From the NCBI GenBank assembly GCA_017347445.1, contig AP021856.1, positions 3,232,613-3,296,612 on the forward strand: 64,000 nucleotides of DNA. Reading direction: 5' to 3'. A program made the position numbers and the translations under genes. The number at the start of each line of letters is the position of its first letter. Position 1 is the first letter of the stretch. Positions 1 to 64,000 of the stretch are shown here, one piece after another. Below the pieces are notes generated by a model. The model saw only the letters and a list, made by a program, of their open reading frames with translations. It did not search any database and had not been told where the DNA came from. Origin of the DNA: Candidatus Brocadia pituitae. Its GTDB lineage: Bacteria > Planctomycetota > Brocadiia > Brocadiales > Brocadiaceae.

Positions 1-212
1 ACGTCCTTCACCTGTCCTATTGCCACCCCCATAAACCGGACCGGAGCCCCTGCCTTTAGCCCATATACATTCACAAACCTTGTTTTAAGGATGATCTGAG
101 GCTCAAAATATCCCTTCTGCGCACCAAGAATAAAGACCATGACGCCGAACCCTGCCAACGTTACCAGCGTAAAGAGCCCTGCCCGTAATTCAGCAAATTG
201 ATCTTTTGTCAT
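1..212 (-). CDS. mlaD: MlaD-like MCE-domain protein (partial, N-terminal part)
   Basis: The first 70 residues of a mammalian-cell-entry (MCE) domain protein are visible; the rest lies beyond the left edge. The family forms the periplasmic, inner-membrane-anchored lipid-binding ring of the Mla phospholipid transporter. The fragment starts MTKDQFAELRAG, has one N-terminal membrane helix at about residues 11-28 (LFTLVTLAGFGVMVFILG), and then the MCE start pattern with VYGLKAGAPVRFMGVAIGQV. The start at 212 is supported by a GGGAGG ribosome site 7 nt upstream. It begins 12 nt after the MlaF stop, so the two are surely co-transcribed. Only the C-terminal length and subfamily are unknown. Confidence 0.9.
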   Translation of the reverse strand, partial: MTKDQFAELRAGLFTLVTLAGFGVMVFILGAQKGYFEPQIILKTRFVNVYGLKAGAPVRFMGVAIGQVKD

Positions 213-223
213 AAAACCCTCCC

Positions 224-967
224 TTAATCACAGATCGTGCCACTGATAAAATCTTTCACCGCTGGTATTCCCGAAGCTGCCAGCTCTTCCCACGTACCAA
301 CCGTAACAATCTTTCCTTCGTGAAGCATGGCAATCCTGTCGGAGACCATTCTCACGCAATGCAGGTCATGAGTCACAACAATGGTGGTAACACCCAATTT
401 CCTTTGTAATTCAAGAATCAACTCGTTAATCCGCTGGGCCGTCATAGGGTCCAAACCGGTTGTAGGTTCGTCATATAAGATAATATCGGGTTCTGTAGCA
501 ATAGCCCTTGCCAGTCCGACCCGCTTCTTCATTCCGCCGCTCAATTCTGCCGGCATCTTGGCTTCGATGCCGCGGAGTCCCACGAGTTCGAGTTTCTCTT
601 CCACCCGTTTCTGAATTTCCTGCTCGGTAAGCCGAAGATGTTCCCGGAGCGGATAGGCAATATTTTCCGACACCGTAAGCGAGTCAAACAGGGCTGCCCC
701 CTGAAACAGCAATCCCACATGTTCGCGGAGTTGAATCAGTTTGTCTTCCCGCATTTGCGTCACATTTTTACCAAAGACCATGATGTCGCCCTTGTCAGGA
801 CGCACGAGCCCGATTAATTCCTTGAGAAGGACACTTTTTCCGGAACCGCTACCGCCAAGAAGGGACATGATTTCACCTTCCCGTATGGACAAGTTAATCC
901 CCTTATGGACCGGCAGACCATTAAAGGATTTATAGACATCCTTAAATTCAATAATTATATTGGACAT
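224..967 (-). CDS. mlaF: MlaF-like ABC transporter ATP-binding protein
   Basis: Cytoplasmic ATPase of the Mla phospholipid ABC transporter that drives lipid movement between inner and outer membrane. At 247 aa it has full family length. It shows Walker A GGSGSGKS (residues 38-45), Q-loop FQG (88-90), signature LSGGM (142-146), Walker B IILYDEP (162-168) and the H-loop histidine in VVTHD (H200). The LSGGMKKRVGLARA signature is the form usual in MlaF rather than in importers. It lies between the permease mlaE (upstream, across a 305-nt gap) and mlaD (12 nt downstream). The gap from mlaE is unusually wide for this operon and holds repeat sequences. Confidence 0.95.
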   Translation of the reverse strand: MSNIIIEFKDVYKSFNGLPVHKGINLSIREGEIMSLLGGSGSGKSVLLKELIGLVRPDKGDIMVFGKNVTQMREDKLIQLREHVGLLFQGAALFDSLTVSENIAYPLREHLRLTEQEIQKRVEEKLELVGLRGIEAKMPAELSGGMKKRVGLARAIATEPDIILYDEPTTGLDPMTAQRINELILELQRKLGVTTIVVTHDLHCVRMVSDRIAMLHEGKIVTVGTWEELAASGIPAVKDFISGTICD

Positions 968-1062
968 TCCACGGAACCACAGATTTCACTGATTACATAG
1001 ATTTTCGCAAGAGTTATCTTTTTTGAAGATTTTTATACTAGCGATGTTTGTCGGGTAGCGTT

Positions 1063-1128
1063 GGGGCGAAGCATTTGCTATCATAGTCCTGGATACGCTC
1101 ATACCAAAACGGGCAAATGCTTCGCCCC
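1063..1128. repeat. Small inverted-repeat element between mlaE and mlaF
   Basis: A 16-bp perfect inverted repeat, GGGGCGAAGCATTTGC (1063-1078) and its complement (1113-1128), flanks 34 bp. The element sits in the 305-bp gap between mlaE and mlaF. It looks like a non-autonomous, MITE-like or hairpin element; nothing in it codes for protein. Confidence 0.6.
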
Positions 1129-1146
1129 TACTCTTGCTTTTTGTCA

Positions 1147-1197
1147 TTCTGAGCACATTCACTTCGTTCAGTGTAAACTCCGCGAAGAATCTTTTTT
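1147..1197. repeat. Dispersed intergenic motif (CATTCTGAG ... GAAGAATCTTT)
   Basis: The stretch starting TCATTCTGAGCAC and ending CGCGAAGAATCTTTTTTA resembles a short intergenic repeat seen in many bacterial genomes. It has no coding potential on either strand. Its role is unknown; it simply adds to the repeat load between mlaE and mlaF. Confidence 0.35.
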
Positions 1198-1272
1198 ACC
1201 GCCCAGAGTGGCATTTATTGCCTCTTATGAGTCAGAGGACATTGATGTTTCATTGGTTTTATGATAGCATTG

Positions 1273-2049
1273 CTAGAACATAATTAAAAACAATTTTGTC
1301 AGGAAAAAATCCGAGATCAAAATCAGTATCGATACCGTTACAACGGTGTTGGTCGTAGAACGTCCCACACCCGTTGTACCACCCATGGTCCGCAACCCGA
1401 AGTAACAGCCAATCACCGCAACCAGCATCCCAAAAATTACCGTCTTCCCAATGCCACTCACTAAATCCGAAATGGTAATCGTCGTGAGAACGGAATCGAT
1501 ATAAAATGTGCGGTCTATCTCAAGTTCAAAGAGGGCAATAACCATACCTCCAAAGATTCCGACGATATCTGCTGTAACGGTGAGCAGGGGAAGCGTAATC
1601 ATTCCTGCAAGGATCTTTGGACTCACCAGTTTTTTGATGGGACTCGCCCCCAGGGCACGCATGGCGTCAATCTGTTCCGTTACCTGCATGGCACCAATCT
1701 CTGCAGCAATACCTGATCCCACCCGTGCGCCTACCATGATGGAAGCCATGACCGGGCCCAATTCCCTGACAAGGGTTAAGGAAACGACACTGCCTACATA
1801 TATCTCTGCACCATACATCCGGAGCCCATAAATCGTCTGAAGGGCCATCACCATCCCGGTAAACAGTGCAATGAGATCGACCAGCAAAAGTGATCCTGCC
1901 CCAAAATTGTCGATTTCCCGGAGTACAAGTTTCAAGTTGAACGGCGGTATAAAAATCCCCACAAATCCCTTGATCGCCAACAGAGACACTTGGCCTACCA
2001 AAAGGATACCTTTTTTCGCAACAACGTCAATGGATAGTAAAAGATTCAT
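1273..2049 (-). CDS. mlaE: MlaE-like ABC transporter permease
   Basis: Integral inner-membrane permease of the Mla lipid transporter. At 258 aa it has the usual MlaE length, with about five to six hydrophobic segments. The conserved block LVRELGPVMASIMVGARVGSG (starting near residue 92), followed by EIGAMQVTEQIDAMRALG, is diagnostic for the MlaE/YrbE family. The C-terminus carries the GGTTGVGRSTTNTVV block. The product is expected to pair with MlaF (224-967) and MlaD (1-212), which follow on the same strand. Upstream on the minus strand there is only degenerate mobile DNA, so any promoter probably lies between 2050 and 2200, though I see no clear one. Confidence 0.95.
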   Translation of the reverse strand: MNLLLSIDVVAKKGILLVGQVSLLAIKGFVGIFIPPFNLKLVLREIDNFGAGSLLLVDLIALFTGMVMALQTIYGLRMYGAEIYVGSVVSLTLVRELGPVMASIMVGARVGSGIAAEIGAMQVTEQIDAMRALGASPIKKLVSPKILAGMITLPLLTVTADIVGIFGGMVIALFELEIDRTFYIDSVLTTITISDLVSGIGKTVIFGMLVAVIGCYFGLRTMGGTTGVGRSTTNTVVTVSILILISDFFLTKLFLIMF

Positions 2050-2201
2050 AAAGGTAGATTATCTAAAAACACCTTTATGATTTCAAGGGTTTTATGCGCG
2101 ACTTCGGCGGGGGGGGGAATATCAGGACTACGTCAAATATTAAGTGCACGTAGTTATAAACAAAAAAGGGAGAAAATAGACTGACTTTTTCGAAACGGTT
2201 C

Positions 2202-2560
2202 TTGTATACTAACTTCATAGACCATGAAGGGACAAGAAAAAACACGGCAAACAGAGAACGTCTCCATGATGTTGAAGTAAGACCCATCAACCGGGGCGAA
2301 AGACATCAATGGGATGAACTCAACCGTCACCACCATTACCTGGGACTTCATTCCCTCATCGGGGAAAGCATCCGATACATAGCCTTTTATCAGCAACAGT
2401 GAATTTGCTTTCACGGATGGTCTGCAGCTACACTCAAGTGCAAGGTACGTGACCAATGGATAGGATGGCCTTCCTTTCTTCAGTACCAACGACTGTATCA
2501 AACCTTTTTAAGGTTGATAGCCATTCCCTTGCCTTTCTTGTCCCTTATTGCCCTTTTCTC
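2202..2560 (+). pseudogene. DUF4338-domain remnant (broken)
   Basis: Fragment of a DUF4338 (DruA-like) protein on the plus strand. The first part reads VEVRPINRGERHQWDEL then HHHYLGLHSLIGESIRYIA and hits an in-frame TGA at about 2400. The same frame continues with GWSAATLKCKVRDQWIGW and LQYQRLYQ. Near 2515 a +1 shift is needed to reach the segment VDSHSL, which aligns with the NSRFLI segment of the intact DUF4338 at 59552-61666. It is therefore a decayed gene, cut off at its 3' end near the reverse transcriptase fragment. No transposase part remains. It is the only sizeable plus-strand gene remnant in this area. Confidence 0.65.
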
Positions 2561-2580
2561 GAGTCGTTACTCTTTCTCCC

Positions 2581-3293
2581 CTATTCACATCCACCCTTCC
2601 TCTTACCGTCTCTGTTACTCTTTCTTGCTCTCGGCTGATAGCTGAATCCAAGAAATTCAAATTTGACCACTTCATGCCTTGCTTTACGTCGGTAATCCTT
2701 GCAATACGCTATGCGTGTCTTTTCCTCTTTGATTTGCAGCTTTACTTCTGCCAGTCTCTGTCTTATCGCTTCCGGCACTTTCTCTGCCTCTGCTTTGCTT
2801 GTGCCGTGTACCACTACGTCGTCTGCGTATCTCACAAAGTTCACCTGCGGGTAGTGCTTGGATAACCACACATCAAGCGTGAGATTTGCAAGGAAAGGGC
2901 TTATTACACCGCCTTGCGGCGTCCCTTTTCCTGCTCGTGGTTGCAATGTACCATCTTGCTTTTGCACCGCCATCCCTAACCATCTCTCCACGTACCTCTT
3001 CACCCATTTCTCCTCTATGACATGCTCTACCGCTTTTATCATCAGCTCATGGTCTATTTCATCAAAGAACTTGCTTATGTCCATATCTATCACCCAGTCC
3101 TGCTTGTAGCAGTTCTGTCTGACTTGTTCTATGGCTTGGTGTGCGTTCTTCAATGGTCTGTACCCATAGGAGTTCTCGTGGAAAAGCCTATCTCTTCTCT
3201 TTTCCATGTAGTCCTTCACTACTTGCTGTGCTATCCTGTCGCGTAGTGTTGGAATGCCTAATTTACGCATCTTGCCGTCCCTCTTCGGTATTC
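2581..3293 (-). pseudogene. Group II intron-type reverse transcriptase, 5'-truncated
   Basis: About 235 codons of a group II intron reverse transcriptase. Visible are RGTGIPT-like LGIPTLRDRIAQQVV, ENSYGYRP, DMDISKFFDEIDHE, the GKGTPQGGVISPFLANL block and the catalytic FVRYADDVV (YADD). The frame runs upstream to GIPKRDGK and then ends at a TAA at about 3291-3293, where unrelated DNA begins. The RT0/RT1 blocks are missing. The C-terminal maturase (X) and endonuclease domains are also missing. No intron RNA domains V or VI were recognised. The element is dead, left between a DUF4338 remnant and a copied glycosidase tail. Confidence 0.85.
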
Positions 3294-3399
3294 CTTAACT
3301 TCACGGCACAAACGAAGACACAAAGGTTTTCAAAACTTAATCCTGTAACAGTATTGTGCTTCTCTTCGTGTCGTTGTGTCTTCGTGGCTGGAAAAACCA

Positions 3400-3472
3400 C
3401 CACTGATACACATGCACACCATACGGCTTGAAATCATCCACAAATACACCGTCTTTCACAGGCAATGTGCGG
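3400..3472 (-). pseudogene. Copied 3' tail of the secreted glycosidase-like gene (13210-16179)
   Basis: Reads RTLPVKDGVFVDDF then KPYGVHVYQW, which matches the last 25 residues of the large secreted protein with two substitutions. The original TGA stop has become TGG, so the frame runs on. The adjoining stretch 3296-3400 (TCTTCGTGGC-type repeats) also matches the DNA just downstream of the intact gene (about 13125-13209). The copied block therefore includes gene tail plus its flanking repeat. Confidence 0.7.
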
Positions 3473-3543
3473 AGTTAAACTTTCCGTAAATTCATTGTGC
3501 TCTATGCAGTGAAAATGAATGTTTTGCACTTGAGACACAGTAT

Positions 3544-3930
3544 TTAAAATTTGACAAGTAATTCAATTTCTTTGAGGATGTTGGCTAAATCTTTAGCTGC
3601 TGAGGGAACGACATTGTCATCACCTCCTTCGTGTTTATGATGAGGATATGTGGATAGGTTTAATTTTTTATGATGACCAGTATTGTCATAACGAAAGACA
3701 ATCCTATCGGAAGAATCCATGTATTGACAAACATACATTAAACGATCTATTGTTATTTCTACATCAACAAATTCACGCTAATGTAAAGTGGAACTATCCA
3801 TAAATTGAAGCTTACCTTGAATAAAACCTTCATGCGTCCCGCGTTTATCATAGGTAACATTTGATAATTGGATAAGAGAACACGATTCAACAACTTTTTG
3901 TATCTGAAGAAAATAGCCTTCAATTCGCAA
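3544..3930 (-). pseudogene. TumE-family (DUF6516) toxin, copy 1, interrupted by TAG
   Basis: Read from a TTG at 3930, the frame gives RIEGYFLQIQKVVE, GFIQGKLQFMDSSTLH, then an in-frame TAG (3778-3780), then REFVDVEITIDRLMYVCQYM, VFRYDNTGHHKKLNL and YPHHKHEGG. The HHKH signature and the SAAKDLANILKEI tail are typical of the TumE/DUF6516 toxin family of TumE-TumA type modules. Without the TAG the protein would be about 128 aa, the family size. No intact antitoxin is adjacent. The whole frame lies inside a 525-bp duplication shared with 7360-7884, and both copies carry the same TAG. Confidence 0.65.
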
Positions 3931-4092
3931 ATTGGATATCCCTTATTGTTTCTGCCTTCTCCCCTAAACATTTTAACAACCTGTAAAGATTTACCCCTCT
4001 CTTTGCCCCCTTTAATTTCAACTCGTGCCGCTATGACGATAATGGTATAATTTTAACAATATTTCCGACACACTCAAATTCAGGGTCACCTG
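3568..4092. repeat. 525-bp duplication, copy 1 (partner 7360-7884)
   Basis: Matches 7360-7884 at a constant offset of 3792 bp, with only scattered substitutions and no indels that I can see. It holds the 3' end of a PIN-domain gene (4022-4092, ending EFECVGNIVKIIPLS) and most of a TumE-like frame. Only copy 2 is joined to the whole PIN gene, so copy 2 is the likely donor. The right edge falls inside the stop region of the aminotransferase at 4086. Confidence 0.85.
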
Positions 4093-5249
4093 ATTTTTTT
4101 CTGAATAGGAGTTGCCTGGCACACTTGCCGAAAGACTTTTACCACGCGCTGAAGATCTTCTACGGTTAAATTCGAACCGGACGGTAGGCATAATCCCTTA
4201 TCGAATAACTCTTCAGCTACACCGGAACCATAATAGGGGCAGTCCTGAAAAAACGGCTGCAGATGGAGCGGTTTCCATACCGGGCGAGATTCGATGTTTT
4301 CAGACTCAAAGGCCAATCGCACATCCTCTCTGGTAGCGCCAAATCTTGATGGGTCAATAGTCAGGCATGTCAACCATCGGTTGCTTCTGCCAAACCCTGC
4401 CTCCGGCATAAACTGAATACCGGGTAGTCCTCCTAATTCTTTTTTGTAAAAATCAAAGTTAGCCCTGCGTGCCTGTACCCGCTCTGCCAGAACGCGGAGC
4501 TGTCCCCGGCCTATTCCCGCAAGCACATTGCTCAACCGGTAATTATAACCAACATGGGAATGCTGATAATGGGGGGCAGGGTCCCTTGCCTGTGTTGCCA
4601 GGAACTTTGCCTTCTTGATTAAGCTTTCTTCACTGGATACCAGCATCCCGCCGGAAGAACAGGTAATGATCTTGTTGCCATTAAAGGAATATACACCGAA
4701 TGTGCCAAAAGTTCCCGTGTGCTTCCCTTTGTAGTAAGCGCCGAGCGACTCCGCTGCGTCTTCAATAAGCGGAATCTCGTATTGATTGCAAAGATTCATG
4801 ACAGGATCCATATCGGCGCTCTGGCCATACAGGTGGACGATAATTACCGCCTTTGGCCTGTTCCCTTTTCTGATTCTATCCCGGATTGCATTTTCAAGGC
4901 AGTTGCAGTCCATATTCCAGGTACCGGGTTCGCTGTCTGTGAATACCGGCGTTGCCCTCTGATAGATGATCGGATTCGCGCTGGCCGCAAAGGTCAGGGT
5001 AGAACAAATCACTTCATCATCAGGCTGAATTCCCAACAAAATTAACGCCAGATGGATGGCAGCGCTTCCGGAACTAACCGCAGCGGCATATCGGGCGCCG
5101 GTAACTTCGCAAAACTCTCTTTCAAACATATCCACGTGGGGACCAACAGGGGCAATCCAATTTGTCTCAAATGCCTCTTTCACAAACTCAAATTCCTTGT
5201 CTCCCATGTGGGGCGGGGAGAGATGTATACGTTTTTTATCCATATTCAT
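4086..5249 (-). CDS. DegT/DnrJ/EryC1/StrS-family PLP aminotransferase
   Basis: Sugar aminotransferase that puts an amino group on a keto-sugar nucleotide using PLP and, usually, glutamate. At 387 aa it has full family length. It shows SSGSAAIHLAL (phosphate-binding, about 59-69), IEDAAESLGA (D164, pyridine nitrogen) and the Schiff-base lysine in SFNGNKIIT (K193), then GYNYRLSNVLAGIGRGQL. Such enzymes often sit with a PglC/EpsL-type sugar transferase, and here one lies 185 nt upstream (5434-6138). The last codons and the TGA stop lie within the edge of the 525-bp duplication, so the natural C-terminus may have been altered. A second start codon exists 6 nt downstream. The exact sugar made is unknown. 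Confidence 0.9.
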   Translation of the reverse strand: MNMDKKRIHLSPPHMGDKEFEFVKEAFETNWIAPVGPHVDMFEREFCEVTGARYAAAVSSGSAAIHLALILLGIQPDDEVICSTLTFAASANPIIYQRATPVFTDSEPGTWNMDCNCLENAIRDRIRKGNRPKAVIIVHLYGQSADMDPVMNLCNQYEIPLIEDAAESLGAYYKGKHTGTFGTFGVYSFNGNKIITCSSGGMLVSSEESLIKKAKFLATQARDPAPHYQHSHVGYNYRLSNVLAGIGRGQLRVLAERVQARRANFDFYKKELGGLPGIQFMPEAGFGRSNRWLTCLTIDPSRFGATREDVRLAFESENIESRPVWKPLHLQPFFQDCPYYGSGVAEELFDKGLCLPSGSNLTVEDLQRVVKVFRQVCQATPIQKKIR

Positions 5250-5257
5250 AAGTGAGA

Positions 5258-5369
5258 AATTCCCCTCTTGGGAGGAGATTTAGGGGTGGGTAAGCCGGTA
5301 ATTCGTAAAATATTCACTGAGATTCACGACCAGGTGACCCACCCCTAACCCCTCCCAAGAGGAGAATTT
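5258..5369. repeat. Imperfect 33-bp inverted repeat element
   Basis: Left arm 5258-5291 (AATTCCCCTCTTGGGAGGAG...) and right arm 5337-5369 (ACCCACCCCTAACCCCTCCC...) are complementary with a few mismatches around a 45-bp centre. It lies between the aminotransferase and the sugar transferase. It could fold as a hairpin in the transcript, or be a MITE-like element. Similar C-run/G-run hairpins occur at 31480-31670, 44829, 49433 and 61727. Confidence 0.6.
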
Positions 5370-5433
5370 TTGAATCTCTTCCCATGAGGGGAATAATTTG
5401 TGAATCCATCCAATTCGACAACATTTTGAGTAA

Positions 5434-6138
5434 TTACTGCTTTTCTATTGCCTGTTTTATCTCTTTCACAACAGGGTGTTCCTTTGATGGCCATATCCTG
5501 CCTCCGGTAAGCGCCCATACGGTTTGGAAAAGGATACGGAAATCAAAAAGGAAGGATTTTCTCTGCACATGTTCCATCGCAAGCCTGACCTTTGCAGGAA
5601 CAAAAATTTCTTCGTATGCCTTATCGGGTTCTTTGGCAAGCGAAAGCAAGTCCTCCTCGTTTCTCAGGTGTAATGACGCACTGCTGGTAATGCCGGGACG
5701 AACTTCCAATATCCTTTTCATTGCACCGGAATAATTATTCACTATTTCTGGCACATCAGGACGCGGACCGACAAAACTCATATCCCCTTTCAGTACATTC
5801 CAGAGTTGCGGTAATTCATCCAGTTTTGTCCTCCGTAAAATCCTGCCGACCTTGGTAATTCGAGTGTCGTGGCCTGTAGTCACCGAAGTGCCGATGCGAT
5901 CAGCATTGACCACCATAGAACGAAATTTATACAGGCTGAACAAACGTCCTTTGCGCCCAACCCTTTTCTGTGAATAGATGATGGGGCCAGGAGAGGTACA
6001 CTTAATGAGTAAAGCCGCACATAGGAAGACCGGTGAAAGTATTACCATACCGATCAGAGATACCATAAAATCAAAAACCCTCATTTTCAGGCATTTCCCA
6101 AAGAAATTTTTCTTTAGTGAGGTAGACTTCGATGACAA
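5434..6138 (-). CDS. Undecaprenyl-phosphate sugar phosphotransferase (initiating sugar transferase, PglC/EpsL type)
   Basis: Small monotopic phosphoglycosyl transferase that moves a sugar-1-phosphate from a UDP-sugar to undecaprenyl phosphate, the first step of lipid-linked glycan assembly. At 234 aa it is the minimal form without the WbaP N-terminal membrane bundle. It has the re-entrant membrane helix [20 protein letters not shown] (about 21-40), [20 protein letters not shown], the catalytic DE pair in [17 protein letters not shown], and FVGPRPD. It lies just upstream of an aminotransferase, and the two may act on the same amino sugar. The start at 6138 gives a basic N-terminus; M19 is an alternative. 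Confidence 0.92.
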
Positions 6139-6190
6139 TCAACCGGTGATATTCTTTAACGTTAAAACGATGCATTGATACTGTTGTATT

Positions 6191-6255
6191 CATAACAGCC
6201 GGAAATTCCTGCAAGACGTACTAAACTGATACCCGATAGAATACCGAAACGAAAA
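6191..6255 (-). pseudogene. Remnant of the GT2 membrane tail
   Basis: About 65 bp on the minus strand read FRFGILSGISLVRLAGISGC, matching the C-terminal membrane region of the intact GT2 (11495-12613). It is the shortest of five copies of this segment in the window. Confidence 0.6.
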
Positions 6256-6297
6256 AGTGCATTCTCGGACAATCTGCAAAGATTTGCCCCATTTGTT

Positions 6298-6435
6298 TTA
6301 AATCTCTTTTCCTGTCTTATACCAGATAATAATAGCGCTTACCGTAATACAAGTTCCTGTGATAACAGCTCTGCCGCCTTGAACTCCCTTCTTTTTACTA
6401 ATATACGGATGTTTAATTTCTTTTATTGCCGGCAT
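6298..6435 (-). pseudogene. Truncated DUF433 antitoxin-like protein (45 aa)
   Basis: Short frame MPAIKEIKHPYISKKKG then GGRAVITGTCITVSAIIIWY, ending at TAA after 45 codons. The GGRAVITGT block matches the N-terminal half of DUF433 proteins (compare GGKPIIKGTRITV at 16818-17048). The helical C-terminal half is missing, so it is probably a decayed antitoxin. No DUF5615 partner lies downstream. Confidence 0.6.
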
Positions 6436-6477
6436 TTCATTCTTCTTTCAAAAATATAAATAATTAATCGTATTTCG

Positions 6478-6849
6478 TCATTGCATAATGCGTTTTACCA
6501 CAAAATTCAAAAAATCTCTTATAGCCATCTCTGGTACATCTGGAAGAAAGCTTGGAAGAACAATATCTTCTGAGCCGCTATGAAAATGCTTTGGGAAGGA
6601 GGATATATTTTCCCATTTTTGATGAGGTGCGTTGTCGTGACGGAATATTTCATTGGTAATCAATCGTCTGTCCCAATGATATGAATACTTGCCTTTCACA
6701 GAATAATAAATATCCACAATGCTACCATCACACAAGTATAGGCGTACTTTCCATGGTTCCATGCCTTGAGAATAGAATATTTCGCCAGACTCAACAACGG
6801 TTACAAACTCTGTAGTTGCAATATCAAGAAGACTCTTGTATAGCCTCAA
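6478..6849 (-). CDS. TumE-family (DUF6516) toxin
   Basis: Small protein with EIFRHDNAPHQKWENISSFP, then KHFHSGSEDIVLPS, the core signature of the DUF6516/TumE toxin family (F/R-DN-PH...FPKHxH). The N-terminal strand pairs include WKVRLYLCDGSIVDIYYSV. The preceding gene (6824-7123) is the likely antitoxin, and the two overlap in different frames. I place the start at the TTG at 6849 (LRLYKSLLDIATTEF), which leaves a 26-nt overlap; the open frame runs up to 6891. At about 123 aa it is full length and apparently intact, unlike the other three TumE-like genes in the window. The toxic activity is inferred from family membership only. Confidence 0.75.
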   Translation of the reverse strand: MRLYKSLLDIATTEFVTVVESGEIFYSQGMEPWKVRLYLCDGSIVDIYYSVKGKYSYHWDRRLITNEIFRHDNAPHQKWENISSFPKHFHSGSEDIVLPSFLPDVPEMAIRDFLNFVVKRIMQ

Positions 6850-7123
6850 TATCTTTATCGATACGGACAATTGCCGACTCCAAATTCTCAAGAAAAATTA
6901 AATCTTCCCATGCTGGATGTTCCGGTATTTCACCATCTTTTATTTTTCCTCCGATCTCTTTAACAGAAGTAGCGCCATGTCGAGCAAGTACATCCAATCG
7001 TTCTAGCATAACCTTACGCCTTTTCTCACGGAGAAACGCAAGAAGCCCCGATACCGTAAGTTCGTCTACAGTGATACCCGTATCATCAGCAACTCTCTTG
7101 ATAATCTCTTTCGCAACAGACAT
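6824..7123 (-). CDS. TumA-like antitoxin partner of the DUF6516 toxin
   Basis: A 99-aa acidic, mostly helical protein, MSVAKEIIKRVADDTGITVD..., with a central HPAWEDLIFLENLESAI segment resembling the WEDLLDW-type helix common in the small genes upstream of DUF6516 toxins. Its 3' end overlaps the toxin start. The order antitoxin then toxin in one transcript is normal for type II modules. The domain assignment is weaker than that of the toxin. Confidence 0.65.
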   Translation of the reverse strand: MSVAKEIIKRVADDTGITVDELTVSGLLAFLREKRRKVMLERLDVLARHGATSVKEIGGKIKDGEIPEHPAWEDLIFLENLESAIVRIDKDIEAIQESS

Positions 7124-7299
7124 ACCCTTACCTCATTTTAAAAATTATCATATATTAAAAACATAAATAATTTACATCTCTCTTAACTTATTAACTAGTG
7201 TATTATCCAATAATGATAGCCAAATCTCAAATACCAAATAATTCCTAAACTCTTTAACCCACCCACTCACATCGCTCATCCATTCACGAATTTATCGAC

Positions 7300-7722
7300 T
7301 TATGACTTACGACATCTTTTATTACTCCCACGTAATGCGTATTCATGAATTTCAACCTTTTCTTTGAGGATGTTGGCTAAATCTTTAGCTGCTGAGGGAA
7401 CGACATTGTCATCACTTCCTTCGTGTTTATGATGAGGGTGTGTGGATAGGTTTAATTTCTTATGATGACCAGTATTGTCATAACGAAAGACAATCACATC
7501 CGAGGAATCCATGTATTGATAAACATACATTAAACGATCTATTGTTATTTCTACATCAACAAATTCACGCTAATGTAAAGTGGAACTATCCATAAATTGA
7601 AGCTTACCTTGAATAAAACCTTCATGCGTCCCGCGTTTACCATGGGTAACATTTGATAATTGGATAAGAGAACACGATTCAACAACTTTTTGTATCTGAA
7701 GAAAATAGCCTTCAATTCACAA
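7300..7722 (-). pseudogene. TumE-family (DUF6516) toxin, copy 2, interrupted
   Basis: Second copy of the TumE-like frame. It carries the same in-frame TAG (7570-7572) as copy 1 and also a TGA directly after the putative TTG start (7717-7719). The downstream part reads MYVYQYMDSSDVIVFRYDN, HHKKLNLSTHPHHKHEG and then, after SAAKDLANILKEK, leaves the shared duplication into a different tail (VEIHEYALRGSNKR). It directly follows the PIN gene at 7823-8239 on the same strand. Confidence 0.6.
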
Positions 7723-7884
7723 ATTGGATATCCTTTATTGTTTCTGCCTTCTCCCTTAAACATTTTAACAACCTGTAAAGATTTGCCCCTCCCTTTGCCC
7801 CCTTTAATTTCAACTCGTGCCGCTATGGCGATAATGGTATAATTTTAACAATATTTCCGACACACTCAAATTCAGGGCCACCTG
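7360..7884. repeat. 525-bp duplication, copy 2 (likely donor)
   Basis: Pairs with 3568-4092. This copy is contiguous with the complete PIN gene (7823-8239) and its antitoxin, so it is probably the original locus. The two copies differ by a handful of substitutions only. Confidence 0.85.
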
Positions 7885-8239
7885 TTATAACAGGCAGATT
7901 CATATCTTTTGCAAGTTCTATACAGAAGGCATCGGCATATGACACGGGATATTGCGCCTTGATCACTGAGGCAGCCTCGGCCCGCTTGTCATTCACAGAA
8001 ACAACGTACAGGGGAAATAGTCCTCGTTTGAGGTCTTCCCTGAATCCTGTGGCGATTGGCCCACCGAGATATTTATAGAGTCTATAAAATACCTTGGCTT
8101 CGTTAATTTTGCTTATATACAGTTTTATCCGGCTTTTTTCGGCATCTTCAAGATATTTAGTTATTGCCTCCTTTTCTGATTTTCTTTTTTTGTCAAAAAG
8201 GCAAAGCAATGCATAACTATCAAGGATAAACATCTTCAT
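7823..8239 (-). CDS. PIN-domain toxin (VapC-like)
   Basis: PIN-fold ribonuclease of a VapBC type II module. At 138 aa it has the family size. The acidic residues expected for metal binding are visible in FILDSYALL (D7), NEAKVFY (E47) and SYADAFCIELA (D near 107), with the closing VITGGPEFECV, where the usual TxDxxF/TGDPEF has GG in place of GD. That loss could weaken metal binding. It overlaps the end of the AbrB-type antitoxin gene (8220-8462) by 20 nt, the expected order. Its last 70 bp have been copied to 4022-4092. Confidence 0.85.
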   Translation of the reverse strand: MKMFILDSYALLCLFDKKRKSEKEAITKYLEDAEKSRIKLYISKINEAKVFYRLYKYLGGPIATGFREDLKRGLFPLYVVSVNDKRAEAASVIKAQYPVSYADAFCIELAKDMNLPVITGGPEFECVGNIVKIIPLSP

Positions 8240-8462
8240 CGTTTTTTTCCTTTTTTTTGTCCTTAAGATGGGAGGTCACGATCCCTTCGCCTATTCCGGC
8301 ATAATCCTGCCACTTCCTGGCTTTAAATCTCCTGATTGGCTTTAAGACAACGGACTCTCCGACAATCTCAATCTCCAATTCATCACCTTTGTCGATATGG
8401 ATTGTTTCCCGTATCTTTTTTGGAATAACAACCTGTCCTCGATCACTTACCAATGTCTTCAT
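8220..8462 (-). CDS. AbrB/MazE/SpoVT-type antitoxin (VapB-like)
   Basis: An 80-aa swapped-hairpin AbrB DNA-binding protein: TLVSDRGQVVIPKKIRETIH at the N-terminus is the classic motif, followed by GDELEIEIVGESVVLKP. The lysine-rich C-terminal tail (KDKKKEKNDED) would bind the toxin. It overlaps the PIN toxin start by 20 nt and probably represses its own operon. Confidence 0.88.
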   Translation of the reverse strand: MKTLVSDRGQVVIPKKIRETIHIDKGDELEIEIVGESVVLKPIRRFKARKWQDYAGIGEGIVTSHLKDKKKEKNDEDVYP

Positions 8463-8556
8463 GGTTTTACCTCAATATTTATATATGATTCATAAATATA
8501 ATCTTATTTTATAATATACGTCTTACAATTAATTGTCAAACAGATATTCCCTTTCC

Positions 8557-8804
8557 CTATAGTATTACCGTGTAAAAACTTCTTTTTTTTGTAAGCTTTT
8601 CTTTGTGTCCTTTGTGTAAGACTTTGTGCGCTTTGTGGTGAACCTCTTTTTGGTTGCGGCTTTGCTGCACTATGGCATTTGGCGTACGACTTACGGACTT
8701 ACGACTTCTGCCTTTGTGTCTGAACAGCCATTTCTTGGAGACTTCTGTGCCTCTGAGGAAAACCCTGAACCCTGAACCCTGAACTCTTAGTGTCTTCGTG
8801 CCTT
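8557..8804. repeat. Dispersed-repeat patch (CACGAAGGCACGAAGACAC and CCTGAACC families)
   Basis: Contains several low-complexity repeat words. These are CTTTGTGTCCTTTGTGTAAG, TTGGTTGCGGCTTTGCTGC, GACTTACGGACTTACGAC, three tandem CCTGAAC units at 8763-8783 and GTGTCTTCGTGCCTTCGTGG. The same words recur near 11514, 12640, 13130, 22555, 23710, 24190-24300 and 52830. Open frames here are translations of repeats. Confidence 0.7.
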
Positions 8805-8973
8805 CGTGGCCAAAGTATTTTTCACAATCCATTTCTTCAAGGTCAGCAATCCCCATATTGACCCAAGTCCGTAACTGAAATGAAGGATCGCAAAGACTAT
8901 GGGAAGCACAAAGAAATATCTGAAACCATGTTTATAGGAGAGCTTGGCCGAAGAAAATACATTGGCCAATGCA
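8805..8973 (-). pseudogene. GT2 C-terminal membrane fragment
   Basis: Reads LANVFSSAKLSYKHGFRYFF, VLPIVFAILHFSYGLGSIWG and LLTLKKWIVKNTLATKARRH, matching the last third of the GT2 at 11495-12613. The TLATKARRH end is a translation of the CACGAAGGC repeat, as in the intact gene. There is no start or catalytic domain. Confidence 0.75.
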
Positions 8974-9296
8974 TAGATGTAGGTTGGGACAATGGGATTT
9001 CGTTTCTATATCCCATTATATATCCTGGATTCTTCACCCCTACGAAATTCTGTCTCAGAAAAAACTCTTCTCATTTTCTCATAAAATTTGCAAGCCTTCT
9101 AATGGGTGACCTCATTCACATTCGCTCCATTCCTTGACCACATTCATCAGGTGACATCTACTATGCAAGAGAAGTATCGGTTCTGCCAAAGCCTTCCGGT
9201 TCTTTTATACTCCTTGTTGAAGTTCGGCTTGTCAACTAAAATATGGGGATAGTCCCTATGTTCCATTTAGGGATACACAAGGGGGTAAAAAAACTT
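8974..9296. other. Unassigned intergenic stretch
   Basis: About 320 bp with no convincing gene on either strand and no clear hairpin. It separates the GT2 fragment from a TA module. Confidence 0.5.
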
Positions 9297-9512
9297 TTAC
9301 AATTTGGATTTTTTAATTTCACTGTATAATTCACTAGATGTCTTTTTGCCAAAGAGCACATCTTTAAGTTGCAAGTAATCTGTTTTTTGAAACATAGATT
9401 CCCTTATGAAAAAAGCAGCCTTTGTAATTCCCAATTGATCTATAATTGTCCGTACTGCTTCACTTCTAATTTCATCGTATCGTGGTAGAGTCAATTTTTT
9501 GATAGATATCAT
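9297..9512 (-). CDS. Small antitoxin-like protein downstream of PIN toxin
   Basis: A 71-aa protein, MISIKKLTLPRYDEIRSEAV..., with two predicted helices (RTIIDQLGITKAAFFIRE and DYLQLKDVLFG). Its ATG overlaps the PIN stop by 4 nt (ATGA). Small genes in this position after a PIN gene are usually the antitoxin in reverse order. I do not recognise a named domain. Confidence 0.6.
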   Translation of the reverse strand: MISIKKLTLPRYDEIRSEAVRTIIDQLGITKAAFFIRESMFQKTDYLQLKDVLFGKKTSSELYSEIKKSKL

Positions 9513-9949
9513 TTTTTATCCTCCTTTAAAATGGTTATGATAAATTCAACAGGATTTTTTATTTCTATTTTTCCATTATACTTCTTGAATATTTTGTCAT
9601 CACAGGTAACAAAAAAATCGGTCTCCGAAGCCTCGGCACATGCAAGGTGGAGTGAATCAAGCCCCCTAATGCCTTCGGATTCAATCTCCTGAGCCCTTTT
9701 TAATATTTTACCATTGACTATTTGAAAAACTTTAGCTTTTGTAAGAACCGAATGCACAAACACCCTTCTATCATCATAAGGACTATGGGAGTTTTCATAG
9801 AGCAAAACGCTTGAAGATACAATATCCACAGACCGCTCCTCAATCAAGGCAAATATTAATAGCATTGATGAGGCTTCAAGATATATCCTCGCCTGAGTTT
9901 GGTCGTCAAATATTCTGTTTAATGCACTACTGTCCAGATAAATCATCAT
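9509..9949 (-). CDS. PIN-domain toxin
   Basis: A 146-aa PIN nuclease. MIYLDSSALNRIFDD gives the first catalytic Asp (D5), GLDSLHLACAEASETDFFVT gives the central Asp (near D96), and CDDKIFKKY gives the last acidic pair (near D115). All four acidic positions appear intact. It overlaps the next gene (9297-9512) by 4 nt and the preceding truncated DUF5615 frame (9946-10047) by 4 nt, so it sits inside a fully coupled string. Confidence 0.85.
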   Translation of the reverse strand: MMIYLDSSALNRIFDDQTQARIYLEASSMLLIFALIEERSVDIVSSSVLLYENSHSPYDDRRVFVHSVLTKAKVFQIVNGKILKRAQEIESEGIRGLDSLHLACAEASETDFFVTCDDKIFKKYNGKIEIKNPVEFIITILKEDKK

Positions 9950-10047
9950 AAATCAAAGATTTTGAAGTCTGCATTAACCCCTCTGTTTATGAGTGCTAGT
10001 GCAAAAGCCAGCGGAACATCTTCGTCAAGATAAAGCTTTATCTTCAT
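9946..10047 (-). pseudogene. DUF5615 (PIN-like) N-terminal fragment, 33 aa
   Basis: Reads MKIKLYLDEDVPLAFALALI then NRGVNADFKIFDL and stops. The LDEDV motif is the first metal-binding segment of DUF5615 proteins; the rest of the domain is missing. It starts by ATGA overlap with DUF433 (10044-10322) and ends by TTATGATG overlap with the PIN gene start at 9949. It may now serve only as a translational bridge. Confidence 0.7.
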
Positions 10048-10322
10048 TTCTGAATAAGTTTCTTAATGTTTTCTTCACTATTTTCATCTATCTCCTTATC
10101 TATCTCTTCCTGATGCTCATAATAGTATGATAGAACATCATGTATTTGAGAAAGTGTAAGATGGGGGAATTCCCGTGCAAGTTCTTCAGGCGAAAGGCCG
10201 AGTCTGTAATAGGCCACGATATTCGACACCCTTGTCCTTGTTCCAACGATTATTGACTTACCTCCGCCTATATCTTCTTTTGAAGTTATATATGGATGAA
10301 CAACCTCTGTAGACATGATCAC
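10044..10322 (-). CDS. DUF433-domain antitoxin
   Basis: A 92-aa winged-helix type DUF433 protein with HPYITSKEDIGGGKSIIVGT, RTRVSNIVAYYRLGLSPEEL and AREFPHLTLSQIHDVLSYYY, the family pattern. DUF433 genes normally precede a DUF5615 PIN-like toxin; here that toxin is reduced to 33 codons and followed by a different PIN toxin. M3 is an alternative start. Confidence 0.88.
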   Translation of the reverse strand: MIMSTEVVHPYITSKEDIGGGKSIIVGTRTRVSNIVAYYRLGLSPEELAREFPHLTLSQIHDVLSYYYEHQEEIDKEIDENSEENIKKLIQK

Positions 10323-10350
10323 CGCCTGTTTATGTATAAGAATTTTAGCG

Positions 10351-10629
10351 TTATTTTAACTTATCATAAAAGATATGTCCATTTTTCACAATCCATTCCC
10401 TCAAGGTCAGCAATCCCCGGATTGACCCAAGACCATAACTGAAATGAAGGATCGCAAAGACTATGGGAAGCACAAAGAAATATCTGAATCCATGTTTATA
10501 CGAGAGCATGGCCGAAGAAAATACATTGGCCAATGCATAACAGCCTGAAATTCCTGCCAGAAGCAACAAGCTGAGACCCGATAGAATACCGAAACGAAAC
10601 TGAGAAAAGAATGTCTGTTTTGGGGTCAT
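10351..10629 (-). pseudogene. GT2 C-terminal membrane fragment with its own ATG
   Basis: A 92-codon open frame. Residues from FRFGILSGLSLLLLAGISGC through LANVFSSAMLSYKHGFRYFF to LLTLREWIVKN match the GT2 membrane tail. The first ten residues (MTPKQTFFSQ) and the last nine are unrelated. It could make a small two- to three-helix membrane peptide, but it has no catalytic part and I regard it as a duplicated fragment. Confidence 0.7.
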
Positions 10630-10721
10630 ATGCTATTTTTATTTATAGTTTTGAAACCAATCTACAGTGTTACCTATATAGGATAAATTCTTCTTATTGA
10701 GAAAATTAGTTAGCCTTCTGA

Positions 10722-10907
10722 TTAATTCTTTTGAAGGCTAATATGAATATGTTCTATTACATCTTCTAATGTGACTTCTTTGGAATCGCATAACTGGTCA
10801 TTTACATGCATGTGATGAGGGAATGTTTTTACCGTTCTCCAATGCATAGCATTATCCCAACGGATTATCAATTTACCATCTTTATATTTGTCCAGTATTT
10901 CTTTCAT
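10722..10907 (-). CDS. Short TumE-family (DUF6516) toxin
   Basis: A 61-aa protein: LIIRWDNAMHWRTVKTFPHH then MHVNDQ and KEVTLEDVIEHIHISLQ, the C-terminal core of DUF6516. It overlaps its partner (10904-11221) by 4 nt (ATGA), so translation is coupled. Compared with full-length relatives (about 110-130 aa) the N-terminal half is absent, which suggests a truncated or minimal toxin. Confidence 0.65.
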   Translation of the reverse strand: MKEILDKYKDGKLIIRWDNAMHWRTVKTFPHHMHVNDQLCDSKEVTLEDVIEHIHISLQKN

Positions 10908-11221
10908 TCACCCTGTAACTCTTTGGCCTTTTGTCGCCAATATTTCAGATTCTCAAAGACAAATTCCCAATCATTTAAATCGTCTTCCCATGCAAAATGT
11001 TCTTCATTCTCCATACTCTCAATTTTACGTTTGAATTCTTCAAATGTCTGTCCGTACTTTTTCTCAAAGACACTCGTTTCGGCCTCGTACTTTTGAATTT
11101 TGCTATGAATAAGATTTAACGCATATTTTTTTAATATACCTACTGGAGAAACCTCCATGTCTCGATAAATATCCTTTAGCTTATCAGGAATTTCAAAATC
11201 TTCTTTCATGCGTGTGGTCAT
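10904..11221 (-). CDS. TumA-like antitoxin
   Basis: A 105-aa helical, charged protein, MTTRMKEDFEIPDKLKDIYR..., with HFAWEDDLNDWEFVFENLKY near the end, the tryptophan-rich helix common to the partner genes of DUF6516 toxins. It directly precedes the short TumE (10722-10907) and overlaps it by 4 nt. It was identified mainly by context and by the similar segment in 6824-7123. Confidence 0.62.
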   Translation of the reverse strand: MTTRMKEDFEIPDKLKDIYRDMEVSPVGILKKYALNLIHSKIQKYEAETSVFEKKYGQTFEEFKRKIESMENEEHFAWEDDLNDWEFVFENLKYWRQKAKELQGE

Positions 11222-11494
11222 TTATAACCTCCTCACACTACAATAATATCAACTAACAGGGATTCAGAATGTTTGTAACACTCTAGTTCTTTGAAAGAAA
11301 TTTCCAATGCGCTCCTTGTGTACTGTAAGAGGCGAACCTTTTGCTGCCATGTGACACCCACCCCGGCCCCTCTTGTAGAGGCGAGAACAAAAGTCCCCCT
11401 ATAAAGGGCAACAATCTTAATTTTACTGATATTTTCAAAAAACTAAACTGTTACTTTCATTTTAAATTGTATTATTTTACCAAAAATTTCAACG
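11222..11494. other. Intergenic stretch with a MITE-end-like segment
   Basis: About 270 bp without a gene. 11431-11454 (ATTTTCAAAAAACTAAACTG...) matches the right terminal repeat of the element at 29015-29156. A CCCCGGCCCCTCTTG word at 11353 belongs to the C-run repeat family. Confidence 0.5.
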
Positions 11495-12613
11495 TCATGT
11501 ATATTCTTTTGCATTGTGCCTTCGTGCCTTCGTGGCCAAAGTATTTTTCACAATCCATTTCCTCAAGGTCAGCAATCCCCATATTGACCCAAGACCATAA
11601 CTGAAATGAAGGGTTGCAAAGACTATGGGAAGGATAAGGAAATATCTGAATCCATGTTTATACGAGAGCATGGCCGAAGAAAATACATTGGCCAATGCAT
11701 AACAGCCAAAAATTCCTGCCGGCAGTACCAAACTGATACCCAATAGAACACCGAAACGAAACTGAGGAATATCTAAAACAGAAAACAGTGCCAAACAAAA
11801 GAGTATTACCGACAGACCGGCGCTGCCTACGAGGGATGCAACGAATACGAAGGGTATAAAATGTCTCCATGATAGCGCATACGGCGCAATGGCCTTTGTG
11901 TAAACCACCCATTTCCCATTCTCAAAATTCTGCCTCCACAGTCCCCGCAAAGAATCCCGACAATGGTAACATGATTTAATTTCCGGTGTCAGATAAATCC
12001 TTCCGCCACCCTTCCGTATCCTTGCATTGAACTCAATATCCTGATTTCTTATGAGTCGTTCATCAAATAGCCCCACTTCTCCGAAGGTTTTTCTTGGCCA
12101 CGCGCCAAGATAGACGGTGTCTGCATATCCAGCCCACTGTTCATCATGGAATTTTCCACCACCCAAGCCAAACCGGCAGTGATGAGCAAACTCAATAGCC
12201 TTGCCAACAGAGCCTTTGCCATTTGCCATCATCGGCCCACCCACATTTGCAGCATTCGTCTTTTCCAGCCACGCAACACATTTTGCAACATAATCAGGTG
12301 CATATTCCGCATGCGCATCCATCCGGACAAAATATTTTCCCCTTGCCTCTTTGATCCCAATATTTAAGGCACAGGGGACAATCCGATCAGGGTTATCTAA
12401 AATATAGATATCTAGTTCAGAAAATTTCTGAAAAGAGGCAATAATCCTTTTTATCTCTTCCCGAGTACCATCTTCAGAACGTCCGTCAATAAGCAGAATT
12501 TCAATCCTCTCTTTCGGATAATCCTGGTTCAATAAAGAATTCAATAATTGACGAATATACTTCTTTTCATTAAATATGGGGATGATGATGGAGACGTGTT
12601 TTTCATTAATCAT
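11495..12613 (-). CDS. GT2-family glycosyltransferase with C-terminal membrane domain (ExoA-like)
   Basis: Membrane glycosyltransferase that uses a nucleotide sugar to extend a lipid-linked glycan. The 372-aa protein has a GT-A fold. VSIIIPIFNEKKYIRQLLNS opens the domain, IEILLIDGRSEDGT follows, ARGKYFVRMDAHAEY carries the D-x-D type metal site, and FDERLIRNQDIEFNARIR the acceptor-side acidic residues. From about residue 246 three to four membrane helices follow. The last 15 residues (TLATKARRHNAKEYT) are encoded by the dispersed CACGAAGGC repeat, so the natural stop has been replaced. Four partial copies of the membrane tail lie elsewhere in the window. Confidence 0.92.
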   Translation of the reverse strand: MINEKHVSIIIPIFNEKKYIRQLLNSLLNQDYPKERIEILLIDGRSEDGTREEIKRIIASFQKFSELDIYILDNPDRIVPCALNIGIKEARGKYFVRMDAHAEYAPDYVAKCVAWLEKTNAANVGGPMMANGKGSVGKAIEFAHHCRFGLGGGKFHDEQWAGYADTVYLGAWPRKTFGEVGLFDERLIRNQDIEFNARIRKGGGRIYLTPEIKSCYHCRDSLRGLWRQNFENGKWVVYTKAIAPYALSWRHFIPFVFVASLVGSAGLSVILFCLALFSVLDIPQFRFGVLLGISLVLPAGIFGCYALANVFSSAMLSYKHGFRYFLILPIVFATLHFSYGLGSIWGLLTLRKWIVKNTLATKARRHNAKEYT

Positions 12614-12627
12614 AATATAAATATTTA

Positions 12628-12690
12628 GCCACTAAGACACAAAGACACGAAGATATAAAAGTTTCTCTTTGTGCCTTGGCACCTTTGTGT
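12628..12690. repeat. CACTAAGACACAAAGACACGAAG-type repeat pair
   Basis: GCCACTAAGACACAAAGACA and, 30 bp on, the complement-like TTGTGCCTTGGCACCTTTGT form a loose inverted pair between the GxxExxY gene and the GT2. They belong to the dispersed family also present at 13111-13203. Confidence 0.6.
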
Positions 12691-12704
12691 CAAATAAGTG
12701 TAAA

Positions 12705-13097
12705 TTATAGGATGATGCGTTTAATGCCGTCTTTGACATATCTCTCATTGAAATTTATGAGAAAACCAAGACGTTTCCCACTAAGTTTCAGATAACTTAA
12801 TATCTGTGCTTCCCATACCGGGTGCATATTATCAACTGCCTTTAGTTCACAAATAACAAGGTCCTCAATCAAAACATCTAATCTGAAACCTTCTTCAAAG
12901 GTTAAACCATCGTAAACAATAGGGACGTCTGCTTGCCTTTTATAAAGAAGTCCTTTTTTGTTTAGTTTATAGCAGAAACAAGCTTCATACACCTTTTCGA
13001 GTATACCCTGTCCTAATGCCTTATGTACCAGGTATGCTGAATCCACAATCTTTTTTGCTATGTCCTCTTCTTTTTTGGAGAGTGGTTCGAAATTCAT
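12705..13097 (-). CDS. GxxExxY protein (PD-(D/E)XK nuclease-like fold)
   Basis: A 130-aa protein of the GxxExxY family, named for the motif seen here in GQGILEKVYEACFCYKL (about residues 29-45). Later come the nuclease-like elements GFRLDVLIEDLVICELKAVD (D-x(n)-ExK: D near 86, ELK near 101-103). The family is widespread near mobile DNA and polysaccharide genes; its function is not established. It is flanked on both sides by repeats of the CACGAAG family, so it may have arrived with them. It is intact and full length. Confidence 0.88.
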   Translation of the reverse strand: MNFEPLSKKEEDIAKKIVDSAYLVHKALGQGILEKVYEACFCYKLNKKGLLYKRQADVPIVYDGLTFEEGFRLDVLIEDLVICELKAVDNMHPVWEAQILSYLKLSGKRLGFLINFNERYVKDGIKRIIL

Positions 13098-13104
13098 ATT
13101 TTAT

Positions 13105-13209
13105 AAAAGCTTGGCCACTAAGGCACCAAGGCACAAAGGTTTTTAAAAACTTATTCTTATTACTACTTTGTGTTTTTCTTCGTGTATTTGTGTCTTCGTG
13201 GCTGGAAAA
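13105..13209. repeat. CACTAAGGCACCAAGGCAC repeat pair
   Basis: GGCCACTAAGGCACCAAGGC at 13112 and TTCGTGTATTTGTGTCTTCG at 13180 form an imperfect inverted pair directly after the stop of the secreted protein gene. A copy of this block plus the gene tail sits at 3296-3472. Confidence 0.65.
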
Positions 13210-16179
13210 TCACCACTGGTACACATGCACATCATACGGCTCAAAATCATCCACAAATACACCGTCTTTCACAGGCAATGTGCGGTCTTCAAACATAACT
13301 GAAACTTCTGAAACGTTACCGGAAGCAGGCTTGAACTGGCAGCGTATCGGCTGCTGTGCTGAGTTGGCCGCAAATAAGTGACGCTTCCCCTGATAAACCT
13401 TGAGTAAGGTATTTAATGCCGGATAACCCATGCCATCCTTCTTAACCCCTTTTATAATGAATGAGGCACACTGTTCCGGTGTATTCCGTTCTGTAAGGAC
13501 ATCATGAAGGGACGCAAGTTCTCCGACAACCTTTTTTAAATAACTCCACACATCTTCGTCATAGGGAGCGCCAAAGTTGTTCCCCCAGCCTCCATAGGTA
13601 TAGTAGGTAATACCGGTAGCGCCGTGGATAATGGACAGATACGTCATGGTGCGCAGTTCCTCGTTGGTTGGGTAACGTTCCCATCCCCACCCTTTAAAAT
13701 CTTGTACAATCGCCCATATTCCACGCCTGCAGCCAATCCTTTCCAACTCTTCCTGTACATGCTTCATGTCACGAATTACTTCTGACATATTATTATTCTC
13801 TTTAGTGCGGATAGGGTATAGTTCCGGCAAAAAGATATCTGTTGAGTCGCCATATCCTTTGTACCTGTTTGCATCGCCAACCGCATCAGCCTGGCTGGTC
13901 AGGTGGTATGGGTCAATGTCCTTTATTATTTCATGTATGTTCATAAGCTCTTTGGATGAGATATAACCTGAAGTGTCATCGGCCAGATACCATGAAAGCA
14001 GGGCGGGTTGATCAACCTCGGTTGCTACATCACGTACCATGGTGTCGATGTCGGTACTGTTGTGACCGGCAGATGTCATGACAAATACCTTCATTCCATA
14101 TCGTGCCGCAGCGGAGTAAAACTCCGCGAAATCATTGTTGCGTTCCTTCATATAGGTATGGGCGGTATTGAATCCGGCATCCTTAATCTCTTTAAATGCA
14201 TTCTCAAAGTTATCACTATTCACCTTGCTCTTTTGTACTGCATAGATACCTATGGGAAAGAACGGCTTATTGTCTATAAGACTCATACCATCCTCGCGCA
14301 TAGTTACAATACTTTGAGTTGGAATTCTTTTTATCAGCACGTACCACGCCTTTTGTATTGTATTACCGGCAAGATCACACGCCTTTACTTCAATCTTGTG
14401 TAGGTTTGGCTTCCATGTTACATCAGACCGAGGCCCTTCAAGGCAGACATCTTTTATTGAAAAGAATTCTCCGTTATTTAAGTTCGGAGAATCCCATCCA
14501 AAACAAATTTCTGCCGAAACGGCACCTGACGGAGACGTAACTTTCTGCACATCACGATGCCACTTCATATGAGCAGTTCCAAAGCTTACCCTATGTGGTG
14601 CTCCTATTTCCTTCCCATTGCGATCCCTCCAGATTATACCGTTTGAAACATCACCCCAATGTTTTATGTCAGTCAGGTCACTATTGTGCCGTGAAGAGAA
14701 TGAAAACACGTATTTCGTATTTTCTCTAACAGGTATTCTTGGTGAGCAAAACTTAAAAGCCGTGTCAACATAGGCTTCAGATCTATCATTTCGGGTGAAT
14801 GTAACGGTATCAGGCGACCGTTCCACAGCAAGGGCATTTTGATAATTTTCAATCTTCCAGGCAGAAAACCCTGCGTCACGTTCTAAAGGCTTGAGTGGTC
14901 CTGTGGTTTTTAGGGTATATTCGGTTTCCTTGTATTTGCCCTGTAATAACTCTACCTTCACTCCATCAAGATAAGCCTCTATACTTTTGATCCCAAGTCC
15001 GCCAATGTTGTCACTAAGGCGGAAAGAGATGGGTGCGTCAGCTTGTTCAACTCGCATCGGACTTCTCCAGACAATTTCAGGCGGTGTCGTATCGGGTCCA
15101 CTCCATCCATTATCTGTTAAGGGAGCGACTTGGGAGTTATTTATTTTTACGCTATGGAGTACCGGAGTTGCATCCGGTTTGCTTGTATGGAGGATCGCCC
15201 GGTATTGCAGCCATTTATGAGCGGTGTCCGGTGAAATATCTAAGGCAGTATCCTTACTATTATAACAGGATAATGGGGCGCCATCATGCCCTGTAAAAGA
15301 AGACCAGTCGCCAGGTATGCCATTGTTATCCTCAGCGAACCGCACCTGAAGCCGGATAGCAGTTCCTTCGGGTATATCTGCCTGTGTCGTAATAAAAGAC
15401 GTACCGGGTTTAATTTGAAACGGTCTTGAAACAAACTCCCCTTCGTGTTCGTACCTGTTACTTACCGTGGAAAATTGTATGTCATCGAAGCAAAAAAACT
15501 CGTCCTTCCCAAGATTTGGAAGGTCAAAACCGAAACGAACAATTGCCATTGAAGCCTTTTCAGGTGAAACTACTGCAATCGTCTTTACATACCAGTTATC
15601 ATAATCAGCTTCACCAGAAAGCAGGGAGAAGGACGCTTCGTGCAGTTTTCTGTGGCTTGAGTCAAACCAGATAATGCCGGTCTCATACTTTCCTTTATGT
15701 CCAGAGTGGTTAATCATACGCTTGTTGAACCTGCACCGAAAACTCAGCGTATATTTTTTATTCTGTTCTATATGGACTTCCGGCGAAACAAGCTCGAAGG
15801 CAGTGTCACCTTCTGAACCATGAACAATCAGGTATGCATTCTGCGAATCTTTTTCCCTCGAAATAGATGGTTTGAGTGAGTTTCTATAATTATGAAACCT
15901 CCACCCATCCGTGGGGACATATTTCCAATTTGAATAACCCTCAGGAGCATTCTTTGATACATCACGTTCTTGTTTTACATAGCCGTCAAATCCTTCATAG
16001 AGTAACACATCCCACTGTTTGGCAAGTTGTATTTTATTTCCCGATGGGCTAGATACAACTTCTATATAATGGTCGCTACAATATTCCCTGGGCGCTACAA
16101 CCGCTTTGATATCTTTAGCAAAGGCAAGTGTCGTCATTGGGAGAAACGAAATAAAAGCGATAAGAATAAACGTTACCAT
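13210..16179 (-). CDS. Large secreted protein with CBM-like repeats and a TIM-barrel glycosidase-like domain
   Basis: About 989 aa. The ATG at 16179 is preferred over the TTG at 16206 because it gives a compact signal peptide (MVTFILIAFISFLPMTTLAF) and has AAAGAGA upstream. Two carbohydrate-binding-like beta regions (about residues 60-240 and 430-590) share the pattern N-x-KYxxSFxxRxN, GIIWxDxxxK, then VRFGFDLPNL / ICFGWDSPNL. This points to an internal duplication. The last third starts DNKPFFPIGIYAVQ and looks like a (beta/alpha)8 barrel, with LSWYLADDTSG and DIFLPELYPIRT as candidate active-site strands. It probably binds or trims exported polysaccharide. Activity and substrate are not deducible. 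Confidence 0.8.
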   Translation of the reverse strand: MVTFILIAFISFLPMTTLAFAKDIKAVVAPREYCSDHYIEVVSSPSGNKIQLAKQWDVLLYEGFDGYVKQERDVSKNAPEGYSNWKYVPTDGWRFHNYRNSLKPSISREKDSQNAYLIVHGSEGDTAFELVSPEVHIEQNKKYTLSFRCRFNKRMINHSGHKGKYETGIIWFDSSHRKLHEASFSLLSGEADYDNWYVKTIAVVSPEKASMAIVRFGFDLPNLGKDEFFCFDDIQFSTVSNRYEHEGEFVSRPFQIKPGTSFITTQADIPEGTAIRLQVRFAEDNNGIPGDWSSFTGHDGAPLSCYNSKDTALDISPDTAHKWLQYRAILHTSKPDATPVLHSVKINNSQVAPLTDNGWSGPDTTPPEIVWRSPMRVEQADAPISFRLSDNIGGLGIKSIEAYLDGVKVELLQGKYKETEYTLKTTGPLKPLERDAGFSAWKIENYQNALAVERSPDTVTFTRNDRSEAYVDTAFKFCSPRIPVRENTKYVFSFSSRHNSDLTDIKHWGDVSNGIIWRDRNGKEIGAPHRVSFGTAHMKWHRDVQKVTSPSGAVSAEICFGWDSPNLNNGEFFSIKDVCLEGPRSDVTWKPNLHKIEVKACDLAGNTIQKAWYVLIKRIPTQSIVTMREDGMSLIDNKPFFPIGIYAVQKSKVNSDNFENAFKEIKDAGFNTAHTYMKERNNDFAEFYSAAARYGMKVFVMTSAGHNSTDIDTMVRDVATEVDQPALLSWYLADDTSGYISSKELMNIHEIIKDIDPYHLTSQADAVGDANRYKGYGDSTDIFLPELYPIRTKENNNMSEVIRDMKHVQEELERIGCRRGIWAIVQDFKGWGWERYPTNEELRTMTYLSIIHGATGITYYTYGGWGNNFGAPYDEDVWSYLKKVVGELASLHDVLTERNTPEQCASFIIKGVKKDGMGYPALNTLLKVYQGKRHLFAANSAQQPIRCQFKPASGNVSEVSVMFEDRTLPVKDGVFVDDFEPYDVHVYQW

Positions 16180-16452
16180 AGTTCTCTTTACATCAAGCTG
16201 GGACAAAGTCCTGTTTCGTTGATAATTTCAGAAATAAAAAGGGGTGATCTCAGCGCCTGCCCATCTGATTGTCCAAGCGCCAAATTACAACATTCAAATA
16301 ACAAATAAATTCCAATGAACGAAAACAAAAATTCCAAACAATGTGAGCTTCCTTAACATTCGATGTACGACTTGATAAATCGCAAAAAAGTGGATTCCCG
16401 GACAGCCTGTAAAGATTTGATAATCATATAGCCTTAAGTCTTTTTGATTTAT
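16180..16452. other. Upstream region of the secreted protein gene
   Basis: About 270 bp, no gene. 16285-16345 carries a single short copy of the CAAATAACAAATAAATTCC repeat type that is abundant after 46 kb. The tail GGACAGCCTGTAAAGATTTG recurs near 6262 and 7770. No clear promoter was seen. Confidence 0.45.
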
Positions 16453-16821
16453 TCATGAATATCTTATTCTTATTCGTGTTTCCTCGATTACTAAAATAGT
16501 CCCTGGTGAAATTAATGTATCCAATCCTAAAAGTTGTTTACATACTTTTATTACATTAAGGGGACTAACATTTCTTAGTCTGAGATAAATAATTCCGTAA
16601 TTTCTCTTTCCCTCATTGATGGCAAGTGTTCCAAAATCTGAATCGTGTGTAAGCACAAATCGTTTTTCTTTATATGCAATTTCAAGGATATCTTCGTCTT
16701 CCTTGCCATACCAGTTTTGCTCTTTAGTATCGATTACATCAATGCCTCGTTCTCTTAAAAAACTAACTACCTTCGGGGAAATATTTTCATCAGTAAGAAT
16801 CCTTATTTCATAAAATTTCAT
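16453..16821 (-). CDS. DUF5615 PIN-like toxin
   Basis: A 122-aa PIN-like nuclease. RILTDENISPKVVSFLRERG gives the first acidic pair (DEN), FVLTHDSDFGTLAIN gives the H-DxDF motif, and YGIIYLRLRN the following strand. This is the complete form of the domain that is truncated at 9946 and 17332. It overlaps its DUF433 partner (16818-17048) by 4 nt. Ribonuclease activity is inferred from the family. Confidence 0.9.
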   Translation of the reverse strand: MKFYEIRILTDENISPKVVSFLRERGIDVIDTKEQNWYGKEDEDILEIAYKEKRFVLTHDSDFGTLAINEGKRNYGIIYLRLRNVSPLNVIKVCKQLLGLDTLISPGTILVIEETRIRIRYS

Positions 16822-17048
16822 TTATTAGTTTCCAACTCTAAATAAATCTCATTTTTACAAGATCGGGCTGCATAGCGTAAGCAAGCGTGAATATCTTCGG
16901 CGGTTAAATGAGGATAGTCCTTCAATATCTCTTCTTCGGATACATCGGATGCTAAAAGTTCAAGAATAAACGCTACTGTAATTCTTGTTCCTTTAATGAT
17001 TGGTTTTCCGCCGAGTATCTTTGGATTAACGGTGATTCTTTCCATCAT
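16818..17048 (-). CDS. DUF433 antitoxin
   Basis: A 76-aa protein, ERITVNPKILGGKPIIKGT, RITVAFILELLASDVSEEEI, LKDYPHLTAEDIHACLRYAA: the standard DUF433 pattern. It sits directly upstream of the DUF5615 toxin with a 4-nt overlap and likely forms its operon repressor and antidote. Start M1 or M2. Confidence 0.9.
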   Translation of the reverse strand: MMERITVNPKILGGKPIIKGTRITVAFILELLASDVSEEEILKDYPHLTAEDIHACLRYAARSCKNEIYLELETNK

Positions 17049-17331
17049 TTTTCTCCTGATAAATAAAAGCCTAAAAAAGAAATTACTTGATATTTAAAGG
17101 TGATAAGCATAGAGAAGGCTATTTCACAAGCATACGTCAAAAATTGTATCATAACGGCATCGGGAGATAAACGGTTAAAACTCCTGGGTGTGGGATATCC
17201 AGTTAACCCCGCTGGCTGTGTTAAGGAGGGTAGCAGTCTGAAATTCTCCTTAGCAAAGGGGGCATAATGGCTGTTTAAAACCATGAACCCAGTCTTCTGT
17301 CTTTCCCGGTGCCCTCTGTGGTAAACACTTG
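17049..17331. other. Intergenic stretch, no supported gene
   Basis: About 280 bp between two DUF433 modules. An open frame exists but its sequence has no recognisable pattern and includes repeat words (TGCCCTCTGTGGTAAAC). It is probably debris. Confidence 0.45.
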
Positions 17332-17454
17332 TCAATAATAAAGATTTGAACGTCGCGCCTTTTTACTTTCTGGTATCCACAAGACATCAAAACCGGCATC
17401 TCTAAGGTCTTTTACTGCAAATCCAGCAATACAACTATCGTTGAGGAATTTCAT
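17332..17454 (-). pseudogene. DUF5615 N-terminal fragment, 40 aa
   Basis: MKFLNDSCIAGFAVKDLRDA then GFDVLWIPESKKARR and a stop. The DxxCIxGxxVxxLR pattern followed by GFDVxWI is the DUF5615 N-terminus; the rest has been replaced at the CCCTCTGTGG repeat. It follows DUF433 (17457-17714) after 2 nt. Confidence 0.7.
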
Positions 17455-17456
17455 TA

Positions 17457-17714
17457 TTATTCTTTGACGAGAATTGGTTCTATTCTTTCATGTGCTACCA
17501 TTCGATATGCAAAAAGGAAGCATGCCAATATATCTTCTTTTTCTAAAAAAGGGTACCCTTCTAACACGTCTTCAATAGTTGAGCCAGAAGCGAGCATTCC
17601 AAGAATATGCTCAACCGCTATTCGCATTCCTCTGATAACGGGTTTCCCATTAAAAATAAGCGGATTATATATTATGCGTTTGAGAAGATCTTCATTGTTT
17701 ACTTGATTTGCCAT
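17457..17714 (-). CDS. DUF433 antitoxin (orphaned)
   Basis: An 85-aa DUF433 protein with RIIYNPLIFNGKPVIRGMRI, AVEHILGMLASGSTIEDVLE and GYPFLEKEDILACFLFAYRM. It has full length and looks intact, but its DUF5615 toxin is reduced to 40 codons. An antitoxin kept without its toxin could still act as a DNA-binding regulator. Confidence 0.87.
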   Translation of the reverse strand: MANQVNNEDLLKRIIYNPLIFNGKPVIRGMRIAVEHILGMLASGSTIEDVLEGYPFLEKEDILACFLFAYRMVAHERIEPILVKE

Positions 17715-17772
17715 TCTCGCCTCCTTTCATACAAATATTTTTAAACATAACGAACAACCAATGATTTGCATT

Positions 17773-17835
17773 TTAAGCCTTTTCTTGTTTTAAAATTATC
17801 TCTAAGAAGATACTGGTATCGATAAAAAATCTCAA
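17773..17835 (-). pseudogene. PIN-domain N-terminal scrap
   Basis: Twenty codons, LRFFIDTSIFLEIILKQEKA, matching the first strand and helix of PIN proteins (FIDTSIFLE). It stops at TAA. The surrounding 17715-18044 holds nothing else that I can identify. Confidence 0.4.
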
Positions 17836-18427
17836 TTCTGAAATCTTATGTTGAAGTTTCACAGAAGTATATTGATTTCTTAAATCATAAATAATTAGCC
17901 AGAAGTCGCTATATTCAGGGCGTCTAATAGAATAACGTTTGCATCCTGCTACGTAACACTTATATTATTACACACCCCCTAACGCAATCGAAAATATCAA
18001 TACTTATTATTTAAGACCCCTTTTGTTTTCTCTATACAAGACTATCATCCTTTTTTCTTCAATAGGACTTCTAAATAAGTTTGTTTCCTCATAGGAATGG
18101 CGAGCAGGTGGCTAGGCAGAAGTAAGAGATTTATTAAAAATGGTTTAGTAAAAGCCCCGAATTTCAAGATTTCATATTGACCACCAAAGGTTCTAATCTT
18201 TACAACTTCAAAACCTGATTGCAAAGCTGCTACTGTTAAAGATTTTTTTGTAAAACCGTTCACATGATATGGAGACATAAATGGTTTGGTACGTTCAGAT
18301 ATATTTCCTCTGCCAGATAAGGTATATAACAACTTTTTAATATCGTTAAATAAACTATCTTCATTTGGCACTCCACAATAAATTAGCCCGCCCACATTGA
18401 GTATCCTGTTTAATCCTTTGAGATAAT

Positions 18428-19799
18428 GGTAGTATAATAAATTTTGTGTAAATTCGGAAGAGGGGTAGAAAAAAAGCGCATTCGTTTCTATACTTGGAGT
18501 TGATTAAAAGGAACAACAATAAACCAAGAAAGAGGGAATGCGCAATGATGGAATTGAGAATAAATGTACCAGAAGTAAAGGAATATATCAAGGGGATAGC
18601 AGAAGCGCCTGGGAAGATATTTCAGTTTGTGAGGTATAACGTAAAGGAGAGCGTAGGGAAGTATCTTTCGGAGTTGATGGAAGCGGAATTATCAGTATTC
18701 ATAGGCCGAGAGCGTTACCAGAGGGATAAAGGAAGGGAGGGGAATTATAGAAACGGAGGCTATAGCCGACGTTTTACGCTCAAAGGGATAGGGGAAGTCG
18801 TTGTCAAAATACCCCGTGATCGTAATGGGGAATTCCGGACATCGGTAATGCCGAGGAGTCGTCAATATGAGGACCAGATACGGGAGGATTTGGGACTGAT
18901 GTACTTGACGGGGGTAAGTACGCGGACGTTGAGTTTAATAACCCATCGTCTGGTGGGCAGAAGACTGTCTCACGAAGAGGTAAGTAAGGCGAATCTGACG
19001 TTAACCGAAGGGGTGGAGAAGTGGAGGAACCGCGACCTTTCAAAAGAGTCGGTAAAATACCTGTTTTTAGACGGGGTAACCTTTGCCATGCGTATTGGCA
19101 GGAGTATTGAAAAAGTGCCCGTATTGGTGGCAATAGGGGTAACAGAGGTGGGACATAAACTGGTATTAGGCTTACAGTCAGGAGATAAGGAATCCGCCGG
19201 AAGCTGGAGAGAGTTTTTCAGAGACCTGAAAAGGCGTGGTTTGGAGAGCACGAAAGTTACCTTGGGCATCATGGATGGCCTTCCTGGATTGGAAAAGGTA
19301 TTCCAGGAGGAATTTCCTCAAGCCAAAACGCAACGGTGCCAGGTTCATGTCGCGAGAAATGTTTTGGCTAAGGTTCCGAGAAAACAGAAAAAGACAATGG
19401 CCGATGACTTGCGTTCGATTTTCTACGCATCAACGAAAGCAAAGGCACTTGAGTTTTACGAGAGATTTCAAAAGGACTGGCAGACAGAATGTCCATCAGC
19501 AGTAAAGTGTCTTGGGAATTCTATCGATTCGTGCCTTACTTTTTTCTCGTTTCCTCAGGAAGAGTGGATATCTCTCAGAACAACAAACATCATCGAGAGA
19601 TTAAATAAGGAGTTTAAAAGAAGGACAAAGCCTATGGAGATCGTAGCAGGAGAAAATTCTTGTTATCGGCTCCTGGCCTTTATCTCATTAAAAATGGAAC
19701 TCGCATGGAGGTCAACTCCTCTGGGAAAGGTGAATGCAAATTTGCCCTTCTTTCAACAAGTCGCTGAAAAAGAATTTACACAAAATTGTTGACATTACC
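18428..19799 (+). mobile_element. IS256-family insertion sequence, complete (1372 bp)
   Basis: Terminal inverted repeats of 28 bp with six mismatches: the left begins GGTAGTATAATAAATTTTGT, the right (complement) GGTAATGTCAACAATTTTGT, and both end in GTAAATTC. The element is flanked by 8-bp direct repeats GAGATAAT at 18420-18427 and 19800-19807, the usual target-duplication size for IS256. One intact transposase gene fills it. Identical target repeats suggest a fairly recent insertion. Confidence 0.93.
18545..19792 (+). CDS. IS256-family transposase (Mutator-type)
   Basis: DDE transposase, about 415 aa from the ATG at 18545, which has AGAGGGA just upstream; an in-frame TTG at 18494 would add 17 residues. 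Catalytic residues from this start are D176 (YLFLDGVTF), D244 (LGIMDGLPGL) and E351 (TTNIIERLNKEFKRRTKPM), with the RCQVHVARNVL C-x(2)-H block of the family. The stop codon lies within the right inverted repeat. No frameshift is visible, so the element is probably active. Confidence 0.95.
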   Translation: MMELRINVPEVKEYIKGIAEAPGKIFQFVRYNVKESVGKYLSELMEAELSVFIGRERYQRDKGREGNYRNGGYSRRFTLKGIGEVVVKIPRDRNGEFRTSVMPRSRQYEDQIREDLGLMYLTGVSTRTLSLITHRLVGRRLSHEEVSKANLTLTEGVEKWRNRDLSKESVKYLFLDGVTFAMRIGRSIEKVPVLVAIGVTEVGHKLVLGLQSGDKESAGSWREFFRDLKRRGLESTKVTLGIMDGLPGLEKVFQEEFPQAKTQRCQVHVARNVLAKVPRKQKKTMADDLRSIFYASTKAKALEFYERFQKDWQTECPSAVKCLGNSIDSCLTFFSFPQEEWISLRTTNIIERLNKEFKRRTKPMEIVAGENSCYRLLAFISLKMELAWRSTPLGKVNANLPFFQQVAEKEFTQNC

Positions 19800-20346
19800 G
19801 AGATAATCAACCGGGTTGAGTATATGCTCTAAAACTGAATCCATATAAATACAGTCAAAATGATTATCGGGAAAATGTGCATTCTTTATTTCGCCTTTAA
19901 AAAATTTGATATCTTGTCTTTTGGCCAGTTGCATTCTATTATCAAAGACATCTATACCATGAACTTCCCAACCTCTGTCCGCCGCTTCTATTAAAACATA
20001 GCCCTCTCCGCAACCGATATCGAGAAAACGCATTCTTTTCTGGTTTAAACACTCCTGGAGTTTGTCCAATCTGTTCTTCCTATCTCGGTCTCTTTTCCTT
20101 GCCCACCATTTGGTCATTTCTGTAAAATACGTTTCATCGTATAATTTGCTCATCTCTACGTCCGTCAAATTCTGTGGTGAAACAAAATAGAACCGGCAGT
20201 TTTGACACTTTAAGACTTGATAGGTTTCTTTAAATACTGTTTTTGCCTTTGGAGATAGTTCAGGTTTACCAATTGTTTTGAATTTACTACTATTACCACA
20301 AACTGGGCAATTTGCATTAATCAAATTATTCATGCGTATCTCCTTT

Positions 20347-20592
20347 TTATGCAGTTGTACTTTCTTCAAACGCTAAGATATCAACTGTCATCTTTCCCAT
20401 GAAGTGGCTTTTGCTCTGCGCCAAACTTTCAAGATCCTTATAAACACCACTACTCAAGTATTTTTCTCCACACTGCTGGCAGACGCCTGCGGGAACGTCT
20501 TTAATAACTACCAGATCATCACCCCAGCGGTAGTCAATTGTGACCTGTTGCAGAATTACCTTCCCTTTACAAAAATAACATGTATCAAGCAT
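20347..20592 (-). CDS. YgiT-type zinc-finger protein (antitoxin-like)
   Basis: An 81-aa protein with two CxxC pairs, TCYFCKGKV and GVCQQCGEKYL, the zinc ribbon of YgiT/MqsA-type antitoxins, followed by a short helical tail. I start it at the ATG at 20592, which follows a strong GGAAGGAGG site. A longer frame upstream is the tail of another gene. It directly follows a remnant of a DUF4258 gene, the normal toxin partner of this family. The normal DNA-binding domain of MqsA is absent. Confidence 0.88.
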   Translation of the reverse strand: MLDTCYFCKGKVILQQVTIDYRWGDDLVVIKDVPAGVCQQCGEKYLSSGVYKDLESLAQSKSHFMGKMTVDILAFEESTTA

Positions 20593-20594
20593 TT

Positions 20595-20702
20595 TTAAAC
20601 CTCCTTCCTTCTTGCCTTCCAATCCCCTTCCCATTCTTTGATATCTGGTTCGTAGGCAGTTATGATAAGAATTTCTTCTTCTTTTAATTTACCACAAACG
20701 AC
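20595..20702 (-). pseudogene. DUF4258 C-terminal remnant
   Basis: VVCGKLKEEEILIITAYEPD then IKEWEGDWKARRKEV and TAA, 2 nt before the YgiT start. The IITAYEPDxxxWE pattern is the end of DUF4258 proteins. The N-terminal two thirds are gone, replaced at about 20703 by transposase debris. Confidence 0.65.
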
Positions 20703-20718
20703 AGGGGAAGAGAGGGGG

Positions 20719-20968
20719 TCAAATCTTTATCCATGACAAATCGGTTTCGACTCTTTTGACAATCTGAGAAATACGTTTGTCATCTTTCAGTTTTTCCCGT
20801 AATCGTTTTCTCCCCTGGCTCACTGTACTATAGTCCATCCCTATCTTTCAACAATTCAAGAAACTTGTTCTTATCGTGGTCATCCCTGAATATTGCCTTC
20901 CGCTCGTTACCCCGGCAGGTTACGTGGTATAATGCATCTTCATATTGTATTCGTAAGGGTCTTGCCAT
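20719..20968 (-). pseudogene. REP-associated tyrosine (Y1) transposase with internal deletion
   Basis: Starts ARPLRIQYEDALYHVTCRGN and ERKAIFRDDHDKNKFLELL, the RAYT N-terminus with its HVTxRG strand. After about 47 codons it jumps in another frame to YSTVSQGRKRLREKLKDDKR, the end of the same family. The HUH active site and catalytic tyrosine are lost. A second N-terminal piece is at 21885-22024. Confidence 0.8.
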
Positions 20969-21076
20969 AACCAAATTATACCGAACACAAACTATGACCC
21001 CCTAGATTCTAGATTTGCTAGAAACTTTTTGACCCCTTATCCTTACTTTCCTTATCTACCTTATCTACTTTCTTCT

Positions 21077-21352
21077 TCAATGAGTATTGACTTCGACACC
21101 AACCAATCTCGATGTAATCTTAGGAGATAATTGTTTTACTTTTATATAAACCACTTTTCCACCTTCTGATTCAATGTCCTTAGCTATCTTCATATTGTAA
21201 TCTTTCAATTCAGGATCATATTCTGGTATAAATATAACAACTGCCTCTTCTGTTAAAAATTCATCGAACTCTGGATGCTCAATAACATATTTACTAAATT
21301 CAACACTCAATTCCGAGTTTTTCAAAAAAAACTTATCCTTCTTCATTCCCAT
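21077..21352 (-). CDS. DUF5647-type small protein
   Basis: A 91-aa protein: SVEFSKYVIEHPEFDEFLTE, AVVIFIPEYDPELKDYNMKI, KDIESEGGKVVYIKVKQLSP. I recognise the pattern as DUF5647, often found beside the gene type immediately upstream (21333-21671), with which it overlaps by 20 nt. Function is unknown; the pair looks like a two-gene TA-like module. Confidence 0.65.
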   Translation of the reverse strand: MGMKKDKFFLKNSELSVEFSKYVIEHPEFDEFLTEEAVVIFIPEYDPELKDYNMKIAKDIESEGGKVVYIKVKQLSPKITSRLVGVEVNTH

Positions 21353-21671
21353 AATTAATACCTCCTAAAAATACCGTTTTGTACATTCTCCAGTTCGATT
21401 TAATATCATATTCAGCAAAGGTTAGTGCTTCGTTATAATCTTTTGTATATAAAGGTGTTTTCCGTTTTTTCCCAGTTTTATCGTAACAGTCACGATGAGC
21501 AAAACCATGTTGTGTATCATATCTTACAACGGGAATCCACTTACCTTCTAAGATGGTTTCATATTGTATTAAAAAATGAAGCACTTGCCCTTTTAATCGA
21601 ATATGCCTGTGACGATACCTGTCTTCCGGTGTTAGCATTACAGCAAAATTTAATTCTTTAAAATCAACCAT
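21333..21671 (-). CDS. Conserved hypothetical protein paired with DUF5647
   Basis: A 112-aa basic protein with FAVMLTPEDRYRHRHIRLKG, YETILEGKWIPVVRYDTQHG and FAHRDCYDKTGKKRKTPLYT. The RYD-x(4)-FAHRD pattern (DUF7718-like, from memory) is typical of small genes adjacent to DUF5647. It overlaps the next gene by 20 nt, suggesting joint expression. It could be the toxic partner, but there is no evidence beyond context. Confidence 0.6.
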   Translation of the reverse strand: MVDFKELNFAVMLTPEDRYRHRHIRLKGQVLHFLIQYETILEGKWIPVVRYDTQHGFAHRDCYDKTGKKRKTPLYTKDYNEALTFAEYDIKSNWRMYKTVFLGGINYGNEEG

Positions 21672-21689
21672 TTATAAGTATTTAAGGGT

Positions 21690-21884
21690 TATAATATCTC
21701 TCTGTACTACAATCCATCAACTTCTTGTTTTTTATGCTCGTTTTTCAAACTGCATAACCGTAAGGCACTGCTAGATGAGGCTTACGCAAAGTTTGGAGCA
21801 TTGAGTTTTTTGTCATTTGTCATTTGAAATTGTTTCGTATTTCGACATTCGTATTTCGGATTTGGTTGCGGCCAAAGGCCGCGC
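21690..21884. repeat. Dispersed repeat (TTGATGG...AACTTCTTG to GGCCGCAACCAAA), copy 1
   Basis: About 195 bp sharing several words with 23770-23935: CCATCAACTTCTTGTTTTTT, TTTTCAAACTGCATAACCG, GAGCATTGAGTTTTTTGTCA, TTGAAATTGTTTCG and TTGGTTGCGGCC. Each copy ends at a GGCGCGGCC hairpin abutting a truncated gene (RAYT here, a DUF2281-like antitoxin there). Confidence 0.65.
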
Positions 21885-22024
21885 CAAGTTGTCAACCCAT
21901 CATTCAACAACTCGAGAAACACTTTCTTATCGTGGTCATCCCTGAATATTGCCTTCCGCTCGTTACCCCGGCAGGTTACGTGATATAATGCACCTTCATA
22001 TTGTATTCGTAAGGGTCTTGCCAT
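21885..22024 (-). pseudogene. REP-associated transposase N-terminal fragment
   Basis: ARPLRIQYEGALYHVTCRGN, ERKAIFRDDHDKKVFLELL, then NDGLTTW, after which the frame enters the dispersed repeat. It is a second scrap of the same transposase family as 20719-20968. Confidence 0.75.
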
Positions 22025-22061
22025 AACCAAATTATACTGAACACATTAAAGATTTGACCCC

Positions 22062-22274
22062 TTACTTCCTCACGATGTTGTCAATCTCGATGCCCTTTTC
22101 TTTTAATCCATCAATCAATTCAGAAGCATCCAGTATTTCTATAGCGACCACTTTACCTCCGGGGCCTATGTCAACACTCACCTGGTCACTCAGATGTATC
22201 ACCTCACATTCTACTTTTTTATCAATAAGTCTTATGTCCAAAGCATCCACTTCGGCGTCATACCTGATTTTCAT
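22062..22274 (-). CDS. DUF2283-domain protein
   Basis: A 70-aa protein with MKIRYDAEVDALDIRLIDKK, SVDIGPGGKVVAIEILDASE, typical of DUF2283 (small proteins, often beside DUF4258 toxins). No DUF4258 gene remains next to it here, only a remnant at 20595. It is probably an orphan antitoxin. Confidence 0.88.
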   Translation of the reverse strand: MKIRYDAEVDALDIRLIDKKVECEVIHLSDQVSVDIGPGGKVVAIEILDASELIDGLKEKGIEIDNIVRK

Positions 22275-22716
22275 CTTGCGTCACCTTTGCTAAAAAGGAT
22301 CTGTTTATCCATGCCGCCCATCACATTCTTTACCTGGTGCATGTGCAAAAAATAGCTTTGAATATCCAGGAATTATTAATAATTTTCATTGGGGTTTAAC
22401 ATTTTATTTGAAATTTGTCATTTGCGTTTTAGTATTTCGATAGTATTTGTATTTTGGCCTTTGAGATGTGTGATATAAATAATCTGTGTAATCAGCGAAA
22501 TCGTTCGACTGAGCTCACGACGAAGTCTGTGGTTGATATATCTTTCTCCGTGCCCTCTGTGCCTCTGTGGTGAACCCTTTATTCACAAATCAAGGGGTGA
22601 CCCCAGTCCCTTCCTCTAAACCTTTCAACTGATGTTAAAACACCTGCCGCTTCAAGATTACCCTTTATTTCCGCGTCCAAAAAGAGATTCATCGCCTGTA
22701 TTGATTAATACTTATG
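22275..22716. other. Intergenic stretch with repeat scraps
   Basis: About 440 bp. Contains a CAAAT/ATTTG-type scrap at 22395-22460, CCCTCTGTGCCTCTGTGGTG at 22553, and a possible coding scrap near 22650-22700 (minus, MNLFLDAEIKGNLEAAG) that I cannot assign. No full gene is visible. Confidence 0.45.
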
Positions 22717-23163
22717 TTAAACTTTAAACGGATTTATAATTTGTACTCCCTCGATTATTTGACCATGATTAAAATCTTCGGTCAAAATAGTTTTAACTCC
22801 ATATTCAAAAGCTATCGCCCATTGCATAGCATCCCAAAAAGACAGTTTATAATTAATAACGCCGCCCATTGCTTTCAAGAACGTTGCTTTGGTTGGCTCT
22901 ATTATTTTCCATGTTTCCGCATAATCTATCAATATTTGTTTTGCAAGATTGGGGTCCATGCCTGGTTTTCTTTTGTAAACCATAACCCAATATGACTCAG
23001 CAAGCGTTTGAATGCTTAATATACCTTTCCCGCTTCTGCCTATTTGTATTAAACTTTTTGATGCCTTTTTATACTTCTCACCATTATTATAAAGAGCGTA
23101 TATAAGTATATTCGTGTCTATTAAAATATCTCCATCTTTATAATCACTCATAAATTTCTTCAC
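22717..23163 (-). CDS. PIN-domain toxin
   Basis: A 148-aa PIN nuclease: GDILIDTNILIYALYNNGEK (first Asp, DTN), QTLAESYWVMVYKR (Glu), YKLSFWDAMQWAIAFEYGVK (central Asp) and TILTEDFNHGQ (EDF). All expected acidic positions are present. It overlaps its antitoxin gene (23144-23356) by 20 nt. Confidence 0.88.
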   Translation of the reverse strand: MKKFMSDYKDGDILIDTNILIYALYNNGEKYKKASKSLIQIGRSGKGILSIQTLAESYWVMVYKRKPGMDPNLAKQILIDYAETWKIIEPTKATFLKAMGGVINYKLSFWDAMQWAIAFEYGVKTILTEDFNHGQIIEGVQIINPFKV

Positions 23164-23356
23164 GTCTCCACTTTTCGATAACCCCCCCTGATAAAACCTT
23201 TTCTTTTATCCATTTTTCCCATCGCATAGGATTCTTATTGTTTTTTTCTCCTAAAAGTATTATTACATCAACATCAGTTTCGGAAATTTTTATCGATTCT
23301 GGAATTTTTATGCTTCGCTCTTTACCAATATGTGCTTTAAATCGTATAGCATCCAT
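23144..23356 (-). CDS. Antitoxin partner of PIN toxin
   Basis: A 70-aa protein: AHIGKERSIKIPESIKISET, DVDVIILLGEKNN, then a basic amphipathic end. The GxERxIxIPE beginning is common to antitoxins preceding PIN toxins of this type. It overlaps the toxin by 20 nt. Confidence 0.75.
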   Translation of the reverse strand: MDAIRFKAHIGKERSIKIPESIKISETDVDVIILLGEKNNKNPMRWEKWIKEKVLSGGVIEKWRREEIYE

Positions 23357-23852
23357 TTATATTCCCTTTCCTAATAAACCAATTCTTCACAATAAATTAA
23401 ATTTCCCCAATTATTCCTTCTCACTCAGAGGCTACTGCATACATAATCTTAAACTCTTAACTGTAATTTCATAAATAAGCCACCTTTCAAACTCAAAATT
23501 GCTAAAGTAAACAATCTACGACTAATATACTTTCCACTTATTATTTTACTACATTTTTCTCACAAACACATATCTTCTCAGTATCTCTTAACCAATCAAA
23601 CTTCTCAACCTCTTAACCTCTTAACCTCACATCTCCCCCCTCACCAATCACAACTTCACATCTTCCTGACTTCCGAACATCGTAGCCCTTTGACTTTCAA
23701 ACTCTCCTCACACCTTATGGCATTTGGCATACGACTTACGGACTTATCACTTGTGATTTTCAACTTCTGTCTTCGTACTACTATCCACCAACTTCTTGTT
23801 TTTTTGCGCGATTTTTAAACTGCACGATCGTAACGCATTGATCAGATAATAG
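23357..23852. other. Pyrimidine-rich intergenic region and dispersed repeat copy 2
   Basis: About 500 bp. 23560-23660 is strongly pyrimidine-rich, with repeated CTCTTAACC words. 23705-23740 holds GGCATTTGGCATACGACTTA. From 23770 it matches the repeat at 21690-21884. No gene is seen. Confidence 0.5.
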
Positions 23853-23996
23853 TTACGTAAAGTTTTGAGCATTGAGTTTTTCGTCATTTGAAATTGTTTC
23901 GAATTTGGTTGCGGCCAGAGGCCGCGCCAGGAAATCCTTTACCTCTTCACGCAATTCCCGCGGCAGTTGTTTAATGAGATCCTCTAATCTATTCAT
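23853..23996 (-). pseudogene. DUF2281-like antitoxin N-terminus fused to a repeat
   Basis: MNRLEDLIKQLPRELREEVK then DFLA is the N-terminal helix pair of DUF2281-like antitoxins (LxxLPxELxxEVxDFL). The remaining 23 codons are a translation of the dispersed GGCCGCAACC repeat, ending at TAA. No toxin follows. Confidence 0.6.
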
Positions 23997-24149
23997 GTAT
24001 ATTACCTTTCCTTCCCAAGAATGTTCAAAACCAGCAATTCCTTAATATTTCAGATGTGGCTATTTCTTCCCGGGCATAAAAATTGTATCATAACGGCATG
24101 GGGAAATAAACGGTTAAAGCTGTTGAAATGGGGTACATATCCAGTGAAC

Positions 24150-24303
24150 CTTGAACCCTAAACTCTGTTCTCTTTCTTCTATCCTCTATCGTCTGTCGTC
24201 TGTAACGAATCCCTTCGCGTCCTTTGCGGCTTGGCGTGAAACCCTCAACTTTGAACCCTGAACCCCGAACCCTTAGTGTCTTCGTGCCTTTGTGGCTAAA
24301 GTA
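24150..24303. repeat. CCTGAACC / CTTCGTGCCTTTGTGGC repeat patch
   Basis: Contains TTGAACCCTGAACCCCGAAC, TTAGTGTCTTCGTGCCTTTG and ATCCTCTATCGTCTGTCGTC words. The layout (repeat patch then GT2 tail fragment) is the same as at 8557-8973, which suggests that gene tail and repeat were copied together. Confidence 0.6.
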
Positions 24304-24693
24304 TTTTTCGCAATCCATTTCTTCAAAGTCATCAACCCCCATATTGACCCAAGACCGTAACTGAAATGAAGGGTTGCAAAGACTATGGGCAGCATAAAGA
24401 AATATCTGAATCCATGTTTATACGAGAGCATGGCCGAAGAAAATACATTGGCCAATGCATAACAGCCAAAAATTCCTATCGGCAGTACCAAATTGAGGCC
24501 TGATAGAACACCGAGAGGAAACCGAGGAATATCCGAAACAGAAAATAATGTCAAACAAAAGAGTATTACCGACAGACTGACGCTGCCTACGAGGGATGCA
24601 ACGAATACAAAGGGTATAAAATGTCTCCATGATAGCGCATACGGGGCAACGGCCTTTGTATACACCACCCATTTCCCATTCTCATAATTCTAC
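24304..24693 (-). pseudogene. GT2 C-terminal fragment, longest copy
   Basis: Starts abruptly at NYENGKWVVYTKAVAPYALS (equivalent to residue 228 or so of the intact GT2), preceded by a stop where the parent has an N, and runs through WRHFIPFVFVASLVGSVSLS to the repeat-encoded TLATKARRH end. About 130 codons. It abuts the stop of the next glycosyltransferase (24695). Confidence 0.75.
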
Positions 24694-24694
24694 C

Positions 24695-25885
24695 TCAAGA
24701 ATGAACAGCATTAACTATTTTCTTCTCTATTTCCTCAACTCTGCCAAGCACCTTATTCCAACTATAGTTTTCCTCAACAAACTTCCTTGCACTATTTCCC
24801 ATTTGTCTTCTTATCCCATTATTTTTAAGGAGGAGGATTACCTTTTGAGCAAAATGTTCAGGCTTGTCTTCTACAAAAATCGACTCACCATCTTTGGCAT
24901 TTATCCCCTCATTCCCGTAAAATGTAGATACCACCGGTAAAGACATGGACATGGCTTCCAATATCTTATTTTGCATTCCAGCCACAAACCTCATCGGAGC
25001 AATAGCAACAGATGCTTTTTTATAATAATCCCGTAAATCCTCAACATAACCTGTTACTATGATATTTTTATCCTTTTCTAACGCTTTAATCTTATCCGGA
25101 GGGTTTGCGCCAACAATATAAAACAGTACATCCGGGACTTCTTCTCGCACCATTGGCAAGATCTGGTTATAAAAATAAAAGACTGCATCAATACTTTCAA
25201 CACCCATATAACCTACAAATATAATACTCTTTCTTCCCGAACCTTCCTCTATATTTTTAAAATATTCTATATCGACTCCGTTTGGAATAATCTGAATATT
25301 TGAAAACTTCCGATTACTTTCAAGGGCGTCTCTATCTTCCCGAGATATAATCCAGTATTCTTCAAAGTAATCCATCAATTGCTGCTCATATTTTTTTACC
25401 TTAGCGATTTCATAGGTATAGATTGGTTTCATATACCATCTGGCATGTTTTAACAAACGGCCCATAAAGAAAGATACGGTATCACAAAGGTCTAAGACCC
25501 GATATGTGTTGTTTCTCATTATAAAATACTGCGCCATCCTTAGGTGAAAGATATATACTACATCAATCTGCCTTCTCGCTAATATCTCACTAATCTTTTC
25601 ATCGAACCCCCTATCTTTAAAATAGGAGACTTGTAAAGGTTCACCAGATAAGATATTCAATCCCATATTCAATTTAGACTTCCAGGTAGGCAAAGTAATC
25701 GTATCCACCGAACTAAAAAATTCTTTTAATGGTTCAACATGTTGTAATTCGGCTTTTGTCTGGATAAAAGAAAAGAGTGAAAGGTTGTGTTTCTTTGCGA
25801 GGACTTTGGCAAAGTTGAAAGGTCGCACCTTATCACCACGATTTACTGGATATAATAATCTTGGGGTAACGAATAAAATGTTCAT
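24695..25885 (-). CDS. GT4/GT1-type glycosyltransferase (TIGR03087-like)
   Basis: GT-B fold glycosyltransferase, 396 aa. The N-terminal ILFVTPRLLYPVNRGDKVRP and NFAKVLAKKHNLSLFSF is the PxxxGDKxRxxN pattern of the sugar transferases linked to PEP-CTERM/EpsH-type exopolysaccharide loci. The C-terminal nucleotide-sugar domain has IIPNGVDIEYF, IIFVGYMG, VTGYVEDLRDYYKKASVAIA and the E-x7-E region (KILEAMSMSLPVV). It lies upstream of a GT2 fragment and downstream of a methyltransferase. Donor and acceptor are unknown. No exosortase gene is visible in the window. Confidence 0.9.
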   Translation of the reverse strand: MNILFVTPRLLYPVNRGDKVRPFNFAKVLAKKHNLSLFSFIQTKAELQHVEPLKEFFSSVDTITLPTWKSKLNMGLNILSGEPLQVSYFKDRGFDEKISEILARRQIDVVYIFHLRMAQYFIMRNNTYRVLDLCDTVSFFMGRLLKHARWYMKPIYTYEIAKVKKYEQQLMDYFEEYWIISREDRDALESNRKFSNIQIIPNGVDIEYFKNIEEGSGRKSIIFVGYMGVESIDAVFYFYNQILPMVREEVPDVLFYIVGANPPDKIKALEKDKNIIVTGYVEDLRDYYKKASVAIAPMRFVAGMQNKILEAMSMSLPVVSTFYGNEGINAKDGESIFVEDKPEHFAQKVILLLKNNGIRRQMGNSARKFVEENYSWNKVLGRVEEIEKKIVNAVHS

Positions 25886-25944
25886 ATTATTTTTACTATA
25901 TTATTCATAAATTAAGGCCAGGGTAAAGGAAACCACAAATTCTT

Positions 25945-26679
25945 CTATATTCGAACAGCTTGAAAAACAATATGTCCACTAAATAAAAGCTTTATACATT
26001 CAAGTGTTTTTGGATCAATTTTTTTTAATCTTCCATACAAATTAATGATACGATTTAAAGGCGAACCCCGCGAGGACCATATTATTTTATTCAATATGCT
26101 CAACAAATATTTTGGTAGTAGATATGGAAAGATGCGCGCACAAATAAGAGAAAAGCAATCAACTCCTGCGCTGATCCTTTCCAATCGGAAACCTGTTTCT
26201 TCCATTATTTTTTCAAGACCGTACGGTGTTATACTCCAGAACGAATTACTGTGATAAGGTTCTAAGTGTGATGTACTACCGATAAACTTTCCACCTATTT
26301 TACAGACCCTCGCTAATTCTCTAAAAATAGTTTGTAAATTATGAACATGCTCCAATGCCTGGCAACTAAAAATTATATCAAAGCTTTTATCTTTAAAAGG
26401 AAGCCTGCTCCCATCATAAGCTACTCTAAAGCCAGATACTTCCCTTGTTTCATCAACTTCTGGTGAACTTAATAAATCAACCCCCACCCAATTACCACCG
26501 GCTTTATTTATCATTTCTCGATGCCGTCCGTCACCACAACCAAAATCAAGCACCTTTAGTTCTTCTTGATTTCCCAATTCTTCTTCGACCCAATTTAGTG
26601 GATTAGTTTGAATATGGTCTTTATCAACATACGCTAAATGATAATACTTTTTTACAATATCTACATCGCTAATATGCAT
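25945..26679 (-). CDS. Class I SAM-dependent methyltransferase
   Basis: A 244-aa methyltransferase with motif I LKVLDFGCGDGRHREMI (about residues 41-57), acidic end of strand 2 in WVGVDLL, and motif IV DIIFSCQALEHVHNLQTIFR. It belongs to the Methyltransf_11 group. By position among glycosyltransferases it probably methylates a sugar of the EPS. Upstream is the DUF4091 gene after a 65-nt gap. Confidence 0.88.
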   Translation of the reverse strand: MHISDVDIVKKYYHLAYVDKDHIQTNPLNWVEEELGNQEELKVLDFGCGDGRHREMINKAGGNWVGVDLLSSPEVDETREVSGFRVAYDGSRLPFKDKSFDIIFSCQALEHVHNLQTIFRELARVCKIGGKFIGSTSHLEPYHSNSFWSITPYGLEKIMEETGFRLERISAGVDCFSLICARIFPYLLPKYLLSILNKIIWSSRGSPLNRIINLYGRLKKIDPKTLECIKLLFSGHIVFQAVRI

Positions 26680-26744
26680 ATTATTTACCCGTCACAATGA
26701 CGCACCAACCGGTAGCCAGTATTTGTCTCTGCGACTACCTAACA

Positions 26745-28967
26745 TTATTTTTGCTCTGACTTCAGATTGCCGAGATTTAAAATCTTTTCCAGTTGGTGCA
26801 AAACTTTACTCCTGAATTGGTAAAATTCCTTATTCTCCCGAACAAAGGAATGTGCATTGTCTACAATTCCTGTGAGTTCTAGCAGTATCCTGGCCTCATC
26901 CAGGGCAATTTTTATTTCTGTGTATTGATTATTATCCTTTGCCCTTTCATGAAGCGACTGTATCTTTTCATTTATCATATAAAGATACTCATAGTCTTCA
27001 ATCCCATCCCTTAGACATTCTAACCTTACAGAGCTTAAAGGCAAACCATCAGGCCCCGGATAAATAAGCAGTCCACCGCCTGCATGCCGCCCGGATGAAT
27101 AAACCGACCATAAGTCATCAGACCACATGGTATCTTGGTAAACGTTATCCAATCCCTTCTTTTTGAATTGTTCACTTCCCATTACATGCCGCCAGGCATT
27201 GGCAGCCCAGTACATAAAACCCGTCGCTCCGTATTTCCAGCCAACCCATGGAATGATTCGCTGGGATAAACAAGGATAATCAAGATACAACTGAGGATAT
27301 GGGGAAAATGGATTTGCACCGGCGTACATCCAGAGGATGTCACCCTCTTTTTTTCGTTTGAGCCAATCATTGTAGTTAATTTCCAGAAACTGAATCTGTG
27401 GAATCCAGATATCTACTAACCCTATCAGTTCAGGACGCGCTTCCTTTATGTTGGTGGCTAATTTGAGTTCTGGAAATTCCTTTTTAAAGAATCCATACGT
27501 CTTTGTCATTTGCGATAGTATTTCCCTATACCTTTGTGGTGTATTCCAGTGTAATTCATCATACCCGAATAAATAGGCTTTATTTACAACCTCTTTCGTT
27601 TTTAATTTCTTAATTATAGGCTTCATCTCAGATAGGGTTGTCTTTTTGTCTTTCTCCGTAAAATCTCTATCAATACCCCACCGTTCTTTATATCCTCCTA
27701 AATGAAAAAAATCGAACTTCTTGTTCCATAAAGGAATAAGTTCTTCAATCTCCTCAAAGTTCCTGATACCCCATATGGATAACGTATTTGCCCTTTTGTC
27801 TGCCATAAATAGTCGAAAATCTTTTAGACGCTCTGGCGCCTTCATTCCATATATCTCATGGGTAGCATCTGGTTGAAGCGGCACCGTAAATTCAAAGTGG
27901 CTCATTTCTGGAAGTGTAATATCAAATACCTTTACGATCAACCTCACAGGAAATTCATGAGAATTTAAAGGACAAATTATGATATCACCCTCATATATAC
28001 CAGGTTTGGCATCCTCAGGTATAAACACATCCACCCAGAGGGGTTGAAGCTGATCCTTCTTCACATGAAAAGAGTCCAGTTTTAGGAGTATATCCGGTAT
28101 CCAGCCTTTGTAGAAACTGGGGTGCTGCGAACCTTCACAATAGACATAACCCAGGGGGAATACACGAATATTTCGACTGCTTAACGTAAAATCACCACCT
28201 CGAAGTTTTAGATTTTCAACATGAACGGTAACATTCATAAGATCTTTTTTGATAGGAATCAGGACGATTTGGATAGCTTCATGTTCGTTTTTCCCTAACT
28301 CGATTTGTGCAATATTTGTAATATTTCCTTCAAATGGTCTATCCATCATGACCTTTTCCAGGGGGCTTTCTATGCCTATTCCGTATTCCGGATCCGTGAT
28401 AGAAAGTTTCTCCTGAGCGACCTTACAGCACTCTTCTTTAACTTGTTCCCAGTTTTTGCGATACTTCATTTCCTCCAAACATACGCTATCAAGCCATGCC
28501 TTCATTTCTGCACGATTGATCAAGGTTATGGCAATATTAGCAGTACTCAGATTGTCGGAATTATATACCTCCTCTACTTCATGCCAGAAAGGATAAGCAG
28601 GAAGGTAGCTTACTTTGTCAAATACCTTATATTTCAACTCCTGCATACTATTGGCTCTGGCCATAAAACTGAATACATAATCTGTATGGGGTTTAACGGG
28701 AACTGATTGCATTACGCTCACTTCATCACCCAGGTTAAAATTCTCCATGGAAAAACCCCGTTTACCCTCATAACTATTATTTGTAATTTTAAATTTTCCA
28801 TTTTTACCCAAGCTAATGCGCCACCCCGTTGGGTGGCCATTTTGATCAATATGCTCAAAACCCGAATTTTGTAAAAGATTATCGCTGTAAGCTACCTTGT
28901 TTGAAGGATCAAACAAAATGAGACAAAAGATACTGAGCGCTACTATTAAATTACTTTTGCCATTCAT
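26745..28967 (-). CDS. Secreted DUF4091 protein (glycoside-hydrolase-like)
   Basis: About 740 aa from the ATG at 28967, chosen because AAGGAC lies 4-9 nt upstream and it begins a signal peptide (MNGKSNLIVALSIFCLILFD). An N-terminal carbohydrate-binding-like domain (LLQNSGFEHIDQNGHPTGWR ... HTDYVFSFMARANS) is followed by a beta-sandwich and the DUF4091 barrel-like region. That region includes AYLFGYDELHW, ILWMYAGANPFSPYPQLYLD, GWKYGATGFMYWAANAW and RLECLRDGIEDYEYLYMINE. The last block is the hallmark of DUF4091. It is probably exported and polysaccharide-acting, like the protein at 13210-16179. The CBM-like start is similar in style to the other protein, but the barrel is different. Confidence 0.88.
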   Translation of the reverse strand: MNGKSNLIVALSIFCLILFDPSNKVAYSDNLLQNSGFEHIDQNGHPTGWRISLGKNGKFKITNNSYEGKRGFSMENFNLGDEVSVMQSVPVKPHTDYVFSFMARANSMQELKYKVFDKVSYLPAYPFWHEVEEVYNSDNLSTANIAITLINRAEMKAWLDSVCLEEMKYRKNWEQVKEECCKVAQEKLSITDPEYGIGIESPLEKVMMDRPFEGNITNIAQIELGKNEHEAIQIVLIPIKKDLMNVTVHVENLKLRGGDFTLSSRNIRVFPLGYVYCEGSQHPSFYKGWIPDILLKLDSFHVKKDQLQPLWVDVFIPEDAKPGIYEGDIIICPLNSHEFPVRLIVKVFDITLPEMSHFEFTVPLQPDATHEIYGMKAPERLKDFRLFMADKRANTLSIWGIRNFEEIEELIPLWNKKFDFFHLGGYKERWGIDRDFTEKDKKTTLSEMKPIIKKLKTKEVVNKAYLFGYDELHWNTPQRYREILSQMTKTYGFFKKEFPELKLATNIKEARPELIGLVDIWIPQIQFLEINYNDWLKRKKEGDILWMYAGANPFSPYPQLYLDYPCLSQRIIPWVGWKYGATGFMYWAANAWRHVMGSEQFKKKGLDNVYQDTMWSDDLWSVYSSGRHAGGGLLIYPGPDGLPLSSVRLECLRDGIEDYEYLYMINEKIQSLHERAKDNNQYTEIKIALDEARILLELTGIVDNAHSFVRENKEFYQFRSKVLHQLEKILNLGNLKSEQK

Positions 28968-29014
28968 AATGTCCTTTTTTCCTTCTAATTTAGCGTTTTG
29001 AAAAAATGTCAAAT

Positions 29015-29156
29015 GGTAACAATTTAGTTTTTTGAAAAATAATATCTATGTATCATCGATATTAATATTACGGTAGGGGCAGGTTTCAAACCTGCCCCTA
29101 CAGAACGATGGCATACCGTTGCCGTTATTGAAATTTTCAAAAAACTACATTGTTCC
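29015..29156. repeat. MITE-like element with terminal inverted repeats and central palindrome
   Basis: Terminal repeats of about 24 bp: left GGTAACAATTTAGTTTTTTG (29015-29034), right complement GGAACAATGTAGTTTTTTG (from 29156). The centre holds a perfect 29-bp palindrome with an odd base (29073-29101, GTAGGGGCAGG...CCTGCCCCTAC). It lies between the DUF4091 gene and a glycosyltransferase gene. A lone right end occurs at 11431-11454. There is no coding capacity. Confidence 0.7.
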
Positions 29157-29163
29157 ATGTTAT

Positions 29164-30366
29164 TTAAAAGAAAAACTGTTCGAGCTTATTTGCGGCCATA
29201 CTCCATGTATAATTATCCTCTACATATTTCCGGCACTTATTTCTGATATCATCCAACTCGCCAGGATGATCAAGGAAATAATTTATCTTCTCTGCCATTG
29301 CTTCCGGGCTTGAGTCTTTAAAAAGGAGGGCATTGGATAATCCATGTAAAATTTCCGCAGTTCCACCTTCAGGACAACTTAACACGGGTAGTCCACAAGA
29401 TAAAGCTTCAAGGGTAACCAAGCCGAATGGTTCTTGTCGCCATGTCGAAATATACAAATCAGCCATTTGATAATAAAATTTTATATTTTCATGAGGAATA
29501 TTTCCTAATAACCGTATCCATTTGTTTAATCCCTTTTTCTGTATTCTCTGTTCCAGATCTTTTTTTAGAGGTCCCTCACCTGCAAGGAACAGCAGAACAT
29601 TTTCTCTTCCATCGTTTACTAATAGTTCCATCGTATCTAACAAGTTTTCAAGCCCCATTCCACCATATAATCGTTTTGCGACAAATAGTACTAAGGCATT
29701 GTTGGGTATTCTAAATTCTTCTTTTAGCCTTGTTTTTTCTTCATGGCTTTTGGGAGGTTGAAATATATTTATATCAACGCCGCCTGGTATGACTTTAACC
29801 CTCTCTTCGTTTTCCTTATGGATGTGTACAACCTGACCACGCATATATTTACTTAAGGTTATAATTTTTTGGCTTTTTTTCAGCGCATAGCGTTCCACCT
29901 GGCTTATTATACGAATAATGAATTTGTCAAAGAGGTTACCAGAGGATCTTATTCGGTTCTTTGCTGCCAGATATTCATCTCTCGTTGAAGAATGAAAGAT
30001 ATATATTTTTTTATGATTTCTGCTTTTAAAACATGATAAAACCCCTAAGGCGGGAAAAGGTTGATTAAATATAATTACATCAAAAGGTACTGATTTATTG
30101 AGTTTACGAAAGAGTTTTCGCGCCCCGCAGAAACTAAAAAGGGGATAGAGTTTATGAAGAGAAGTGCCTATACAGGGAGCTGGGTATCTATGCACACTGA
30201 TAGTATCAATAACTTCATCGAATTTGTCTGATTTTTTTGCTTTCCGTGTAACCGTGTGAACGTTATGGCCATGACCTGCTAAATGTTTTCCCAGGTGATG
30301 GATTACAATCTCCGCTCCACCTATAAAATCAGGGAAACGGCCTTCAGCCACGATTAAGATATTCAT
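29164..30366 (-). CDS. GT4-family glycosyltransferase
   Basis: A 400-aa GT-B retaining glycosyltransferase. The N-terminal acceptor domain begins NILIVAEGRFPDFIGGAEIV with the GGAE loop. The donor domain has VKVIPGGVDINIFQPP, LVLFVAKRLYGGMGLENLLD, LFLAGEGPL and the E-x7-E element in EPFGLVTLEALSCGLPV. It is probably one of the enzymes that extend the lipid-linked repeat unit. Upstream neighbour is another glycosyltransferase 40 nt away. Confidence 0.92.
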   Translation of the reverse strand: MNILIVAEGRFPDFIGGAEIVIHHLGKHLAGHGHNVHTVTRKAKKSDKFDEVIDTISVHRYPAPCIGTSLHKLYPLFSFCGARKLFRKLNKSVPFDVIIFNQPFPALGVLSCFKSRNHKKIYIFHSSTRDEYLAAKNRIRSSGNLFDKFIIRIISQVERYALKKSQKIITLSKYMRGQVVHIHKENEERVKVIPGGVDINIFQPPKSHEEKTRLKEEFRIPNNALVLFVAKRLYGGMGLENLLDTMELLVNDGRENVLLFLAGEGPLKKDLEQRIQKKGLNKWIRLLGNIPHENIKFYYQMADLYISTWRQEPFGLVTLEALSCGLPVLSCPEGGTAEILHGLSNALLFKDSSPEAMAEKINYFLDHPGELDDIRNKCRKYVEDNYTWSMAANKLEQFFF

Positions 30367-30405
30367 TCTATTGCCTCACCAAATTCCTTGTTTCCTATAT
30401 TTATT

Positions 30406-31422
30406 TTATAGTACCTCTGCATCCAAAATTTGATGAAACCGCTGGAGATACTTTTCGTGGCTGAAGTTCTCTGAAGTTTTTTTAGCATTATGACCTAAAG
30501 TTCTTATTAAATTCGAATCCTTTAGTAGCAGGTTTGCTTTTTCTATCAAATCATTTGCATCCTTATGGTTAAATAATAGTCCATTGTATCCGTGATTAAT
30601 ATAACTACCGACACCAATCATCTTTGAAGAGACAACTGCTTTCCCGTAATCGAAGCTATGTAAGAATGTCAGGTGACCAGCCGCGGCATTTTCATCAGTG
30701 AATGCCACTACGACAAATTTTGATTTTGATAGCAATTTGTAATGTTCAGAGATTGGTAAATCATAAAATATGGAAACATTTTCCGGCCATTCCAGAGTGA
30801 AAAGTATCTTGTCATTCGAACTTCCCGAGATAACAAATCGTGTATCGGAAAAATGCTTTGCTGCCTTAAGAATGGTAGGCCAGTCTCTCAAACTTAAACC
30901 TCCGCTAAATATATAATCGCCAATCTCTCCTTTTTTCCCCATATCAATGTCGATGGATTCAGGCAAATAATATATACAACCATGAAAATGATACGTTTTA
31001 TAATAATGGTCCACCAATCCTTCTGCTGATACGATTACACAATCAATTACTTTTAAGGCATATCTTGTTAAATAGTCCTCAACTATCGTACATACAAATG
31101 AACGCCGTTGAAAGATAACAAGGTCATACAAAATCATCTTTGGAAGTTTCATTCTAAAAATCCTGGCGAAAATTGCTAAAATAATTCCGTTTTTAGCTGC
31201 CCAGAACACAAGAGCGTCGTATCTTTTCCTGTTTTTAAGACAATATAATACCATATTAAAATAGCCCAATAAGGTTTTCAAAACTACATATTTATCACCC
31301 ATGGAGGGACAAGAAGAAACGCTAACAACCTCGACCTCATAGTGGTTTTTACATGAATTGGCTAACGGCCAGTTGTCTTGATTCCATGCCGGAGTACTGC
31401 TTACAAAAAGTAATCTTTTCAA
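30406..31422 (-). CDS. Glycosyltransferase, GT4-like
   Basis: A 338-aa GT-B type protein starting at a TTG (LKRLLFVSSTPAW). The C-terminal half has DYIFSGGLSLRDWPTILKAA, FVISGSSNDK, HYKLLSKSKFVVVAF and, in place of the canonical E-x7-E, GHLTFLHSFDYGKAVVSSKM. It is more divergent than its neighbours. Two hydrophobic segments near residues 70-90 suggest membrane association. Acceptor unknown. Confidence 0.8.
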   Translation of the reverse strand: MKRLLFVSSTPAWNQDNWPLANSCKNHYEVEVVSVSSCPSMGDKYVVLKTLLGYFNMVLYCLKNRKRYDALVFWAAKNGIILAIFARIFRMKLPKMILYDLVIFQRRSFVCTIVEDYLTRYALKVIDCVIVSAEGLVDHYYKTYHFHGCIYYLPESIDIDMGKKGEIGDYIFSGGLSLRDWPTILKAAKHFSDTRFVISGSSNDKILFTLEWPENVSIFYDLPISEHYKLLSKSKFVVVAFTDENAAAGHLTFLHSFDYGKAVVSSKMIGVGSYINHGYNGLLFNHKDANDLIEKANLLLKDSNLIRTLGHNAKKTSENFSHEKYLQRFHQILDAEVL

Positions 31423-31734
31423 ATTAGATACCCTTGAGGTTTAAGAAATTTCAAAGTTTGTATTATGGCAATATGACAACCCCTTGATTCCCCCTTTTTA
31501 ATGGGGACTTGGGGAAACCCCACTTAATAAAGGGCAAACTGAAAATCCCCCTTAATAAAGGGGGTGGGGGGGGTTGTTTTTAACCGATATTTGCCGTGTA
31601 TTTAAACGTTAAGGAATTTCAATTACCCCCCATAATCCCCCCGTTTACGGGGGGAAAACAGGGGGGGAAAGTAGCCGAAGACCTAATTTAAAAACCCTAT
31701 ACATTAATTTTATAAAGTTGTTCTTCTATGTTGA
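31423..31734. repeat. G-run/C-run hairpin repeats between genes
   Basis: About 310 bp of palindromic CCCCC/GGGGG words. Perfect hairpins are at 31547-31564 (CCCCCTTAATAAAGGGGG) and 31637-31654 (CCCCCCGTTTACGGGGGG). They lie downstream of the methyltransferase stop and may act as terminators or RNA stabilisers. Similar words occur at 5258, 44829, 49433, 59490 and 61727. Confidence 0.65.
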
Positions 31735-32652
31735 TCATAGTTGATTTTTTCTTAATATAACTTCTAAATAAAGCTGCTTTCTCATAAGGATGGCCATGAG
31801 ATGTATAGGCAAAAGAAATAGATTTGTAAGAAAGGGTTTAGTAAAGGCCCTGAATTGCAAGATTTCATATTGACCACCAAAGGTTCTCATCGTTACAACT
31901 TCAAAACCTGATTGCAAAGCCGCCTCTGATAAAGACTTCTTTGTAAAACCGCTCACGTGATACGGGGATATAAACGGTTGGATACGTTCAGATATATTTC
32001 CTTTGCCAGATAAGGCATATAACAACCTTTTGATATCGTTAAACAAACTGTCTTCATTTGGTACGACACAATAAATCAAACCCCCAACTTTAGTTATCCT
32101 AAAAAGTTCACGAAGATAATCAACCGGATCAAATAAATGTTCCAAAACTGAATCCATGTAAATACAATCAAAATGATTATCGGGAAAATGTGCATTCTTT
32201 ATTTCGCCTTTAAAAAATTTGACCTCTTGTCTTTTGACCAGTTGCATTCTATTATCAAAGACATCTATACCATGAACTTCCCAACCTCTGTCTGCCGCTT
32301 CTATTAAAACATAGCCCTCTCCGCAACCGATATCGAGAAAACGTATCCTTTTCTGGTTTAAACACTCCTGGAGTTTGTCCAATCTGTTCTTCCTATCTCG
32401 GTCTCTCTTCTTTGCCCACCATTTGGTCATTTCTGTAAAATACGTTTCATCGTATAATTTGCTCATCTCTACGTCGGTTAAATTTTGTGGTGAGACAAAA
32501 TAGAACCGGCAGTTTTGACACTTTAAGACTTGATAGGTTTCTTTAAATACTGTTTTTGCCTTTGGAGATAGTTCAGGTCTCCCGATGTGTTTGAATTTGC
32601 TGCTATTGCTGTTACTACAAACTGGACATTTCGCGTGAATCAAATTATTCAT
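31735..32652 (-). CDS. SAM-dependent methyltransferase with N-terminal zinc ribbon
   Basis: A 305-aa class I methyltransferase. The N-terminus has CPVCSNSNSSKFKHIG and VLKCQNCRFYFVSPQNLTD (two CxxC pairs), followed by SAM motif I in RFLDIGCGEGYVLIEAADRG (about 104-123), WEVHGIDVFDN and DCIYMDSVLEHLFDP. It is the intact paralog of the gene broken by the IS at 18428-19799. It probably methylates a sugar or a glycan end. It is preceded after 22 nt by a glycosyltransferase on the same strand. Confidence 0.9.
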   Translation of the reverse strand: MNNLIHAKCPVCSNSNSSKFKHIGRPELSPKAKTVFKETYQVLKCQNCRFYFVSPQNLTDVEMSKLYDETYFTEMTKWWAKKRDRDRKNRLDKLQECLNQKRIRFLDIGCGEGYVLIEAADRGWEVHGIDVFDNRMQLVKRQEVKFFKGEIKNAHFPDNHFDCIYMDSVLEHLFDPVDYLRELFRITKVGGLIYCVVPNEDSLFNDIKRLLYALSGKGNISERIQPFISPYHVSGFTKKSLSEAALQSGFEVVTMRTFGGQYEILQFRAFTKPFLTNLFLLPIHLMAILMRKQLYLEVILRKNQL

Positions 32653-32674
32653 AAATATTTAATAAGCCCTTTCT

Positions 32675-33670
32675 CTAATGGAGTGAACCATTACCAACTG
32701 ATTCAATAGCATCCAGGAGTTCCCATTTCCTCTTTTTAAGAGGGAAAAGAGTTTTTATCCTTTCTCTGGCCTTTTTCCCTAAATCATCTGGGGCAGCCAA
32801 TGCCTCTTGGATTTTTTCTGCCACTTTTTCAGGACTAAGCTCATCCACATAGAACCCACAATCACCAACGACCTCTGGTATTGCTGCACTATTCGAGACA
32901 ACAGGGATACACTCACAGAGCATCGCCTCTGCAATAGAACAGCCAAAGCTTTCATGTATTGAAACCTGGACATATACCTTGGACTTATTACATAACTCAG
33001 CAAGTTCGTCACCATACACTCCACCAGTAAAATCAACATTGTTAGGTGCACTTTTTCTCACTTTTCCAAGAGTTCCATCTATATCCGGTCCAATTAAGAT
33101 AAATTTTACCTCTGGTAAGAATAATGCAGATTCAATAAACAATTTCAGGCCTTTTATAATTAAAGTCTCTTTGCTTACGCGTCCAATGGTAATTACAATA
33201 TTTTCTTTTGGAATCTCTTTCATTCTTCGAAATCTATCTTCCGAAAAACCATGATAAATCATTTTAATATTATCAGGGTTAGCTTTTGCATTCTTTATAG
33301 TTTCATCTTTATTGAATTCAGAAACAGGGAGTATTAAATCCGCATATCGAAAAACAAACAGCGGACACCATTTCTTCCACCAGAAAGAAAACATACCATA
33401 TCCAATATTTGGTTCACAAGCCACATCGTCACCCCCCGCCACAACAACAGCCTTTTTACCAAACATTCTAGAAAATAACACCGAAAAAAAGGCATGGAGT
33501 TTACCGAACCAGGAGAAGGTTATATCAGCCGATATCGTACCTCTTAAAAGAGACGGAATGTCTCGTATCCCTTTAAAATGTAATTCTCTTACCTGATGTG
33601 CCGATCGTAATATTTCCAAATCCTTCTCCACAAAGCTCATCATTTTCTGATGAATAAAAAGAATCTTCAA
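32675..33670 (-). CDS. GT4-family glycosyltransferase
   Basis: A 331-aa GT-B enzyme, read from a TTG that overlaps the preceding gene stop (TTGA), so it is translationally coupled. MKILFIHQKMMSFVEKDLEI opens the acceptor domain; donor-side motifs are MIYHGFSEDRF, IVITIGRVSKETLIIKGLKL, FILIGPDIDG and the E-x7-E in ESFGCSIAEAMLCECIPVV. It is followed by the methyltransferase at 31735. Confidence 0.9.
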   Translation of the reverse strand: MKILFIHQKMMSFVEKDLEILRSAHQVRELHFKGIRDIPSLLRGTISADITFSWFGKLHAFFSVLFSRMFGKKAVVVAGGDDVACEPNIGYGMFSFWWKKWCPLFVFRYADLILPVSEFNKDETIKNAKANPDNIKMIYHGFSEDRFRRMKEIPKENIVITIGRVSKETLIIKGLKLFIESALFLPEVKFILIGPDIDGTLGKVRKSAPNNVDFTGGVYGDELAELCNKSKVYVQVSIHESFGCSIAEAMLCECIPVVSNSAAIPEVVGDCGFYVDELSPEKVAEKIQEALAAPDDLGKKARERIKTLFPLKKRKWELLDAIESVGNGSLH

Positions 33671-34887
33671 ACAGCTTTTTCCTCCAATTTCCTTTCTATG
33701 ATTTTTAACGCCTTTTCCGCTCTTCTATTCCATGAATTCATCCGTGCTATTGCTAGCCTCTGGTGTCGCAAATTATTATCTTTTTCCGCTAACGCTTCTT
33801 CTATATTTCTCTCAAATTCTTCTGCATTGTGTGCAACACGTACTAAAGGCACAAAAGAAGCAACATGGGGGATATTTACCGATACAATAGGCTTTCCCGT
33901 GGCTAAATATTCATAAAGCTTTAATGGTGAACAACAAGGATTTTGTCCTTCAAGGAGATAGGGGATAATGCACACGTCAAAGGCCTTCAGGTAACCTGGT
34001 AAACTAGGATACGGTTTTGAGCCGAAGAAGAAAACATTGGGGGCTTGCCTGAAAAGTTGATACCCTGGCAGACCAGATAGTTTGCTTTCACCCTCATACA
34101 TTCCCACAAACACCAGGCTCCATTCTGGATGCGATACCGCTAACCTTGCTAATAGTTCAAAATCAAGCCGGGCAGTCACTTTTCCCACAAATCCAATTAA
34201 AGGGTGTGGTAACATAGAGATTTCTGATGGAATTTCTGTTTCGGTATTCATAGCCTTAGCAAATAGCTCGACATCTGCTCCATTGGGTACCAAATGCACG
34301 TGTTTTGCTCTGTCCTCCATCACCCTCAACAACTTTTCTGAAACCACAAAGACCGCATCTGCACATGACAAAACAGTGTTTTCTCTTTGTTTTAAATTGG
34401 TCAATTGTTTCTCCTTAACATTGCTCGAATAGTCGTCAAAACAATCGTATACCAGTACCTTCTCATTTGCCACGCCAACATCCTCCAGTTGATAGGGATG
34501 GTGTATCCATCCAACAAGGGATTCATGTCTGAAATTCAGCTTATTAAGCAATCTTTTTACCTGCCACTTCATAAGGAGACGATTGAGCTTTGTTAACCAT
34601 GGTACTGAAGCAGCAAGTACATTGTGCAGACAAATAAAAGGCGTGTAAATAAACAAATTTTCTGATTCCCGGCGTAAACCCCTTTTACATTTTAGCCAAT
34701 CGAAAAATTTTGCTCTTTGCCAAAAAAGACCGGCAGCAAGGCAGACAGGTCTCTCTATGGCTAACACCTTACCCTTACCCTCAATCAATCGCGCTATTTC
34801 ACGTATGAGAAAATGTTGACGATTCCGGCTCCCACGCATATCCCAATCAGCGTCAAGGAAGACCACAAAGTTATAAGAACCGTTCAT
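33667..34887 (-). CDS. Glycosyltransferase (GT1/GT4-like, TuaH type)
   Basis: A 406-aa GT-B protein with VVFLDADWDMRGSRNRQHFL at the start, VGWIHHPYQLEDVG, VYDCFDDYSSN, and donor-side motifs HLVPNGADVELFAKA, LIGFVGKVTARLDFELL and SPLKLYEYLATGKPIVS. The DCFDDY signature and the overall plan are shared with the next upstream gene (34926-36140), pointing to a gene duplication. It overlaps the following gene by 4 nt. Confidence 0.88.
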   Translation of the reverse strand: MNGSYNFVVFLDADWDMRGSRNRQHFLIREIARLIEGKGKVLAIERPVCLAAGLFWQRAKFFDWLKCKRGLRRESENLFIYTPFICLHNVLAASVPWLTKLNRLLMKWQVKRLLNKLNFRHESLVGWIHHPYQLEDVGVANEKVLVYDCFDDYSSNVKEKQLTNLKQRENTVLSCADAVFVVSEKLLRVMEDRAKHVHLVPNGADVELFAKAMNTETEIPSEISMLPHPLIGFVGKVTARLDFELLARLAVSHPEWSLVFVGMYEGESKLSGLPGYQLFRQAPNVFFFGSKPYPSLPGYLKAFDVCIIPYLLEGQNPCCSPLKLYEYLATGKPIVSVNIPHVASFVPLVRVAHNAEEFERNIEEALAEKDNNLRHQRLAIARMNSWNRRAEKALKIIERKLEEKAV

Positions 34888-34925
34888 TATTATTTACCAC
34901 AAATCTTATTCAATTGTTTACCTAA

Positions 34926-36140
34926 TTATGCAGTGCTTTGTTCTTGTAAAGCATTAGAAATATGTTCACATATTTTTGCCACCCTGTTATCCCAGGTGTT
35001 TTTTCTGGCTTCTTCTATTCCTTGTTTGATAACTTCATCTGATTTTCTTTTAAGAAAGCCTTCTATATGGAATATAAATTCTTGTGGTGTATCAGCAAAT
35101 TTTACAATCTCTTTCAGCTCGTTCATCAATGGTAATTTAACACAGACCACAGGTTTGCCTGCTGCCAGATATTCGAAGGTTTTTAAAGGAGTAGAAGCTG
35201 CAATCGCATGCGTTTTAATATCGTATGGCATTATGGCAACATCAAATGATTTTAAATAGTTAGGCAACAGACGTATATTCTTTTCTCCCAGAAAAAAGAC
35301 ATTATTCATACTTTTTATGTGATAGTAACTATCGCTTTTTGGCAGTTCATCAGGGCCTACAAGTACCAACGACCATTCGGGATGCGTTCTTGCTATTTCG
35401 ATTAATAAATCGATATCAATGTGCCATGCCAAGCATCCTGAAAATCCAATTATTGGATGTCGGATGTCCTTTATATCTTCCGGCATTTTCAGGCTAGCAT
35501 CTTGTGCCTTGTTAAAATGAGTAAAATCTGCCGCGTTTTCTATGAGATAGGTATTGTTATTTAGAGGCTTTCTCTTTATATGCAAAGCATTGGAACAAGC
35601 AAATACTATATCAGCCTTCTTGCAAAGCAATGCGTCATATTCTTCCAGTATATCGCTTATGCGATCATTTCGAGCATACCAGGAGATTTCATCAATGACA
35701 TAAAAAATTGTAAGCTTTTCATGAAATGCACCAAGTAGTTCAAAGTGAAAGGGATGATATATCCAGAGCAAGGGCTTTTCGATTTTCAGGTGCTTTTGTA
35801 CTTTCTTAATATATCTTTTCAGAATTAGACTATTCATTTTTACAATAAATGGAGTCGTTACTTTCAACACCTTTTTATTCAATATGTGCCCAAATAATGG
35901 TAAAGAGAAAGGTGGATAACATATTTCTAAATTTTTTTGAATCTCCACATGATCAATGCCCAAAAGTGGCTTAAGCCCGTTCTTTAAATCCTTAAAAAAA
36001 GAAATTGAAAGGCTCTTTTGGGGTTCAATAAAAATAACCCTGTTCTCTTTACAAAGACGCGACATGATTTGTTGGCGACTTCGCCAAAGAGAAAACCAGG
36101 AACTTAGTGATATACAAAGGATTGTTTCGCCCTCAAGCAT
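34926..36140 (-). CDS. Glycosyltransferase, paralog of 33667-34887
   Basis: A 404-aa GT-B protein. LLWIYHPFHFELLGA, IFYVIDEISWYA, IENAADFTHFNKA, IIGFSGCLAWHIDIDLLIEI and TPLKTFEYLAAGKPVVCVKL match, step by step, the motifs in the adjacent gene. The first residues (MLEGETILCISLSSWFSLWR) include the SLWRSRQQIM segment equivalent to MRGSRNRQHFL. The two genes are 38 nt apart on the same strand. They probably add related sugars in the repeat unit. Confidence 0.88.
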   Translation of the reverse strand: MLEGETILCISLSSWFSLWRSRQQIMSRLCKENRVIFIEPQKSLSISFFKDLKNGLKPLLGIDHVEIQKNLEICYPPFSLPLFGHILNKKVLKVTTPFIVKMNSLILKRYIKKVQKHLKIEKPLLWIYHPFHFELLGAFHEKLTIFYVIDEISWYARNDRISDILEEYDALLCKKADIVFACSNALHIKRKPLNNNTYLIENAADFTHFNKAQDASLKMPEDIKDIRHPIIGFSGCLAWHIDIDLLIEIARTHPEWSLVLVGPDELPKSDSYYHIKSMNNVFFLGEKNIRLLPNYLKSFDVAIMPYDIKTHAIAASTPLKTFEYLAAGKPVVCVKLPLMNELKEIVKFADTPQEFIFHIEGFLKRKSDEVIKQGIEEARKNTWDNRVAKICEHISNALQEQSTA

Positions 36141-36254
36141 TGCTATATAACTTTTCCTTTCATAGTAACCATAATTTATCTACTAAACTTCTTATGTTCT
36201 TATTATATTAACCTGCATAGGTGCTACCATTAAGAACTATTTTCTGTGATAAAA

Positions 36255-37979
36255 TTAAGTGCACCTGTTCGTGGAGATGTTAGTTTTAGTAGGTATTCCT
36301 AAAAATACAAATAGTATTATTACCATTATCGACGCATAGGAAAATACGTCAAAGGGAGAAAACTCAAAAAATATTACCGCTGAGCTAACGAACATTGCTA
36401 GTATTAACGAGAATGAAATAATGATTTTGTTCATAAACTTATAAGAGTTAAGATAATTCATAGATAACACTTGATCATCGGATTCAGTAGCATTCATTGC
36501 TGTATTTTGATGCCTTGCCAATATGGGCAAGACAGTTGCTAGTCCCAGGAACACCGCAAACAACATATCGTTTGACGGGACATAAAACAGGTCGTTCCAG
36601 AAGAGCGAATGAAAGGATAATCCGACAAGACTGGCACACGCCCCCAGTGAAACTCCCTGTATGTAGGAATCGTTGCTGCTTAGGAAACTTTTATAGAGCT
36701 TATACATTGCGATGACAATGACCATGAGAAGTATTGCCAAACCTGATAAACCAAATAGTAAAAGGGTTTGGATATATAAATTATGCGTTTTAAAGAGGAC
36801 GGTGCTGCCTAATAGTACCGTAAGGGGCGATCCCGATATACTTTCAATGGAATCCAACCACCATCCAAGTCTTATCTGGAACGAGTTGGAATGGCCACCC
36901 TGTAATACAGTAGACTGGAAACGGTCAAGCATTGAGGAAGGAAGAAAACTGAGGTAAGAAACTTCCATAAACCAACAACACGAAACGATACACATAATGG
37001 CACATAACGATAATACTACCCATCTTACTTTATGTCTGAATGTAACGGTGCTAATGAAGATGAGTACAGCAAAAAGCCCTAACCAGGCGCTTCTGGCAAG
37101 TGATAACAAAATATTAACGCCTAAGAGAAATGCCAATGCGCCGTAAAATAACCTGCTTTTAAAGCTTCTTTCCATCAAAAATAGTCCGAATGCCAGGGGA
37201 AATGCATACAGGAGAAAGCCACCGTAATCCGAGTGATTAACAAAGAGAGCAACCACGTCCTTAAACCGATTTTTTTCTATTCCTTCAATCATACTATCAG
37301 CTCTCAGTTCTGCGTAGCCTGGCCCAACAAACAGAGAAACCATGTCAGACTGCAAATATCTTTCAAGTATTTCAACCTGTCCAAATATTTGTAACGTACC
37401 TAATGACGTAACAAGCAGTGAGATCACGAGAAATATGCTAACAACTATCTGAAGTTTCTTTTTGTCATTAACAAGAGAAACAATGACAAAATACAGGAGA
37501 AACAGGTCAATTCCCTTGGGGATGGTGCCTTTAATGTGTTCTCTGATATCTGATGTGTTTACTGTTGAAAATATGGATACGAATATAAAAAGTAGAATCC
37601 AGATGTTTAACGGTGAATAGGCAAAACTAAAGCGGCGGGATTGTATAAGCCGGAAAATAGTCACCATAAAAAGAAATTTGACAAGCAACTGAGCAATTGA
37701 CCAGGTATCCGCACTGCTGAAAAAAGCCATGGGAAATAGCTGGAAAGGAATCAGGGCGACAAGTAAATACAATCCCCATAAAGGACGAAAGAAGAGAATT
37801 GCACTCGTAATGCATATAATTACTGCACCCAGAAGCATTAAGCTGTGCAAGATGGTGTAGGAAAGCATAATGGCCAGTGGGATCAGTATAATCCAAACAA
37901 AAACGGTTATGTTTTTGCTTTGCAGGAGCGTTATAAAGGGTAATTGTATGCCGCTAATGAATCTTTTACTTTTTATCAT
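36255..37979 (-). CDS. O-antigen ligase / Wzy-type polymerase family membrane protein
   Basis: About 574 aa from the ATG at 37979 (a TTG at 38003 would add eight residues). It has around a dozen hydrophobic segments and one large hydrophilic loop (about residues 190-260), the topology of O-antigen ligases and Wzy polymerases. The family-type segment ILLSLARSAWLGLFAVLIFI is present. In a locus with Wzx, Wzz and an initiating transferase, the polymerase role is more likely than ligase. Residues after about 500 add a last membrane pair at the C-terminus. Confidence 0.82.
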   Translation of the reverse strand: MIKSKRFISGIQLPFITLLQSKNITVFVWIILIPLAIMLSYTILHSLMLLGAVIICITSAILFFRPLWGLYLLVALIPFQLFPMAFFSSADTWSIAQLLVKFLFMVTIFRLIQSRRFSFAYSPLNIWILLFIFVSIFSTVNTSDIREHIKGTIPKGIDLFLLYFVIVSLVNDKKKLQIVVSIFLVISLLVTSLGTLQIFGQVEILERYLQSDMVSLFVGPGYAELRADSMIEGIEKNRFKDVVALFVNHSDYGGFLLYAFPLAFGLFLMERSFKSRLFYGALAFLLGVNILLSLARSAWLGLFAVLIFISTVTFRHKVRWVVLSLCAIMCIVSCCWFMEVSYLSFLPSSMLDRFQSTVLQGGHSNSFQIRLGWWLDSIESISGSPLTVLLGSTVLFKTHNLYIQTLLLFGLSGLAILLMVIVIAMYKLYKSFLSSNDSYIQGVSLGACASLVGLSFHSLFWNDLFYVPSNDMLFAVFLGLATVLPILARHQNTAMNATESDDQVLSMNYLNSYKFMNKIIISFSLILAMFVSSAVIFFEFSPFDVFSYASIMVIILFVFLGIPTKTNISTNRCT

Positions 37980-38089
37980 TTTTAATATACACCTGTAGAG
38001 CAATCATTAATATTTAATTGGTTGCGAACAAAGCAATACAAGTAACACTTCTTTTGAAAAGACAAATGTAATAAAAATCTACTTTCCTC

Positions 38090-39424
38090 TTATTGCTTTA
38101 CCTTAAACAAACTGATTTTTCTCATAATGCTGTTGAACATGCCAGAGTATACCCCAAAATCATCGGTTTTGATCAAAAACAAGTTGACCAAAGAAATATT
38201 AGAAACTCTCACAAAAGATATAATTACAACAACTGTTGCTAAACTATAAGCTACCGTAGATGCAAAAGCAGCACCACAGATTCCCCACTTTGGCACAAGG
38301 AAAATGATTAAAGGAACGTTTACTGCAAGAGAAACAAATGAAGACAAAGCACCAAATTCTGGTTTTCCTCTCCCAGCAAGATCGCTTGTCAACACCTTAG
38401 AAAGGCTTAAAGTAACAATCCCTGGCAACAATATTATTAGTGGATTTACAGAAGGGAGAAAGGCGGAGCCAAACATCAATTGAATAAAAGGTTTGGCCAG
38501 GGCTAGCAATCCAATAGACGCCAGAAAAAGTATGAAAAGTGTATGTCGGCTTACTTTAGGCGTTATCTGGTTTGCCTGGATATTTCCAATGGAGGCTACC
38601 CTGGGAAATAACACCGTGCCTATAGAACCTGGTATCATCCACAATTTCTCCGCTAGTCCAACAGCAATGGCATAATACCCAACTGATGCGGCATCTAAAA
38701 AATACGCCACTAAAAACGTATCAAGTCGATAATTTAGTAATTGCGCTATATTTCCTAAATACCCTTTTCCGCCATAACAGATCGAATCTTTTAATAATTT
38801 AGTATTAAAGGAAAGCCTTATATTTGCAATTTTGGTTATTAAGAGAATAACCAGCAAAGTCCCGCCTATTGTTGTGATGATATATGCTACTACAGTCCCA
38901 GGCAGGCCTTGTGTGAATATTATTAAGAAAATAATCAATAAAATAAGTTGGAATATATTTTGATAAACACTTATTGAGTTAAATTTAAATATCTCTCCTG
39001 CACCTAAAAGAATTCTATTCAAAAATCCATTGAGTAATATGAAAGGAAGAGTAAATAACGCCATGCATAAATAAAAAAAAGTTATGTTGTTCTTATGAAA
39101 GTATTCATCTAATAAGCCCGTAAAATAAACCCCAAAAAAGATCAGTATGATAATCAGTCCAAGTGCAATACTTAAAATTAACGAGTTTGATGTAATGTCA
39201 TCCAGCCTATATTTCTTGTTTGCAGAGAAATAAACATTTGATATTTCAATGCCTAGAGTGCCTAATGCCCCTAAAAAAGATGGAATAAGTATTATTAATG
39301 CATACACTCCTCTATCTGTAGGACCTAAATATCTGGCCAATATTATTGAAGTGGCAAATCCGATAACAAATACTATTGTTTGGGTAAGAAACGTTAACGC
39401 TCCGCTTTTTTTAAGTCCGGTCAC
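38090..39424 (-). CDS. Wzx-type polysaccharide flippase (MOP superfamily)
   Basis: A 444-aa protein with about 12 membrane helices and the start GALTFLTQTIVFVIGFATSI, IILARYLGPTDRGVYALI, typical of oligosaccharide flippases (GxxxxARxLGPxxxGxY). It would move the lipid-linked repeat unit across the inner membrane. It starts with GTG at 39424, inside the end of the preceding gene (14-nt overlap), so the two are tightly coupled. Confidence 0.9.
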   Translation of the reverse strand: MTGLKKSGALTFLTQTIVFVIGFATSIILARYLGPTDRGVYALIILIPSFLGALGTLGIEISNVYFSANKKYRLDDITSNSLILSIALGLIIILIFFGVYFTGLLDEYFHKNNITFFYLCMALFTLPFILLNGFLNRILLGAGEIFKFNSISVYQNIFQLILLIIFLIIFTQGLPGTVVAYIITTIGGTLLVILLITKIANIRLSFNTKLLKDSICYGGKGYLGNIAQLLNYRLDTFLVAYFLDAASVGYYAIAVGLAEKLWMIPGSIGTVLFPRVASIGNIQANQITPKVSRHTLFILFLASIGLLALAKPFIQLMFGSAFLPSVNPLIILLPGIVTLSLSKVLTSDLAGRGKPEFGALSSFVSLAVNVPLIIFLVPKWGICGAAFASTVAYSLATVVVIISFVRVSNISLVNLFLIKTDDFGVYSGMFNSIMRKISLFKVKQ

Positions 39425-41246
39425 TGTTTTTCTCTTCTAAGATTTTAAATCTAAATGATTCTTTCCATTCAAAGCGAGTATATAGAATCCCCGACAACAA
39501 TAACGGTTTCTTTAATAGATAATGCACAACATTACTTGTCACATAACACAAGCATTTATTGTTAAATATTATTGTTCTTTTCCCGTTTCGCTCAGTATTT
39601 ATATAATAAACTGCATAAAATAATTTTCCTATTAGCCCTAATCGTGATCGAATATTAATTCTCTCAAAAATCAATATATCGTTTTTTACATATACATACC
39701 AGCTATGATATGGTTCATCGAAAAGGATTTCTGCAAATTTACTTGGTGTTTCAATATACCCCCCCTTAGAAACTCTCATTAACTCTCTACAAAATTTTTC
39801 AGGGTTGTCGCTATGTTCGGCAATATGTGATGCTATTAATAAGTCAAACTCTTTGTCATAAAACGGCATTGATTCGGCATTTCCTTCAACAAACAATCTT
39901 GAATTATCAATCTTTATTGATTTACCTGAGCGATCAGTATTATCATAAATATTTTTGTCAAGTAATACATTAGCTCTAGGATGAGGATTGTGACCACTCC
40001 CGACATCCAAAACTTTCCAATCGCCTCTTATTTTTATTTTATAACCCGAATTGTCAGCAGGGTATTTCTTATAATGATCGGACAGGGTATCTTTATAAAT
40101 CGATGTTATTTTCTTCCCAACCGCTTCATAGCTAAAATTTTTCTTGGCATATTCTTGGAGCTTTTTACTATCATACGTGCCGCTGTTATCTATCACATAT
40201 TCTATTCCTCTTGTAAGACTTTCCTCATTTTGTCTTTCAACAAGGACACCAACTTCTTTATTTATAAACCCTTCGGGACCTCCACACTTCGTCGTAACAA
40301 CGGGGACACCATGTGCCAAGGCTTCTGCCGATACAACAGAGAAGGTCTCGTAATTACTATTGAGAACAAAAAAATTAGCGTAAGAGAAATATTTGTAAAG
40401 TTCATTGTTTGGGACGTAACCGTAGAAGAAAACACTTCTCTTTAACAACCCTAATTTCTTTGTATGTTCTTCTAGCCTTTCTCTATCTTCTCCATTACCC
40501 ACAATATGCAATTCAATGTTTTTGTTTTTTGTTATGTTGCCGACGGCATTTATTAATCCAGATATATTCTTCTGCCTATCACTCAATAAAGAGATAGTTA
40601 ATATCTTAATTACACCGTTGCTGTTTCGACTAGAATGTAACCTTTGAGGAATATCAATGGCATTTGGTATTACAAAACCGTTTTTGCTTGTCAAATTGTG
40701 TTTTTTCAATCCATCAAGCAGATATTGGGATACAGCACTTACCGTGGTAGCATTTTTAAATATAAGTTTTGTAAAAAAATTAGCGCGAAATGGTTGTTTA
40801 TGAAGCTCAGCAGCATATTCTGTATAAGCAGTAAAGTGTTCGGTTATTACGTAAGGAATTTTTCTCAACTTCTTTAAAAGCAAAGCCAATAAGCCAGCGG
40901 GAAAAGCAACATTTACATGATTAATATCAGGCATTCCAAATTTTTCTTTTATCATTTTAAGACCTAAATACCCGCCTTTGATATTTCGCATGAAATTGAC
41001 ACCTGGTATTTTCGAATCATTTCGTTTGTAATAAACCCTTACCGTAGGAATACCGTTTTCATCGGCGTATTCAATATCATATGTTTTTTTCCCCATGTTT
41101 GGGTCTGCGGTAACATACAACACCGCCACATCACAGTATTTCGACACTGCCTCGGCGTGTTTTTTGATAAAAATTCCACTTACAGCATGAAGCCTGCTGG
41201 GATACCAGCTTGCTAAAAAAAGGACTTTATATCGTATGTCTTTCAT
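39411..41246 (-). CDS. Fusion: GT4 glycosyltransferase + SAM methyltransferase
   Basis: A 611-aa two-domain protein. Residues 1-390 are a GT-B glycosyltransferase: SWYPSRLHAVSGIFIKKHAE, VIPNAIDIP, LTISLLSDRQKNISGLINAV, HIVGNGEDRERLEE and the E-x7-E in YETFSVVSAEALAHGVPVV. Residues 408-611 are a class I methyltransferase: WKVLDVGSGHNPHPRANVLL (motif I), FVEGNAESMPFYDKEFDLLI and ASHIAEHSDNPEKFCRELMR. The linker is short (about 390-407). One protein may therefore add a sugar and methylate it, or cap the chain by methylation. No stop or frameshift is seen between the domains. Confidence 0.9.
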   Translation of the reverse strand: MKDIRYKVLFLASWYPSRLHAVSGIFIKKHAEAVSKYCDVAVLYVTADPNMGKKTYDIEYADENGIPTVRVYYKRNDSKIPGVNFMRNIKGGYLGLKMIKEKFGMPDINHVNVAFPAGLLALLLKKLRKIPYVITEHFTAYTEYAAELHKQPFRANFFTKLIFKNATTVSAVSQYLLDGLKKHNLTSKNGFVIPNAIDIPQRLHSSRNSNGVIKILTISLLSDRQKNISGLINAVGNITKNKNIELHIVGNGEDRERLEEHTKKLGLLKRSVFFYGYVPNNELYKYFSYANFFVLNSNYETFSVVSAEALAHGVPVVTTKCGGPEGFINKEVGVLVERQNEESLTRGIEYVIDNSGTYDSKKLQEYAKKNFSYEAVGKKITSIYKDTLSDHYKKYPADNSGYKIKIRGDWKVLDVGSGHNPHPRANVLLDKNIYDNTDRSGKSIKIDNSRLFVEGNAESMPFYDKEFDLLIASHIAEHSDNPEKFCRELMRVSKGGYIETPSKFAEILFDEPYHSWYVYVKNDILIFERINIRSRLGLIGKLFYAVYYINTERNGKRTIIFNNKCLCYVTSNVVHYLLKKPLLLSGILYTRFEWKESFRFKILEEKNSDRT

Positions 41247-41284
41247 GTGATTTTTTTTGTTTTGGCCTCACGATTACTTTTCAA

Positions 41285-42883
41285 TTACTGATGACTTTTT
41301 ATTGTTTCTACAACTTTCATAATTGTTTCTTGTCCCACCAATGGTTCCATGGGCAAACTCAAAACCTCTTTAACTGCCTTCTCGCTTTCTTTTAACCCTC
41401 CATTCACCCTACACCTCCCATCAAATACCTCCATCTTATGAAGCGGGACAGGATAATAGACCATGGTGTCAATGCCCTTTTCCTTCAGATGCTTTTGCAA
41501 TGAATCCCTTTTGCCATTTAAGACGCGGATGGTGTATTGATGATAAACATGGACATTCGTAAAATACTGAGTTAAGGAGTTAGAGAGTTGAGGAGTTGAG
41601 TTGTTACCTGGAAGAACCAGCCCACCAATGCCTGATAGTTCTTTATTGTAAACTTCGGCAATAGAGCGTCTTTTTGCATTAAATTCATCGATGAATTTAA
41701 ACTTTGCCAGGAGTATGGCTGCCTGGAGCGTGTCGAGCCTGGCGTTGTAGCCAATGTGGTCAACATTATACTTGTCTTTTCCCCCGTGCTTTAGAAGCAT
41801 CCTCATAAGCTCTGCAAGTTCGTCATCGTTTGTTGATACCATGCCGCCGTCGCCAAAACCCCCAAGATTCTTTGAGGGAAAGAAGCTGAAAGTACCAGCG
41901 GTTCCTATTGAGCCAAGTTTTTTATCTCTCCATGTACCGCCAAATGCCTGGGCTACGTCTTCAAGGACAAAGAGATTATATTCCTTTGCAATATCCATGA
42001 TTTCATCCATATTGCAGGGCTTGCCGTAGAGGTGGACGGGGATGATTCCTCTGATTTTGGATTTCGGATTTTGGATTTCGGATTTAAGACATTCTCGGAT
42101 TTCTGCCGGGTCGATGTTATAGGTAATGGGGTCGATGTCGACAAAGACGGGGGTTGCGCCTGCGCGTAAGACGGCATCGCCGGTGGCGGTGAAGGTAAAT
42201 GGTGTGGTGATGATTCCATCGGTTTTATCAAAATATTCCTGGCCTTTGAGTTTGATTGCCAATGCCCTCAACGAAAGAACTAACGCCTCTGTGCCGGACG
42301 ACATACCAATGCAATGTTTTACCCCGATGTATCCAGCTATCTTATCTTCCAGTTCTTTAACCTGGGAGCCAAGTATGTACTTGGCATCAGCTATATTTTT
42401 AAGAACTGCATTGTCTATGTCTTCTATTAAATAATAGTATTGCTTCTTTAAATCCAATATAGGTATAGTTTTATTATTTTCATTATTGAAAATATCCTGC
42501 TGTTTCAACGCCTCTTTCGGAGTCAAAACCTTTACGCTATTAGATGGAAAGCCTTTATCATTTGTGATGATAATTCCCTCTCCTACCGCTCTTTGAAACG
42601 ATAACGATATGAGGGCATCTTCCCCGTCTTCAAAGTCCAATGCCTTTAAAGCATCGAACCCTGATGTCGTAATTATTTTAAATCTTCCGAAAAATTTTCT
42701 TTTAAATTCTGATTTGTCCGCTTCGTATTTGTTTAAAAAATAATCGAGGGTTGCTGCCATTGAAGCGGTTATGAACAATTCACTTTGAGACTCAACCAAT
42801 TTATCTATCAACTCCTTACAGACTACATCCCTATTTAAAAAATCATCCAAAAGGACGTTAATATCCACCAATATTTTAGCCAT
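41285..42883 (-). CDS. Fusion: PIN domain + DegT-family aminotransferase (WbpE-like)
   Basis: A 532-aa protein from the ATG at 42883. Residues 2-133 are a PIN domain: KILVDINVLLDDFLNRD (D7), FEDGEDALISLSFQRAVGEG (D89 region), IIITNDKGF (D109). Residues 139-532 are a complete sugar aminotransferase beginning IPILDLKKQYYYLIEDIDNA, with GMSSGTEALVLSL, EDVAQAFGG and the PLP lysine in SFFPSKNLGGFGDGG (K338). Two short inserts (about 264-278 and 426-441) are translations of dispersed repeats. The antitoxin gene overlaps the start by 8 nt. The aminotransferase probably makes UDP-GlcNAc3NA (WbpE step). No ATG was seen at the domain junction near 42478; a TTG is possible. Confidence 0.88.
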   Translation of the reverse strand: MAKILVDINVLLDDFLNRDVVCKELIDKLVESQSELFITASMAATLDYFLNKYEADKSEFKRKFFGRFKIITTSGFDALKALDFEDGEDALISLSFQRAVGEGIIITNDKGFPSNSVKVLTPKEALKQQDIFNNENNKTIPILDLKKQYYYLIEDIDNAVLKNIADAKYILGSQVKELEDKIAGYIGVKHCIGMSSGTEALVLSLRALAIKLKGQEYFDKTDGIITTPFTFTATGDAVLRAGATPVFVDIDPITYNIDPAEIRECLKSEIQNPKSKIRGIIPVHLYGKPCNMDEIMDIAKEYNLFVLEDVAQAFGGTWRDKKLGSIGTAGTFSFFPSKNLGGFGDGGMVSTNDDELAELMRMLLKHGGKDKYNVDHIGYNARLDTLQAAILLAKFKFIDEFNAKRRSIAEVYNKELSGIGGLVLPGNNSTPQLSNSLTQYFTNVHVYHQYTIRVLNGKRDSLQKHLKEKGIDTMVYYPVPLHKMEVFDGRCRVNGGLKESEKAVKEVLSLPMEPLVGQETIMKVVETIKSHQ

Positions 42884-43106
42884 TATATTTTTCCTCAAGG
42901 TGTTTATACCATTGTCTTTTCCAATCTACTTTTGCATTAGGGGTTTTCTTAAACAAACTCCTTAATTCTTCGGAAAAACCCTTTGGTTCTACCGTCTGGA
43001 CCGCTTCATCAGGCACTTCTACATCTACCTCAACCTCAGAAGTTTTTAACACTATCCTCTGAGTAAAATACAATCTATCTCCTTTTAAAACTGCCTTAAC
43101 CTTCAT
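42876..43106 (-). CDS. Antitoxin-like protein upstream of the PIN-aminotransferase
   Basis: A 76-aa protein: MKVKAVLKGDRLYFTQRIVL, EVEVDVEVPDEAVQTV, then a basic tryptophan-containing end (KVDWKRQWYKHLEEKYNG). Beta-rich start plus helical toxin-binding end is the plan of antitoxins for PIN toxins. It overlaps the fusion gene by 8 nt (ATGGCTAA) and follows the oxidoreductase-acyltransferase gene by 3 nt. So a whole TA pair is embedded in a biosynthetic operon. Confidence 0.72.
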   Translation of the reverse strand: MKVKAVLKGDRLYFTQRIVLKTSEVEVDVEVPDEAVQTVEPKGFSEELRSLFKKTPNAKVDWKRQWYKHLEEKYNG

Positions 43107-43109
43107 CTT

Positions 43110-44744
43110 TTATACCTCCCTTACAACGGTTAATGCCCTGTTGTATGTTTTATATTCACTTCCGCAGTATCTGCAGACCGAGTGATTGTCATAAAACCTC
43201 AGCGTTGTCCCGCACTTGCATGCCCAGCCGATCTGTTTTGCAGGCACACCGGCAACAATAGCATAGTCAGGCACATCTTTTTTTACGACAGCGCCTGCTC
43301 CGATCATTGCATATCGCCCGATAGTAACTCCACAGACTATGGTGGCATTGGCGCCAATTGTTGCCCCTCTTTTCACAATGGTTTGACGGAATTCGTGTTT
43401 TCTTTCCATGAATGCCCTGGGATTGTAGACATTGGTAAATACACATGAGGGGCCGCAAAAAACCTCTTCTTCAAGAGTAACACCTTTATAAACAGACACA
43501 TTGTTTTGAATTTTACAGTTATCGCCAATGTTCACATCCGGGCCTATTTCAACATGCTTTCCAATTTTACAATTTTTACCTACCTTCGAACCCCGCAGAA
43601 TATGGGAGAAATGCCATATTTTGGCGCCTTCCCCAATTTCAACGTTCTCATCAACATAGGCGCTTTCGTGGACAAAATAATCTGAAGTTGAGGGGTTGAG
43701 GGGTTGAGGGATTGAGTAGTTGAATGCTTGAATGGTCGCATGGTTAAGTTTAGAATTGGCGATGGATTTTTCGGCTAGTTCAAGTATCTTTAGTACCCGC
43801 AATCCCTCAATACCATCTGTTCTTGGCTTCTTTCTCTGCATTACACATTCTGCAAAGTGACACAATTCCATTTTTAACGGCTCTCCTGGTTCCACTGGGA
43901 TAACCTGATGATCTGCTTTTTGTGCAATAGGAATCTTCCCGTTTCTCCACTCAATTGTGTGAGGATAAAGAAACAACTTTTCCTTGCTCACATCATCAAA
44001 TACCGCCATCGCCTTTGAACCCACCACAATCAATTTCTGTTCCTTGTATGGATGTATCCAGCTTACGAAGATATGACCTTTCACCCCATTTTTAAAATCG
44101 AGGGTGGTCAATGTAGTGTCGTAAACTCCCCTGTTAAGATAGTCTCCGCCAAAGGCTGATACATTCAGCGGTTCTTCATCTATCAGCATAAGCATGACTG
44201 ATATGTCGTGAGGGGCGAAGCTCCATAATATGTTTTCCTCCGTACGAAGTTTGCCAATATTCAATCGGTTGGAATAAACATACTGAATTTTCCCAAGTTC
44301 TCCTGAAGTTATAAGTTCTTTTAGTTTTAGAAGCGCCTGATGGTATTGGAGAATATGACCTACCATCAAGACCCTGTCGCCCTTTTCAGCAAGCCTTACC
44401 AGTTCCTCTCCTTCATGAACTGCTAAAGCAAGCGGTTTTTCTACAAAGACGTCTTTTCCTGCCAGTAATGCCTTTTTAACATATTCATAGTGGGTAATGG
44501 CAGGCGATGCTATTGCAACGGCGGTAATGTCATGATTATTCAGGATATCCACATACGAGGTTGTATAGATTACCTGTGGAAATTGCCCTTTTCTTTCAGA
44601 GAGAATATCCAGATTTGAATCACATGCAGTATGTAAGATTCCAAGCTCATGAGTGCTTCGCAGGATATTCTTCCCCCAATAACCAAGGCCAATGAGGCCA
44701 ATGAATGGTGAATGATCACATGGTTGTGATGTTGTGTTGTTCAT
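43110..44744 (-). CDS. Fusion: Gfo/Idh/MocA oxidoreductase (WbpB-like) + left-handed beta-helix acyltransferase (WbpD-like)
   Basis: A 544-aa protein. Residues 1-330 are an NAD-dependent sugar oxidoreductase with GLIGLGYWGKNILR, the DVFVEKPLAL lysine motif (K103) and H179 in FAPHDIS. Residues 356-505 are a hexapeptide-repeat acetyltransferase: GEGAKIWHFSHILRGSKVGK, CKIGKHVEIGPDVNIGDNCK, ATIGANATIVCGVTIGRYAM. The end has a zinc-ribbon-like CKCG...CRYCG. The linker (about 334-355, HATIQAFNYSIPQPLNPSTS) is a translation of a dispersed repeat. Together these domains do the oxidation and N-acetylation steps around the aminotransferase in UDP-GlcNAc(3NAc)A synthesis. Confidence 0.92.
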   Translation of the reverse strand: MNNTTSQPCDHSPFIGLIGLGYWGKNILRSTHELGILHTACDSNLDILSERKGQFPQVIYTTSYVDILNNHDITAVAIASPAITHYEYVKKALLAGKDVFVEKPLALAVHEGEELVRLAEKGDRVLMVGHILQYHQALLKLKELITSGELGKIQYVYSNRLNIGKLRTEENILWSFAPHDISVMLMLIDEEPLNVSAFGGDYLNRGVYDTTLTTLDFKNGVKGHIFVSWIHPYKEQKLIVVGSKAMAVFDDVSKEKLFLYPHTIEWRNGKIPIAQKADHQVIPVEPGEPLKMELCHFAECVMQRKKPRTDGIEGLRVLKILELAEKSIANSKLNHATIQAFNYSIPQPLNPSTSDYFVHESAYVDENVEIGEGAKIWHFSHILRGSKVGKNCKIGKHVEIGPDVNIGDNCKIQNNVSVYKGVTLEEEVFCGPSCVFTNVYNPRAFMERKHEFRQTIVKRGATIGANATIVCGVTIGRYAMIGAGAVVKKDVPDYAIVAGVPAKQIGWACKCGTTLRFYDNHSVCRYCGSEYKTYNRALTVVREV

Positions 44745-44823
44745 ATTTTAATTTTAGATATTCCTCACATTTTAATCCGGAAAATCTGATTTCATCGTCA
44801 TTCGTTAATTTTAACAATCCCCT

Positions 44824-46063
44824 TTAATCCCCTCCTTGTAAAGGAGGGGAAAGAGGGGTGGTTAATTTTGGTTGCGGCTTTGCTGCGTTCTGGCTTCTCC
44901 GCTCCGGGTTTTTACAACTTAACCACTCATTAAGCACATGAATAATATTTTCGGCAGCTTTTCCGTCACCATAGTATCGTCCATTATTATCCGACAGATC
45001 GTGTTGCCCTTTGTAATCTTTATAAAGTACATTCCAGCCGCTCTGGGTTGTCTCTACCCATTCCGTTTCGTTTCTCAGGGTAATACAAGGAACTTTAAGC
45101 CAATATGCCTCTTTTTGAATACCACCAGAATCGGTAAGGACACACTTGCTGTTTTTAAGCAACATTACCATATCAAAATATCCTAAAGGCTCAATACTGC
45201 TAACATTGTCTCTAAACTTTATCTTCATTGTCTCAAAGGCCTTTTTTGCCCTTGGGTGTACAGGAAATATGATTCTCGTGCCTGAAGATACATCATTCAC
45301 AAAATTTATTACCTCTTTCAGTCTTTCCTGGTCATCCGTATTCTCGGCGCGATGTATTGTCAAAAGACAGTAATCCTTTGATGAAACCTGCAATTGTTCC
45401 ATAATGTTTGAGCGTCTTGTTGCAATTTCTACCGCGTAGAGGAGGACGTCGTACATTACATCACCCACGTTAATAACGAAAGAAGTTGCGATGTCATCCG
45501 TGGCTTTATGGCATCGCGCATCAAAGGCATTGCACAGTTTTCCATCACTTAGAATGTTAGTAAAGCCTTCCCGCCGGAGGTTTCCAACTGCTGCCTCTGT
45601 TGGACATATGAGGATAGATGAGATATGGTCAGTAAGCACCCTGTTAATTTCTTCTGGCATATATTTGTTATAGCTTCTAAGACCAGCCTCTACATGCACT
45701 ATGGGAATATGGAGTATGGAGTTTTGAAGCGGCTAGCGCCCCACCCAGAGTTGAGTTTGTATCACCGTAGACTACAACGACGTCGGGTCTCTCTTTCAAA
45801 AGGACATCTTCCACTTTTTGAAGTATTTGCCCGGTTTGTGATCCATGAGAGCCAGAACCAACCCCAAGGTGGTAATGGGGTTCCTGAATTCCAAATTCGT
45901 CAAAAAAGATCTTAGACATGCTATAATCGTAATGCTGTCCTGTATGAATTAGTATATCCTGAACCACCATTTCAGAAGTGTTATTAAAATTTTTAATAGC
46001 TTCCGAAACAGGAAAATACTTAATAAATTGTGGTCGTGCACCAACGATATTTGCTATTTTCAT
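44824..46063 (-). pseudogene. UDP-N-acetylglucosamine 2-epimerase (WbpI/WecB family), frameshifted
   Basis: Two frames of one gene. Residues 1-118 (from 46063) read MKIANIVGARPQFIKYFPVS, HTGQHYDYSMSK, DVVVVYGDTNSTLGGALAAS. The rest (from about 45698) reads VHVEAGLRSYNKYMPEEINR, LLTIHRAENTDD, ILTDSGGIQKEAYWL-like CVLTDSGGIQKEAYWLKVPC and RYYGDGKAAENII. The break is an exact 7-bp tandem duplication (TATGGAG, 45708-45721); deleting one unit restores KLHIPIVHVEAG. The C-terminal 25 or so residues come from dispersed repeats. The enzyme would convert UDP-GlcNAc3NAcA to the manno form. It may be inactive, phase variable, or affected by an assembly error. Confidence 0.88.
44829..44849. terminator. 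GC-rich hairpin at the end of the epimerase gene
   Basis: Perfect 9-bp stem CCCCTCCTT / AAGGAGGGG with loop GTA, lying within the last codons of the epimerase reading frame. It belongs to the G-run/C-run repeat family. No clean T-run follows, so a terminator role is only possible. Confidence 0.35.
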
Positions 46064-46099
46064 AATTCTTAAAACCTAATTACTACGGAGTAATATAGA

Positions 46100-47400
46100 T
46101 AAAAAACAAATCACAAATGATTATGAAATTCCAAATAACAAGCAACAAATTTCAAATAATATCCAAAATATGAAATAACAAATCCCAAACAACAAATTAC
46201 AAATAATCTACAAATTCCAATTTTCAAAATTCAAAACTGCATTATTCTGACTTTGTTTGGTAGTTTGGCAATTGTTTATTGGGATTTATTTGTTATTTGG
46301 ATATTGTTGTTTGATGCTTCATTTTTAAATTCCAAATGACAAGTACCAAATTACAAATAATTTCCAAAATTCAAATACCAAAGCTCAAATAATACGCAAA
46401 ATGTTAAATTCCAATACTCAAATAACAAAGAATTATGAAATTCCAAATAACAAGCAACAAATTTCAAATAATTTCCAAATTTTCAATTCTCAAAGTTCCA
46501 AACTCAGGTATTTCGACTCGGTGAGTCTTGTTTGGCAGTTTGGCAATTGTGCATTGGAATTTATTTGTTATTTGGATATTGTAATTTGATGCTTCATTTT
46601 TAAATTCCAAATGACAAGTACCAAATTACAAATAATTTCCAAAATTCAAATACCAAAGCTCAAATAATACGCAAAATGTTAAATTCCAATACTCAACCAA
46701 TTAAGAAATTCCAAATAACAAATAACAAATTTCAAATAATTTCCAAATTTCAATTTTCAAAATTCAAAACAGTATTCTGACTTTGTTTGGTAGTTTGGCA
46801 ATTGTTTATTGGGATTTATTTGTTATTTGGACATTGTAGTTTGGTGCTTTATTGAAAATTCCAAATGACAAATCCCAAATCACAAATAATATCCAAAATT
46901 CAAATACCAAAGCTCAAATAATACGCAAAATGTTAAATTCCAATACTCAACCAATTAAGAAATTCCAAATAACAAGCAACAAATTTCAAATAAGTTCCAA
47001 ATTTCAATTTTCAAAATTCGAAACTGTATTATTCTGACTTTGTTTGGTAGTTTGGCAATTGTTTATTGGGATTTATTTGTTATTTGGAGATTGTAGTTTG
47101 GTGCTTTATTGAAAATTCCAAATGACAAATCCCAAATCACAAATAATATCCAAAATTCAAATACCAAAGCTCAAATAATACGCAAAATGTTAAATTCCAA
47201 TACTCAACCAATTAAGAAATTCCAAATAACAAATAACAAATTTCAAATAATTTTCAAATTTCAATTCTCTAAATTCAAAACAGTATTATTCCGGCTTTGT
47301 TTGGTAGTTTGGCAATTGTGCATTGGAATTTATTTGGTATTTGGATATTGTAGTTTGGTGCTTTACTGTTAAATTCCAAATAATTTCCAAAATCCAATTT
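46100..47400. repeat. Dispersed CAAAT/ATTTG repeat block A (five long units)
   Basis: About 1.3 kb of diverged direct repeats, with a unit of about 250-275 bp. Each unit has an A-rich half (AAATTCCAAATAACAAGCAA ... CAAATAATTTCC) and a T-rich half (TTTGTTTGGTAGTTTGGCAA ... TTATTTGTTATTTGGATATTG). The TTTGTTTGG core occurs near 46253, 46527, 46785, 47037 and 47297. There is no coding sequence; short open frames are repeat translations. Confidence 0.85.
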
Positions 47401-47427
47401 TCAAAAGTCAAAAAGAAAGCATACAAG

Positions 47428-47529
47428 CTATGGAGATCTTTTCTTGTAAAAGCCCCATAGCAATTTACCAACTTCTGCTCTTACATTTTCAATTGCCGTA
47501 TATTCTCTTTCCGTTAAGTATCCGAAATC
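47428..47529 (-). pseudogene. Four-helix-bundle protein C-terminal scrap
   Basis: Reads DFGYLTEREYTAIENVRAEV then GKLLWGFYKKRSP and stops. The FGYL-x-EEY-x(n)-GKLL pattern is the C-terminal helix of four-helix-bundle (23S rRNA intervening-sequence type) proteins. A stop precedes it directly. The remaining 47530-47713 shows nothing recognisable. Confidence 0.45.
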
Positions 47530-47713
47530 TTAAATTCATTAAAGATACTTGACCTTTTTTATAGTTCACCAAAGTCATCATGTTGCCCCCGCAACACCCA
47601 GAAACGATGAAAATCGGATGTATTGCTGTATCATGAATCAATACTGATAGTTACGTTGTTTTTTGTGGCCTTATTTTCGAGCCAGAGACACAGAGAAAGA
47701 ATCATAACACATG

Positions 47714-48166
47714 TTATTTTGGCTGCTTTTTTAACAGATTAAAAACCCTGGCGCCAGTATGCTCTGCAACCTTGCAAAGGTTTTCATCCGCAGAGACAAA
47801 AAGCCAGTCACTTTCAGAAACCAAACTAAAACATCCGAGATGTAATGCATCCAATGTTCTAAGCCCGTGTTCCTTGCCGTGTTTTTTTAACAAGTCTTCT
47901 GCCTCTGGAACAATTGCGTGACTTAGGGGCTCGATATTGAAACGAGTGATTTCTGCCTCAAATCCGTCAATTGCGTCAACTAATGACTTTTCATCTATTT
48001 CTTTACTTCTAAACCTTCTGTGTAAAGCACTGATAAACTCCAGTCACGCCAATTCCAAAATCCAGGGTTCGCTCTCTTGAGAATTTAACAGGTCGGTAAT
48101 CGCCTCCGTGCCCACTTCATTATGGAAGAATTTTGCTAGCGCCGAGGTATCAAAGAATAGAATCAT
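47714..48166 (-). pseudogene. PIN-domain toxin with single nonsense codon
   Basis: A 150-codon PIN gene: ILFFDTSALAKFFHNEVGTE (first Asp), EPWILELA then TGA at codon 41 (48044-48046), then LEFISALHRRFRSKEIDEKS, GLRTLDALHLGCFSLVSESD (central Asp) and FVSADENLCKVAE. The family has Arg at the stop position (ELARLEFISAL), so one CGA to TGA change explains it. It overlaps its antitoxin by ATGA. The rest of the frame is undamaged, which suggests recent inactivation. Confidence 0.85.
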
Positions 48167-48393
48167 ATCCTATCTTCTCTTAGTGACTTTATATCATCAC
48201 TCAACGATCCTTTACATTGCTTTAAAGCCTTCCTAACCCTCAGATAAGCCGGTTCGCCTTCTTTGCTCTTCCTTTTTCGATGCCTCGCTTTCAAGGAAAT
48301 TATCATCTCATACACTGTCATCAATTCAGAATGACCTAATGATTCAAGTTCTTTTATTGTCTGTTCTTTTATTGTCTGTTCTTTTATTTTCAT
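48163..48393 (-). CDS. Antitoxin-like protein upstream of the broken PIN gene
   Basis: A 76-aa helical protein with ELESLGHSELMTVYEMIISL, KARHRKRKSKEG and LRVRKALKQCKGSLSDDIKS. The start region contains a 15-bp tandem repeat translated as KEQTIKEQTIKE. It ends in a 4-nt ATGA overlap with the PIN pseudogene, so it is now an antitoxin without a working toxin. Confidence 0.65.
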   Translation of the reverse strand: MKIKEQTIKEQTIKELESLGHSELMTVYEMIISLKARHRKRKSKEGEPAYLRVRKALKQCKGSLSDDIKSLREDRI

Positions 48394-48414
48394 GTAAATA
48401 CCTTACTTCAATCA

Positions 48415-48943
48415 CCAAAATTCAAAACGGTATTATTCCGGCTTTGTTTGACGATTTTGAGCTTTGTTCATTTCTGTTAAATTCCAATTTTCAAATCCCA
48501 AATAATTGAGAAATTCCAAATTACAAGTAACAAATTACAAATAATATCCAAAATCCAATTACCAAAATTCCAAACTCATGTATTTCGACTCTGTGAGTCT
48601 TGTTTGGCAGTTTGGCAATTGTGCATTGGAATTTATTTGTTATTTGGATATTGTTGTTTGATGCTTTACTGTTAAATTCCAAATGACAAATCTCAAATTT
48701 CAAATAATATCCAAAATATTAAATACCAAAACCCAAACAACAAATTCCAAATAATCTACAAATTCCAATTTTCAAAATTCAAAACTGTATTATTCTGACT
48801 TTGTTTGGTAGTTTGGCAATTGTGCATTGGAATTTATTTGTTATTTGGATATTGTAATTTGGTGCTTCATTTTTAAATTCCAAATGACAAATCACAAATT
48901 TCAAATAAAACACAAAATCCAATCACCAAAATTCAAAACAGTA
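48415..48943. repeat. Dispersed CAAAT/ATTTG repeat block B
   Basis: About 530 bp with three unit cores (near 48438, 48598 and 48799), between the antitoxin and the four-helix-bundle gene. The last unit ends exactly where the four-helix-bundle frame stops (GACTTTGCAAGTAT). Confidence 0.8.
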
Positions 48944-49309
48944 TTATTCTGACTTTGCAAGTATAGAAGAGAATATTTTTTTTAATTCAACTGCCTCATT
49001 GTGAAGCACCATACCCTCTTGCCCATACTTTTCATCATTCGTTTCTACAATTAACCTTTGCCAGTAGGCTGATTCTTTTGCTTCTTTACGGCATATCTTT
49101 ATCCTCATGATAAAATCTTTCTTACTCAACGATTCATTTGCTTCTATATAATTAGCACCAACTGACCCTGAAGCTCTGACTACTTGTTTTCCATATTCTA
49201 AGTTAGAAATGTTTTTTTGTAATTGTTTTACATAAAGAGCTACATTTTTCGCAAACTGAAATGTCCTCTCCTCCAAGTCATATTGTTTGTTCGTTTGGGT
49301 TTTGTTCAT
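48944..49309 (-). CDS. Four-helix-bundle protein (23S rRNA intervening-sequence protein family)
   Basis: A 121-aa helical protein: YDLEERTFQFAKNVALYVKQ, VVRASGSVGANYIEANESLS, KKDFIMRIKICRKEAKESAY. The SxxSVGANxxEAxxSxSKKDFxxxxxxxxKEAxES pattern is diagnostic of this family. The family is often found near polysaccharide genes and in rRNA intervening sequences; its function is unclear. The last residues are encoded by the edge of repeat block B. Confidence 0.92.
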   Translation of the reverse strand: MNKTQTNKQYDLEERTFQFAKNVALYVKQLQKNISNLEYGKQVVRASGSVGANYIEANESLSKKDFIMRIKICRKEAKESAYWQRLIVETNDEKYGQEGMVLHNEAVELKKIFSSILAKSE

Positions 49310-49618
49310 TGAATTTTATTTGTTATTTGAATATTGTAATTTGGTGCTTTTCAGTATTTAAATTCCAGAATGAAAGCATGCACTATGCATAACGCAGCAA
49401 GCCGCAACCAAATCCTCCGTCCTCCCCCTTTATCCCCCTCCGAAGGGGGAGAGGGGATGAAAAAAATTTCAAAAAAGAAAGATTTTATACGGAAGAAAGA
49501 ATAGGGTCAGACCTTGAAAATAAAATATAAAATCTGGTCAGGTCTCGATTCTTGACGTTTCTCATCCCTCTCTCCCGTTTAAATGTTCAGGGTTCAGAGT
49601 TCCAGGTTTCGAATTACC
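49310..49618. other. Intergenic stretch with repeat scraps and a C-run/G-run hairpin
   Basis: About 310 bp. It starts with one CAAAT/ATTTG scrap (to 49375) and continues with CGCAGCAAGCCGCAACCAAA. It has a hairpin TCCCCCTCCGAAGGGGGA at about 49433-49451 and GGGTCAGACCTTG words like those near REP-type transposases. No gene. Confidence 0.5.
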
Positions 49619-49903
49619 TTAATAAACTTCATCGTGTGTGCCAATTCCTATCAGGAAAATGTCCTCTTCTTTCTGAGTTTCACTTTTTACAAAATCAAAT
49701 ATTATCCTCAGGTCATAACCTACACTACATGCCCATGAATCCAATAATTTCCCTTTGAGTTTATGCGTTTCTAACTGTGGGGCGAATGGATCGTTAACCA
49801 GAAGTCTTAAGGTTTCCTCAATATCATTCAACCGAGACGGATGCTTCTTAATAGTTCGCTTAAATGCCCTTGTAAATGATTTACTCCAAATGAGTGCTCT
49901 CAT
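49619..49903 (-). CDS. RelE/YafQ-type mRNA interferase toxin
   Basis: A 94-aa ParE/RelE-fold toxin: LIWSKSFTRAFKRTIKKHPS, LETHKLKGKLLDSWACSVGY, DLRIIFDFV and FLIGIGTHDEVY. The HKLKGxLxxxWACxxxxDLRIIF pattern and the final GTHDEVY are typical of YafQ/RelE-like toxins that cut mRNA on the ribosome. It overlaps its antitoxin gene by 4 nt. Confidence 0.92.
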   Translation of the reverse strand: MRALIWSKSFTRAFKRTIKKHPSRLNDIEETLRLLVNDPFAPQLETHKLKGKLLDSWACSVGYDLRIIFDFVKSETQKEEDIFLIGIGTHDEVY

Positions 49904-50127
49904 GGAGAGAACTCTTTCATTAAATCATCGACTGTGCCTTTTTTTATCTCACCTCTTGCATATTCAGCTCGCGCTTCTTTAATATTACTCGCCAATTGCT
50001 CTCGTCTTTGTTCCGTTAATCTATGACGAATAATATGAATAAGGTCTTCCTGCTGATATTCAGGTAGTGACTCAATAATTTCTATAGCTTCCTGAAAGGT
50101 TATATTTTGCCGGTTAGAAATAGACAT
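49900..50127 (-). CDS. Antitoxin partner of the RelE-type toxin
   Basis: A 75-aa helical protein: TFQEAIEIIESLPEYQQEDL, IHIIRHRLTEQRREQLASNI, KEARAEYARGEIKKGTVDDL. The IExLPxxxQEDLxxIIxxRLxExRR plan with the EARxEYxxGExKxGTVDDLMxE tail is common in antitoxins for RelE/ParE toxins. The start has AAGGAGGACTTAAAAAAAATG upstream. Confidence 0.85.
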   Translation of the reverse strand: MSISNRQNITFQEAIEIIESLPEYQQEDLIHIIRHRLTEQRREQLASNIKEARAEYARGEIKKGTVDDLMKEFSP

Positions 50128-50224
50128 TTTTTTTAAGTCCTCCTTCTTTCAAAAAAAGATTGGGATCAGACCTTGGGAAATACTTGGGGTCAACCTTTAA
50201 TGCAAGCGTGAAAGCAGGCAATCG

Positions 50225-50687
50225 GGCGAACATATCAGCATTCAAAGTATGAAATACCAAAGCTCAAATAACAAAGAATTATGAAATTCCAAATAACAAA
50301 TCTCAAATTTCAAATAATTTCCAAATTCCAATTCTCTAAATTCAAGACGGCATTATTCCAGCTTTGTTCGGCAGTTTGGCAATTGTACATTGGAATTTAT
50401 TTGGTATTTGGATATTGTTGTTTGATGCTTCATTTTTAAATTCCAAATAACAAGCAACAAATTTCAAATAATTTCCAAAAATCCAATTTTCAAAATTCCA
50501 AACAGTATTATTCCGGCTTTGTTTGGTAGTTTGGCAATTGTTTATTGGGATTTATTTGTTATTTGGAGATTGTAGTTTGATGCTTCATTTTTAAATTCCA
50601 AATGACAAGTACCAAATTCCAAATAATTTCCAAATTCCAATTCTCAATATTACAAATTTCAAATAAAACATAAAATCCAGCGTGCGG
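50225..50687. repeat. Dispersed CAAAT/ATTTG repeat block C
   Basis: About 460 bp with two to three units (cores near 50365 and 50518). It lies between the RelE-type module and the next PIN module. 50128-50224 upstream of it holds GGGATCAGACCTTGG and GGGGTCAACCTTTAA words only. Confidence 0.8.
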
Positions 50688-51140
50688 TTATTTAATAATA
50701 TCATCGAGAACTATGACTTTAATTTCCTTTATTTTTTTGAGGCTGCTGTCATTGGTTATAAAGACTTTTGCCCCATTAACTAAACCAGATACCAATTGAA
50801 TTGCATCGGGTATTTTTATCTTATATTTGACTCTTAATTTAGCACTTTCAACAGCCACACACCTGTCCATATCAGTCAATATTAGATTATTTGAATTAGT
50901 CAGCAGGTCTTCATATTCATTCATGAGTCCTTTATTTTTTTCTTCTATGGGCTTGGCGAAAACTTCAATTAAAGTGATAAATGAAGTATAAGCAGTAATA
51001 TAACCTTGACTTATATAGGAAAATAAAGGGTCAACGGCTTCAATGTATTTTTTATACTCTTCAATATAGTAAATGAACGGCGCTGTATCTATGAAAACTG
51101 AATCTATTCCCTTCAAGAGTGTAACAAGCTTCAAATCCAC
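50688..51140 (-). CDS. PIN-domain toxin
   Basis: A 150-aa PIN nuclease: GIDSVFIDTAPFIYYIEEYK (first Asp), FITLIEVFAKPI (Glu), IKIPDAIQLVSGLVNGAKVF (central Asp) and ITNDSSLKKI (ND). All acidic positions appear intact. It overlaps the antitoxin (51131-51355) by 10 nt. Confidence 0.88.
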   Translation of the reverse strand: MDLKLVTLLKGIDSVFIDTAPFIYYIEEYKKYIEAVDPLFSYISQGYITAYTSFITLIEVFAKPIEEKNKGLMNEYEDLLTNSNNLILTDMDRCVAVESAKLRVKYKIKIPDAIQLVSGLVNGAKVFITNDSSLKKIKEIKVIVLDDIIK

Positions 51141-51355
51141 TCCTCTCTCAGTTTATTTACATATTCCTGTGCATCTATTCCCTCCCAGATTTCTTTTCCA
51201 CACCCCCTGAGTTCTGTGATACTATGCTTTTTGTGTGTCCCTTCGATGCCGGTCTTCAGTAATCTTACTACTTCTAATATTTTTTTTTGTTGTGGTATCG
51301 GAAGACTTTTAATTTCTTCTACTATCTTTTTTTCTATTGGTATAGACGATTTCAC
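51131..51355 (-). CDS. Antitoxin partner of PIN toxin
   Basis: A 74-aa protein: IEKKIVEEIKSLPIPQQKKI, LEVVRLLKTG and WEGIDAQEYVNKLREEWI. The LPxxQQxxxLEVVRxL plan with a short acidic, tryptophan-ended tail matches DUF2281-like antitoxins of PIN toxins. It overlaps the toxin start by 10 nt. Confidence 0.78.
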   Translation of the reverse strand: MKSSIPIEKKIVEEIKSLPIPQQKKILEVVRLLKTGIEGTHKKHSITELRGCGKEIWEGIDAQEYVNKLREEWI

Positions 51356-51384
51356 TTTTTAAATCTCCTTTTGCAAGCAAGTAT

Positions 51385-51850
51385 TTGTGGTCAGACCCTG
51401 AATATAGAAAACAGAATTCAGCCCACAATATCCAAAATATGAAATTCCAAATAACAAATCTCAAATTTAAAATAATTTCCAAATTCCAATTCTCAAAATT
51501 CCAAACTCAGGCATTCCGACCCTGTAAGTATTGTTTTGCAATTTGGGTTTTGTTTATTGGGATTTATTTGGTATTTGGATATTGTTGTTTGGTGCTTCAT
51601 TTTTAAATTCCAAATGACAAGTACCAAATTTCAAATAATTTCCAAATTTCAATTCTCAAAATCACAACAGTATTATTCCGGCTTTGTTTGGTAGTTTGGC
51701 AATTGTGCATTGGAATTTATTTGGTATTTGGACATTGTAGTTTGATGCTTCATTTTTAAATTCCAAATGACAAGTACCAAATTCCAAATAATTTCCAAAA
51801 ATCCAATTTTCAAAATTCCAAACAGCATTATTCCGGCTTTGTCAATATCA
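51385..51850. repeat. Dispersed CAAAT/ATTTG repeat block D
   Basis: About 465 bp with three unit cores (near 51530, 51678 and 51838). It lies between the PIN module at 50688 and the broken PIN gene at 51897. Confidence 0.8.
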
Positions 51851-51896
51851 CACGATAGATTCTCATTCTATTTTCTCTTTGCGCTTTCATCTTCCC

Positions 51897-52305
51897 TCAT
51901 GTTTTTACTTTCAGCCAGTTTTCGACTTTCAGTCCATCTATTCTTTTAAAATGGTATTCATTATTTGTTATAAGGACTGCGCCATGTTCCATTACAATAC
52001 TTGCAATCAGAATGTCCGCATCGTTAAGAAGATTTCCACTTTTCTTAAGAGCGGCGTATATTCCTCCTCCCGTCCAGGAAGATCCATACGACGCTTCCAA
52101 CATGATAGAGGCATTAACTACCCGCTCAATAAAATCTTCTTCCTTATATTTTCCACTCGAACATATACCCTTAAAAAAACTCGTATACAGTAAGCCATGT
52201 TAATCCTAATGAGTCATCTTCACCGAGGGTTTCAATCTTATTTTTGATAGCTTCATTCCCTCTAAAATATTCAATAATGATATCCGTATCAAGGCAATAT
52301 ATCAA
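51897..52305 (-). pseudogene. PIN-domain toxin with homopolymer frameshift
   Basis: Read from a TTG at 52305: LIYCLDTDIIIEYFRGNEAI, then DDSLGLTWLTVYEFF, where a run of seven T (A7 at 52173-52179 on the plus strand) gives TAA. With six T the frame continues KGICSSGKYKEEDFIERVVN, LLNDADILIASIVMEHGAVL and ITNNEYHFKRIDGLKVENWL. This is a complete VapC-type PIN protein apart from the one-base shift. A homopolymer sequencing error, natural phase variation or true decay are all possible. Confidence 0.85.
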
Positions 52306-52556
52306 AGTTTGATTTCTCCCCTCTCAGAATGGTTTCTTTCTTTAAGGATGTCTTTGAAGATGTTAATCTCTTCATCGCTTTTCTCTCTCCAGATACCGAA
52401 AAGAGCTAAAAAATCATTTTTGTCAAACCTTGATGCATCTACAATTACTCTAAGTTTCTTCCCTTGCCTGAGGGATAACCTGTCTGCAATTTCCTTGGGC
52501 ATTGACAAGTGGCCATCATTTAAATATTCTGCTGTGTATGCTGCTTTGTGCCCCAT
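52302..52556 (-). CDS. AbrB-like antitoxin
   Basis: About 84 aa from the ATG at 52556, chosen for the AAAGGAG site upstream. TAEYLNDGHLSMPKEIADRL, SLRQGKKLRVIVD is the swapped-hairpin AbrB pattern; SDEEINIFKDILKERNH is the toxin-binding tail. Its stop overlaps the TTG start of the PIN pseudogene (TTGA). Confidence 0.8.
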   Translation of the reverse strand: MGHKAAYTAEYLNDGHLSMPKEIADRLSLRQGKKLRVIVDASRFDKNDFLALFGIWREKSDEEINIFKDILKERNHSERGEIKL

Positions 52557-52714
52557 TTTAAACTCCTTTCTCAACTAAATAAGTAGCAGGATGCATTTTA
52601 TACCTGTCTTATTGAATATCTCGGAAATTCCTGTTAAGTCATATTGTTCATGGTTCCGGGTTTAGGGTTAAGATGGTTCGTCATTGCTCACCACTGGATT
52701 AACTACAGAGACAC

Positions 52715-53585
52715 TAATAAATAGTTAAATTCCAAAACTTAAATCACAAATAATTATGAAATTCCAAATGACAAGTACCAAATTACAAATAATTTCCAAA
52801 TTTCAATTTATAAAATCAAAAACATTTCTTTGCGCTCTTTGCGTCTCTGCGTGAGCCATTCTGTTTTCCTCTCGCCAAGCCGCAAAGCACGCCAAGAAAG
52901 ACAAATACTATTAGCCACAAAGAAAATACATCAACCACGGATTACACAGATTGCACGGAGTATTTAAATTGCAAATCCCAAATAATTTCCAAACTCCAAT
53001 TCTCTAAAATGCAAAACTGTATTATTCCGGCTTTGTTTGGCAGTTTGGCAATTGTTTATTGGGATTTATTTGGATATTGTAATTTGGTGCTTCATTTTTA
53101 AATTCCAAATGACAAGTACCAAATTACAAATAATTTCCAAACTGCAATTTCCAAAATTCAAAACAGTATTCTGACTTTGTTTGACCGTTTTGGGTTTTTG
53201 TTCATTGGGATTTATTTGTTATTTGGATATTGTATTTTGGTGCTTTACTGTTAAATTCCAAATGGCAAGCAACAAATTACAAATAATTTCCAAACTGCAA
53301 TTTCCAAAATTCAAAACAGTATTCTGACTTTGTTTGACCGTTTTGGGTTTTTGTTCATTGGGATTTATTTGTTATTTGGATATTGTATTTTGGTGCTTCA
53401 TTTTTAAATTCCAAATGACAAGTACCAAATTACAAATAATTTCCAAACTGCAATTTCCAAAATTCAAAACAGTATTCTGACTTTGTTTGACCGTTTTGAG
53501 TCTTGTTTATTGGAATTTATTTGTTATTTGGATATTGTATTTTGATGCTTTACTGTTAAATTCCAAATTTCAATTTTTATTAGTC
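52715..53585. repeat. Dispersed CAAAT/ATTTG repeat block E
   Basis: About 870 bp. Begins with one unit, then CTTTGCGCTCTTTGCGTCTC and GCCAAGCCGCAAAGCACGCC words (52825-52895), then four units with cores near 53030, 53178, 53330 and 53480. The last three are about 150 bp apart. It ends at the stop of the UDP-sugar dehydrogenase gene. Confidence 0.8.
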
Positions 53586-53592
53586 TTATGTC

Positions 53593-54897
53593 TTATGCCC
53601 TTTTTACTTTATCGGGATAACCAGTATGATTTTTTATGAGATTCCTTGTGTCAACGATTACGTTGGAATGTTTCAGGATGAAATCAGGGTCGTAATCAGC
53701 ATGCGCGGTTGCAATAACAACCGCATCATATTTCGCAAGATTCTCTGCTCGTAAAGGAACTGAACAATTGTCAAATGAGTATTTCCTTAATTTCGGGAGA
53801 ATGGGTATATACGGGTCGTTATAGTCAACATGGGCATCTTTCTCCTCAAATAGCTCCATGATCTTCAGCGAGGGCGATTCACGGGTGTCGTCTATATCCT
53901 TTTTATAAGAAAGTCCCAGAATTAAAATCTTTGCGCCCTTAATGCTTTTCCCTTTCTCATTGAGCGCATCAATGGTTTTCTGTACCACATAATAAGGCAT
54001 ATTGGTATTTATTTCCCCCGCAAGCTCGATAAACCGGGTGGAAAACTCGTATTCCCTCGCCTTCCAGGTTAAATAAAAGGGATCGATCGGTATGCAATGC
54101 CCACCAAGCCCCGGGCCCGGATAAAATGCCTGAAACCCAAAGGGTTTTGTGTTCGCCGCCTCTATGACCTCCCATACGTCAATTTCCATCCTGTCGAAAA
54201 GCATCTTCAGTTCGTTTACCAGCGCTATATTCACCGCTCTATAGATATTCTCAAGGAGTTTTGCGGCCTCTGCAACTTTTGTTGAAGAAACCGGCACGGT
54301 CTTTACCACTACCGAATCATAAAGGGCCTTTGCAACGGTAAGACAAGTATTTGTATAACCGCCAACCACCTTCGGGATGGTGCGTGTTGAAAAATCCTTA
54401 TTATTCGGATCTTCCCGCTCCGGTGAAAACGCAAGATAAAAATCCTCACCTGCTTTTAACCCAGACTCCTCCAGTATGGGTCTCATGTCCTCATCCGTAG
54501 TGCCGGGATACGTCGTTGATTCAAGGATAATAAGCTGCCCCTTGCGGAGATTTCCGGCAATAGTCTTTGTTGTGTTAAAGACATATGACATATCGGGTTC
54601 CCGGTATTTGTTCAGCGGTGTCGGGACACAGATGATGATGCAATCCATAGCCGGCAGCTTCGAAAAATCCGTGGTGGGGATGAAACGCGACCCGTGAGCC
54701 GTGATCCGTGAACCGTCAATGTGTTTGATGTAGCTCTTGCCCTGGCTCAGTAATTGTATCTTTTCAGGATCGATGTCAAAGCCGGTCACCTGAAACCCTG
54801 CCTTGCAGAATTCAATGACCAGTGGCAATCCCACATAACCGAGGCCGATGACGCCAATCTGTGCTTCTTTAGATGCAATTTTTTCAATGAGTTTCAT
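53593..54897 (-). CDS. UDP-N-acetyl-D-glucosamine 6-dehydrogenase family (WbpA-like)
   Basis: NAD-dependent nucleotide-sugar dehydrogenase that oxidises C6 of a UDP-HexNAc to the uronate. About 434 aa from the ATG at 54897; the open frame runs 17 codons further into repeat DNA. It has GVIGLGYVGLPLVIEFCKAG (NAD site), VPTPLNKYREPDMSYV, ILESTTYPGTTDE, FSPEREDPNN, the catalytic cysteine in GPGLGGHCIPIDPFYLTWKA and ILGLSYKKDIDDTRESPSL. The GGHCIPIDP and YREPDMSYV forms fit the UDP-GlcNAc/WbpA subgroup. Codons near residue 70 (GSRITAHGSRF) resemble a dispersed GGATCACGGCTCACGG repeat. It is probably step one of the diacetamido-uronate pathway. Confidence 0.92.
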   Translation of the reverse strand: MKLIEKIASKEAQIGVIGLGYVGLPLVIEFCKAGFQVTGFDIDPEKIQLLSQGKSYIKHIDGSRITAHGSRFIPTTDFSKLPAMDCIIICVPTPLNKYREPDMSYVFNTTKTIAGNLRKGQLIILESTTYPGTTDEDMRPILEESGLKAGEDFYLAFSPEREDPNNKDFSTRTIPKVVGGYTNTCLTVAKALYDSVVVKTVPVSSTKVAEAAKLLENIYRAVNIALVNELKMLFDRMEIDVWEVIEAANTKPFGFQAFYPGPGLGGHCIPIDPFYLTWKAREYEFSTRFIELAGEINTNMPYYVVQKTIDALNEKGKSIKGAKILILGLSYKKDIDDTRESPSLKIMELFEEKDAHVDYNDPYIPILPKLRKYSFDNCSVPLRAENLAKYDAVVIATAHADYDPDFILKHSNVIVDTRNLIKNHTGYPDKVKRA

Positions 54898-54899
54898 AG

Positions 54900-55190
54900 C
54901 TGTTTTAAGAAATTCCAAATGACAAATAACAAATTTCAAATAATACACAAAGTATTAAATTCCAATACTCAAATACCAAAATTTAAATAATTATGAAATT
55001 CCAAATAACAAGCAACAAATTACAAATAATTTCCAAAATATGAAATAACAAATCCTAAAACCCAAATCCTAAATAATATCCAAACTTCAATCACCAAAAT
55101 TCAAAACTGTATTATTCTGACTTTGTTTGGTCGTTTGGCAATTGTGCATTGGGATTTATTTGGTATTTGGATATTGTTGTTTGGTGCTTT
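54900..55190. repeat. Diverged repeat units leading into the 154-bp array
   Basis: About 290 bp of CAAAT-rich repeat with one T-rich core (near 55125), more diverged than the array that follows. It directly abuts the start of the UDP-sugar dehydrogenase gene, so any leader of that gene is repeat DNA. Confidence 0.8.
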
Positions 55191-56650
55191 ACTGTGAAAT
55201 TCCAAATGACAAGCAACAAATTACAAATAATTTTCAAATTTCAATTCTCTAAATTCAAAACAGCATTATTCCGGCTTTGTTTGGTAATTTGGCAATTGTG
55301 CATTGGGATTTATTTGGTATTTGGATATTGTTGTTTGGTGCTTTACTGTGAAATTCCAAATGACAAGCAACAAATTACAAATAATTTTCAAATTTCAATT
55401 CTCTAAATTCAAAACAGCATTATTCCGGCTTTGTTTGGCAGTTTGGCAATTGTTCATTGGAATTTATTTGGTATTTGGATATTGTATTTTGGTGCTTTAC
55501 TGTGAAATTCCAAATGACAAGCAACAAATTACAAATAATTTCCAAATTTCAATTCTCTAAATTCAAAACAGCATTATTCCGGCTTTGTTTGGCAGTTTGG
55601 CAATTGTGCATTGGAATTTATTTGTTATTTGGATATTGTTGTTTGGTGCTTTACTGTGAAATTCCAATACTCAAATCCCAAATTACAAATAATTTCCAAA
55701 TTTCAATTCTCTAAATTCAAAACAGCATTATTCCAGCTTTGTTTGGTCGTTTGGCAATTGTGCATTGGGATTTATTTGGTATTTGGATATTGTTGTTTGG
55801 TGCTTTACTGTGAAATTCCAAATGACAAGCAACAAATTACAAATAATTTTCAAATTTCAATTCTCTAAATTCAAAACAGCATTATTCCGGCTTTGTTTGG
55901 TAGTTTGGCAATTGTGCATTGGGATTTATTTGTTATTTGGATATTGTTGTTTGGTGCTTTACTGTGAAATTCCAAATAACAAGCAACAAATTACAAATAA
56001 TTTCCAAATTTCAATTCTCTAAATTCAAAACAGCATTATTCCGGCTTTGTTTGGCAGTTTGGCAATTGTTTATTGGGATTTATTTGATATTTGGATATTG
56101 TATTTTGGTGCTTTACTGTGAAATTCCAAATGACAAGCAACAAATTACAAATAATTTCCAAATTTCAATTCTCTAAATTCAAAACAGCATTATTCCGGCT
56201 TTGTTTGGTAGTTTGGCAATTGTGTATTGGAATTTATTTGGTATTTGGATATTGTTGTTTGGTGCTTTACTGTGAAATTCCAAATGACAAGCAACAAATT
56301 ACAAATAATTTCCAAATTCCAATTCTCTAAATTCAAAACAGCATTATTCCAGCTTTGTTTGGCAGTTTGGCAATTGTGCATTGGGATTTATTTGGTATTT
56401 GGATATTGTTGTTTGGTGCTTTACTGTGAAATTCCAAATGACAAGCAACAAATTACAAATAATTTCCAAATTTCAATTCTCTAAATTCAAAACAGCATTA
56501 TTCCGGCTTTGTTTGGTAGTTTGGCAATTGTGCATTGGGATTTATTTGTTATTTGGATATTGTTGTTTGGTGCTTTACTGTGAAATTCCAAATAACAAGC
56601 AACAAATTACAAATAATTTCCAAATTTCAATTCTCTAAAGTCAAAACAAA
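55191..56650. repeat. Tandem array of 154-bp repeats (nine exact periods plus a partial)
   Basis: The word ACTGTGAAATTCCAAAT recurs from 55191 to 56577 at an exact 154-bp period (nine periods, 1386 bp), with a tenth partial unit to 56650. Units differ by only a few bases. Each has an A-rich half (CAAGCAACAAATTACAAATA) and a T-rich half (GGCTTTGTTTGGCAGTTTGG), which are loosely complementary, so one unit could fold on itself. The period is not a multiple of three, so the overlapping 85-codon open frames are artefacts. It lies between the Wzz-kinase and the dehydrogenase genes. Confidence 0.95.
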
Positions 56651-56665
56651 AGTTACCGGTATGCG

Positions 56666-59194
56666 CTATCCGTAATAATAGTCTCCTGTCTTTGCCTGAT
56701 TTAAGATGGCGCCAAGGATACGGGCGTTATTCTCCTTCATACAGGTTGTGACTTTATTAATTGCTTCGACAGGAACCTGCCCTGACTTAACCACAAAGAT
56801 TACCCCGTCAGCAAAGTTCAACAATGGCATCGCAGTATTCATGGCCTCCATCATCGGCGGGGCGTCCACGAGCACCACATCGCATTGCTGTTTCAGGAGA
56901 TACAGGAACTTTGAAAGAAGACCAAAGTATATGGGGCTGTCAGGGTTTACATGGCCTGCACCAACAGGCAAGAGTGATATGTTCGAACCATTTATCTGCT
57001 GAACGTGTGAAAACAACTCTCGCTTCAACAGACGACTTCCCGCTGTATTCCCCAGACGCCTGACAATCGGTGCGTAATCCTCAGCAAAGTAGATTTTCTT
57101 ATCTTCGTAAATTTCTATATCGCCTGCCTCAAAGGTAAAGCTACCCTGTTTCCAACTAAAAAGCTTCTGGAGGTGTTCCTCCATCTGGAGTTTTAATGGC
57201 CCTTTGAGTTGCTCCTGGTTCACGTATCCGGCATTGATCAGGATATATCCAAGCGGTAAGCCCGTGCGCTGGTTCCTTTCCAGCGCGTCTTTTAACTGAT
57301 CCTCAGTGATGAAACCCCCACGGAGGAGCATGGCTCCCAAACGGTTGGCAAACGGGGTATCGTTACTTTGGATTTGAAATAAACAACCATTTTGAAAGAG
57401 GACGGTTATGCCCAGGGTATCATTAGTGACAACGAGCTGCCCGCTGAGCTTTTTCAGGGCAATGATGGAAAAGAGGTCATCCACACTGTAGTCTTTTAAA
57501 TTACCCTGCATAATATTTTTTGACAGTACCCCTTCCATGGCATTGAGCAATCCATGTGCCCCGCCGTTCTCTGTCCCAAACACCTGATGTAATGACGGAT
57601 GGTGAAGGTCGGCATCTACCATGATCACGCGTAGGCCCCCTTTCGCCAGGTTTATTGCCAACTTTGCCAGGACGGTAGTCTTCCCTTCGCCCTTCATTGT
57701 ACTTTCCACCACATACACGTGTCCATGCATACCTGATTGCATCAGGGGTAATCTGGCAACGAAGTTACCTGAAATATTGTATAATGCGTATCCTTCTTTC
57801 GCCAGCTTTTGTCCGCCGCGGTGCGATTCGTTTCCTGGCAGGGCGAGTGTTTTGTTTCTCTTTAATGACCTGTCATAGGGTATTACCCCCAGTACCGGCA
57901 GCCTCAAATGTTTGGCAGCATCTTCCGGTGTTCGCACGGTCTTGTCCATATATTCAAGGAAAAAGGCTAGTCCCACACCAAAGGTCAAACCCACGATAAT
58001 AGAGAGGAGTGTATTTAACAGAATACGTGGTTTGAATGTGGAAATGGGCACTTCCGCCTCATCCACGATGCGGATATTGCTCTTTTTCATGTTACCGGTA
58101 AGGTTGACTTCTTTTGCCTGTGTGAGCAGGATATCATAAATCACCTTGTCGCTTTCGGCCTCCAGGCGCACCATATCATAGTTTACGGCCTTTTCGGTTT
58201 GAGGTTTTACGGTATCGTGCGGGAGATGCCGGTTTTGCTGATTGGCCTTTTCAATCGCTGCTATCCGGTTCAGTTCCGTCCTGATGGCCTTCCGTATCGA
58301 TTGTATCTCATGGATGATCCCCTCTTCCAGCTTTCCGATGCCGTTATCGATCTCGATGATTTTGTGATGTTTGGGGCCATACCTGGTGACCAGGATCGAT
58401 CGTTCCGCCTTCAGGTTGCCTAATTGGTTGTGCAGATTCCTGATGATGACGTTCTGCTCAACTTCCGGTATGGAAAAGATGCTTTCGTCATCGATGGTAA
58501 ATGACCGTAGCTGCTTGTACTTATATTCATACGCCGCCTTCTGCGAAGTCCCCACCTTCATCTTTTGCGCAGAAAGTTGATCCTTGAACCAGTCCAGTGC
58601 CTGCTGGGAGGCCAGTTGCTGGATATGATTGTTCCGCTCAATGAATGCCCGGGCGTGGGTATTCGCAATGAGTGCGGCCTTTTCCGGCGATGGATGCTGA
58701 AAACTGATATCAACCAGGTGGGTCTCACGCAAAGGAGAGATCTCCAGATTTTTCAGGTACCACTTGATGATCCGGGGGTCGCTCCTGATGTCTGATTGAT
58801 CAGATGCATTGCCGGATAATGCGTCCTGCTCTTTTGTGCTTCTGTCATCCTCTAATTTACAGTCCTTCCAGAGTTCCAATTCTTCGATAACGCCCTTTGC
58901 AAGACTCCTGCTCACGAGGAGTTTGTATTGTGTCTGGTAGTAGCTCTTATTTTGAACGTCAGAATTCATATTCACCTTTGAGACATCCGCCATCTCATTC
59001 AGGAGTGAATCAGTATTTTCTATCATAAGCTGCGTGGTTGCCTTATAGATGGGCGTAGAACGAAGCGACCCCACGACAACGGTGATAACCACGGTCAGGA
59101 AGAAGATGATAACGACCCATTTCCGTTTTCTGATGACATTGAGATAGTCGACTAAATGTACGTCCTGCTGTAATGGCATTTGTTGGTCAGGCAT
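56666..59194 (-). CDS. Wzz/BY-kinase chain-length regulator with inserted DUF4388/MshEN-like segment
   Basis: An 842-aa polysaccharide co-polymerase and tyrosine autokinase that sets EPS chain length. A Wzz domain (membrane helices at about 27-43 and 391-413, coiled coil between) is followed by a kinase with Walker A around STMKGEGKTT (498-507), Walker A' VIMVDADLHHP (523-533), Walker B VVLVDAPPM (773-781) and a C-terminal YYY (839-841). Between A' and B an extra 130 residues (about 565-695) look like DUF4388 (LKKLSGQLVVTNDTLGITVL ... FSWKQGSFTFEAGD). Inside it two 24-residue motifs start at R618 and P647 with a 5-residue spacer, as in MshEN c-di-GMP domains. It is intact. Confidence 0.93.
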   Translation of the reverse strand: MPDQQMPLQQDVHLVDYLNVIRKRKWVVIIFFLTVVITVVVGSLRSTPIYKATTQLMIENTDSLLNEMADVSKVNMNSDVQNKSYYQTQYKLLVSRSLAKGVIEELELWKDCKLEDDRSTKEQDALSGNASDQSDIRSDPRIIKWYLKNLEISPLRETHLVDISFQHPSPEKAALIANTHARAFIERNNHIQQLASQQALDWFKDQLSAQKMKVGTSQKAAYEYKYKQLRSFTIDDESIFSIPEVEQNVIIRNLHNQLGNLKAERSILVTRYGPKHHKIIEIDNGIGKLEEGIIHEIQSIRKAIRTELNRIAAIEKANQQNRHLPHDTVKPQTEKAVNYDMVRLEAESDKVIYDILLTQAKEVNLTGNMKKSNIRIVDEAEVPISTFKPRILLNTLLSIIVGLTFGVGLAFFLEYMDKTVRTPEDAAKHLRLPVLGVIPYDRSLKRNKTLALPGNESHRGGQKLAKEGYALYNISGNFVARLPLMQSGMHGHVYVVESTMKGEGKTTVLAKLAINLAKGGLRVIMVDADLHHPSLHQVFGTENGGAHGLLNAMEGVLSKNIMQGNLKDYSVDDLFSIIALKKLSGQLVVTNDTLGITVLFQNGCLFQIQSNDTPFANRLGAMLLRGGFITEDQLKDALERNQRTGLPLGYILINAGYVNQEQLKGPLKLQMEEHLQKLFSWKQGSFTFEAGDIEIYEDKKIYFAEDYAPIVRRLGNTAGSRLLKRELFSHVQQINGSNISLLPVGAGHVNPDSPIYFGLLSKFLYLLKQQCDVVLVDAPPMMEAMNTAMPLLNFADGVIFVVKSGQVPVEAINKVTTCMKENNARILGAILNQAKTGDYYYG

Positions 59195-59529
59195 AAATCA
59201 CCTTTCTTTATCTAACAATCTCTGAAATTTTGTCTCCGACGTCTTTTTTTGCAACCGGGACGGTTGCACTACCAGTTCTCACGGGGCAATACGAACAAGC
59301 CATGCGGTCTCTGTTTTTGTAATACTGCTTCATACTTTGCACTTGTAATGGCCAGTCCTGGCTTGTCTATCAAAATTTCAAAATAGATAATTCCTGGACA
59401 ATGTCGCGCAAGTTCAACACGGACAAACGGAGTTTGTCCGTGCCACCCTGTATATCAATATAAATATCCACTGAGATTTCACGATCCGTGGACACCCCTT
59501 TAATCCCCTCCCCGTAAACCTTATCTTTA
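59195..59529. other. Upstream region of the Wzz-kinase gene
   Basis: About 335 bp, no gene supported. Contains the hairpin at 59418-59442 and, at 59490-59517, CCCCTTTAATCCCCTCCCCG of the C-run repeat family, next to the left end of the IS4 element. The promoter of the kinase gene may lie here, or the gene was once joined to the CapD-like gene before the IS arrived. Confidence 0.45.
59418..59442. terminator. Perfect 11-bp hairpin
   Basis: CACGGACAAAC and its complement GTTTGTCCGTG around a GGA loop. It lies between the kinase gene and the IS element. There is no T-run, so it may be a repeat hairpin rather than a true terminator. Confidence 0.45.
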
Positions 59530-61716
59530 CCCACATTTTTTACTGGACAAATCATGGTGGAGATAATGAATGGGGGGTTAGTTCTGTAACAAAAACTTTC
59601 CACATAGCGGTCATATCATCAAGTCTTTGTATCCCAAGCCAAAGCGTTTTTGTTCCCGGTTCACCATCCCCTTTTCGGCCTAAAAAACCACCTAAACTCG
59701 CCACCATTCGAACCGCTTCCCTTAAACTCGGTGGATTTGAAGGTGGAGTCGGATTTTGGGTTTTGTACGCAAGGAGTGCCTTCCATTCTGCTTCTTCAAA
59801 AAATACGGTACAGGGAACATCCGGTACTTCCCTGCCAAGTTTCGTTAAATAATAGATCCGCCATGCCACTACCATATCGATTGCCAGACACGCTTCTATG
59901 CGATCGGCATTTCCCAGTTGCCTTTGTTCTATTTGACAACCACTCTTTAACGTCTTATGGTAAACCTCTATACCCCATCGCCTGGCATACCATTCCAGCT
60001 TCTCCACGGATTCTTCAAACGTATCCACCGGGATTGTCGTTAACAACATCCATTTGAGTGGGGTTGTTGATTCCGGTGCATTTTCTTCCACCGCCAGTAT
60101 TGCATAAACCTTCAGAGGGCCTTTTGCTCGTTTCCCTGGGGGAGCTTTCAATTCCACCGCTCCATAACGGATTACCAATTCCGCTTCCCGTGACGGCTGA
60201 TTTCCCTTTCGGGGAATCCTGATCCGCTGAATCCCGCTCACGGGACGACTGTCTATATACCCCCACAATCGCTCCTGTTCATGGAACAGACTACGATTAT
60301 GCTCCGCACGAACTAACAACTTCGGATTCCCTGTGCCTGCCATGGCTAATTCAAATAATTCATAAATATCCGCCTCTCTGTCTCCGACACTGACGATAAC
60401 GGTTTTCGGACACTGCTTTTGGATTTCCGCCACCGAGCTGAAACTCACCAGCCATTTGTTGCTCTCTTTCTCTTCTATGGGTAGTTTATGGCGCTGATGT
60501 TTCTTGCCATAGTTCTCTTTGTCCCTCGCCCAGCACTGCACATTCATCAGCCCCAGCGGCGTCCCCTCCCGGTTAAATGCCATCGTATCATGCACCATGA
60601 GCCCGATTACCTCTTCTCCCCTTGAACTAATCGGTCCAAGATTCTCGGTCGCCGGATGCAAACTATAATTCAAACTCGTTGTGTCCTGTATCGCCAACAC
60701 CACCTCTTCTTCCCTGATTCGATTCACGGTTGACTGATAATGTGCACTCAGGATGGTTTCCATGGTACTTGCCTTGTTATCCAAAAATCGATATGCCGCT
60801 TTCGTTCTTGCACGGCTTTGGCATGCCTGCGGAATATTCGCCCGGGGGTTCGCATAAAAATCACGGGCCATCTCTCTCAGCCTGATGGTCAACCGCAAGT
60901 CCCCCAGATTCGCATTCCCGAACTCTTCTTCCGCCCAGTCACAATGCCCCCTCACTTCTACGGCTTCCTTCGCCTGCCCTTCACACAAACGCTCCCTTGC
61001 ATCGGAATATAACGGATAAAGATAGATGTCTTTGACCGGCAGCCTATACTCATTCCCAGCATCCTGTCTCCCTCGTCCCTGCGTCGTTCCTACATGCTGA
61101 AAATTTGCCGCCTGATAACAGGTACCCAAAAACCTTCCTTTCTCTACAAAGGTCTCCACCAGTACCGGTGCATCACCATTTTGTTCCGCCCAGTCCCTCT
61201 TCATCTGCCTCAGACTCTTTGACAATACCCAGGATGCCAGGTTCTTCACTTTCACCCAGGGCGCTATCAAAAAACGACTGTTACAGACAATGCGGTTTAA
61301 ATATCTTAACCGGTTTTCTTCATTCCACCCTATCCATTCCTCTCTCGCCCTCAAACGCCACGCCGGGGAACTGAATGATACCGCTCCTATCAAACCATAT
61401 TTCTCGCTCCTCACTAAATACCTCATCTGTTTCCCGTATAATGTCCCCTGTCCTAAATAATGGTATCGCTCTATCATTGCCTTCCAATGGGGATACTTCT
61501 CGTCTCTCGAATTATATACCCTGACAAGCTCGATTTCACCAAGTTCCTCTAAACAACACTCTATCCCGGACTCTTCTGATTCACACGCCTGTTCCTGATT
61601 CCCGGTTCGATCCGGCAACCTGTTTGTTCGGCTCTCTTCTGGAAAACTATCTGCATTTTGTTTCATGCACCACAGCTTAACCAATCAGGAGGCTTTTGTC
61701 CAGTAAAAAATGTGGG
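59530..61716 (-). mobile_element. IS4-family (Tn5-like) insertion sequence with DUF4338 cargo domain (2187 bp)
   Basis: Perfect 22-bp terminal inverted repeats at 59530-59551 and 61695-61716 (outer end CCCACATTTTTTACTGG). One long gene fills the element. I see no convincing target duplication: the flanks are TTATCTTTA and ACATGTTAA. The flanks both carry C-run/GTAAAC repeat words, so the insertion may be in, or have recombined with, such a repeat. Confidence 0.9.
59552..61666 (-). CDS. Fusion: DUF4338 (DruA-like) domain + Tn5-type IS4 transposase
   Basis: About 704 aa from the ATG at 61666 (a TTG at 61684 adds six; numbers below use that frame). Residues 50-240 are DUF4338: HWKAMIERYHYLGQGTLYGK, WIGWNEENRLRYLNRIVCNS, RFLIAPWVKVKNLASWVLSK, GTCYQAANFQHVGTTQGRGR. 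Residues 249-305 are the Tn5 transposase DNA-binding domain (WAEEEFGNANLGDLRLTIRL, ARTKAAYRFLDN). The DDE core follows, with D334 (IQDTTSLNY), D435 (VSVGDREADIYEL) and E573 in the Y-R-E-K block RRWGIEVYHKTLK. The D435-E573 spacing (138) equals that of Tn5. The C-terminus matches its dimerisation region. It is intact, likely active. Confidence 0.9.
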   Translation of the reverse strand: MKQNADSFPEESRTNRLPDRTGNQEQACESEESGIECCLEELGEIELVRVYNSRDEKYPHWKAMIERYHYLGQGTLYGKQMRYLVRSEKYGLIGAVSFSSPAWRLRAREEWIGWNEENRLRYLNRIVCNSRFLIAPWVKVKNLASWVLSKSLRQMKRDWAEQNGDAPVLVETFVEKGRFLGTCYQAANFQHVGTTQGRGRQDAGNEYRLPVKDIYLYPLYSDARERLCEGQAKEAVEVRGHCDWAEEEFGNANLGDLRLTIRLREMARDFYANPRANIPQACQSRARTKAAYRFLDNKASTMETILSAHYQSTVNRIREEEVVLAIQDTTSLNYSLHPATENLGPISSRGEEVIGLMVHDTMAFNREGTPLGLMNVQCWARDKENYGKKHQRHKLPIEEKESNKWLVSFSSVAEIQKQCPKTVIVSVGDREADIYELFELAMAGTGNPKLLVRAEHNRSLFHEQERLWGYIDSRPVSGIQRIRIPRKGNQPSREAELVIRYGAVELKAPPGKRAKGPLKVYAILAVEENAPESTTPLKWMLLTTIPVDTFEESVEKLEWYARRWGIEVYHKTLKSGCQIEQRQLGNADRIEACLAIDMVVAWRIYYLTKLGREVPDVPCTVFFEEAEWKALLAYKTQNPTPPSNPPSLREAVRMVASLGGFLGRKGDGEPGTKTLWLGIQRLDDMTAMWKVFVTELTPHSLSPP

Positions 61717-61726
61717 ACATGTTAAG

Positions 61727-61767
61727 CCCGTAAACAGGGGAGACTCATTTCCCTCCCTGTTTACGGG
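61727..61767. terminator. 13-bp inverted repeat downstream of the CapD-like gene
   Basis: CCCGTAAACAGGG (61727-61739) and its complement CCCTGTTTACGGG (61755-61767) around 15 bp. It lies after the small frame at 61792 on the minus strand, so it could end the CapD transcript. It is also a member of the C-run repeat family. Confidence 0.5.
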
Positions 61768-61791
61768 GAGGGTTAGGGTGGGGTTGTCCTC

Positions 61792-61896
61792 TCATTTCCG
61801 CCGGACAAATGCCTCACCCAAACTGCTTAGACGAAACCCTTTTTTAGGTTGGGCTTTAAAAGACAAAAACCCAACGACTTTTTCCTTTGAACGCAT
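61792..61896 (-). CDS. Small hypothetical protein (34 aa)
   Basis: MRSKEKVVGFLSFKAQPKKG then FRLSSLGEAFVRRK, a basic peptide. It starts 14 nt after the CapD stop and has AAAGGAG 8 nt upstream of its ATG, so it would be translated from the CapD transcript. I recognise no family; it could be chance. Confidence 0.35.
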   Translation of the reverse strand: MRSKEKVVGFLSFKAQPKKGFRLSSLGEAFVRRK

Positions 61897-61909
61897 CTTT
61901 GTGACTCCT

Positions 61910-64000
61910 TTAACTGTTGAGGTTTTCAGGCGCACTTTGCCCTTGCTCCGGCTGAGGCATCATTTCAAACTGAGCGGGGAAATTTATCTTTTGTCTTCTT
62001 ATTTCGAGACTCTTCATGTAATTTTTTATGGTGTCACGGATAATTTTTTCGTGGTTCTCCAATATTGGCAATACCTTCAAGAGTTCATCGAACTGCGTTT
62101 TGTGGTGCCGGCAATCCCTTTCTGTTTCATCGGTTTGCGATACCACCGAACTTGCAATATCTTCAGACCCGCCGTGGGGTCTTTTTTGCCTCCTTCTCTC
62201 GAGGCTCTTTACATAAATTTTCAAGGTATCTCTAATGATTTCATAATCTTCCGTTATTGGTAATACCCTAAGCAGCCTCTCAAATCCCCTGAGGATCTTT
62301 TCGATTTCGTCTCTCGAGTATCGTTCGGTATTTTTCGCAATAAATATTTTTTCATGTTTGCTTGTGGTCGTGCCTTCTTCTGCCGTAAGAATTTCTTCAA
62401 AGAGCTTCTCGCCGGGTCTCAAACCGGTAAATGCTATGTCGATTTCCTTATACGGTTCGAGTCCGTGAATGCGTATCAACTCCTCAGCCAGGGTTACAAT
62501 ACGTATTGGCTCTCCCATGTCAAGGACAAGCACATCTCCACCATTTCCAATGATGGATGACTGCAACACGAGGGACACGGCCTCAGGGATGGTCATGAAA
62601 AATCTTTGCACATCCTTATGGGTCACCGTGAGTGGCCCGCCTCCCTTTAATTGTTCCAGAAATATCGGTAACACACTTCCCCGGCTTCCCAGGACATTGC
62701 CAAACCGCACAGAGACAAAGCCGGTATTCGAACAACCATTGAGCGCCGTACAGATATATTCCGCCATCCTCTTCGTGGCGCCCATAATACTGGTTGGGCA
62801 CACAGCCTTATCGGTGGAGATCAAAACAAACTTCTCAACGTGGTAGTCTGCCGCTGCCTTTGCGACCCGGTAGGTGCCAAACATATTCACCTGGACGGCC
62901 TCCCGGGCATTTATCTCCATCATGGGCACATGCTTATTAGCTGCGGCGTGGAATACCACCTGCGGCTTGAATTTTCTGAACGTCTCATTGACGACGTATT
63001 CATCCCGTATATCACCAGTGATGAAGACAACGCTCCCTTGTGCCCGCGAATGCGAGGGTTGACCATGAAAACACTCGGGAAATACCCTTTCCAACCATAA
63101 TTTCATTTTATGAAGTTCCGTTTCATCGATATCGAAAAGAACGATCTGTCTGGGCCGGAATGAGCTTACCTGCATGACAAGTTCGGAGCCGATAGACCCT
63201 CCTGCTCCGGTAATGAGGACGACCTTGTCCTTTAAAAATTCTCCGATTCCCCGGCAATCGATGGTTACTTTCTGCCGCCCTAAAAGGTCTTCAATGCGGA
63301 TATCTTCAAGATTCTTCGTGTTGACATCAGGCCTGTTGAAATCATAGATCCGCGGCACAATCTTGACCGTGTCTACCTTGAGCTGTTTTGCCAATCCGTA
63401 GATTTCCCTGAGGGTTTTATGATTGAGTGACGGAATGGCTATGATGATCGCCTCAACTTCATAGTGTAAAACAATATCATGTAATTTGTCTGTCGTGCCA
63501 AATACCTTTAAGCCATGGATATACGTTCCGACCTTACCCTTGTCATCATCCAACATCCCTATGGGGTAATAATCCTTAAAGTCCTGCCTTTTCATGTCCC
63601 TTGCAATCATCTCCCCTGTGTTTCCTGCGCCAAGAATGAGGGTTTTCTTGCCGGCATGCGTGATTGCTCTTTTGTGAATGATTTCAAAAAACAGTCTTTT
63701 CGAAAACCTCAATCCGCAGAATAAGACAAAGGAAACCATACCGTCGATAAGAAAGACGCTTCTTGGGAATCCGTCGAGATGTATGTTAAAAGAAGAGAAA
63801 CCTGGAATACCAGGATGAAACCATAAAGGCGGGAGGATCAAGATGATCACCATCACCACGGACATCGATACTGTTTGAGCAATGGCAATATTGACCAGTT
63901 CATTAATACCCACATATCGCCAGGTGATTTTATAAATTCTAAAGCACAGAAATACAGCCAGTTTTGTCAGAACAAAAGCCGGCAATGCCTGCAGAAACAT
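61910..64000 (-). CDS. CapD-type nucleoside-diphosphate sugar 4,6-dehydratase/epimerase (partial)
   Basis: Membrane-bound SDR enzyme that makes a 4-keto-6-deoxy (amino)sugar nucleotide for glycan assembly. 696 codons are visible; the first membrane helices lie beyond the right edge. Visible are membrane segments at about 10-20, 42-60 and 83-97. An N-terminal Rossmann-like domain (LILGAGNTGEMIARDM, 122-137) precedes the catalytic SDR domain with VLITGAGGSIGSELV (261-275), HAAANKHVPMME and STDKAVCPTSIMGATKR. The tail is unusual: a segment of about 37 residues (FERLLRVLPITEDYEIIRDT...) is repeated as FDELLKVLPILENHEKIIRD.... It probably supplies the initiating sugar for the transferase at 5434 or a similar enzyme. 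Confidence 0.93.
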   Translation of the reverse strand: MFLQALPAFVLTKLAVFLCFRIYKITWRYVGINELVNIAIAQTVSMSVVMVIILILPPLWFHPGIPGFSSFNIHLDGFPRSVFLIDGMVSFVLFCGLRFSKRLFFEIIHKRAITHAGKKTLILGAGNTGEMIARDMKRQDFKDYYPIGMLDDDKGKVGTYIHGLKVFGTTDKLHDIVLHYEVEAIIIAIPSLNHKTLREIYGLAKQLKVDTVKIVPRIYDFNRPDVNTKNLEDIRIEDLLGRQKVTIDCRGIGEFLKDKVVLITGAGGSIGSELVMQVSSFRPRQIVLFDIDETELHKMKLWLERVFPECFHGQPSHSRAQGSVVFITGDIRDEYVVNETFRKFKPQVVFHAAANKHVPMMEINAREAVQVNMFGTYRVAKAAADYHVEKFVLISTDKAVCPTSIMGATKRMAEYICTALNGCSNTGFVSVRFGNVLGSRGSVLPIFLEQLKGGGPLTVTHKDVQRFFMTIPEAVSLVLQSSIIGNGGDVLVLDMGEPIRIVTLAEELIRIHGLEPYKEIDIAFTGLRPGEKLFEEILTAEEGTTTSKHEKIFIAKNTERYSRDEIEKILRGFERLLRVLPITEDYEIIRDTLKIYVKSLERRRQKRPHGGSEDIASSVVSQTDETERDCRHHKTQFDELLKVLPILENHEKIIRDTIKNYMKSLEIRRQKINFPAQFEMMPQPEQGQSAPENLNS

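Follow-up and report, generated by a model that had tools for sequence, protein, structure and literature searches.

What is the tandem repeat that lies between two EPS genes of Candidatus Brocadia pituitae, where did it come from, and does it affect the genes on either side? The window (i.e. the whole stretch of 64,000 nucleotides that was analysed) contains the UDP-sugar dehydrogenase gene ugd at 53593-54948 (PF03721, 1.3e-44), with a likely start codon near 54897, and a gene for a Wzz/tyrosine-kinase-like chain-length protein at 56666-59194 (PF02706, PF13807). Both are encoded on the minus strand and the array fills the interval between them, as the first-pass annotation had recognized. The kinase gene ends at 56666, 17 bp from the array, and the likely start of ugd comes shortly after it on the other side.

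Tandem Repeats Finder (TRF) reports a 154-bp period across 55071-56648, with 10.2 copies and 94% matches. Placed in register, the array comprises nine full units (55197-56582) at a constant spacing of 154 bp, with partial units on both sides. Read along the plus strand, each full unit consists of an A-rich arm (the A arm), a core and a T-rich arm (the T arm). At the left end (54911-55196) there are two partial A arms and a unit truncated on its A side, while at the right a tenth, partial unit (56583-56648) is a 66-nt A arm only. We assign all of these to the minus strand, i.e. the sense strand of the gene from which, as discussed below, the core is derived. The nine units had been described as exact, perfect periods. 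The number and the constant spacing stand, but exactness is too strong a word, since pairs of units differ at 1-16 bases and 20 of the 154 columns are variable. The 85-aa frames on the plus strand overlap from unit to unit as an arithmetical consequence of the 154-bp period, and a scan of the window against Rfam at gathering thresholds matched no known RNA family.

The origin of the unit is indicated by a gene in the same island. An intact gene encoding an IVP (S23-type, four-helix-bundle) protein of 121 aa lies on the minus strand at 48944-49309. It matches PF05635 (8.6e-13), which is the 23S rRNA-intervening-sequence protein family, the four-helix-bundle subfamily TIGR02436 (4.4e-18), and a relative of solved structure (2rld, E 1.8e-12). 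The gene is flanked by both kinds of arm, similarly oriented on the minus strand; an A arm (48876-48939) abuts the stop codon on the downstream side, and a T arm (49284-49354) holds the start codon and the upstream leader. Alignment of the units to this intact element leaves one large gap. On a first pass, nine of 15 units shared the same gap of 328 nt, and in a scan of all junctions 22 of 25 units in the window, including all nine of the array, were best fitted by one 328-nt deletion. The product of this common junction is the leader and the first 26 nt of the IVP gene, joined to the CAAAGTCAGAATAA end, and these 22 units are 77-86% identical to the predicted product over their whole length. 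The units are thus hollow, retaining only the ends of the gene (i.e. the first 26 nt and the last codons); the 24-30 nt core that does not follow the heptad pattern of the arms is the IVP gene end. The exact core string is found at 17 places, the IVP gene itself included. That the array units carry both ends of an IVP gene was missed in the first-pass annotation. The remaining three of the 25 units, all of them dispersed (46438-46596, 48512-48672 and 51443-51599), have a different core in place of the IVP remnant, and in two of them there is a GACTC...GAGTC mini-palindrome.

We consider it most likely that the 154-bp unit is a hollow, MITE-like, internally deleted derivative of an S23/IVP hairpin element that has been multiplied locally. 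The full element would comprise the IVP gene, an arm of CAAATNN heptads before the start codon and a reverse-complementary arm after the stop codon. One copy would have lost 328 nt of the gene through short CAAA-type microhomology, leaving a founder whose arms enclose a fusion of the leader, the start codon with about 26 nt, and the final codons up to and including the stop. The founder would then have multiplied in the EPS and toxin-antitoxin island, with all copies in the same orientation and chiefly through block duplication or unequal recombination. The opposite history, whereby a gene was inserted into a pre-existing hollow unit, should give the same alignment; judged from the sequences it is disfavoured, and only by the remnants in a sister species and by the general link between IVP genes and arms that is described below. 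Deletion from an IVP element is the simpler history because the junction is shared and because deletions have occurred repeatedly, and differently, in the congener G003. Three copies in the G003 island have the same 164-nt deletion (element nt 150 to 314), and two others have deletions from 71 to 332 and from 93 to 372.

The units of the array are not equally related to one another. Those at lag 4 are among the most alike, with a mean of 4.4 differences compared with 7.5, 7.9 and 8.2 at lags of 1, 2 and 3 respectively; at lag 6 the mean is 4.3, over three comparisons. The partial tenth unit is identical to the sixth (at 55967) over 57 of 57 nt. Taken together, the likeness at lag 4 and this identity suggest that the array grew by duplication of blocks of four units (616 bp) through unequal recombination. 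This supports the earlier proposal of a recent local amplification, and it was also correctly observed that the dispersed copies, at 46127-53556, are more diverged than the array.

These dispersed copies all run A-then-T on the plus strand, and are likewise assigned to the minus strand. At 46127-47413 there are arms and hollow units, of which some form a 257-bp tandem subset. Further hollow units adjoin the intact IVP element (48512-48869), lie amid small genes of toxin-antitoxin type (50284-50650) and occur at 51443-51823, and an arm and hollow units with a 153-bp tandem subset are found directly downstream of ugd (52760-53556). When arms were mapped with profiles of the A and T halves, every repeat-bearing gap of the island (46127-56648) proved to consist of A and T arms that share one orientation, and an A arm stands at both ends of nearly all such gaps. 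The home genome is a single contig of 4.08 Mb; loci akin to that of its ugd protein include those of Candidatus Kuenenia hertensis and Planctomycetia bacterium H5_AMX3, as would fit an anammox planctomycete of the Brocadiales. A BLAST search of 39 genomes with the unit gave 39 matches in the home genome; among those listed, all but one fall within 3278783-3289260, i.e. the EPS and toxin-antitoxin island of about 10 kb. Three successive heptads of the pattern AAATNNC occur 17 times in the forward direction and once in reverse in this genome, with none for the reversed-pattern control. One orientation at one locus fits local amplification better than it does transposition.

A homologous island is present beside ugd in G003. 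Its arms are similar in kind and with few exceptions share one orientation, and genes of toxin-antitoxin type lie between them. The repeat there has another form, and the kinase is absent next to ugd.

IVP genes are widespread. PF05635 was matched in 55 of 59 Brocadiales genomes and in none of 14 controls, in 26 of 40 genomes of other groups, and in 75 of 99 genomes of the phylum of G372. The arms of each gene were tested by aligning the upstream 150 nt to the reverse complement of the downstream 150 nt, with a threshold score of 24, the 99th percentile of 503 other ORFs. For Brocadiales 110 loci were taken from the top of the matches listed (30 given, 79 in list order, and that of the window), leaving out L241 and one match at a contig edge; L217, L237 and two loci with short flanks were then dropped to give 106. 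The median score of these 106 listed loci was 28, compared with 15 for swapped pairs, 15 for shuffles and 16 for the other ORFs. Sixty-one of them scored above 24, and the other 45 are below the threshold, some showing no arms. Complementarity was found in 17 of 30 loci in a second set (all of which were scored) and in 11 of 26 in a third, from which three of 29 had been dropped for want of an ATG and in which the rate for swapped pairs was 1.5%. Many IVP genes thus lie between matching arms, and they do so in several phyla.

Strong periodicity was found in 71 of 274 IVP flanks and in no shuffled flanks, and in 50 of the 71 it is at a lag of 7 or 14. Reading of the flanks reveals that the word varies widely from copy to copy (e.g. 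TCAGGAG, CTGAAGG, GTTTAGG and CAAATNN). Among 303 pairs of related IVP genes (at least 55% identity), both arms have changed in 95. In 46 of these 95 pairs, which are not independent of one another, the two arms of each element have remained complementary (median score 32 for own arms and 14 for cross-pairing). A related heptad pattern is present in 42 of 62 genomes within the order, in 39 of the 294 sampled from the phylum, and in 12 of 49 that were reached via other loci.

Sites with and without an element can be compared at a gene having a DPPY methylase motif. Sixteen of 17 such loci (L242-L258) were classified, L252 being unmatched by the motif. The distance between two conserved motifs is 48-60 nt in five genomes, in which the site is empty; an IVP element occupies it in seven (452-483 nt), and in four genomes there are other small inserts of 99-102 nt. 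This loop of the DNA methylase appears to be a hot spot for insertion, and two of the four small inserts carry a CATTGCGAGTGGAACGAAGCAATC-type repeat. The flanks of IVP loci L286, L292 and L305, from outside this phylum, resemble the same loop by eye (GEPDI ... VDVFHP-like). A Mod-like gene is likewise interrupted by an IVP element (L140; PF01555, 1.7e-13). In L132 and L165 an IVP element separates cas1 from cas2 (both Cas1 and Cas2 being matched in Pfam), and in L149 one is found beside cas1 (Cas1 matched in Pfam). Inspection by eye places an IVP gene at cas1/cas2 or beside cas1 in the Brocadiales loci L135, L163, L167 and L194 also.

MITEs and REPINs are short, hairpin-forming derivatives of a longer element that carry no coding sequence. 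The window element resembles MITEs in that the ends are kept while the interior is deleted, 22 of 25 units having one junction. It differs in several respects. Neither a transposase nor a target duplication was seen, empty sites having been compared at the methylase gene, and no mobility machinery was identified for the window element; its full form carries the IVP gene; and in the home genome the copies are confined almost wholly to one island of 10 kb.

A closer comparison is with intervening sequences of 23S rRNA. In the sections of the Coxiella study that treat this element, the S23p gene lies in a stem-loop within 23S rRNA that is cut by RNase III, two or three GACAGAT heptamers (depending on strain) precede its start codon, and one strain has an internal deletion of 176 bp (PMC4990558). 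The S23p-coding sequences of Coxiella and Leptospira share with the window element an S23/IVP gene inside complementary borders, and that of Coxiella also shares tandem heptamers before the start codon and a known internal deletion (PMC4990558). By contrast, the window element lies outside rRNA genes, between ugd and the kinase in the EPS and toxin-antitoxin region, and it has CAAATNN words on both sides and hollow copies, both tandem and dispersed. As read from its sequence, it is by gene and by plan a relative of the S23-type intervening sequences, which RNase III excises without ligation; its location outside any rRNA gene means that it is not strictly one of them. We infer that intact elements spread as hairpins in the manner of the 23S rRNA intervening sequences.

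Other heptamer repeats have been reported. Intergenic direct repeats of (TAACTGA)n are abundant in Beggiatoaceae, where the word is fixed, the arrays are direct and, in the opening of the abstract, they are not described as paired arms around IVP genes (PMC4679880). The literature searched on anammox repeats, heptanucleotides and palindromic elements provided analogues only, and that searched on IVP genes contained no description of word-variable paired arms around them outside rRNA.

On balance we lean towards a general reading in which S23/IVP genes are the cargo of widespread selfish palindromic elements, the 23S rRNA intervening sequences being a special case. Each copy would have its own short-period word (most commonly of 7 nt), repeated in inverted arms directly adjoining the start and stop codons. 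Insertion, into genes such as those of DNA methylases and between cas1 and cas2, followed by decay to hollow hairpins through internal deletion, would seed heptad repeats in many environmental genomes, including the present array. If this is correct, then words turn over and yet the arms remain complementary, so that something must renew the match; this could be pairing as RNA or as single strands, or copying from arm to arm. That raises the question of which strand does the pairing, and by what protein or copying step the arms are kept matched. Proteins of the IVP family (PF05635) are common and have no known function. They resemble Avd of diversity-generating retroelements, and their genes are reported next to DGR and CRISPR domains, in the relevant part of one study (PMC10053308); 18 were counted in cas loci in part of an earlier one (PMC3936711). 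If each gene does travel in its own word-specific hairpin, such cas and DGR neighbourhoods may reflect insertion rather than partnership, and the origin of one class of environmental-genome repeats would be explained.

Does the array do anything where it is? The halves of each unit are complementary, A-rich and then T-rich, as had been noted, and 20 of 23 units fold better as hairpins on the plus strand than on the minus (median z -4.2 versus -2.1). For the EPS genes and the IVP gene alike, plus is the antisense strand. For intact IVP flanks the sense strand gives the better pairing in 92 of 137 cases. Units and intact flanks thus prefer opposite strands, so that neither strand is clearly selected, and selection for an RNA on one strand was rejected. 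The suggestion that the units contain phased A-tracts and might be a bending site did not survive a curvature check on the unit; the heptads have a period of 7, which differs from that of the helix, and the value for phasing at 10.5 bp is 0.45, within the range of shuffles (95th percentile 0.50). A promoter or terminator role was rejected too, the region between kinase and ugd having one promoter-like site, compared with 10.4 in shuffles, and no intrinsic terminator-like sites. With such signals scarcer than in shuffles or absent, A-tracts unphased and the stronger hairpins antisense, the most likely view is that the array is selfish or relic DNA, transcribed through as part of the EPS message and of little consequence, while some effect on ugd is possible. 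A more active role, in which tandem hairpins of the EPS mRNA undergo cutting or stabilize the transcript and copy number tunes ugd, is unlikely. It would suit an array that takes up the entire space between two genes of one orientation, with units predicted to form hairpins, and the S23-type elements of 23S rRNA are indeed cut by RNase III. However, the hairpins that the array forms in the sense orientation (the minus strand) are weak (z -2.5 to +0.5), terminators are absent and promoter-like sites fewer than in shuffles, and the sister species has a different repeat and no kinase beside ugd.

The setting of the dispersed copies might suggest recombination sites of an integron-like cassette system, the toxin-antitoxin genes being cassettes and the array a run of empty ones. 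Toxin-antitoxin, PIN and IVP genes do lie between co-oriented imperfect palindromes, as in attC arrays, and two cassettes (673 and 293 bp) are common to the window and G003 islands at 91-95% DNA identity in other relative places. The home genome also encodes two IntI-like integrases that exceed the TIGR02249 cut-off, both at a distance from the window. Yet GTTRRRY and RYYYAAC are absent from all nine units on both strands, attC-like pairs are not in excess in the window (1 and 1, compared with 0-2 in shuffles) or near the integrases, and the IVP gene already accounts for the unit ends. With the core sites absent we reject an attC identity, and find a cassette system of this kind improbable; plain homologous recombination between the repeats is possible. 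Around each integrase-like gene (1436084-1437019 and 1779440-1780186 of the home genome) no attC-like pairs were found in the surrounding 18 kb. Least probable of all, to the point of being nearly negligible, is a plain heptad microsatellite expanded by slippage, with a coincidental link to IVP. The arms are degenerate heptads, and heptad words are common in several phyla. But the core is an IVP gene end, amplification has been in blocks of 154 and 616 bp rather than in steps of 7 bp, and complementary arms are far more common at IVP flanks than at the 503 other ORFs.

We note some further features close to the repeats and in another genome. Beside the repeat island a UDP-GlcNAc 2-epimerase is divided over two overlapping ORFs (44824-46063 of the window), which match different parts of PF02350. 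A single ORF (59552-61684), located between the kinase and a WbpM-like gene, contains a DruA domain and Tn5-type transposase domains. In genome G013, four loci (L116, L117, L123 and L124) are solo CAAAT hairpins with the common loop CAGTATGATTTGGAG or one close to it. The CAGTATGATTTGGAG loop would translate as QYDLE, as at the start of IVP, and these hairpins are possibly independent hollow elements.
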